IMG/VR virus record: IMGVR_UViG_3300005436_000031
Coordinates: 1 to 27,174 of that record
DNA: 27,174 nt
Strand: one strand, 5' to 3'
Source of the DNA: a virus
Position numbers and translations under genes: made by a program. Positions within the stretch are counted from its first letter, which is position 1; each line of letters begins with the position of its first letter. Under the pieces are notes generated by a model, which ran no database searches, had not been told where the DNA came from, and worked only from the letters and a program-made list of their open reading frames with translations. Shown here piece after piece: positions 1 to 27,174 of this stretch.

Positions 1-39
1 GCTTAGCAGGCCGCTGCATTACCACTCTGCCATCAATCC
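1..39 (-). tRNA. tRNA-Ser (GCT), 3' part cut by window edge
   Basis: Read on the minus strand, the 5' half of a class II tRNA is present: acceptor 5' strand, U8-G9, a D-arm with GAGTGGTAA, and an anticodon loop CTGCTAA giving anticodon GCT. The long variable arm and T-arm lie outside the window. First of eight minus-strand tRNAs. Confidence 0.85.
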
Positions 40-44
40 ATGCG

Positions 45-117
45 TACCTCACGGGAGAATCGAACTCCCATCTTCTGTTTGGAAGACAGACATCATAAGC
101 CATTAGACCAGTAAGGC
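45..117 (-). tRNA. tRNA-Gly (TCC)
   Basis: 73 nt. The acceptor GCCTTAC pairs with GTGAGGT (two G-U). The anticodon stem is TCTGT/ACAGA around loop CTTCCAA (anticodon TCC), and the T-arm is GGGAG-TTCGATT-CTCCC. Discriminator A. CCA is not encoded, so host CCA addition would be needed. Confidence 0.93.
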
Positions 118-128
118 ATGTTCTTACG

Positions 129-202
129 TACTCCCACAGGGATTCGAACCCCGATTCCCAGGGTAAGAGCCTGGTACTCTGAACCAGTTGAGTTATAGGA
201 GC
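129..202 (-). tRNA. tRNA-Lys (CTT)
   Basis: 74 nt. Acceptor GCTCCTA/TGGGAGT, D-stem with AACTGGTTC loop, anticodon stem CCAGG/CCTGG around CTCTTAC (anticodon CTT), and T-arm CGGGG-TTCGAAT-CCCTG. Discriminator A, no encoded CCA. Confidence 0.93.
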
Positions 203-205
203 AGA

Positions 206-278
206 AACTGCGTGGGTTTCGAGCCCATTGCTAGGCGTTTTGCAGACGCCCCCCAGACCACCTAGGTTAGCTCACAGT
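206..278 (-). tRNA. tRNA-Cys (GCA), irregular
   Basis: A clear anticodon arm GGCGT-CTGCAAA-ACGCC gives anticodon GCA. A T-arm TGGG-CTCGAAA-CCCA follows. The acceptor is only ACTGTG/CGCAGT and the D-arm is weak and over-long, so both ends are approximate. It may be a divergent functional tRNA or a decaying one. Confidence 0.68.
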
Positions 279-281
279 AAG

Positions 282-353
282 CCGACAATCCAGGAATCGA
301 ACCTGGGACTTCCGGGCTTCAACCGGACGCTTTACCAACTAAGCTAAGAGCCG
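282..353 (-). tRNA. tRNA-Phe (GAA), weak acceptor
   Basis: 72 nt. D-arm GCTT...AAGC, anticodon stem TCCGG/CCGGA around TTGAAGC (anticodon GAA), T-arm CCAGG-TTCGATT-CCTGG. The acceptor CGGCTCT/ATTGTCG has two U/C-U mismatches at its inner end, so it is the least stable acceptor of the cluster apart from Cys. Confidence 0.85.
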
Positions 354-356
354 AAG

Positions 357-427
357 TATTGCTGAGCAGACTTGAACTGCCACCGTCAGATTGAGAGTCT
401 GACATGCTGCCTTTACACCACAGCAAC
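357..427 (-). tRNA. tRNA-Glu (CTC)
   Basis: 71 nt. Acceptor GTTGCTG/CAGCAAT, D-arm with GTGTAAAGGCAGC, anticodon stem TCAGA/TCTGA around CTCTCAA (anticodon CTC), and T-loop TTCAAGT. Discriminator A, no encoded CCA. Confidence 0.92.
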
Positions 428-428
428 G

Positions 429-501
429 TACCCCTGGAGGGAATCGAACCCCCATCTGAATGCTTCGTAGGCACCCGCTCTGTCCGTTAAGCTACAGAGG
501 T
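429..501 (-). tRNA. tRNA-Arg (ACG)
   Basis: 73 nt. Acceptor ACCTCTG/CAGGGGT, D-arm GCTT...GAGC, anticodon loop CTACGAA (anticodon ACG, whose A34 would need deamination to inosine by host TadA to read CGC/CGA), T-arm GGGGG-TTCGATT-CCCTC. Only 1 nt separates it from tRNA-Glu. Confidence 0.92.
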
Positions 502-504
502 ATT

Positions 505-545
505 GACGGATCTTGAATCAGGCAACCCACCCGCAGGTGTCCGTC
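505..545 (-). other. small two-stem element between tRNAs
   Basis: The 55-nt gap between tRNA-Arg and tRNA-Met is unusually long for this cluster. On the minus strand GACGGA and TCCGTC can close a stem that encloses a CACC-TGCG-GGTG hairpin and a TTCAAGA-containing segment resembling a T-loop. It could be a decayed tRNA or a processing spacer. Confidence 0.4.
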
Positions 546-556
546 TAGGGTTCGCG

Positions 557-632
557 TGGCGAGGATGGGATTCGAACCCACGTCGTACGGCATATGAAAC
601 CGCGCTGGAACCTAACTCCAGTCCACCTCGCT
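557..632 (-). tRNA. tRNA with CAT anticodon (Met or Ile2)
   Basis: 76 nt. The anticodon loop TTCATAT gives CAT. T-arm GTGGG-TTCGAAT-CCCAT. The acceptor AGCGAGG/CCTCGCC pairs except for A1-C72. An unpaired 1-72 position is an initiator hallmark, but the three G-C pairs of an initiator anticodon stem are absent. The D-arm is atypical (CTGGA/TCCAG can extend). It may be elongator Met or lysidine-modified Ile2. It is the first tRNA of the transcript. Confidence 0.78.
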
Positions 633-634
633 AC

Positions 635-652
635 GAGCTGGTTTCCCAGCTC
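635..652 (-). other. hairpin at the 5' end of the tRNA transcript
   Basis: GAGCTGG and CCAGCTC form a perfect 7-bp stem with a 4-nt loop. It sits between the predicted start site (about 654) and the first tRNA, so it would cap the tRNA precursor; alternatively it ends read-through from upstream. Confidence 0.5.
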
Positions 653-660
653 TGGGAACT

Positions 661-689
661 ACTTTACCACAAGATCTCTAGCTTGTCAA
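661..689 (-). promoter_or_regulatory. sigma-70-type promoter of the tRNA cluster
   Basis: On the minus strand TTGACA (684-689) is followed after exactly 17 nt by TAAAGT (661-666). The predicted start is near 654, just upstream of the first tRNA. It lies directly after the stop of the 42-residue gene, so the tRNAs have their own strong promoter. Confidence 0.75.
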
Positions 690-697
690 CCCAGCAA

Positions 698-826
698 CTA
701 CTCGATGTCCTCACGCTTGGGCATCTTGTCAGGCAGGGCTGCCTTGTTGGCCTCATCGTACACCTTGCGAGCAGCCTCTTCAGCCACCTGCCGAGCGATC
801 TCGGCCTCGATCTCCTCAGGAGTCAC
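698..826 (-). CDS. small charged helical protein, 42 aa
   Basis: A GTG start overlaps the upstream stop as GTGA, with GGAGG 5 nt before it inside the upstream gene, which is typical of translational coupling. The product is rich in Glu, Ala and Lys with a long amphipathic-helix pattern (EEIEAEIARQVAEEAARKVYDE). No family is recognised. It is the last gene of the DNA polymerase operon before the tRNA promoter. Confidence 0.7.
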   Translation of the reverse strand: MTPEEIEAEIARQVAEEAARKVYDEANKAALPDKMPKREDIE

Positions 827-1017
827 CGGGACCTCCGCTGTCCACTCTTGTTGGTCAGGACGGTTGTACCGTCCTCCTGCTGAACCAGATCACTGTCCGT
901 GCCCGAAGCAACCACCCGCCCCTTTGGGGCCTCAACAGGCTTACCCTGCGGGTGATAGTCCTCGCCAGGCGAGGGGATGTAGTCGTAACCGGTACGTTCA
1001 AGCCTACTCATCTTCAT
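823..1017 (-). CDS. hypothetical protein, 64 aa
   Basis: A small basic protein without a recognised domain, rich in Gly, Pro, Asp and Ser, probably disordered. The start is inside the end of the preceding gene (ATGAAG within its last codons); a second in-frame ATG two codons on (1011) overlaps the stop more tightly. Its stop is shared with the GTG of the next gene, so the three small genes are coupled in a row. Confidence 0.6.
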   Translation of the reverse strand: MKMSRLERTGYDYIPSPGEDYHPQGKPVEAPKGRVVASGTDSDLVQQEDGTTVLTNKSGQRRSR

Positions 1018-1192
1018 CCAGCCAATCGTAGATTGCAGCCATGTAGCTGTTGTAGGTTTCCCGATAGGTCAGAGCCAGAGCCCAGGTTTCCTGAATTTCT
1101 TCAGGAACTTCCCAAGACTCGAACCACTCGATAGCATCTCCGCCTTCCCACTCGAACTTGGCGGCGATGGTTTCCTTGCTATACCTGCTCAT
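1004..1192 (-). CDS. hypothetical acidic protein, 62 aa
   Basis: The start (MSRYSKET) lies within the last 14 nt of the DNA polymerase gene in another frame; the frame stays open further upstream but that part is antisense-like overlap with polymerase. The product is acidic and aromatic-rich (several Trp and Tyr, C-terminal DWLDEDE). No family is recognised. The position suggests coupling to polymerase translation. Confidence 0.65.
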   Translation of the reverse strand: MSRYSKETIAAKFEWEGGDAIEWFESWEVPEEIQETWALALTYRETYNSYMAAIYDWLDEDE

Positions 1193-2972
1193 ACAATGAG
1201 CCCCAACTTCTAGACCCGATCTTGTACTCCGCTGGGATGTCCAGCGGACCAACCCTTGTACTCATCAAGCTTACCACATCCCTGACGATTGTCAAGTCGT
1301 TCGGCAGGCTGAACAGTACCTCGTCGTGGATGGGCAACCTCATGTTGCCCACGTACCCAGCATCGTACAGTCTAATCATAGCATGGGCTGTCAAGTCCCG
1401 GCAACCGGACTGGATGTAGTAGTTGAAGGCCGCGTACTCGTGACCCTCGTCCACAGGCAACCTACGACCGGTCCAGGTCTCAACGTAGCCGTGCTCCTTG
1501 GCGAACCGCTGAAGGCGGTCAGAGAGCCCAGTCATGCCCCTGTACGCTGTCTTGATACCGTTGCGGACGGCAACGGCCTGTTCTCGGGTCATGCCCTGGC
1601 GGACAAGACCACTGACACCAGCACCATACCCTACAGCAAAGTTACCCATCTTGCCCAGGTCATAGTAGGGTGTGCCCTTGGACACATCCTTACCAGGGAA
1701 GGCCACGCCAGCCGTGATCATGTGCAGGTTCTCCCCATTCCGGAAAGCCTGGATCATGCGGGCATCGGGAGCCTTAGCTGCGGCGAACCGCAGCTCCTGA
1801 TTGCTGTAGTCTACACCCACAATCAGTTCGTTCGTGTCTGCCACAAAGCAGGAACGCACCAGACTGTCGCCAGACGGCAGGGTTTGTGCTGGAATCCCAG
1901 TAATAGAGAACCTTGCAGTCCGAGCACGGAGGGTATTCGTTGAAGGGTGTACCCGACCAGAAGAATCGGCTGCGTCCAGGAACTTCTCTACCCAAGTCTT
2001 CCTCCACTTACCAGCCTTCTTACCTGCTACAATAGCCCGCACCAGCGGGTCATCCATGTTGGCTGCGAACAAGTTCTTGTCAACCTTTGGATTACCCTTT
2101 GCTGTCAACTCGCTGACCTTGATGCCGCGCTTGAGAAGCGCGTGGTACACCTGATCGTTGGAGTTGATGTTCTCCAGACCGTACTCCAACGCGGTAGCCT
2201 TGTGGTGGCATTCCTCATCATAGAGGTCATCCGCAAGCTGCTGTGTGTAGTCGAAGTCCAGCAGGAAGCCCTTCGCGTCCATGAAGGCCGCGATCATAGC
2301 CACCTTGTGGTCATTCCTAGTCAGTTCACTGTTCGTATCAACCTGCTTAGACAGGATCAGGAACAGGCGAGCGGTACCGATTGCATCGGTACCAGCATAC
2401 ATCAGGTACACCTCGTTGTCAATGGGCATGTACCGATACATGTCACCATCAGAGGTACCTGCTCCCTTGGGGAGCAGCTTCTCCCTGCGCAGGCGCAGGT
2501 ACTCGTCCTTCAGTTCCTTCTTGAGCTTGAAGCAGTCTGGGACGTAGTACTTCAGCAACTCGTCCAGGGTCTGGCCGATGCCGCCTTCCTCCATACCGCG
2601 TGGATCCACCTGGTGCGCCAGAATCTTGGTATCCCGAGTCTGCGCAAACAGAGCCTCCACGCTCATGTACGGAGCGTGTCGTACGAGCACCTGAATGTCA
2701 TACGATGCGTTGTGCATGATCAGGCGCTTGCCACGTAGACGCTCAAGGAGCGTCGGCAGCATGTTCCAGTACGTTTCTACGGGGAACACGAACGCCTGTG
2801 TAGGCGTAGCAAGGGCAATCAAGCGAAGCTTGTGCCCATCGGAGTAGATGTCCAGACCCGTAGTCTCTGTGTCCAGCGCCAGTGTATGCTGGCGCTCCAT
2901 CCACTCCCACATCACGGTCAGGTCCTCGTGCCTCTCAGGCACGTAGATGCTACCGTTAGCAAGTACTCTCAA
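1179..2972 (-). CDS. family A DNA polymerase with 3'-5' exonuclease domain
   Basis: 597 residues. The N-terminal proofreading domain carries Exo I LDTETTGL (D34, E36), Exo II HNASYD (N88, D92) and Exo III YAGTD (Y192, D196). The polymerase domain carries motif A VDYSNQELR (D388), motif B with K441, F445 and Y449-G, and motif C IHDE (549-551). No 5'-nuclease domain is present, as usual for phage replicases. The motif B Phe is the Pol I type that discriminates against dideoxynucleotides. The residue four before K441, an Arg in Pol I, reads Tyr here. The start is TTG, chosen because AGGAG lies 5 nt upstream. It would synthesise phage DNA with the helicase and primase of the divergent operon. Confidence 0.96.
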   Translation of the reverse strand: MRVLANGSIYVPERHEDLTVMWEWMERQHTLALDTETTGLDIYSDGHKLRLIALATPTQAFVFPVETYWNMLPTLLERLRGKRLIMHNASYDIQVLVRHAPYMSVEALFAQTRDTKILAHQVDPRGMEEGGIGQTLDELLKYYVPDCFKLKKELKDEYLRLRREKLLPKGAGTSDGDMYRYMPIDNEVYLMYAGTDAIGTARLFLILSKQVDTNSELTRNDHKVAMIAAFMDAKGFLLDFDYTQQLADDLYDEECHHKATALEYGLENINSNDQVYHALLKRGIKVSELTAKGNPKVDKNLFAANMDDPLVRAIVAGKKAGKWRKTWVEKFLDAADSSGRVHPSTNTLRARTARFSITGIPAQTLPSGDSLVRSCFVADTNELIVGVDYSNQELRFAAAKAPDARMIQAFRNGENLHMITAGVAFPGKDVSKGTPYYDLGKMGNFAVGYGAGVSGLVRQGMTREQAVAVRNGIKTAYRGMTGLSDRLQRFAKEHGYVETWTGRRLPVDEGHEYAAFNYYIQSGCRDLTAHAMIRLYDAGYVGNMRLPIHDEVLFSLPNDLTIVRDVVSLMSTRVGPLDIPAEYKIGSRSWGSLYEQV

Positions 2973-3101
2973 GCTAGCTCCTAGCTAGTCTCTTCCTTAA
3001 CTGCTGGTGTTCGTAGTCTAGACCTGGATCATGGTGGCTGTCAACCCAGCTACATAGCCCCTGGTCACAGGGGCTTGACAGGGTATGCTAGTCTTGTAGA
3101 C
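2973..3101. promoter_or_regulatory. divergent control region between polymerase and whiB-like genes
   Basis: Minus strand: TTGACA (3039-3044), 18 nt, TAGACT (3015-3020), predicted start near 3008, serving the polymerase. Plus strand: TTGACA at 3075-3080, with TATGCT (3084-3089) or TAGACA (3097-3102) as possible -10 boxes; the former would give an almost leaderless mRNA. A perfect 8-bp inverted repeat AGCCCCTG/CAGGGGCT (3056-3075) abuts the plus-strand -35 and is the best operator candidate. Confidence 0.6.
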
Positions 3102-3608
3102 ATGAGCATCAAGTCCGACGTTGCCAAGAGGGTGCGCAAGAGCGCACGTATCGCGAACTACCAGCAGGCCACCTTTGCCTCTGACTACCAGTTCGACTAT
3201 GATAGCACACTGTTGGAAGAGGGCAAGTACCGTGAGTGGTTCTGGGATGGCCTACAGGAGTCACAGGTTGCCTACCTGCGGCAACCACCCCGAGTTGACA
3301 AGGTGGTTCAGGAGCCTGTAGCCTATGATGGCTGGGAAGCTGAGCAGCCACGCAAGTGGCAGCATGACGCAGCTTGCCGGGATGCAGATCCTTTGATCTT
3401 CTTTCATGATGGCAACCAGCCTAAGCTGGCCTACCAGCGCAAGGACGCCGAGTGGCGTGAGTATTGCCCACAGTGTCCTGTACGAGATACCTGCCTGAGT
3501 GCAGGCCGTGACTCGGAGTCTGTGGGGATCTGGGGTGGTGTGTACCGCTTCCACCCGAGGAACAGTAGTGACCTCCACAAGATCGAGGAACTGGATGATA
3601 GAGTTTGA
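3102..3608 (+). CDS. WhiB-like Fe-S transcriptional regulator
   Basis: 168 residues from the ATG. The C-terminal half has the Wbl signature: ACRDAD (C92), C122-x2-C125-x5-C131, then GIWGG (142-146). In the family the four Cys hold a 4Fe-4S cluster and the G[VI]WGG turn precedes a basic DNA-binding tail; WhiB proteins usually act by binding the sigma region 4. The first 85 residues are an unrecognised extension, longer than in most host Wbl proteins. The frame stays open up to a TTG at 3075 that is also the -35 box, so the ATG is preferred. First gene of the plus-strand operon. It ends 14 nt inside the nuclease gene. Confidence 0.92.
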   Translation: MSIKSDVAKRVRKSARIANYQQATFASDYQFDYDSTLLEEGKYREWFWDGLQESQVAYLRQPPRVDKVVQEPVAYDGWEAEQPRKWQHDAACRDADPLIFFHDGNQPKLAYQRKDAEWREYCPQCPVRDTCLSAGRDSESVGIWGGVYRFHPRNSSDLHKIEELDDRV

Positions 3609-4431
3609 AGTACCTAAGCACGTAAGCCATTCAGCGATCAACAACTATCTGCGCTGTGGAAAGGCTTACGAGCTTGGGAAGCTCGGAGTGCAGGAGTCGC
3701 CCGCGTGGTGGCTCCTGGGTGGCAGTGCAGTGCACAAGGCCACGGAATGGATCGATAAGGGCGAGTGGGACGATGCTCCCGAGATGGCCTTTCACAAGGC
3801 CTTCTACGACGAGATCATACGGACAGAGCAGTCGTTCCCAGATCGTAATGAATGGCGCAAGGCAGGCTACGGTGCTCGTGCCCAAGGCTACGAGCACTGG
3901 TTGGAGCAGGGTCCACGGTACGTTAAGCAGTGGGCCAGCCACGGTGCCTTGTTCAGTGAAGTCGAGTACGATGTTTCTACCACGCTGCCTTCTGGGATCA
4001 AGATCAAGGCTTATGTGGACCGTGTAGAGGTCTCACCTGAAGGGGTCGATGTCATCGACCTCAAGACGGGATCTACACGTCCTGACTCTGACCAGCAGCT
4101 GGGCATCTACTCCGTGCTTACCTTGCACAAGCTGAACCAGGACACGAAGTACACTGTACCAGACATGCGTGTGGGTCATCAACTTCACGGTGCCTACAAC
4201 TACATGTTCAAGGACGATGAGTTCTACGAGATGAACGTGTCTAACTGGACACTAGAAACTGTTGACGAGATAGCAAAGGAATGGTACAATGGTATCAGCT
4301 CCGGCGTTTTCCTCCCCAACCGTGGCAAGCAGTGCGGAACTTGTGGCGTTGCAAGAGCTTGCTTCCTCGCCTCAGGCGATACAGTTGATACACGAAGCTA
4401 TGACAAGCTCAACCCCAACTATGAAGGGTAG
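3595..4431 (+). CDS. RecB/Cas4/AddB-like PD-(D/E)XK nuclease with Fe-S cysteines
   Basis: 278 residues. The RecB-family nuclease signature is clear: LGGSAVH (H47), VDRV (D142), DLKTG (D155, K157) and QQLGIYS (Q168, Y172). One N-terminal Cys (C21) and a C-terminal C247-x2-C250-x5-C256 match the cluster arrangement of Cas4 and AddB, which hold a 4Fe-4S cluster. There is no helicase domain, so it would be a stand-alone single-strand exonuclease for DNA processing or recombination. GAGGAA precedes the ATG by 6 nt; the gene overlaps whiB by 14 nt. A role in CRISPR is not indicated because no cas genes or array are present. Confidence 0.88.
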   Translation: MIEFEVPKHVSHSAINNYLRCGKAYELGKLGVQESPAWWLLGGSAVHKATEWIDKGEWDDAPEMAFHKAFYDEIIRTEQSFPDRNEWRKAGYGARAQGYEHWLEQGPRYVKQWASHGALFSEVEYDVSTTLPSGIKIKAYVDRVEVSPEGVDVIDLKTGSTRPDSDQQLGIYSVLTLHKLNQDTKYTVPDMRVGHQLHGAYNYMFKDDEFYEMNVSNWTLETVDEIAKEWYNGISSGVFLPNRGKQCGTCGVARACFLASGDTVDTRSYDKLNPNYEG

Positions 4432-4432
4432 C

Positions 4433-4960
4433 ATGGTTACCAAGAAGGAAACACCCCCTAGCACCACGGAAGACCCGTGGGGCGTGGAGCAGGGCTTCTC
4501 TACTGAGGCTCCTGTGATTGAGTTCCCGAACGAGCGGGACTTTCTGACTGTGACCCTGAAGGCTGGCGGAGGTTATGATGCTCCCTGGCTGGTGGCCCAC
4601 GCCAACAGTGTTGAAGAGGCTCTGGAGTTCCTTCAGCACGAGCAGCTTGATGAGCTGATGGACCTGACTGCCCGCAAGGCGAAGGAACTGGCGCGTGCTT
4701 TCGGTGGCGCTCCGGTGGTCGCTAAGCCTGCGGTGGGTGCTAGCAGTGGCTACAAGAAGCCTGTGGCTTCCGGTGGGTCTACGGACCTTCCTGAGGACAA
4801 CTGCCCGGCTCACAACTGTCCGCTGGTCCACGTTGAGGGTTTCACCAACCCGAAGACCGGTAAGACCATCTCGGCTCGCGTAGCGTGCCCGGTTCCGAAC
4901 TGCCGCAAGCTCACCTACTGGCAGGAGCCTGATGGTTCCTGGACCCGCAAGGAGCAGTAA
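4433..4960 (+). CDS. zinc-ribbon protein, possible ssDNA-binding protein
   Basis: 175 residues. A core with TVTLKAGGGYDAPW (39-52) is followed by a helix and a Gly/Ala/Pro linker, then a C-terminal zinc ribbon with C124-x4-C129 and C152-x4-C157. Small actinophage proteins with a similar TVxxGxGYDxxW core are, to my memory, sometimes annotated as ssDNA-binding, which fits the neighbouring nuclease and helicase, but this is inference. The same core recurs in the 67-residue protein at 12025-12228. ATG at 4433 is preferred for the GAAGGG before it; an in-frame ATG at 4421 lacks one. Confidence 0.75.
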   Translation: MVTKKETPPSTTEDPWGVEQGFSTEAPVIEFPNERDFLTVTLKAGGGYDAPWLVAHANSVEEALEFLQHEQLDELMDLTARKAKELARAFGGAPVVAKPAVGASSGYKKPVASGGSTDLPEDNCPAHNCPLVHVEGFTNPKTGKTISARVACPVPNCRKLTYWQEPDGSWTRKEQ

Positions 4961-4962
4961 TA

Positions 4963-5439
4963 GTGTCGGTGTTCATTGACAAGAACGACAATCTTCGGAT
5001 TGGGCGTATCGCTACCGCTGTGGTGGCCAGCTTGCTGGCCATCATCCTGTTCTTCTTCAGTCTGTCCGTAGGCTTTGGTGCCTACGGTCGCTGGAGCAAG
5101 GTTCAGGAGGCGAAGAACAAGGCTCAGACGGCGCGTATCGACGCGGCCAACCAGGCTCAGGTCAATCAGCTTCTGATCAACTCTGCTGACCAGCAGATCC
5201 AGATTCACCAGAAGCAAGCTCAGATCCGTCTGGCTGACGCTGTGGGTATCCGTGAGGCGCAGGATGAGGTCTCCAAGACCCTGACTCCGCTGTACGTCCA
5301 GTTCGAGATGGTTGACGCTCTGAAGACCATCGCTGAGAGTGGCAAGAACAACACGGTGGTGTATATCCCGACCGGCGCGAATGGTATTCCGCTGATCAGC
5401 AACACCGACCAGACACAGGTCGGTACTCCGAAGGGCTAA
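4963..5439 (+). CDS. membrane-anchored coiled-coil protein with SPFH-like tail
   Basis: 158 residues. One transmembrane segment (about 16-41), then an Ala/Gln/Lys-rich coiled coil (45-95), then a tail reading VDALKTIAESGKNNTVVYIP and PTGANGIP. This tail resembles the C-terminal end of SPFH (prohibitin/stomatin) proteins, but the SPFH core domain is missing. GTG start with AAGGAG 8 nt upstream; 2 nt after the previous stop. It could tether a replication or recombination complex at the membrane. Function unknown. Confidence 0.75.
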   Translation: MSVFIDKNDNLRIGRIATAVVASLLAIILFFFSLSVGFGAYGRWSKVQEAKNKAQTARIDAANQAQVNQLLINSADQQIQIHQKQAQIRLADAVGIREAQDEVSKTLTPLYVQFEMVDALKTIAESGKNNTVVYIPTGANGIPLISNTDQTQVGTPKG

Positions 5440-5442
5440 CCT

Positions 5443-5664
5443 TTGAAGATCTACCTATTCCAGGATGTCCATGTCAGTGACTTCAACTACCACTCCAGTG
5501 GGTCTGTTCTGGTCATTGCCGCAACCGATGGGGAAGTGAAGGCTCTGCTAGAGCCTACTGAGGTGCGGCTGGACGAGGAAGACTGGAAGCATGTTCGAAC
5601 CTTCCCGACCCACCAGTACATTCCGAAGGAAGTGTTCATCTTTCCGGACGCAGGGTGCTGCTAG
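5443..5664 (+). CDS. hypothetical protein, 73 aa
   Basis: TTG start 3 nt after the previous stop; AAGGG lies upstream. The sequence starts MKIYLFQDVHVSDFNYHSSG and looks like a small beta-rich domain; no family recognised. It ends directly before the ATPase gene start, which suggests coupled translation with that gene. Confidence 0.7.
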   Translation: MKIYLFQDVHVSDFNYHSSGSVLVIAATDGEVKALLEPTEVRLDEEDWKHVRTFPTHQYIPKEVFIFPDAGCC

Positions 5665-6438
5665 TTGAGTTTCAAGCTCGCTCGCGCTGTTAGGCGGGGG
5701 CTCACGAACGGTGAGCCCCTTCCGGATGTGTTCCGATCCTTCAAGGATCGAGGGATTCGGTTCTATCGGGGCACCACAGCCCTGTTCGTGGGCTCTTCTG
5801 GTTCTCTGAAGACCATGTTTGTCGGTGAGATGGTGGACCGTATGAAGGTCCCGACCCTCTACATCAGCAATGATACCAACGAGCTAGACCAGGTGGCAAG
5901 GTACCTCGCACGGCGCACCAAGCAGGACTCTGAGATCATGCGTGAGAAGGCCCTGAAGCGCCCTGAGTGGGCTGCTGAGGTCTTGTCCGACCAGGACTGG
6001 GTGCGCTGGTCCTTCGACCCTTCTCCGTCCCTTGAGGACATCGAGGAGGAGATCACAGCGTTCGAGGAACTGTGGGGGGACAACCCTCACCTGGTGATCG
6101 TTGACATTCTGATGAAGGTGGACTACTATGAAGAGGGTGGTGGCTCGCTAGAGTCCATCGCCCGCTACCTGGACAAGCTGGCTCGCGAAACCGGTGCATG
6201 CATCGTCATGATTCACCACGCGAGTGAGAATGAGCCCGGTAAGCCCTGTCCTTCGAAGAAGTCCATCCTTTACAAGGTGGATAAGTTCGCGGTCACCATC
6301 ATCACGACAGCCTTCATCGATGGGTTCTTCTACGCGGCTCCTGTGAAACTGCGAAACGGCAAGTCTGACCCATCCGGTGAGACATTTGTCATGTTTGAAG
6401 TAGATCCGTCCATCGCAACATTCAAGGAGCTAGAATGA
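5665..6438 (+). CDS. DnaB/RecA-like ATPase, probable replicative helicase
   Basis: 257 residues. A single RecA-fold core: Walker A GSSGSLKT (43-50), Walker B HLVIVDIL (D147), and VMIHHASE (182-189), whose His fits the sensor position of DnaB and RepA-type helicases. There is no DnaB N-terminal domain, and the length matches short phage DnaB-like/RepA helicases. The start is TTG immediately after the upstream TAG. The zinc-finger and Toprim primase ORFs follow 0.55 kb downstream, as expected for a phage replisome. A RecA-like recombinase role is possible but less likely given the HH motif. Confidence 0.85.
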   Translation: MSFKLARAVRRGLTNGEPLPDVFRSFKDRGIRFYRGTTALFVGSSGSLKTMFVGEMVDRMKVPTLYISNDTNELDQVARYLARRTKQDSEIMREKALKRPEWAAEVLSDQDWVRWSFDPSPSLEDIEEEITAFEELWGDNPHLVIVDILMKVDYYEEGGGSLESIARYLDKLARETGACIVMIHHASENEPGKPCPSKKSILYKVDKFAVTIITTAFIDGFFYAAPVKLRNGKSDPSGETFVMFEVDPSIATFKELE

Positions 6439-6656
6439 GCCGGTGGCTCAAGCATCATGAGGGTCCGATGTATCGTGTGGTGATCGAAAACCACGTATCG
6501 GACCACAAGACATATTACGGTCCGTATAGCCAGCTGAAGACCGCCAAGGGCGTTCTGACCAACGAGCTGAACAGCTGGTGGAACCGTAACCGTGAGGTAC
6601 CCAACACGGGGTACATCGAAGAGACACAGACACAGTGGTATAGGCTCGATGGCTAA
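6435..6656 (+). CDS. hypothetical protein, 73 aa
   Basis: ATGA overlap with the helicase-like gene. The product is basic and rich in Trp, Tyr and His (SRWLKHHEGPMYRVVIENHV). No recognised domain. It overlaps the next gene by 8 nt. Confidence 0.72.
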   Translation: MSRWLKHHEGPMYRVVIENHVSDHKTYYGPYSQLKTAKGVLTNELNSWWNRNREVPNTGYIEETQTQWYRLDG

Positions 6657-7005
6657 TGCAAACAAGCAGTACGGAAGCGGCTTTGAGACAGACACTGTTG
6701 ATTATCTCAGAGGCCGAAACCAGGTTGCGAGCCGCATTGCGCGAACTGTCCCTGATGAAGGAGACGTTGTTCTTGGAGATGCGGAGTTCATCCTCCAGCT
6801 CAAGGCCAACCGGGACGCCAACACCTCAGCTTCACTGGGATCTCGTCTCGAATCCGCCAGAAAGCAAGCCCTTCAGTACGCCAAGGCGCGTTCTCTCGAA
6901 CGTTCCCCCGTACCTCTACTACTGATCAAGAATCCACGCAAGTCCATTGGCAAGGCCTTTGTGGTCATGTACCTTGAGGACTTTGTAGATGACAGCACGC
7001 TTTAG
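6649..7005 (+). CDS. Holliday-junction-resolvase-like nuclease
   Basis: 118 residues. The N-terminal GSGFETDTVDYL (E13), a following D39, and FILQLK (Q50, K52) follow the order E, D, (E/Q)xK of archaeal Hjc-type and related PD-(D/E)XK resolvases. The C-terminal half carries the SARKQALQYAK helix and PLLLIKNPRKSIGKAFVVMY strand seen in such folds. It would cut branched replication or recombination intermediates. The start at 6649 overlaps the previous stop; the frame is open earlier but that part lies in the preceding gene. Confidence 0.7.
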   Translation: MANANKQYGSGFETDTVDYLRGRNQVASRIARTVPDEGDVVLGDAEFILQLKANRDANTSASLGSRLESARKQALQYAKARSLERSPVPLLLIKNPRKSIGKAFVVMYLEDFVDDSTL

Positions 7006-7345
7006 GATCGAACCGATCCTTGAGGAGTTCGGGGCGTCTATCACGCCCCGTTCTTCTAAGATCAACTGTCCGTTTCACGATGACCAGAATGCCTCTGGCT
7101 ACATCCCCGAGTCTCGGGAGTACTTCAAGTGCCTAGCCTGTGGCGTCCAAGGGGACGCTGTGAGGCTCCTACACGACCAGGGAGAGGGGATGAGCTGGCG
7201 TGACGCTTACACAAGAGCAGAGGGTCTTGCTGGAAAGCCAGACGAGTCGGTACCAGAGCAACCTCTACGTCGCGGCCGAGTACCTGGAGGCACGCGGGAT
7301 TACAGAGGACACAGCCGTATGGGCACGGCTAGGAGTGGTAGATGA
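6989..7345 (+). CDS. primase zinc-binding domain ORF
   Basis: 118 residues. A DnaG-type CHC2 zinc finger: C27-x2-H30 and C48-x2-C51 within INCPFHDD and YFKCLACGVQGDAV. Homology-like sequence continues through SWRDAYTRAEGLAGKPDES (about residue 87); the remaining residues are low-complexity Arg/Gly and look like read-through past a frame change. The Toprim part is in a +1-shifted frame starting at 7200. It overlaps the resolvase-like gene by 17 nt. Confidence 0.85.
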   Translation: MTARFRIEPILEEFGASITPRSSKINCPFHDDQNASGYIPESREYFKCLACGVQGDAVRLLHDQGEGMSWRDAYTRAEGLAGKPDESVPEQPLRRGRVPGGTRDYRGHSRMGTARSGR

Positions 7346-7835
7346 CGAGATCCATGGAGATCCCGAAGCAGCCTTTCAGCGTCTCAGCATACCCTACATC
7401 ACGCGGAGTGGAGTTGTCGATCTCCGCTACCGATGCATCCGGTCGCACGACTGTGGTGAGGTGGGCTGTCCCAAGTACCTTGGACGACCTGGCTCGACTC
7501 TTAGGATATACGGCGTTGACGATTTGGTTTCCGCCGGGGACACAATCGCGGTTACTGAAGGAGAGCTGGACAGGCTCATTCTACGCCAGCTTGGACACCC
7601 CGCAGTCGGACTCCCAGGAGCAGAATCTTGGAAGCGACATTGGCACCGACTCTTTGAGGACTTTCAGCGAGTGGTGGTCTTCGGAGACGGGGATGCCGCT
7701 GGAATTCGTTTCATCCGAAAGTTCCAGGACCAGTTCCCGCAGTCGGCGGAAGGTGTTCAGCTTCCTGAAGAGGAGGACGTGAACAGCATGTTCCTCCTAG
7801 AAGGTGGAGACTACTTTGACCGTTACCTACGGTGA
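7200..7835 (+). CDS. primase Toprim (catalytic) ORF
   Basis: 211 residues from a GTG. The Toprim domain is visible: VTEGELD (E120), HPAVGLPG, and FGDGDAAG (D163, D165), the acidic residues that bind metal in DnaG. Residues 17-45 (SRYQSNLYVAAEYLEARGIT) look like the normal continuation of the zinc-finger ORF. A GAGGGG about 10 nt before the GTG could allow separate translation. A pair HDCGEVGCPKY (C85, C90) may bind zinc. Either two subunits form the primase or a +1 frameshift near 7247 joins them. Confidence 0.85.
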   Translation: MTLTQEQRVLLESQTSRYQSNLYVAAEYLEARGITEDTAVWARLGVVDDEIHGDPEAAFQRLSIPYITRSGVVDLRYRCIRSHDCGEVGCPKYLGRPGSTLRIYGVDDLVSAGDTIAVTEGELDRLILRQLGHPAVGLPGAESWKRHWHRLFEDFQRVVVFGDGDAAGIRFIRKFQDQFPQSAEGVQLPEEEDVNSMFLLEGGDYFDRYLR

Positions 7836-8064
7836 CTATCCGTTCTTCCCTGAGTTCAATCCTAGCCGACTGGACATCATGGAGACGGATAAGCTAGAAT
7901 ATTGGGAGAGGATAGCGGAGCAGGCCTACGAATTCTTCGAATACAAGGAAGACTTCATGGATTGGGTCTGCCGTCACTACTTCCTGGAAGACAACCGGCG
8001 CACTGCTGATGGTGCGTGGGATCTCGTGAAGTACGTCAAGGAGAATGACCTCGATGGGGATTGA
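7816..8064 (+). CDS. hypothetical acidic aromatic protein, 82 aa
   Basis: Start TTG 7816 is chosen for the GGTGGAG 6 nt upstream; an in-frame GTG at 7804 would overlap that site. The product is rich in Tyr, Phe, Trp and acidic residues (YWERIAEQAYEFFEYKEDF) and mostly helical. No known family. Overlaps the primase ORF by 20 nt. Confidence 0.7.
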   Translation: MTVTYGDYPFFPEFNPSRLDIMETDKLEYWERIAEQAYEFFEYKEDFMDWVCRHYFLEDNRRTADGAWDLVKYVKENDLDGD

Positions 8065-8263
8065 AGTCTGGATCAGTCGTAACTACGACACGGACGAGTT
8101 CTACATGTGGGACGACAAGCCTCACTATGCAGACGTTTATGGTCCTATTGAAGTCTCGAACGAGCTGTACGAGCGTATCCGCGAGTGTGAGCGAGAGTAC
8201 GACACTATCCAGGGCATTCTACAGGACATGGTCTACGATTGGACGTACCCGGAAGATGACTAA
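8054..8263 (+). CDS. hypothetical protein, 69 aa
   Basis: MGIEVWISRNYDTDEFYMWDD begins a small acidic protein with many Tyr and Asp; no domain is recognised. AAGGAG lies 10 nt before the ATG at 8054; an earlier in-frame ATG at 8045 would be too close to it. Overlaps both neighbours by 8-11 nt. Confidence 0.7.
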   Translation: MGIEVWISRNYDTDEFYMWDDKPHYADVYGPIEVSNELYERIRECEREYDTIQGILQDMVYDWTYPEDD

Positions 8264-8681
8264 GTTCACCTGGGAGGCTGATAAGGCCTCCCTGGTCCTT
8301 AGGGTTACTAAGGACAGCAAGACCACAGAGTGGAAGATCCGCAAGAGCACGAACCTAGAGACGCTGTATCAGATCTTCAATGAGGTCGCGGTGGCCGTTG
8401 ACGATTACGAGCACACAGCTCGTTTGACTCCGGTCTACGAGGAGGTCCGTGGTGGGCAGGATGCCCAGGACCGATGGGAAGCCCAGCTGGCAGCCGCTCA
8501 GAGCGCCTTCATGGCTGCCGTAGAGGGTGCGCAGCACCAGCAGACCGAAGAGGAGTCCAGGGCCGCTCAGGCTCGCCTAGCGGCTTCTAAGAGCATCGGT
8601 GCGAAGTGGTGGGACAACGACGATGACGATGAGCCTGCCTACGTCGCGATGCTTCCGGACTATGACGCTGGTGAGATCTGA
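8256..8681 (+). CDS. hypothetical coiled-coil protein, 141 aa
   Basis: Start ATG overlaps the previous stop. A beta-rich N-terminus (TKFTWEADKASLVLRVTK) leads into a long Ala/Gln/Glu-rich helix (about 65-115) and an acidic tail with DNDDDDEP. Unknown function. It ends with TGATG shared with the membrane protein gene. Confidence 0.72.
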   Translation: MTKFTWEADKASLVLRVTKDSKTTEWKIRKSTNLETLYQIFNEVAVAVDDYEHTARLTPVYEEVRGGQDAQDRWEAQLAAAQSAFMAAVEGAQHQQTEEESRAAQARLAASKSIGAKWWDNDDDDEPAYVAMLPDYDAGEI

Positions 8682-8911
8682 TGGTAATCATCATCCCCAT
8701 GCCACCTGCGGGTGGCGGGGGTGGTAAGCCACCTCCGTTGCCCCTGGCAACTAAGATCGGGATCGCAATGGCAATCTCGTTCTTTCCGCTCATGCTGATC
8801 TGCCTATTGGTTACAGGACACGCGCAGAACCCATGGTTCACTATCCCGGCCCTGTTCAACCTGTTCGGCGGACTCATTCTGACCTTCGGAGGCCTGTTGT
8901 GGGACCTATGA
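8681..8911 (+). CDS. two-helix membrane protein, 76 aa
   Basis: A short Pro/Gly-rich N-terminus (MPPAGGGGGKPPPLP) is followed by two hydrophobic segments (about 23-46 and 54-75). One-base overlap with the previous stop. The next gene is another membrane peptide, so the pair may form a small membrane complex. A holin is conceivable from the two-helix layout, but no endolysin is nearby and no holin family is recognised. Confidence 0.72.
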   Translation: MVIIIPMPPAGGGGGKPPPLPLATKIGIAMAISFFPLMLICLLVTGHAQNPWFTIPALFNLFGGLILTFGGLLWDL

Positions 8912-8988
8912 AGTGGTATAGCAAGCTCGCCTGGGGATTCATCTTCGGAGTGCTGCTCTGTATGACAGCTCAGCTGGTGTTCGGATGA
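8908..8988 (+). CDS. 26-residue membrane peptide
   Basis: MKWYSKLAWGFIFGVLLCMT is a positively charged N-terminus followed by one transmembrane helix. Its ATG overlaps the previous stop as ATGA, and its TGA overlaps the next ATG, so it closes the gap exactly. That gap-filling fit supports it as a real gene. Confidence 0.7.
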   Translation: MKWYSKLAWGFIFGVLLCMTAQLVFG

Positions 8989-9404
8989 GAATCCTCGTAA
9001 CAGGCTCCCGAGACTGGGATGACTCAGCGAAGATTGTCTCCATGCTTATGGCCTTCACCTACGGCCGTCAGAGCTATGTGGATGTCAATGACATTACGCT
9101 GGTTGTGGGTGCCTGCCCTACAGGGGCAGACAAAATCGCTGAAGATCTAGCAACAGCTTGGGGCTGGAAGGTTGAGAGGCACCCCGCCGACTGGCGGACA
9201 CACGGTAAGGCTGCGGGATTCATCAGGAATCAGCAGATGGTTGACTCCGGAGCTGATATCTGCCTGGCTTTCCGAAGGAACGGGAGCGCAGGAACCACGC
9301 ATTGCGGTGAAGCGGCCGAAAAGGCGGGTATCACAACGGTTTGGGTTGAAGACGACAGTCCTCTAGAGCCCAAGCCCACCCCAAGAAAGGTGACGGGTCT
9401 GTGA
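8985..9404 (+). CDS. SLOG/DUF2493-like nucleotide-binding protein
   Basis: 139 residues. The N-terminal ILVTGSRDW, the central LVVGACPTGADKIAEDLA and the following HPADWRTHGKAAGFIRNQQM match the YspA/cpYpsA-related SLOG family (Rossmann-like). Family members are thought to bind nucleotide-derived ligands or signals and are common in actinophages, with no settled phage role. ATGA overlap upstream and GTGA overlap downstream. Confidence 0.88.
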   Translation: MRILVTGSRDWDDSAKIVSMLMAFTYGRQSYVDVNDITLVVGACPTGADKIAEDLATAWGWKVERHPADWRTHGKAAGFIRNQQMVDSGADICLAFRRNGSAGTTHCGEAAEKAGITTVWVEDDSPLEPKPTPRKVTGL

Positions 9405-10150
9405 AGATCCTAACCCTCGACATCGAGATGGCGCCGAACATCGTCCACAGGTGGCAGCTCTACGGCAATGATAGCACAGCTCTCAGTCAGCTGGTGCAGC
9501 CACAAGAGATGATGTGTGCGGCGTGGAAGTGGTATGACGACTCCAGGACACAGTTTTGTGTGGCGCCTGCCTATCACGATCTCATGCCAGATAAGTTTCC
9601 GCTAGACGCGCTGTATGAGGCTGTCGATCTAGCCGACGCCGTTGTAACCTTCAACGGTAAGAAGTTTGATATTCCGCGACTGAACACCGCGTTTCTTGAG
9701 GCTGGATTTAATCCACCTAGGCCGTACACCCAGATCGACTTGTACCAGGTGTTCAAGAAGGAATTCGGAAACCCGAGCAACAAGCTCGACTATCTCACTA
9801 ACCGACTACTCGGGCACGGTAAGGTGAGTCATCAGGGACATGACCTGTGGGTAGCCTGTATGATGGGCGACCTTGAGGCATGGGCCAAGATGGAAGAGTA
9901 CAACCGAGAAGACGTGGTGATTACAGAAGAGCTGTATGACTACGTCAAGGGCTGGATTCCAAATCATCCCAATGTGCTACTGTATGATGAGAATCCAGGC
10001 CTGAGGGCCTGTCCCAAGTGCGGTAGTTCCCACTATCAGTCGCGTGGAACGCGACAGCTCGCGACGGGCATCTACAACCAATACCAGTGTCAGAGTTGCT
10101 TCGGCTGGTTTAGAGATGTCAAGAGGATAGATGGATCAACCGTTCGATGA
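9401..10150 (+). CDS. DnaQ/RNase H-like 3'-5' exonuclease with C-terminal zinc ribbon
   Basis: 249 residues. DEDD residues: LTLDIE (D7, E9), FNGKKFD (D90), and NREDVVIT (D171), with IDLY (D113) between. A C-terminal zinc ribbon is formed by C204-x2-C207 and C230-x2-C233. It would degrade DNA or RNA from the 3' end. The phage polymerase already has proofreading, so a repair, recombination or RNA-processing role is likelier. GTG start overlapping the previous TGA. Confidence 0.85.
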   Translation: MKILTLDIEMAPNIVHRWQLYGNDSTALSQLVQPQEMMCAAWKWYDDSRTQFCVAPAYHDLMPDKFPLDALYEAVDLADAVVTFNGKKFDIPRLNTAFLEAGFNPPRPYTQIDLYQVFKKEFGNPSNKLDYLTNRLLGHGKVSHQGHDLWVACMMGDLEAWAKMEEYNREDVVITEELYDYVKGWIPNHPNVLLYDENPGLRACPKCGSSHYQSRGTRQLATGIYNQYQCQSCFGWFRDVKRIDGSTVR

Positions 10151-10778
10151 ACTGGAACCAGTTCCGCTAACCGATGATGATATTCTGAAGGCTAAGCAGA
10201 GCGCGGTGCGCTCAGTCCGTAACAAGTTCTACGGATATGCCGAGTGGGAAGATCTCATGCAGGTAGCGGAGCTGGCGCTCCTTGAAACCCCTCAGAAGTT
10301 TGCCCGGCTGGCTGAGGCAGGAAACTACACGGGCGTGTGGCAGGAATTCAATCGCAAGTGCACGCAGTACGCGCACAAGCAGAAGGCTGCCGCGCTGGGC
10401 TATCGCCCTGAGGATTTGTTCTTCTACAGCAAGAAGGCGCTCCGTGAGCTGATCCCTGTGATCCTTGAATCATGGGACAGCGGTGACCTGTATGAATTCG
10501 AGTACAGTGACCGTGCAATGTGGGTCGATATAGACCGCGCACTACGCGGACTGACAGCCTCTGAGCTACAGATCATCCGCTGGGCCTTCGAAGGTGATGA
10601 TGACACCGTGGCTCTCAAGCTCGGTATCAGTGAAGGCGCAGCCTCCATGCGGGTTAGCAGGCTCCTGGACAAGATCCGAGAGGGTCTGGGAGGGGAGAAC
10701 CCCGCTCCGCGACGTAGGAGCCTTAGCAACGCTGCGAGCCAGGCTATGACTCGCAACCAATGGGACGGAGAAGGCTAG
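10131..10778 (+). CDS. sigma-70-like factor
   Basis: 215 residues. Residues 21-85 resemble a diverged sigma region 2 (YAEWEDLMQVAELALLETPQ). Residues 133-186 read LTASELQIIRWAFEGDDDTV then ALKLGISEGAASMRVSRLLD, a typical region 4 helix-turn-helix. It would redirect host RNA polymerase to phage promoters; the AT-rich box at 17921-17930 before the late operon lacks a -35 and is one possible target. Its own WhiB-like protein could modulate it, as WhiB proteins bind sigma region 4. Start ATG is 20 nt inside the exonuclease gene. Confidence 0.82.
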   Translation: MDQPFDELEPVPLTDDDILKAKQSAVRSVRNKFYGYAEWEDLMQVAELALLETPQKFARLAEAGNYTGVWQEFNRKCTQYAHKQKAAALGYRPEDLFFYSKKALRELIPVILESWDSGDLYEFEYSDRAMWVDIDRALRGLTASELQIIRWAFEGDDDTVALKLGISEGAASMRVSRLLDKIREGLGGENPAPRRRSLSNAASQAMTRNQWDGEG

Positions 10779-11173
10779 TGGATTATGATCAGCTACTGCT
10801 GGATTGGGCTAATAAGGAAGCCAAGCCTTGGCTCCAGAAGCAGCTAGAAGAGCACAACCGCTACAAGCCGAATCTGTTCATTGACAAGCTCTATGAGATG
10901 GCATACTTCATCAAGGGTGCCACGCTTGAGCACCTGCTGAACTGTTCTCCTCGCGTGTACGGCATCCCTGGTCATGAGTGGGAGTGCGGATGTTACAGCG
11001 AGTACACTCGCGATGATCGATGGATGGTACACGCCTACATCACCTGTCATCATGGCATTTACACACAGATGAGCCATGAGATCAGCTCGTGGCGACTCCC
11101 AGAGGTCTGGGATCAGTTCGAGGAGCTTGCAGCTCAGGATGAGGGATGCGCGTACGATGACCCAGACTACTGA
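10778..11173 (+). CDS. hypothetical protein with Cys/His pairs, 131 aa
   Basis: GTG start overlapping the previous TAG by one base, with GGAG 7 nt upstream; an in-frame ATG at 10760 lacks a site. Helical N-terminal half (QLLLDWANKEAKPWLQKQL), then ECGCYSEYT and TCHHGIYT, whose Cys and His may bind a metal. No family recognised. Confidence 0.72.
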   Translation: MDYDQLLLDWANKEAKPWLQKQLEEHNRYKPNLFIDKLYEMAYFIKGATLEHLLNCSPRVYGIPGHEWECGCYSEYTRDDRWMVHAYITCHHGIYTQMSHEISSWRLPEVWDQFEELAAQDEGCAYDDPDY

Positions 11174-11414
11174 TCTTGAGTTTGTCAATGACTGGACAGA
11201 GCTTGAAGACGCGATCTATCTCCTCACCCATGAGCCAGAAACTTATGATCATGAGGACTATGATGCAGCCCTGGCCACGATCGGAACCTACGTTCCTCGC
11301 CTCTTGACACAGTATGCTAACCTGGTAGAGCTATCATTCGCTCTCACGGAAGGCTGGGAACAGTATGCCTCGCTACAGAAGCCCTCAGGGCTTTATCTGC
11401 CCGATAACCGGTAA
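11157..11414 (+). CDS. hypothetical acidic helical protein, 85 aa
   Basis: MTQTTDLEFVNDWTELEDAI begins an acidic, largely helical protein; overlaps its neighbours by 17 and 50 nt. The ATG at 11157 follows GAGGGA by about 10 nt. The frame is open earlier, but that part falls in the preceding gene. No known family. Confidence 0.68.
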   Translation: MTQTTDLEFVNDWTELEDAIYLLTHEPETYDHEDYDAALATIGTYVPRLLTQYANLVELSFALTEGWEQYASLQKPSGLYLPDNR

Positions 11415-11580
11415 GCCCGGTTACCCGACCTACCAGGCGGCCGAGAAGGCTCGCAAGTGGCTCAAGAGCCACAACAAGGGTAGGTTCGTGCACGGACTAG
11501 AGACATACGGCCCGTGTGATTGTGGTCAGTACCATCACACAAGCAGTAAGCCGCTAGGCTTAGTGCCAGCTGTTACATAG
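11365..11580 (+). CDS. small zinc-ribbon-like protein, 71 aa
   Basis: Contains ICPITGKPGYPTYQAAEKAR and PCDCGQYHHTSS, a Cys/His pattern typical of small phage zinc-binding proteins that end in CGxxHxTS. GGGAA precedes the ATG. Last gene of the plus-strand operon, ending 3 nt before the terminator hairpin. It overlaps the previous gene by 50 nt. Confidence 0.72.
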   Translation: MPRYRSPQGFICPITGKPGYPTYQAAEKARKWLKSHNKGRFVHGLETYGPCDCGQYHHTSSKPLGLVPAVT

Positions 11581-11583
11581 ACG

Positions 11584-11607
11584 GAGCCCCCTCGCGAGAG
11601 GGGGCTC
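11584..11607. terminator. strong hairpin between convergent operons
   Basis: GAGCCCCCTC and GAGGGGGCTC form a perfect 10-bp stem with a GCGA tetraloop, 3 nt after the last plus-strand stop and 14 nt before the first minus-strand stop. No long U-run follows, as is common in actinobacteria. Likely bidirectional. Confidence 0.8.
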
Positions 11608-11621
11608 TCGTCATTCTCTCG

Positions 11622-11696
11622 TTAGTTTCGCAGGATCAGCCACCAGAAGAAGGCCAGGAAGACGAATCCCAACAAGCTGTCAAGAAAATCCCACAT
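11622..11696 (-). CDS. 24-residue membrane peptide
   Basis: MWDFLDSLLGFVFLAFFWWL is almost all transmembrane helix and ends with LRN. GAGGAG lies 6 nt before the ATG. It fills the space between the terminator and the next minus-strand gene. No family can be assigned at this size. Confidence 0.62.
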   Translation of the reverse strand: MWDFLDSLLGFVFLAFFWWLILRN

Positions 11697-11706
11697 ACCT
11701 GTCTCC

Positions 11707-11841
11707 TCAGGGATGCATGTACTTCAGATGGGCTTCGCCGATCATCCTGGCGTAGTCCTCGGTGCCGTACTCGTTGCCGACCTGTCCGCAGGAACAGCGC
11801 CAGCGGTAGCCGTTAGCTGTCTTCTCTGTCGATATCGACAC
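11707..11841 (-). CDS. small protein with CxC, 44 aa
   Basis: GTG start right after AAGGAGG (spacing about 3-4 nt). The product has YRWRCSCGQVGNEYGTEDYA and ends HLKYMHP; the CxC and late His could bind zinc. Overlaps the preceding gene by 29 nt. The frame is open upstream, but that part is antisense-like and lacks coding character. Confidence 0.65.
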   Translation of the reverse strand: MSISTEKTANGYRWRCSCGQVGNEYGTEDYARMIGEAHLKYMHP

Positions 11842-12025
11842 AATCCTCCTTAGGGAAGCAAAGCGGGCAAGTAGCGTAACGATATCCGTATTGCTTAGCG
11901 TGCTCGTTGTCGTGAATGGTCCAACGGTTCTCGTCTCGCTGATCAGCCTTGTTCCACCCGTTCCGATACTTGTGCTGTCGGGACAGGTTGACTTCAGCAA
12001 TGACCTTCGAGACTTGGGGCTCCAT
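11813..12025 (-). CDS. hypothetical protein with CPLC motif, 70 aa
   Basis: Starts MEPQVSKVIAEVN; basic and hydrophilic, with WTIHDNEHAKQ and TCPLCFPKEDC near the end, a likely zinc site. The ATG shares a base with the previous stop (TGATG), so it is coupled to the paralogue-domain gene upstream. Confidence 0.7.
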   Translation of the reverse strand: MEPQVSKVIAEVNLSRQHKYRNGWNKADQRDENRWTIHDNEHAKQYGYRYATCPLCFPKEDCVDIDREDS

Positions 12026-12228
12026 CAGCGTGCCCGGTTCTGTTCGTGCTTGAAGGCGCCTTGCAGGTTCATAGAGACCCTGCTAGCAGTCTGGGGAACG
12101 TACTTGTTCTCCAGCTCGTTCAAGCGAGCGATGAGCCGGTCCGCAGTGTCAGCCTTAACGATGATCCAAGGAGCATCGTAGCCAGGACCAGCCTTGAGGG
12201 TTACTGTGTAGGGTGCGGTATCTTCCAT
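12025..12228 (-). CDS. 67-residue protein with the GYDAPW core
   Basis: Contains TVTLKAGPGYDAPWIIVKAD, nearly the same as residues 39-58 of the 175-residue protein at 4433-4960, but without the zinc ribbon. It could be a truncated paralogue or a partner competing for the same ligand. TAATG overlap with the upstream gene and TGATG with the downstream one. Confidence 0.78.
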   Translation of the reverse strand: MEDTAPYTVTLKAGPGYDAPWIIVKADTADRLIARLNELENKYVPQTASRVSMNLQGAFKHEQNRAR

Positions 12229-12386
12229 TAGTCGCAATCAGCTCCGTCCACGTACCAGTCGCGTTCGTACTCGGGGAAGTCAGAGAAGGGATCAAGGGGT
12301 CCCATGGGGATCTCGTTAACCTCCTCATCACTCCACGGGTACTCGTCGTCTGGGAAGTACTCCTCATCAGCTTCTTCGGGAGTCAT
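12228..12386 (-). CDS. very acidic 52-residue protein
   Basis: MTPEEADEEYFPDDEYPWSD continues with more Asp, Glu, Tyr and Trp and few basic residues, so it could mimic DNA or bind a basic partner. GGAGAG precedes the ATG by 3 nt. It is the first gene of a five-gene coupled run (12386 down to 11622) and stands behind a stem-loop pair. Confidence 0.75.
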   Translation of the reverse strand: MTPEEADEEYFPDDEYPWSDEEVNEIPMGPLDPFSDFPEYERDWYVDGADCD

Positions 12387-12448
12387 GATCTCTCCTCTCT
12401 AGTATGCCAGTCTGGCACACTCTAAGCCACGCGGCCCGGAGGCCGCGT
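12387..12448 (-). promoter_or_regulatory. double stem-loop module 0
   Basis: First stem 12429-12448: ACGCGGCC/GGCCGCGT, 8 bp, loop TCCG on the minus strand. Second stem 12401-12421: AGTGTGCCAG/CTGGCATACT, 10 bp with one G-U, 1-nt centre. AGAGGAGAG follows, then the ATG. Confidence 0.7.
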
Positions 12449-12461
12449 AGCAAAGGCAGTG

Positions 12462-12695
12462 TCAGCTCTCGTCCAGCCAGTTCTCGATCGCGGTCTTGTG
12501 GTCCTCGCCGTAACCGGCGTAGACCTCTCCCCAGTCGGTGACCTGGCAGTTCTCGTCGGCCGGGAAGATCATGGTCTCGTCGCCCCGGTCGAAGGTGAAG
12601 GCACGGGAAACGGCGTAGTACTTGCCGTCCACCTCGATGTGCCACACGTCACCGTTCCAGCGGATCGTGTCGTCAATCACCTTGTACTCACGCAT
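12462..12695 (-). CDS. small protein, DETM(I/V)FPA family, copy 1 (77 aa)
   Basis: Starts MREYKVIDDTIRWNGDVWHI and contains YYAVSRAFTFDRGDETMIFPA. It is a paralogue of the next gene upstream (12775-13041): both share Y(Y/I)(A)xSR, DETM(I/V)FPA and a C-terminal AIExxL helix. No function is known. AGGAGAG precedes the ATG. Own stem-loop module upstream and another directly after its stop. Confidence 0.8.
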   Translation of the reverse strand: MREYKVIDDTIRWNGDVWHIEVDGKYYAVSRAFTFDRGDETMIFPADENCQVTDWGEVYAGYGEDHKTAIENWLDES

Positions 12696-12761
12696 GACGG
12701 TTCTCTCCTATCTAGTGTATCACCCTGATACACTCCAAGACCTACGGGCCGAAGCCCGTAG
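12696..12761 (-). promoter_or_regulatory. double stem-loop module 1
   Basis: First stem 12742-12761: CTACGGGC-TTCG-GCCCGTAG, a UUCG tetraloop on the minus strand. Second stem 12714-12734: AGTGTATCA/TGATACACT, perfect 9 bp, loop GGG. Then AGGAGAG and the ATG, 18 nt after the stem. Confidence 0.75.
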
Positions 12762-12774
12762 ATCATAGGGCGGA

Positions 12775-13041
12775 TCAGCGCTCGCTGAGGAACAGCTCGA
12801 TGGCCTCCTCGTGCGTCACGTTGGTGTACTTGCCCGGCTCGATGCCGCTGAACAGCACCATGGGCAGGTCGATCTCGCCGTTGCGGGCGGGGAAGACCAT
12901 CGTTTCGTCCACCCCATCGGTGACCTTCGTGGTCCGGGAGGCGATGTACTCCTGCCCGTTCGCGATGAAGCTCACGCGCTCGGCCGTGCCACCGGTCATG
13001 GTGGTCACGCTGTTCCGATCGGTGATCGTGTACGCGGACAT
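12775..13041 (-). CDS. small protein, DETM(I/V)FPA family, copy 2 (88 aa)
   Basis: Starts MSAYTITDRNSVTTMTGG and contains EYIASRTTKVTDGVDETMVF followed by PARNGEI, ending HEEAIELFLSER. It is clearly related to copy 1 over the central and C-terminal parts. AGGAGAG stands before the ATG. Monocistronic layout: a stem-loop module on each side. Confidence 0.8.
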   Translation of the reverse strand: MSAYTITDRNSVTTMTGGTAERVSFIANGQEYIASRTTKVTDGVDETMVFPARNGEIDLPMVLFSGIEPGKYTNVTHEEAIELFLSER

Positions 13042-13103
13042 TTCATTCTCTCCTTAATGCTCGCCTATCTGGCCAGCTTAGCAATGCCCGCGTTTCCACG
13101 GAC
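13042..13103 (-). promoter_or_regulatory. double stem-loop module 2
   Basis: First stem 13086-13103: GTCCGTG-GAAA-CGCGGGC, a GNRA tetraloop with two G-U pairs on the minus-strand RNA. Second stem 13059-13077: GCTGGCC-AGATA-GGCGAGC with one G-G mismatch; the weakest second stem of the set. Confidence 0.6.
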
Positions 13104-13116
13104 ACCACTAGGGAGG

Positions 13117-13347
13117 TCAGATCACGCTGATATCCCAGATTCGATGCGCCTTGGTCAAGAGCAGACGCACGGTGACACCGCGATAGGTGCCGTTGTCGAT
13201 CTCGTACGAGACAGAGCTATCGCTCTGTGTACGGTAGACGTTGCCGTTGTCCAGGTGAACACGCCATGCCGGATTGCCATTCACGCTGTTGTTCAGGCGC
13301 TCCAGATGGGTGATCACACCTTCGTCGGTGTTGGGTGCTTGAGCCAT
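13117..13347 (-). CDS. hypothetical protein, 76 aa
   Basis: Contains LERLNNSVNGNPAWRVHLDN and GVTVRLLLTKAHRIWDI. The pattern of a helix followed by NGNPxWRV strands is one I associate with small actinophage proteins of unknown function. Its ATG overlaps the previous stop (TAATG), so it is co-translated with the YRV-family protein upstream. Followed by a stem-loop module. Confidence 0.78.
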   Translation of the reverse strand: MAQAPNTDEGVITHLERLNNSVNGNPAWRVHLDNGNVYRTQSDSSVSYEIDNGTYRGVTVRLLLTKAHRIWDISVI

Positions 13348-13571
13348 TACAGCTCACGCACGTCGATCGTGACCGAACCGTCCGACATGCAGACGATCAT
13401 GCCCCGGATCCCCGCGTTCTCGGGCAGGCCCATGAATCGGGCCAGCTCACCGGTTTGCTGGGCTTCCCGCAGCACCGCAGCACCCACCGCATGGTTCTGA
13501 GTGGGTGCGTTGACCACGATGGTGTTCTCACCACCGTTGGGCGAAGTCATCTTGACCTCAAAGCTACGCAT
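13347..13571 (-). CDS. YRV-family small paralogue, copy 1 (74 aa)
   Basis: Starts MRSFEVKMTSPNGGENTIVV and contains NAPTQNHAVGAAVLREA. It shares with three other array genes (13650, 13969 and 16243) an initial xVxx strand, a Gly turn, a second strand ending in xxA, and a helix with HAV/RAVxxAxxL. Start at 13571 with AGGAGAG upstream; the frame is open further but covers the leader hairpins. Function unknown. Confidence 0.8.
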   Translation of the reverse strand: MRSFEVKMTSPNGGENTIVVNAPTQNHAVGAAVLREAQQTGELARFMGLPENAGIRGMIVCMSDGSVTIDVREL

Positions 13572-13635
13572 GACATTCTCTCCTATCCTTGCCCGCAACT
13601 TACGGACATGAAGCTGTACGGTAAAACCGTACAGC
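13572..13635 (-). promoter_or_regulatory. double stem-loop module 3
   Basis: First stem 13613-13635: GCTGTACGGT/ACCGTACAGC, perfect 10 bp, 3-nt loop. Second stem 13590-13608: TGTCCGTAA/TTGCGGGCA, 9 pairs with two G-U on the minus strand, 1-nt centre. AGGAGAG then the ATG. Confidence 0.72.
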
Positions 13636-13649
13636 AACAAGAGCGTAGG

Positions 13650-13889
13650 TTACAGCTCTTCCACGCGGAGGTCGGTGACCTCCTCGCCGATGACCTGGGC
13701 GATGTTGCTCATGATCGCCTCCGGTCCCATGGTGTCGAACACGATGCGGGCGATCTTGCTGCCCACGGCGGTCACGCCGCCCAGGGTGGCACCAGCCAGG
13801 AACACGGCCCGGAGCGGGTTTTCCGCCTCGATCTCGGTCGAGTCCTCGGTGCCGTCCATGGTGATCGACACGCGATAGACGTTGGACAT
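13650..13889 (-). CDS. YRV-family small paralogue, copy 2 (79 aa)
   Basis: Starts MSNVYRVSITMDGTEDSTEI and has EAENPLRAVFLAGATLGG then a C-terminal VIGEEVTDLRVEEL. The closest relatives in the window are the genes at 13969 and 16243. The third ATG of ATGATCATG (13889) is chosen because it lies 8 nt from AGGAG. No known function. Confidence 0.8.
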   Translation of the reverse strand: MSNVYRVSITMDGTEDSTEIEAENPLRAVFLAGATLGGVTAVGSKIARIVFDTMGPEAIMSNIAQVIGEEVTDLRVEEL

Positions 13890-13957
13890 GATCATCTCTC
13901 CTTCGCTAGTTGCTTGCCTTCTGGCAAACATGGAAGCACACATCTTGCGATGTGCGC
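13890..13957 (-). promoter_or_regulatory. double stem-loop module 4
   Basis: First stem 13936-13957: GCGCACATC-GCAA-GATGTGTGC, 9 bp with a GNRA tetraloop and one G-U. Second stem 13912-13929: GTTTGCC-AGAA-GGCAAGC, 7 bp with one G-U. AGGAGAG follows. Confidence 0.72.
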
Positions 13958-13968
13958 AACCACGCTGG

Positions 13969-14232
13969 TCAGAGAGTCAGCGTTACCGAAGTGTTCATGT
14001 GTCGCGAGATGTTGTGCATGAACAGCTCACCCTGTTGCGGGTCCTCCACCGTGCGGAGGGCTTCGGCCATCACCGCGATGCCAGCCAGGAACGCCGCGTG
14101 AGCGATGCTTCCGGCCATGATCGACAGGTCAGCGGCCACCGTGCCGTCAGTCATGGTGCACACCACGCGGTACATGTGGGTGTCCACCTCAACGTCAGCA
14201 CATGCAGGCAAGGCGTCCTGGTTGTCGAACAT
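13969..14232 (-). CDS. YRV-family small paralogue, copy 3 (87 aa)
   Basis: After a 19-residue N-terminal extension, MYRVVCTMTDGTVAADLSIM and AHAAFLAGIAVMAEALRTVE align with copies 2 and 4. Two ATGs are adjacent (14235, 14232); 14232 fits the GAGGGG site better. An internal ATG at residue 20 would give a protein matching the other copies in length. Function unknown. Confidence 0.78.
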   Translation of the reverse strand: MFDNQDALPACADVEVDTHMYRVVCTMTDGTVAADLSIMAGSIAHAAFLAGIAVMAEALRTVEDPQQGELFMHNISRHMNTSVTLTL

Positions 14233-14295
14233 CATTCTCCCCTCTGTTCGCACCCTGCGAACATGGCGACCACTCCGCCCCGTGACGGAGTGATC
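14233..14295 (-). promoter_or_regulatory. double stem-loop module 5
   Basis: First stem 14268-14295: GATCACTCCGTC/GGCGGAGTGGTC, 12 pairs with two G-U, loop ACGG. Second stem 14245-14263: TGTTCGCA/TGCGAACA, perfect 8 bp, 3-nt loop. GAGGGGAG follows. Confidence 0.72.
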
Positions 14296-14309
14296 ACTAC
14301 GAACACAGG

Positions 14310-14498
14310 CTACTGCTGTTCGATGCCGCACGCCTCCAAGAATCGCGCCCTGTCAAAGCGCGGATTGTCAATCACGAACACGGTTGCTAGACCGCTCGCG
14401 ATGGCCTCCAGTGCGGCTTCCGCACTGTCCAGGTTGTAGTCGCCCACCTCCTTGATCACGGCCGCCATGTCACGGTATTGCTTGCGAGACATGGACAT
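14310..14498 (-). CDS. hypothetical helical protein, 62 aa
   Basis: Starts MSMSRKQYRDMAAVIKEVGD; mostly helical with ATVFVIDNPRFDRARFLEA. GAGGAG lies 7 nt before the ATG, and the upstream stop is 1 nt away, so it is co-translated with the zinc-ribbon gene. No known family. Confidence 0.75.
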   Translation of the reverse strand: MSMSRKQYRDMAAVIKEVGDYNLDSAEAALEAIASGLATVFVIDNPRFDRARFLEACGIEQQ

Positions 14499-14499
14499 G

Positions 14500-14742
14500 T
14501 TACATCTCCTCGATGGTTGCGGTGTGCCTGGTTCCGTGAAGAGTCTGCCCACAGGCCGCACAAGGCGTCCGGGAGAAGTCCTCCTCGTCGTCACCAGGGA
14601 TGATGTACTCGTTGGGTTCCAGCTTGCCCAGAAGGCCAGCCGGATGCTCCTCGCCCTGCTCATCAAGCTCACAGCAGGTGCAAGGCTCACCATACGCCGC
14701 TGCGAACAAGCAGCACGTACAGATCTTGACAGGGTAGGACAT
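14500..14742 (-). CDS. Cys-rich zinc-binding protein, 80 aa
   Basis: Has ICTCC and CTCCELDE near the N-terminus and FSRTPCAACGQTLHGTRHTA near the C-terminus. The last pattern (F-x-x-x-C-x2-CG...RH) is common in small actinophage zinc ribbons. Up to seven Cys could hold one or two zinc ions. TGATG overlap with the upstream gene. Confidence 0.8.
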   Translation of the reverse strand: MSYPVKICTCCLFAAAYGEPCTCCELDEQGEEHPAGLLGKLEPNEYIIPGDDEEDFSRTPCAACGQTLHGTRHTATIEEM

Positions 14743-14921
14743 CAGTACAACCCTGCCTCGTTGAGCGCCCAACCGTACACGGCACCCTTGAGCTTGTCGT
14801 TGTCCACGCCCAGCTCGTTCAAGAGTGTAACAATGTCCTGAAGGGACGAGTTGTCCACCAGGTTTTGAAACACGTCTTGCGCATCGCTGTCCAGGATCAC
14901 GACGGACTCATGCACTTGCAT
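14742..14921 (-). CDS. hypothetical acidic protein, 59 aa
   Basis: Starts MQVHESVVILDSDAQDVFQN; helical, acidic and leucine-rich, possibly oligomeric. Two adjacent ATGs (14924, 14921); the second has the better spacing to AGGAG. First gene of a three-gene coupled run. Confidence 0.72.
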   Translation of the reverse strand: MQVHESVVILDSDAQDVFQNLVDNSSLQDIVTLLNELGVDNDKLKGAVYGWALNEAGLY

Positions 14922-14986
14922 CATCCTCTCCTTTCTAGATCCACTGATAGGATCTGGGCGAAGCACATGCCCTTCGGGGCATGTGC
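14922..14986 (-). promoter_or_regulatory. double stem-loop module 6
   Basis: First stem 14963-14986: GCACATGCCC-CGAA-GGGCATGTGC, perfect 10 bp. Second stem 14937-14955: AGATCC/GGATCT, perfect 6 bp, 7-nt loop. AGGAGAGG then the ATG. Confidence 0.72.
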
Positions 14987-15001
14987 ATCACTCGCTACCG
15001 A

Positions 15002-15706
15002 TCAGTAGTCTTCGTCCTCCTCGTAGTCGTTGTACCAGTCCTCCTCCGGCTCCTCGTCGTCGTCCTCGGCCCACTGGCCGTCGCGACCCTCCACGAACGG
15101 CACGTCGTGCTGGTGCTGCTCGTTGTAGGCCGCCTCATCGGCGAGGAACAGTTCCGCCCAGACGGTGGCGATCTTCTCCACCCGACGCTTGGCCAGGATC
15201 GGAGTAGCGGCGTCACGCGCCGCGATCGGTGCCTCCATCAGCTCCCTGCGGATCTTCTCGCGCAGTTCCACCCGCTCGGGGTAGCTGAGCTGCGGGTTGG
15301 CGTCGGTGGCGGCGTCCTGCCGCTGGTACAGCACGTCACGGGCGTCGTTCACGAGCTTGTAGTACGGAGCCGTCGCGGCGTCGTACTCGTTGTCGATCAC
15401 GTTGACCCGCTCGCCGAACTGCTTGTAGGCGCCGTAGCTGAGCAACTGCTCAGCGGCCCACCACCAGTCCCAGTCCTGAGCCTGGCCCACGGCCAGCTCC
15501 TTCGTGACCTCGACGGACACGGGGAACCGGTCCATGAAGCGGTGCCGGTACTCGGAGCACGGACGGTTGCGGAGAACCATGTCCCTGGTCAGCACGCGGC
15601 TGGTGGGGATCTTGGCGGCCTCCGCGAGGGCGGCCTTACGCTCCTCTTCGGCCTTCTGGCCGAGCTTGCAGGAGTCACACGGGCAACCCTCGATGTAGTA
15701 CGTCAT
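15002..15706 (-). CDS. hypothetical acidic protein, 234 aa
   Basis: The largest product of the minus-strand array. N-terminal GCPCDSCKLG (C-x-C-x2-C, probable metal site), a long helical and Trp-rich middle (DWDWWWAAEQLLSYGAYKQF), and a highly acidic C-terminus (DDDEEPEEDWYNDYEEDEDY). No recognised family; an acidic tail of this kind could bind basic proteins or mimic DNA. The ATG at 15706 is preferred over the GTG three codons earlier, which touches the GGGAGAG site. Visibly G+C-rich third codon positions. Confidence 0.85.
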   Translation of the reverse strand: MTYYIEGCPCDSCKLGQKAEEERKAALAEAAKIPTSRVLTRDMVLRNRPCSEYRHRFMDRFPVSVEVTKELAVGQAQDWDWWWAAEQLLSYGAYKQFGERVNVIDNEYDAATAPYYKLVNDARDVLYQRQDAATDANPQLSYPERVELREKIRRELMEAPIAARDAATPILAKRRVEKIATVWAELFLADEAAYNEQHQHDVPFVEGRDGQWAEDDDEEPEEDWYNDYEEDEDY

Positions 15707-15783
15707 GCTGATCACTCTCCCTGAATGGGTTTTGTATACCGACTGGCATACATGAAGAAGGTCATGCCCCGAAGGGCATGACC
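15707..15783 (-). promoter_or_regulatory. double stem-loop module 7
   Basis: First stem 15760-15783: GGTCATGCCC-TTCG-GGGCATGACC, perfect 10 bp with a UUCG tetraloop on the minus strand. Second stem 15733-15752: TGTATGCC/GGTATACA, 8 pairs with one G-U, loop AGTC. GGGAGAG follows. Confidence 0.75.
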
Positions 15784-15807
15784 ATCCTCACGAGTAACAG
15801 TAGGTTA

Positions 15808-16164
15808 CTACAGCGTGACCCCGAAGAAGCCCAGCGCGCCGTCCTCGGCCGCCTTGACGTGGGTCATGGGCTCCGGAGCGGTGCCCAGCATGCTGTCCGT
15901 CAGCTCACCGTTGCGGTAGGCGTGGAACAGCCACTGCTCGCCGGTCGGGTACACCTTGCCCACCGTCCCGCCGCCGACCTTGGCCACGGAGATCTTCCAG
16001 TCACCGACCTCGTCGGTGCCGGTCACGTCGTACTCGGACTCGGTCCGGTACTCGGCGAAGTAGTCCGTGGGCTCGATCGGGCCCAGCAGGGACGCCAGCA
16101 GGGACATGAAGTCCTCACCGTTGTCGTAGCTGCCGTTGGCCTCAGCGTTGCACAGCTCGCACAT
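15808..16164 (-). CDS. hypothetical protein, 118 aa
   Basis: N-terminal MCELCNAEANGSYDNGEDFM has a CxxC; the middle is beta-rich (WKISVAKVGGGTVGKVYPTG). Ends GALGFFGVTL. No recognised family. AGGAGAG lies 6 nt before the ATG; monocistronic between two stem-loop modules. Confidence 0.8.
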   Translation of the reverse strand: MCELCNAEANGSYDNGEDFMSLLASLLGPIEPTDYFAEYRTESEYDVTGTDEVGDWKISVAKVGGGTVGKVYPTGEQWLFHAYRNGELTDSMLGTAPEPMTHVKAAEDGALGFFGVTL

Positions 16165-16233
16165 GTCAATCTCTCCTCTCTACCAACCAGACCAGTTCTG
16201 ATTGGTCACTAGCGGCCACCATAGGTGGCCACT
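16165..16233 (-). promoter_or_regulatory. double stem-loop module 8
   Basis: First stem 16211-16233: AGTGGCCACC/GGTGGCCGCT, 10 bp with one G-U, 3-nt loop. Second stem 16182-16206: ACCAATCAGA/TCTGGTTGGT, 10 bp with one G-U, 5-nt loop. AGAGGAGAG follows. Confidence 0.75.
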
Positions 16234-16242
16234 CGAAACCCG

Positions 16243-16479
16243 TCAGTTAGTCTCGATGACGGCATACACGTTGGTCACTTCACCAGCGACCAGCCATCGG
16301 CCGATCTCCTGTGCGTTTTCGTTGCCGGTACCAGCCATGGCAAGCATGGTGGCTTCAGCTACGGCGTGGTGATCGTTGTTGGCCTCGACCCATAGGGTCG
16401 TGCTGTCCACTTTGGGACGGCCCAGGACCGTACGAACGATGTGACCGTTGTAGAACGTCACTCGGTAGCAGTTCATCAT
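16243..16479 (-). CDS. YRV-family small paralogue, copy 4 (78 aa)
   Basis: MNCYRVTFYNGHIVRTVLGR, then LWVEANNDHHAVAEATMLAM and AGEVTNVYAVIE near the end, matching copies 1-3 in the same order. Three consecutive ATGs (16482, 16479, 16476); the second is chosen on spacing to AGGAG. It is the first gene of the minus-strand array. Function unknown. Confidence 0.78.
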   Translation of the reverse strand: MMNCYRVTFYNGHIVRTVLGRPKVDSTTLWVEANNDHHAVAEATMLAMAGTGNENAQEIGRWLVAGEVTNVYAVIETN

Positions 16480-16519
16480 CATGCTCTCCTTTCAGTGAGG
16501 CCACTGAGCTTATGCTCAG
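16480..16519 (-). promoter_or_regulatory. double stem-loop module 9, overlapping stems
   Basis: CTGAGC-ATAA-GCTCAG (16504-16519) and TCAGTG-GCCT-CACTGA (16492-16507) share four bases, so only one can form at a time. The second stem is followed by AGGAG and the start. This is the head of the array, with no gene upstream on this strand. Confidence 0.6.
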
Positions 16520-16570
16520 GGACCTAGAACAACCGACAGGGAGAGCAGGCGACTGGGTCGCCACCCTGCC

Positions 16571-16675
16571 GATCATTCTTCAAGGAGAGAGAATGATCAT
16601 TATCCCAGTTGCCATGGAGTCTGGGGTTCCACAGGCGCTGTCCTAGTCAGGGTCAAGGGGCAATTCTTGCACCCC
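16571..16675 (+). CDS. candidate 17-codon minigene with hairpin-held RBS
   Basis: The coding part is 16593-16646, product MIIIPVAMESGVPQALS. AAGGAGAG is in the loop of a perfect 9-bp hairpin GATCATTCT/AGAATGATC (16571-16598), whose 3' arm contains the ATG. A bulged hairpin (16657-16675) follows the stop like a terminator. It could be a regulatory leader peptide. Only the arrangement supports it; such a short frame could be chance. Confidence 0.35.
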
Positions 16676-17015
16676 AGGTCTTAGCTAGGCGGCATTCCCG
16701 CCTTCACCGCTTCTCAGGGTCGCCCCTCAGCGGATCGTCATTGCACTAGCAGCCGTACTAGACTTGCCCCGGTCGCAACCGGTGCGCTCCCCACAAGTGG
16801 ATCATGGCGCACTCTACAGGCAAGACGCTCGGTACTACTAGCGTCGCCCGGCCCTCCCGGTCTTGCTGGGCTGGCCTGACACCGAGAACACTCCTCCTGT
16901 TGGCCCTCGTCGTCAAGTCACGAGTTGGTAACGATTGTTTTCCCAGGTTACAGGCTATTTCGTTATCAAAAAGAGATTGATCAACATCACACCTTGTTCA
17001 CACCTTGATGCTCCC
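16676..17015. other. non-coding stretch, left part
   Basis: No credible gene on either strand. Holds short inverted repeats AGGCGG/CCGCCT (16687-16703) and GACGCT/AGCGTC (16824-16845), a TAACGA/TCGTTA pair flanking an AT-rich patch (about 16926-16967), and the tandem repeat TCACACCTTG at 16987-16996 and 16998-17007. Confidence 0.6.
16987..17007 (+). repeat. tandem direct repeat TCACACCTTG, period 11
   Basis: Two exact 10-nt copies separated by one base, so they lie on the same DNA face. Possible protein-binding pair. Confidence 0.6.
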
Positions 17016-17445
17016 AACCAAGCACTTGCTTGGTTATTCATGAACTGGGACATTGCAGGCTCTGCCCAGGTCAGAGCCATCAACACATGAATGGGTTCTT
17101 TGCCATCTCTTTACCTTCGCCCGTGCCAGCTCCCCGTGGATCATGGTTTTGGGGCACGCTCTCAGGGCTCCACAAGAGCCCTGTAATCCCAGGTCAGACC
17201 TGGTTCTATGCCTGCCCGCTGGCAGGCTCTCAGCGTGGCTCCTAGGCCCTGTCTCGGTGGCAGTCCGGACGGTGCGAGCGAGCGCCCCACGCGAGCGAGC
17301 ACATATACCGCGCGCGCATGTGTGTGATCCCTTCCAGCTCGTGCGATGATCATTGCATTGTGCAATGGTCCACAACAATGACAGTGGGCAATGTGAAACA
17401 TTGCCTCATGAGACTATGCACTGCATAGACCATTCATCACATGAA
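17016..17445. repeat. field of perfect inverted repeats
   Basis: Successive unrelated hairpins: AACCAAGC/GCTTGGTT (17016-17035), GGCTCTG/CAGAGCC (17058-17078), CAGGGCTC/GAGCCCTG (17163-17183), CCAGGTC/GACCTGG (17189-17203), GCCTGCC/GGCAGGC (17210-17227), CATTGCA/TGCAATG (17351-17367), GGCAATGT/ACATTGCC (17387-17405), CTATGCA/TGCATAG (17414-17428), TTCAT/ATGAA (17433-17445). Nearly all are perfect over 7-8 bp. Also a direct repeat GCGAGCGAGC at 17274 and 17291, and an alternating CG run at 17309-17317. No gene seen. Confidence 0.75.
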
Positions 17446-17832
17446 CAATCCTCTCGCGCGCACGCGCGTGGGCACGTGGGATGTAGCAACCTTGTTAAAC
17501 ACTTGACAATGGTCATTCAACGGCTGCATACAGGCGCAATAGCGCGTCATACATGTGTCAATGCCTGTGCAATGGACGAATACCAAGTGGATGTCAAGCG
17601 CTTGTCAACATGCATGCCCATCCATGTACATCACGAGCATGTCAAGTGCTTGAGCATGTAAGGCCCAAGGCCAGGCTGCGCCGCTTACAATCATCGGTGC
17701 TTGTCAAGGCCTGTATCAGCCTATTGTCAACCCCGGCATGTTAAACCACAGCCACGTTCGGTCGTGCTGCAACCTTCAAAATATTTGCTAAACCAAGTAA
17801 CGGCTAGGTCACAACGATAGTATGCGTTAGCT
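17446..17832. other. non-coding stretch, right part
   Basis: No credible gene. Contains palindromes CACGCGCGTG (17461-17470) and CAAGCGCTTG (17595-17604), GCGC-AATA-GCGC (17534-17545), and six plus-strand copies of TGTCAA between 17556 and 17730. Confidence 0.6.
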
Positions 17833-17883
17833 GGACACACTAGGACACACTGACAGCTCTATGGTAACAGTTTGGTAACGGTT
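17833..17883 (+). repeat. two pairs of helical-period direct repeats
   Basis: GGACACACT(A/G) occurs at 17833-17842 and 17843-17852 (period 10). TGGTAAC(A/G)GTT occurs at 17862-17872 and 17873-17883 (period 11). A further TTGGTAACGATT lies near 16923. These look like binding sites of a regulator or replication initiator just upstream of the late leader. Confidence 0.6.
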
Positions 17884-17920
17884 TGAGATACGACCGTGAG
17901 AGGCCCTGTTATCACGTACT

Positions 17921-18185
17921 TATATATAATGAAGGGTAAGTATAGGAGTCGAGCGGGCTAGCGAGACTCCTCACGGAGAGAGCCCCAGGCTCGACTCCAA
18001 CCTAGTAAGGCAGCCCTTAGGGGGCTGCCTATAGAAGCTTCTTAGAGACTCACACCATCACTGGTGTTCGTCTAGGAGGGGCTTAGCCCCCTCCTTAAAT
18101 GGTTCCCCCACGATGCAGAGCATCATGAGGAGCGGACCAGAAGTCCGCCCCCAAAGGACCCCCACTGACACCATAGGATAATTGC
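17921..18185 (+). promoter_or_regulatory. AT-rich -10-like box and structured leader or ncRNA before terminase
   Basis: TATATATAAT (17921-17930) is the most AT-rich spot nearby; no -35 is found at normal spacing. From the expected start (about 17937) the RNA would fold into a nested hairpin closed by GGAGTCGAGC/GCTCGACTCC (17945-17998), then AGGCAGCCC/GGGCTGCCT (18008-18030), ACACCA/TGGTGT (18052-18067), AGGAGGGG/CCCCTCCT (18074-18095, terminator-like), GATGC/GCATC (18112-18124) and GCGGAC/GTCCGC (18132-18148). It is either a long leader of the late operon or a separate RNA ending near 18096. Confidence 0.6.
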
Positions 18186-20129
18186 ATGCCTCCAAAGATT
18201 GAATGGTCTACTGCGGACAAGCAGAGGATCCTGCTTGAAAAGCTCGCAGCTGGCTGGTCTGTGGAGCGTGCTTGTGAATTCGTTGGCATTTCTGTAAAGA
18301 CATATGAGTATTGGCGCAGTGGCTCCAAGGGAGCCGGTGGCGCTATGAATGCTCAGCAGTTCCGCGATGCAGCAGAACGCATCCGCTCCAAGCAGTCTGG
18401 GGAGCACTTCTCCGAAGTGCCTGACTTCGAGACCTTCTCGAAGGTGTACATGGGTAACCGTCTGTTCGACCATCATCAGCAGTGGCTGGATTTGCTTGAG
18501 GGCCGTGATCCTCGCAACCTCCACCCGTCACAGACATACATCCCCGGACGTAAGAATCTTCTCCTGATCAACACGCCGCCTCACCATGCCAAGAGTGAGA
18601 TGTTCTGCCAGAACTACGTGACATGGCGTATCGTCCAGGATCCTAACATCCGTGTCCTTCTGGTGTCCGCTAGTGCGGACCGTGCCAAGAAGAACTTGGA
18701 TGGAATTAAGAACCGCCTCGACAAGGACATGCTGGTCTACAAGCAGCTGAAGGATGACTTCGCTCCTGCTGAAGGCTACAATGGCAATGGTGCCAGGTGG
18801 CAGGCTGACATGATCCTTGTGAACCCGGACATCCGTCCCCGCAATGTATCGGGGCACCCTACGGTGCAGGCTCTAGGTATTCGTAAGAAGATCTATGGTG
18901 CCCGTGCCGACCTCATTATTCTTGATGACTGTGCCGACCTCGACAACGCTCATGAGTTCCCGAAGCAGATCGAGTGGATCCAGTCTATCATCGGTTCCCG
19001 CCTTGAGCCGGGAACAGGTAAGCTTATTATCGTTGGCACCCGACTCGCTGCCCAGGATCTGTACTCCGAGATCCGAAAGCCAGAGTGGTATGTCACCGGG
19101 GAGTCCCCCTTCACTTATCTGTCCCAGCCCGCTGTGCTGGAGATGCATGATGATCCCGAGGATTGGGTTACCCTGTGGCCATGGACCAACGTTGAGCCTA
19201 TGGGACTCGACAAGGTTGAGCCCAATGAACAGGGCCTATATCCCATGTGGAACGGGCCGGCTCTTGCCGAGAAGCGCAATCAGATGAGTGCGGAGACTTG
19301 GTCTCGTGTTTACATGCAAGCTCAGATCAGCCAGTCTACCACCTTCACACAGGCCGAAATCGACGGGTGTACCAATGGCGGACGACTTCCCGGTGTTATT
19401 GTCCCTGGTTTTCCTGGTGTCCGTCCAGAAGGAATGGCGGGGCTTTATGTGGTTGCAGGGCTTGACCCGGCAGCCACCAACTACACAGCTATGGTTGTCG
19501 TGGGAGCAGATCTCTCTACCGGCCGTAGATATGTTCTAGATGTTTGGAATCAGCACGGAGCCCTTCCCGCTCAAACAGCGGCGGTTATGAAGGAATGGAC
19601 TCGACGTTACGGAGTGAATGAATGGCGCATCGAATCCAACGCCTACCAGGCTAGTATCCTCCAGGACGAGGACCTGAGAACCTGGATGGCATCCAGGGGT
19701 GTCCGTATGTCCGCACACACGACAGGAAAGAACAAGTGGGATACACAGTGGGGTGTGGCTACGATGGCCAACCTGTTCAAGGGACACGAACAGGGACACA
19801 ACGCCATCGAGCTTCCGTCCCGAAGGAACCACGCTGGAATCCAAGCCCTTGTCGAGCAGCTGGTTGCCTGGTACCCTACGCCTACCATGAACAAGGCGCC
19901 TGTCCAGGACTGCGTGATGGCTCTGTGGTTTTGCGAGATTCGCTGCCGCGAACTTCTCGACTTCCAGGATGGCTCCGCGCACTGGGACGCAGGCTGGCTT
20001 TCCGAGCGCGAACGTGAAGAGCAAGTAGTAATCAACATCGACTGGTACCAGGCCTCACAGGGCTTCTCAAGTATGCCCGACCTACCAGAGCCGACTATCG
20101 TTAATGACGCCCGCTGGTGGGAGGGTTAA
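18186..20129 (+). CDS. terminase large subunit with N-terminal HTH
   Basis: 647 residues. The ATPase half carries a Walker A-like NTPPHHAKSE (129-138) and Walker B LIILDD (243-248). The nuclease half begins with AGLDPAATNY (D427) and IESNAYQA (E483), as in phage DNA-packaging motors of the Terminase_6 type. Residues 9-45 (QRILLEKLAAGWSVERACEF then VGISVKTYEYW) form a helix-turn-helix like that of small terminase subunits; no separate small subunit is visible nearby. It would cut and pump genomes into proheads through the portal encoded next. ATAGGAT precedes the ATG. Confidence 0.96.
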   Translation: MPPKIEWSTADKQRILLEKLAAGWSVERACEFVGISVKTYEYWRSGSKGAGGAMNAQQFRDAAERIRSKQSGEHFSEVPDFETFSKVYMGNRLFDHHQQWLDLLEGRDPRNLHPSQTYIPGRKNLLLINTPPHHAKSEMFCQNYVTWRIVQDPNIRVLLVSASADRAKKNLDGIKNRLDKDMLVYKQLKDDFAPAEGYNGNGARWQADMILVNPDIRPRNVSGHPTVQALGIRKKIYGARADLIILDDCADLDNAHEFPKQIEWIQSIIGSRLEPGTGKLIIVGTRLAAQDLYSEIRKPEWYVTGESPFTYLSQPAVLEMHDDPEDWVTLWPWTNVEPMGLDKVEPNEQGLYPMWNGPALAEKRNQMSAETWSRVYMQAQISQSTTFTQAEIDGCTNGGRLPGVIVPGFPGVRPEGMAGLYVVAGLDPAATNYTAMVVVGADLSTGRRYVLDVWNQHGALPAQTAAVMKEWTRRYGVNEWRIESNAYQASILQDEDLRTWMASRGVRMSAHTTGKNKWDTQWGVATMANLFKGHEQGHNAIELPSRRNHAGIQALVEQLVAWYPTPTMNKAPVQDCVMALWFCEIRCRELLDFQDGSAHWDAGWLSEREREEQVVINIDWYQASQGFSSMPDLPEPTIVNDARWWEG

Positions 20130-21922
20130 TGGCCACAGTTTACGAGATCGCTAAGAAGGTAGCAGCGACTCGCATGCGTTATTATCTGCGTGACCTTCGT
20201 ATGAATGAGGTGCGCGCTGTTCGCGCATCCGAGCTTGACCGCGTAGCCCCAGGGCTACTGGCCGATGACTTTCCGAAGCCCATCGTTTCCAACATCATCA
20301 ATGTCGCGGCCCAGTATAGCTCCGAGCAAATCGGAGTTATGCCCACTGTATCTTGTACTACAGGTGTGATGGTCAGTGATCGTCAAAAGAAGTACGCCCA
20401 GCGTCGTACGCTGATCGCGCACAACTACCTGGAGAACAGCCGCATCAAGGTCAACCTCGTTGAGGCCAGCGACTGGCTCAACACCTACAGCTTCCTACCT
20501 ATCGTACTTGAGCCGCACTTCGGTGACGAGTACGCAGAGGCGGGTCCCCGACTACGCTTTGAGAATCCGCTGGGCTGCTACTACGAACTAGATGTATACG
20601 CCCGTACGCGCTACTTCTTCAAGGTGTACGACTCCGACGTGGACTCGCTCTGTGCGAAGTTTCCACATCTCGCTAACGCGCTACGCGCGGGTACTCACGC
20701 CGAGAGTAACCAGAAGCTAGAGCTTGTCAACTATATGGATGATGAGATCATGATCTGGTTCGTTCCTTCCAGGGACAACCTAGAGCTTCTGCGCATGGAG
20801 AATAAGTTCGGGCGTTGTCCGGTGTTCGTCGCTGAGGCGCCGAAGTTTGACGACGAGAATCGCGGCGCGTATGACGACGTGATCTGGATTCAGATCGCCC
20901 GCGCCGTCTTCGCTCAGATGGGTATGCGAGCGGCCAAGAAGGCTGTTAACTCGCCGCTCGTTGTACCGAGCGACGTGGTCCAGATTCCATTCGGACCCGA
21001 CCGTGTCATCCGTACCAACAACGGTGAGAAGATTCACTACCCTATCGCTGACATGCCCCCAGCGGCGTGGCAGCAGGGGGAGATCCTGAATCAGGACATT
21101 ACTGTCGGTGCTCGTTTCCCTGAGGGTGCAACCGGAAAGTCTCCAGGCTCGATCGTTACTGGTCGTGGTATGGAAGAGCTGATGGGTACCATCGACTCCA
21201 AGGTTCGCACTTATCAGCTCATTCTTGGTGACGCGCTGCGCCGCGCTATTGGTGCTGCGTTCGAGATGGATGAGAAGTTCTGGCCAGAGAAGCGCCGCTT
21301 CATTCGTGTCCAGGTTAACGGTCAGCAGTTTGAGGAGACCTATGTCCCATCCCGAGACATTGCCGGTGTCTACCAAGTGGATGTCACTTACGGTATGGCA
21401 GCTGGAATGGATCCAAACCGAGCACTCGTGTTCCTCCTTCAAGCTCGTGGAGACAAGCTCATCTCGCGTGATTTTGCGTTGCGACAGTTGCCGTTCGACG
21501 TTAACGTTGATCAGGTAATGGAGCAGATCGATACTGAAGAGATGACTGATTCTCTAAAGCAGATGCTAGCCCAGACTGCTATGGCAATCCCGGCAATGGC
21601 TGCACAGGGAGCGGATCCTACAGACACGATCACAAAGCTCGCTAAGGTTATGACAGAGCGCGAGCGCGGGGTTCCTCTACATGAGGCGATCCTCAAGGCT
21701 TGGGCGCCCCCTCCAGCGCCTCCAGGACAGGACCAGACGGCCCAGCAGGGCCCTCCTGGTATGGGTGGACCTCCGGGCCCTCCAGGAGCCCCACAGGGGC
21801 CTCCAGGCGCTCCGCCTCAGGCTCCGCAGCAGCAGGACATTATGCAGATGCTTAGTGGCCTGTCTGGTGGAAGTGGCAACCCAAATCTCCAAGCTAATGT
21901 GAAGAGGACGATTCCAGCGTGA
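20129..21922 (+). CDS. portal protein
   Basis: 597 residues, start ATG sharing a base with the terminase stop (TAATG) and GGGAGGG just upstream. Assignment rests on position directly after terminase, length, and a portal-like layout: N-terminal helices (ATRMRYYLRDLRMNEVRA), mixed stem and wing region, and a long helical C-terminal part. Residues about 525-570 are a Gly-Pro-rich, collagen-like stretch (GPPGMGGPPGPPGAPQGPPG). It would form the dodecameric ring through which DNA enters and leaves the capsid. Confidence 0.85.
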   Translation: MATVYEIAKKVAATRMRYYLRDLRMNEVRAVRASELDRVAPGLLADDFPKPIVSNIINVAAQYSSEQIGVMPTVSCTTGVMVSDRQKKYAQRRTLIAHNYLENSRIKVNLVEASDWLNTYSFLPIVLEPHFGDEYAEAGPRLRFENPLGCYYELDVYARTRYFFKVYDSDVDSLCAKFPHLANALRAGTHAESNQKLELVNYMDDEIMIWFVPSRDNLELLRMENKFGRCPVFVAEAPKFDDENRGAYDDVIWIQIARAVFAQMGMRAAKKAVNSPLVVPSDVVQIPFGPDRVIRTNNGEKIHYPIADMPPAAWQQGEILNQDITVGARFPEGATGKSPGSIVTGRGMEELMGTIDSKVRTYQLILGDALRRAIGAAFEMDEKFWPEKRRFIRVQVNGQQFEETYVPSRDIAGVYQVDVTYGMAAGMDPNRALVFLLQARGDKLISRDFALRQLPFDVNVDQVMEQIDTEEMTDSLKQMLAQTAMAIPAMAAQGADPTDTITKLAKVMTERERGVPLHEAILKAWAPPPAPPGQDQTAQQGPPGMGGPPGPPGAPQGPPGAPPQAPQQQDIMQMLSGLSGGSGNPNLQANVKRTIPA

Positions 21923-22131
21923 ACGCTGACCTAGAACGACTAAAGAAGATTATGGTGTCCCAGGACATCAACATCGAGGATGAGCGCTTTGTACGAGCGT
22001 TCCGTCTCTATGAAAACCCTGCCGGTTGTGAACTGTGTGGGGCGCGTACCAAGGTAGCGAATGTAGTTCCTGCCAAGGGCAAGACACCAGAACACATGAA
22101 GACCGCTTGCTGCGGCCAGAAGGTAGGATAG
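21919..22131 (+). CDS. small zinc-ribbon protein, 70 aa
   Basis: GTG start overlapping the portal TGA. Contains CELCGARTKV and TACCGQK, a four-Cys ribbon. Position between portal and other virion-region genes suggests a role in assembly, but no family is recognised. Confidence 0.75.
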   Translation: MNADLERLKKIMVSQDINIEDERFVRAFRLYENPAGCELCGARTKVANVVPAKGKTPEHMKTACCGQKVG

Positions 22132-22132
22132 T

Positions 22133-22516
22133 ATGGCTAACCCAGGTGGGCGCCAGATGCCCCGCGCCGACTACGGCGATGCAACTCCCCCAACTCCCCC
22201 TCGCCAGGGCTCTATGGGCCCTGAGGCTATGGGCCACAACCGCGTAGATGAGCACACGTTTGAGTCTGGTCAGGCACCAGCGAATACTGGTGCTATTGAG
22301 AGCAGTTACACTGGCCTGATTGATAGTGATGGTCTAGACGGCCACGCTATGGACTTCACTGCTATGGCAGGTGGGACAGGCATTTCCAACGGTTGGGGTG
22401 GCGAGAATATTCGCGGTTTCCGTTCCACACCAGTTGGCGGAACTTATAACCCAGGCCAGGGGGCTGGCCCTGGTGACCCAGGAACCGAGCGCAGCAGCGC
22501 GGGTTACGGAGGCTAA
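22133..22516 (+). CDS. Gly/Pro-rich hypothetical protein, 127 aa
   Basis: Low-complexity, Gly-, Pro- and Ser-rich (TPPTPPRQGSMGPEAMGHN; GQGAGPGDPGTERSSAGYGG), predicted disordered. Starts 1 nt after the previous stop. Could be a scaffold-like or minor virion protein; no evidence beyond position. Confidence 0.7.
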   Translation: MANPGGRQMPRADYGDATPPTPPRQGSMGPEAMGHNRVDEHTFESGQAPANTGAIESSYTGLIDSDGLDGHAMDFTAMAGGTGISNGWGGENIRGFRSTPVGGTYNPGQGAGPGDPGTERSSAGYGG

Positions 22517-22518
22517 AC

Positions 22519-22833
22519 ATGATGCGATTCCCGATCGACGATGATGACGATGAGGAACTGGTGCCGTTTCCGACACCCCCAGGTTCTCCCAAGAAGGGAA
22601 CTAAGTGGCTGATCCTCGGAGCGTTCTTTGAGCTGATCGGGGATCTCTTCAAGGCTTTCGCTATGTTCTTCAGTTCTCTTACTGAAGAGTCGCTAGCCAA
22701 GTATCGAGCCGAGCGAAACCGCCAGGCTTTTGCCGAACAGGCATCTCGTGAAATCGAGATGTTAGTATCAGGGAAGTATGATGCCACCTCCACAGAACCC
22801 AGCAGGGGTGTCGGGTCCGGGAGCGCTGAGTAA
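22519..22833 (+). CDS. membrane-associated hypothetical protein, 104 aa
   Basis: Acidic N-terminus (PIDDDDDEE), one hydrophobic segment (KWLILGAFFELIGDLFKAFA, about 29-50), then a charged helix. GGAGG lies 6 nt before the ATG. Its last 56 nt overlap the next gene in another frame. Confidence 0.7.
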   Translation: MMRFPIDDDDDEELVPFPTPPGSPKKGTKWLILGAFFELIGDLFKAFAMFFSSLTEESLAKYRAERNRQAFAEQASREIEMLVSGKYDATSTEPSRGVGSGSAE

Positions 22834-23242
22834 GCGTACCGATGGTGGCCCAGCCCAGGCGCTAAAGGACCTACCCGATGCCAAGTATGGTGAGAACTCT
22901 CAGTTCCAGGCTCTTCAGCAGGGTGCATCTCTCTCTGCGAGTCCAAGCCCTCAGGGGCAGTCTCAGCCACTCGATGTGGGATCTCTTCCACCGAATCCAG
23001 CGGCTGGGCAAGTCACACCTCTCTCTGCGCCTTCAGCTAGGCCCAATGAACCTGTCACAGCTGGAGCAGCCCTTGGTCCTGGTCCTGGCGTTTCTGCTAT
23101 CAGTGGCCAGCCTGCTCAAGTAGCTCAGCAGGACATTGGTAAGCTAAGCCAGTCTCTGCCGTTCTTTGAGATGATGGCCAACATGCCTGATGCTAACCCA
23201 TCTACCCGACTACTAGTGAACATGGTCAAGGGAATGTCCTAA
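22778..23242 (+). CDS. Pro/Ser/Gln-rich hypothetical protein, 154 aa
   Basis: Mostly disordered (SASPSPQGQSQPLDVGSLPP), with a C-terminal helix ending SLPFFEMMANMPDANPSTRL. Starts inside the previous gene after AGGGAAG. The helical C-terminus may bind a virion partner. Its stop shares a base with the next ATG (TAATG). Confidence 0.7.
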   Translation: MMPPPQNPAGVSGPGALSKRTDGGPAQALKDLPDAKYGENSQFQALQQGASLSASPSPQGQSQPLDVGSLPPNPAAGQVTPLSAPSARPNEPVTAGAALGPGPGVSAISGQPAQVAQQDIGKLSQSLPFFEMMANMPDANPSTRLLVNMVKGMS

Positions 23243-23463
23243 TGTCTACTGCTATCACGACTTCGATGAACTTTCTGGGCAATGCCCTACAGAGCATCCT
23301 GTCTGACCCGAAGGGTGCGCAGCACCCAGACCTAGCAGTGGGCGCAGCTTTCGATGTGCTCAAGAACACCCCGATCGACCAGTTCTCAAATGTACCGCAC
23401 TACCAACTAGGGGAAACCGTCAATGAGTCTCCAGCCGTTTCAGCAGGGAGCCCAGGGGGCTAA
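23242..23463 (+). CDS. hypothetical protein, 73 aa
   Basis: Starts MSTAITTSMNFLGNALQSIL; a short helical protein. Overlaps the start of the giant downstream gene by 41 nt. No family recognised. Confidence 0.68.
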   Translation: MSTAITTSMNFLGNALQSILSDPKGAQHPDLAVGAAFDVLKNTPIDQFSNVPHYQLGETVNESPAVSAGSPGG

Positions 23464-26400
23464 TGGCGCCCTAGGCCAGACTGGTGCGCTTGGACAGACC
23501 GGTACCCTTGGCGCAGCTGATACTCAGCAGTATCAGGCACAGCAGCAGAACCTAGCGGCTATCACTGCCGCCCAGGAACAGCAGGCACAACAGGATCAGA
23601 GCAAGCAGCATGACCCATCCAAGGGATGGTCTCTAAATCCATTCCAGGACATCGGCCAGATCTGGCACGATGTTGAATCTCACTCGGTATCCTATGTATT
23701 CAAGGGTATCAACTGGACAGTTACTAACCTGATTAAGCGCCCGTATACCGCTGCTACTCTCTACAGCTCCAAGAACGAATTTGATGCTTCCCAGGGACAT
23801 GCTAACTGGTCTTGGTGGAAGGGTTCTCAGTGGGCTCAGGCTTGGAAGGATTCGGCAAACGTTTCTCCCGGCCAGGCCACACTTGTGGCTATGCAGGATC
23901 AGCAGGGTATCACCTGGAAGGATCCTCAGCGTGTAAATCCGCAGGACACTACTGCGGTCCACCAGTTCATTTCGAACAGTGGTGGTAACAAGTTTGCATC
24001 TGGTGCCATTGATGCTGCGGTAGACTGGTATGGTGATCCATCTAATCATATCACCAAGCTGTCTGCTGGAATCAAGGCGTTCAAGAACGCCCCTATTCTG
24101 AACACGGACAGTATCGCTGTGCGTGTCTCTAAGCTAAGCACTCCTCAGGCAGAGGCCTACTATAGCAAGGTTCCAGAGATGGACTTTGCCACTCTGTCTG
24201 AGCACCCGATGGTTAAGGGACCCTCTTCGGCACCAAACCCATACAGGTATGAGACTGCTGCTCTTCTCTCCGATGCTAAGAGTGCAGACCAGGCCAAGCT
24301 AATCCACATGGTGCTCGCGGGTATCCCACACTTTGGCCCAGCTGAGGGTGAGATTGTTGATGAGGCAGCTGATGCTGCTTCGTCCCCTAAGGCTCTGGAC
24401 AATCTAGCTCAGCAGAACCCGGCCCTTGCAGCACAGGTTTCTAACGCAATCATGCCTCTTGAGGTTACTGAGAAGGCTGCTCTGGACTATGGTTCCGAGG
24501 AAGATAAGGGTGCATGGCTAGCTAAGATCGCTAAGGTCAAGGCTGATGCAGCCCAGGCTAGCCTAGATATCGACCCTGATACAGCGGCCCGTATTGCCAA
24601 GCTATTCGGACGACAGCGTGATATCACTAAGGTGAGCGCTATCTCTGAGCGTCTGGCAGAGCTTCGTGGAAACCTGAAGTACGCGAACACTCGTGATGTT
24701 CCGATCCTGAAGATGGTGCACAACGCACCATTCGCCTTCCCGATTCGCATTTACCAGTCTCTTACAGACCGCGTACCGGGTATGATCAACCACAACTCCG
24801 ATGGGGCTGTTGAGTCCGCACGTACTTGGCTAAACAAGTCTTCCACTCTGACACCAGATCAGAAGGTAGAGTATGCTCAGCGCTACGCGCTAGCTACCGT
24901 GGCGGATCGTCAGCGCACTTGGAATGACATTGAGAACAGTGTTTACAAGCATGTTGGTGAACGCTTTGGTCTTCCATCTGATCAGATGAACAAGATCCTG
25001 ACTACTACACGTAAGAAGGGTCAGACCATCTACATGGCCGCGAAGACGCGAGCTTACGGTGATCTCAAGTTCAACGATGGTTCCTCTCAGGGCATTCTGC
25101 CCACTGACGATGAGGATGTCATTCTACATCCACAGCTGATTACTCAGCTTGAGCAGGGGGCTATGCCCCTAGCCAACCTGAAGCAGCTGGAGAACGCGCT
25201 GGAGCGCATGCAGGATACGGGTGTGCTTGCACCTCTGAAGAATGCTTACGCTACCTCTCGTGATACGCTAGCCAACATCCTAGAGAACGTCTATGGTGTC
25301 TGGAAGCCAACTACTATGATGACCGGCCACCGCGTGTTTAACCACGTTGGTGATGACTTCCTACGTGGAGTTGCTAAGATCGGTGCGGTTGCTTCCCTCA
25401 AGAACCTAGGCCGTGGCCTAGCGGACTTTTACTACAACACCAATGCTCGTCTCAACAACATCAAGGTGATCGGTAATACGGTTGCCTACCACCAGCAGGC
25501 TGTGGAAATTGCCAAGGCTGAGTATGAGGGACTGGTAAACCAGTTCAAGACTCAGAAGGCCTGGAAGACACAGATCCCCTCTGGGGCTCTGATTACCCCA
25601 TCTATGCTTCTGGAGAAGAAGCAGTACTGGCAGGCCCTCAAGGATGTCGATCTGAACTTCATCCCAACTTACCACAAGATGGGTGAGGGAAGCTTTAAGA
25701 TCCCTGGATCCAACCTTACTTATGATGAGGCATTCGGTGGACCTAACGGAGACTGGCAGCGCTACATCACTTCTTCCCACCCGACATTCATGTCTACGGT
25801 GGATGGTGCTGCGAAGATGACTCATGCTACTCAGATGGCGATCCGTGGTGGTGGCTTTGCCACTATCAAGGCTGTGGACAACGTAGATCAGCACACTGCT
25901 GCCTATGTTCACTACATTCGCAACCAGCTAATGCCCGATCCGGCCGCAAGCCAGATCGTTCGTGGTGTTCCGCTGGAGAACGTATCCAAGTGGATGACTG
26001 ATACCCCGCAGGGACGCGCCTACATGAAGGCGCTGCATGTTGGTGATCCGGATGTCAAGGTTAATGAGCTGGCTACGATGGTCAAGACCTACCTTCCGAA
26101 GGATGGTATGCGTGATGCAGCTATCTCCGGTCGGTTCAATGCTCGCACTATCTTTGACTATCTGCCTGACGCTGCTGACCGTCCTGACATCAACGCCAAT
26201 GTGGCGGCACTTGTTCACGGCGGTGATGGTGCTACTAATATCCTGAAGAAGTCTTCTGACTGGCTCATGCAGATGACGGGAACTATGCCGGATGACATTC
26301 TTGTCCGACACCCACTCTACAACACTCTGTACAAGTCCCACCTGACTAGTGACGTTCAGTCGTACATCAACCAGACGGGGCATGATATTCAGGATCTGCC

Positions 26401-27174
26401 GATCCTGGACCTTCTCACACAGGGTGCGCATGCAGCCGCACGCAAGGATCTTCAGAACCTGGTGTATGACACCTCTCGGTTCAACGACATGGGTCACACG
26501 CTTCGCTTCATCAGCCCGTTCTTCAACGCTTGGTTCAACGCCATGTCCACATGGTCCAGGCTAATCATTGAGAACCCTGGTCTTATCGGACACAGTTACC
26601 AGGCTAAGCGAGCGCTGTGGAACTCTCCGTTTGCTATTGATACCCGCACGGGTAAGCAGGCAGATGCGACGACCCCATGGGATCAGACCTCGTTCGTTAT
26701 GCATATGCCTAAGTGGGCAGCCGATCGCTTCATTGGAAGCGAGACAGTCAAGGATCTTGGCAAGGCTACGTTCATGACTGGCATGGGCAATATCCCGATT
26801 GATGCCAAGACACTGATCTCTCCCACTTATGTGGATGCGATTGGTAACCCTGGCTTTGGTCCGCTGGTATCCGTCCCGGTCAACCAGATCGTCAAGGATC
26901 ATCCATCTCTGATGAATGATGCTATTGTTCGCTCCATGCTCAACAACATGGTGGACAAGAACAGTATGCAGCAGCTTCTACCAACGGGTGTAAATGACAT
27001 GGTCTCGCTTACCAACCTACTGGTTGGTAGCCCTGATAGCTCTCAGCAGTACGCCAACAACGTATGGTCGATCTACCAGGAGCAGATGTACGACTATCTG
27101 AATGGTCAGCGTCAGGCTAAGCCTGACTGGGGTGCTGTTGAATCCCAGGCCAAGTACCTGACTGTCGTGGATCT
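23423..27174 (+). CDS. giant virion-region protein, 3' end outside window
   Basis: At least 1250 residues and still open at the window edge. GGGGAA lies 7 nt before the ATG. The N-terminus has ALGQTG repeats and a Gln/Ala-rich stretch (QQYQAQQQNLAAITAAQEQQ). The rest is mixed alpha-helical without transmembrane runs; near residue 1028 it reads RFISPFFNAWFNA, resembling a motif I associate with large internal or ejection-type virion proteins. Position directly after the portal block fits a structural or internal protein. I do not recognise a catalytic motif. Other options are a polyvalent enzyme carried in the virion. Confidence 0.8.
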   Translation, partial: MSLQPFQQGAQGANGALGQTGALGQTGTLGAADTQQYQAQQQNLAAITAAQEQQAQQDQSKQHDPSKGWSLNPFQDIGQIWHDVESHSVSYVFKGINWTVTNLIKRPYTAATLYSSKNEFDASQGHANWSWWKGSQWAQAWKDSANVSPGQATLVAMQDQQGITWKDPQRVNPQDTTAVHQFISNSGGNKFASGAIDAAVDWYGDPSNHITKLSAGIKAFKNAPILNTDSIAVRVSKLSTPQAEAYYSKVPEMDFATLSEHPMVKGPSSAPNPYRYETAALLSDAKSADQAKLIHMVLAGIPHFGPAEGEIVDEAADAASSPKALDNLAQQNPALAAQVSNAIMPLEVTEKAALDYGSEEDKGAWLAKIAKVKADAAQASLDIDPDTAARIAKLFGRQRDITKVSAISERLAELRGNLKYANTRDVPILKMVHNAPFAFPIRIYQSLTDRVPGMINHNSDGAVESARTWLNKSSTLTPDQKVEYAQRYALATVADRQRTWNDIENSVYKHVGERFGLPSDQMNKILTTTRKKGQTIYMAAKTRAYGDLKFNDGSSQGILPTDDEDVILHPQLITQLEQGAMPLANLKQLENALERMQDTGVLAPLKNAYATSRDTLANILENVYGVWKPTTMMTGHRVFNHVGDDFLRGVAKIGAVASLKNLGRGLADFYYNTNARLNNIKVIGNTVAYHQQAVEIAKAEYEGLVNQFKTQKAWKTQIPSGALITPSMLLEKKQYWQALKDVDLNFIPTYHKMGEGSFKIPGSNLTYDEAFGGPNGDWQRYITSSHPTFMSTVDGAAKMTHATQMAIRGGGFATIKAVDNVDQHTAAYVHYIRNQLMPDPAASQIVRGVPLENVSKWMTDTPQGRAYMKALHVGDPDVKVNELATMVKTYLPKDGMRDAAISGRFNARTIFDYLPDAADRPDINANVAALVHGGDGATNILKKSSDWLMQMTGTMPDDILVRHPLYNTLYKSHLTSDVQSYINQTGHDIQDLPILDLLTQGAHAAARKDLQNLVYDTSRFNDMGHTLRFISPFFNAWFNAMSTWSRLIIENPGLIGHSYQAKRALWNSPFAIDTRTGKQADATTPWDQTSFVMHMPKWAADRFIGSETVKDLGKATFMTGMGNIPIDAKTLISPTYVDAIGNPGFGPLVSVPVNQIVKDHPSLMNDAIVRSMLNNMVDKNSMQQLLPTGVNDMVSLTNLLVGSPDSSQQYANNVWSIYQEQMYDYLNGQRQAKPDWGAVESQAKYLTVVD

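Follow-up and report, generated by a model that had tools for sequence, protein, structure and literature searches.

Candidate leader RNAs of conserved shape and variable sequence before the small genes of a phage array

Ten structured gaps in a minus-strand array

What are the paired stem-loops that stand in front of small genes in this virus, and at which level do they act? The window analysed here is the whole stretch of 27,174 nt (IMG/VR record IMGVR_UViG_3300005436_000031, positions 1 to 27,174), and the array with its elements lies on the minus strand (12228..16482). Gene coordinates were checked by translation, and the starts of g5 and g7 were 1-2 nt off in that check. Ten intergenic gaps each contain two stems followed by a Shine-Dalgarno sequence (SD). 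The genes g5, g6, and g10 have no element, and each lies at most 2 nt from the upstream gene or overlaps it. The initial annotation placed AGGAGAG after every second stem; this holds in eight of the ten gaps, and the remaining two carry GGGAGAG or GGGGAGA.

All ten gaps fold on the minus strand beyond shuffled sequence (MFE z from -3.4 to -7.8 against 200 dinucleotide shuffles each, with at most 2/200 shuffles per gap as low as the native MFE), and the plus strand folds less stably in 10/10. Thus, folding both strands against shuffles, as proposed beforehand, confirmed the tenfold occurrence of the double stems. We then counted symmetric mismatches in a Watson-Crick-only, strand-neutral fold. 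Nine window elements presented 9 G.T, 1 A.C, 8 T.T, and no A.A mismatches; 62 elements of related contigs presented 78 G.T vs. 11 A.C, and 42 Beephvirinae elements 38 G.T vs. 10 A.C. The imperfect pairs are G-U when read as minus-strand RNA, as the initial annotation had stated, and its RNA-level claim was right because both the folding and these counts favour a minus-strand RNA.

Stem 1 is very stable and ends in UUCG/UCCG/GNRA-type loops; below its usual 8-11 bp lies an internal loop of the U.U or UU/UU type, or else tandem G.U. UU/UU accounted for 36 of the 41 2x2 internal loops and U/U was the commonest 1x1 loop, mostly 8-11 bp below the loop. The two stems had been described as separate; instead they abut, with 0-2 nt between them in the window and no gap at all in 94 of 123 scored elements. 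Stems 1 and 2 were chosen jointly; picking hairpins separately ran stem 1 into the A:A' pairing described below and lost stem 2. The SD follows the end of stem 2 by about 8 nt. The shape is conserved although the stems vary in sequence, both from module to module and among homologous leaders. The first reading had overlooked both the internal loop and a pairing between the stem-2 loop and the upstream stop region.

Following the genes along the minus strand, I1 (16498..16574; gap 16602-16483, z -6.1) precedes g1 (16482-16243) and is irregular, with a longer stem 1 (16574-16527) and stem 2 at 16525-16498. I2 (16182..16235; gap 16242-16165, z -4.6) precedes g2 (16164-15808), with stems at 16235-16209 and 16206-16182. 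I3 (15734..15803; gap 15807-15707, z -7.8) precedes g3 (15706-15002); its stem 1 (15790-15753) has a U.U mismatch and a UUCG loop, and stem 2 lies at 15751-15734. I4 (14937..15008; gap 15001-14925, z -4.2) lies before g4 (14924-14742), with stem 1 at 14991-14958 (U.U mismatch) and stem 2 at 14955-14937. I7 (14245..14313; gap 14309-14235, z -5.3) precedes a gene starting at about 14232, and its stems span 14297-14266 and 14263-14245. In I8 (13912..13976; gap 13968-13896, z -5.4), before g8 (13895-13650), stem 1 (13962-13931) presents a UU/UU internal loop and a GCAA loop, followed by stem 2 at 13929-13912. I9 (13590..13640; gap 13649-13572, z -4.2) precedes g9 (13571-13347), with stem 1 at 13640-13609 (UU/UU internal loop) and stem 2 at 13608-13590. 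I11 (13059..13123; gap 13116-13042, z -5.6) stands before g11 (13041-12775); stem 1 (13110-13079) has tandem G.U wobbles and a GAAA loop, and stem 2 (13077-13059) an AGAUA loop. I12 (12714..12780; gap 12774-12696, z -3.4) precedes g12 (12695-12462), with stem 1 at 12768-12735 (U.U mismatch, UUCG loop) and stem 2 at 12734-12714. Finally, I13 (12401..12455; gap 12461-12387, z -4.9) precedes g13 (12386-12228), with stem 1 at 12455-12422 (UU/UU internal loop, UCCG loop) and stem 2 at 12421-12401.

Relatives and a pairing across stem 1

We found this element again before genes of about a dozen related phages from metagenomes, and before genes of cultured Beephvirinae that infect Streptomyces (Immanuel3, FlowerPower, Manuel, and others). 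A descriptor scan retrieved 95 matches vs. 5 in shuffles, and every locus with at least two matches was a Beephvirinae phage or a window relative, with the matches on one strand; most scan counts, like the swap counts below, take in related phages and are thus not independent events. Because shape and not sequence is conserved, the feature would escape a search by sequence alone. Cultured phages gave no match to the window by megablast or to 11500-17800 by distant blastn, and a search for the g3 protein in phages gave none. Rfam 15 at gathering score found six tRNAs in the whole window and no family that fits the elements; at E up to 1, the array matched two families of miRNA type, both by chance and with scores far under the gathering cutoff. 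Pfam returned no domain for ten array proteins, and the Immanuel3 ArdA protein had a single match (100%) among viral contigs. The terminase had no match in genome contigs, so no prophage host link was obtained. Our literature search found no account of such an element.

In Beephvirinae, the stem-2 loop (A') pairs with a 5-7 nt segment A located 4-6 nt before stem 1, which often overlaps the upstream stop codon; this spacing holds in 41/41 Beephvirinae elements with PK < -5. Own A:A' pairs were compared with swapped ones, and swaps did as well in 0/2000 permutations for Beephvirinae, 0/2000 for window relatives, 4/2000 for L007 and L011, and 0/5000 when the set was cut to one per homologous Beephvirinae leader. 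Homologous Beephvirinae leaders present compensatory A/A' changes (UGGCU/AGCCA, UAGCU/AGCUA, and CGGCU/AGCCG among them), with eight pairs altered on both sides and a covariation score reached in 0/500 shuffles. These were counted on MAFFT alignment A2 only because A1 and A3 misplace some rows by 1-2 columns at A or A'. The initial annotation had named compensatory change in relatives as a check, and together with the folds and the G-U asymmetry it supports the claim that pairing is kept on the minus-strand transcript despite sequence change. Loop-to-flank pairing with compensatory change, which defines an H-type pseudoknot, was found in Beephvirinae and in part of the relatives' elements. A PK below -5 was observed for 56% of the relatives' elements vs. 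only 29% in swaps, so many elements in the clade of the window may lack the pseudoknot.

Within the window, the pseudoknot is clear at one junction only and is not significant overall: own pairs were equalled in 38/5000 swaps by one measure (significant) and in 408/2000 by a stricter one (not significant), and the general complementarity of A to stem 2, at whatever position, was weaker (p 0.07). The clearest case is I4. Here the segment ACUGAU, which overlaps the stop codon of g3, pairs with AUCAGU of the stem-2 loop at a score that no swapped loop matched. I3 may pair ACUG (within 15803-15792) with a CAGU of its stem-2 loop (PK -6.4, alone not significant), and I8 may pair UCUG at the stop with CAGA (PK -6.5). 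In I11, AUCUG at the stop faces CAGAU (score 12.0), and 15% of swapped loops were equally good. I12 has complementarity between CUGAU, at the stop and 5 nt before stem 1, and AUCAG; I7 has a possible CCUG/CAGG pairing with a weak PK; and none was found in I9.

A possible role in translation

A shape kept by matched mutations before most small genes of the array suggests a built-in device for per-gene control or protection. We give a probability of roughly two in five to a cis-acting leader RNA whose effect comes after transcription, probably when translation initiates. Each element would form a single structured RNA domain within the leader of the downstream gene: segment A, stem 1, the abutting stem 2 with A' in its loop, about 8 nt, and the SD. 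A and A' would form an H-type pseudoknot enclosing stem 1 within its first loop, in the clade of the window for part of the elements only. A ribosome parked on the upstream stop codon would keep A occupied; once it departs, A could pair with A' and the leader would become a compact block that leaves the next SD free and insulates the gene from upstream sequence. The effect on translation, its direction, and any role of the terminating ribosome are inferred; what the analysis shows are the folds, strand, covariation, spacing, position, and predicted SD accessibility. The last was modestly higher than with shuffled upstream sequence in Beephvirinae (p 1e-6) and relatives (p 6e-4), with no gain in the window. 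No switching is visible from the sequence since the structure leaves the SD free. Sequestering of the SD by a 5' CU segment appeared in single folds (e.g., I1) and, by eye, was not general.

A wider proposal is that these are a hitherto undescribed family of pseudoknotted leader RNAs before most array genes of Beephvirinae-like Streptomyces phages, turning each gene of a polycistronic mRNA into an independent ribosome-sensing translation unit, with module sequences kept diverse (perhaps limiting gene loss by recombination) and the fold conserved; we regard it as possible, though doubtful. Cis-acting leader RNAs normally occur singly, and sequence-diverse, shape-conserved elements before most genes of an array are unusual. 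If the mechanism holds, a phage that has few promoters but many small genes could adjust expression gene by gene, and the elements could be used in Streptomyces as portable leader parts. Whether pseudoknots insulate translation would be readily testable in this system, for which several phages in culture and laboratory hosts exist.

Some known systems share parts of this design. In the IncI-type plasmid ColIb-P9, repZ has a loop-to-strand pseudoknot near the SD that is tied to a terminating upstream ribosome, a tie that we only propose here; there, the strand lies downstream of the hairpin whose loop it pairs with, and the SD is covered by an inhibitory helix, whereas our elements have the opposite polarity and leave the SD free. 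RNase III sites in the T7 early region are hairpins with an internal loop between consecutive genes, a likeness known here from sequence, but they are not known to include an abutting second stem and a pseudoknot. Flaviviral xrRNAs are compact pseudoknotted RNAs that can block bacterial RNase J1 and form a ring around the 5' end on a three-way junction (PMC5760640); the likeness to our elements lies in the compact, pseudoknotted fold predicted for these. In timP mRNA, an upstream pseudoknot is required for translation initiation in a bacterial message (PMC11228461), although timP is one toxin gene whose antitoxin is an sRNA, and the phage operons present one element per gene and no known antisense RNA. 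Also similar in position are the SAS/ESAS repeats just before many gene starts of cluster K mycobacteriophages, about half of which include an inverted repeat; their function is unknown and a translation-initiation role was proposed (PMC3203893). Both are repeated features just upstream of many actinophage translation starts. However, SAS/ESAS conserve sequence (a 13-bp repeat, 17-bp inverted repeats), whereas the elements here conserve shape and combine two stems with a U.U internal loop and, among relatives, with a pseudoknot. The 13-bp SAS/ESAS repeat GGGATAGGAGCCC at the start codon was absent from the ten window leaders, and sequence-conserved 17-bp inverted repeats were absent too, as stem sequences vary between modules and homologous leaders.

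Processing, transcription, protein binding, or DNA

The main rival, which we hold to be somewhat unlikely, is an element for mRNA stability or processing. The first stem may guard the message before it at the 3' end while the pseudoknot blocks RNase J 5'-3' decay of the next one; alternatively, stem 1 and its internal loop may form an RNase III site like those of the T7 early region. A very stable hairpin for every gene, with UUCG/UCCG/GNRA-type loops, fits this, the conserved UU/UU internal loop could serve recognition or cleavage, and there is an in vitro precedent in viral xrRNAs, pseudoknotted RNAs that can bring bacterial RNase J1 to a halt (PMC5760640). Yet a decay barrier does not need the short fixed distance to the SD, and a cleavable linker is absent. 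The initial annotation had proposed that each gene obtains its own mRNA by a cut or end between the stems; this is disfavoured because the stems abut and, in relatives, A:A' spans stem 1. It had also made each module its own transcription unit, which lacks support: a sigma-70-type promoter scan of 11600-18190 gave 2 promoter-like sites vs. 2.0 expected, both inside genes and none between them. The promoter-free gaps and a stem 1 without a U tail further argue against separate mRNAs.

The lack of a U tail bears as well on a transcription element that sets the polarity of the array, which seems quite unlikely to us. Stem 1 would be a terminator without U tail, as reported in Streptomyces phage phiC31, or the pair would be a put-like antiterminator, resembling the two adjacent stem-loops of HK022 put RNA, which carry conserved nucleotides and act on RNA polymerase. 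One element per gene suits either version, but put RNA occurs once per operon, and about ten serial terminators without intervening promoters would silence the distal genes. Against intrinsic terminator criteria, stem 1 is a G+C-rich hairpin with no U-rich tail after it (T fraction just 0.23 in the following 8 nt), and terminator-like matches stayed at shuffle level (3 in the region vs. 3.3, with 1 among the ten elements). An operator through which a phage or host RNA-binding protein co-regulates all array genes is comparably improbable. Of the operator-like sites suggested initially, a shape-reading version is conceivable, since such a protein could use the conserved UU/UU loop and the pseudoknot, whereas the freely varying stem sequences disfavour a sequence-reading protein; no candidate RNA-binding protein was found in the subset of proteins searched.

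A DNA-level feature (palindromic operators or cassette-exchange recombination sites, with RNA folding as a by-product) is already disfavoured and very improbable. Folding and the excess of G-U over A-C are strand-asymmetric, A:A' covaries across stem 1, and the position of the element is fixed relative to the SD. In its favour, the window and its sibling L097, which has one gene more at the I13 junction, differ in gene cassette exactly within I13, at the repeat AGTGTGCCAG, but ordinary homologous recombination explains an exchange there. The A:A' pairs match at both L097 junctions and mismatch at the hybrid junction of the window. Elsewhere in L097, stem 2 of I1 is exchanged for another hairpin, and stem 1 of I4 for a different one.

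Structure and distribution of the intergenic leaders

The terminase of the 27,174-base virus record (18186-20129) shared 44-45% identity with terminases of cultured Streptomyces phages, most of them Beephvirinae, and a DNA similarity search found no near match to the window among cultured phages. Genes for a DNA polymerase, DnaB-like helicase and portal are also present, as is a cluster of six tRNA genes (44-632, minus strand). Related contigs were retrieved by a terminase scan (L004, L007, and L011) or via a 19-base conserved motif preceding the array of small genes (L094-L107), and a sibling contig (handles L083 and L097) was ~98% identical to the window over the array.

The initial annotation had read the ten gaps in front of array genes as RNA structure on the minus-strand transcript, not DNA palindromes, and this stands on fold scores, strand difference and mismatch bias. 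When both strands were folded against shuffled sequence, minus-strand z ranged from -3.4 to -7.8 across the ten gaps (at most 2/200 shuffles as low), and the plus strand was less stable in all ten. In strand-neutral counts, G.T exceeded A.C mismatches in the window (9:1), its relatives (78:11), and Beephvirinae (38:10), and T.T outnumbered A.A.

The element (stem 1, then stem 2 before the SD) also occurred in contigs L004, L007, L011, L095, L096, L098, L100, L101, L102, and L104 and in phages Immanuel3, Dennebes, FlowerPower, Stella, Abafar, WRightOn, Manuel, and RosePharie. The two stems abutted in 94 of 123 elements. Stem 1 usually had 8-11 bp above an internal loop: UU/UU made up 36 of 41 symmetric 2x2 loops, U/U was the most frequent 1x1 loop (18), and tandem G.U pairs, judged by eye, often replaced absent U.U (e.g., in leader I11). 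A descriptor scan over 1105 SD sites of the retrieved loci yielded 95 matches vs. 5 in shuffles, confined to one strand; loci with at least two matches were all Beephvirinae phages or window relatives, other phages being represented by terminase relatives only.

In L011 (4600-7400, minus), six modules share a near-identical segment A, 5′ of stem 1, paired with a near-identical stem 2 sequence (CUGUGA/AUCACAG for A/stem 2), so the elements there are sequence repeats, unlike those of the window. A recurrent type has GACACTGCC preceding stem 1 and GAGTGTGCCA within stem 2 (window I13, L007, L095, L098, and L101); here an alternative fold may exist, in which ACACU would pair with AGUGU on the 5′ side of stem 2.

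Pseudoknot pairing

In 41/42 Beephvirinae elements, a pairing (below -5) joined the stem-2 loop (A′) to a segment lying exactly 4-6 nt upstream of stem 1. True A:A′ partners reached -5 in 98% and -7 in 74% of cases, vs. 41 and 12% for swapped partners. When elements swapped their 5′ flanks, stem 1 having been set in advance, z was -11.0 for Beephvirinae (0/2000), -6.4 for relatives of the window (0/2000), -3.0 for L007 plus L011 (4/2000), and -0.9 for the window by itself (408/2000). Under an earlier, looser pairing score, the count was 38/5000 in the window and, with each homologous leader counted once, 0/5000 among 34 elements.

Homologous Beephvirinae leaders before ardA presented matched changes (CUAGUG/CACUAG, CCGAGU/ACUCGG, and CCAGU/ACUGG), as did a second leader family (UGGCU/AGCCA, UAGCU/AGCUA, CGGCU/AGCCG, GUGAGUC/GACUCAC, and GUGAGCC/GGCUCAC). 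In alignment A2 of four phages, 94.8% of cells were paired and eight pairs changed on both sides; the covariation score was 0.493 vs. 0.222 in shuffles (0/500), with only four sequences. Slid versions dropped to 31-43% pairing, a comparison in which the structure is favoured, having been written from the same four sequences.

Possible function and known systems

We favour, at a probability of about 0.4, a role in translation initiation, based on several observations. A promoter scan, which phage-specific promoters would escape, gave no signal between array genes; genes overlapping or nearly touching the preceding one lacked the element; and stem 2 ended ~8 nt (sd 4.4) from the SD. Predicted SD openness was 0.55 vs. 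0.43 with shuffled upstream sequence in Beephvirinae and 0.56 vs. 0.48 in relatives; in the window, the SD was not predicted to be more open than with shuffled sequence. An mRNA protection or processing element ranks next and seems rather unlikely; the cut between the stems proposed in the initial annotation has no linker there to act on. Several TTGACA boxes between the L004 terminase and array (4700-5060, minus) are candidate array promoters, which makes a long transcript starting there plausible.

For translation initiation, the timP pseudoknot is essential (PMC11228461); IGR IRES pseudoknots were dispensable for activity in E. coli (PMC9458429), which calls for caution with the translation model. 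Nearest in position and genome context are the SAS/ESAS of cluster K mycobacteriophages (PMC3203893), which, unlike the element, are sequence repeats. A comparison with Rfam gave no matching family, and a literature search, with subscription journals mostly outside its reach, found no paper describing the element. We regard it as a structured leader RNA, a known kind; what is unusual is its repetition before many genes with shape conserved rather than sequence.

Gene turnover and other leaders

The elements are sites of gene gain and loss. Compared with the window, the sibling L097 presented six unchanged elements, one base different in I2, a replaced stem 2 in I1, and a different stem-1 hairpin with identical flanks in I4. 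It also carries one additional gene cassette exactly inside I13 (window 12387-12461), bounded by the repeat AGTGTGCCAG; its 92-residue product looks like a lipoprotein. Using segments hand-picked after an automatic search favoured a longer stem 2 without A:A′ pairing, 5-bp A:A′ pairs are possible at both L097 junctions (CUGAC/GUCGG and CUAGU/ACUGG), vs. only 3 bp at the joined junction of the window. Loss of the cassette in the window lineage, the inferred direction, would explain an I13 without pseudoknot.

Before the array, on the minus strand at window positions 16580-16602, ATGATCATTCTCTCTCCTTGA is a six-codon reading frame conserved with 14 contigs (L094-L107). Its CU-rich stretch is complementary to the SD, and the frame is possibly a leader peptide or anti-SD. 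Finally, a different long hairpin precedes one gene in the Beephvirinae locus L082 (38397-38501) and in the same gap of others (L084-L090); with a CUCUCUCCCCC-type loop opposite an AGGAGGA SD, it looks like a separate regulatory leader.
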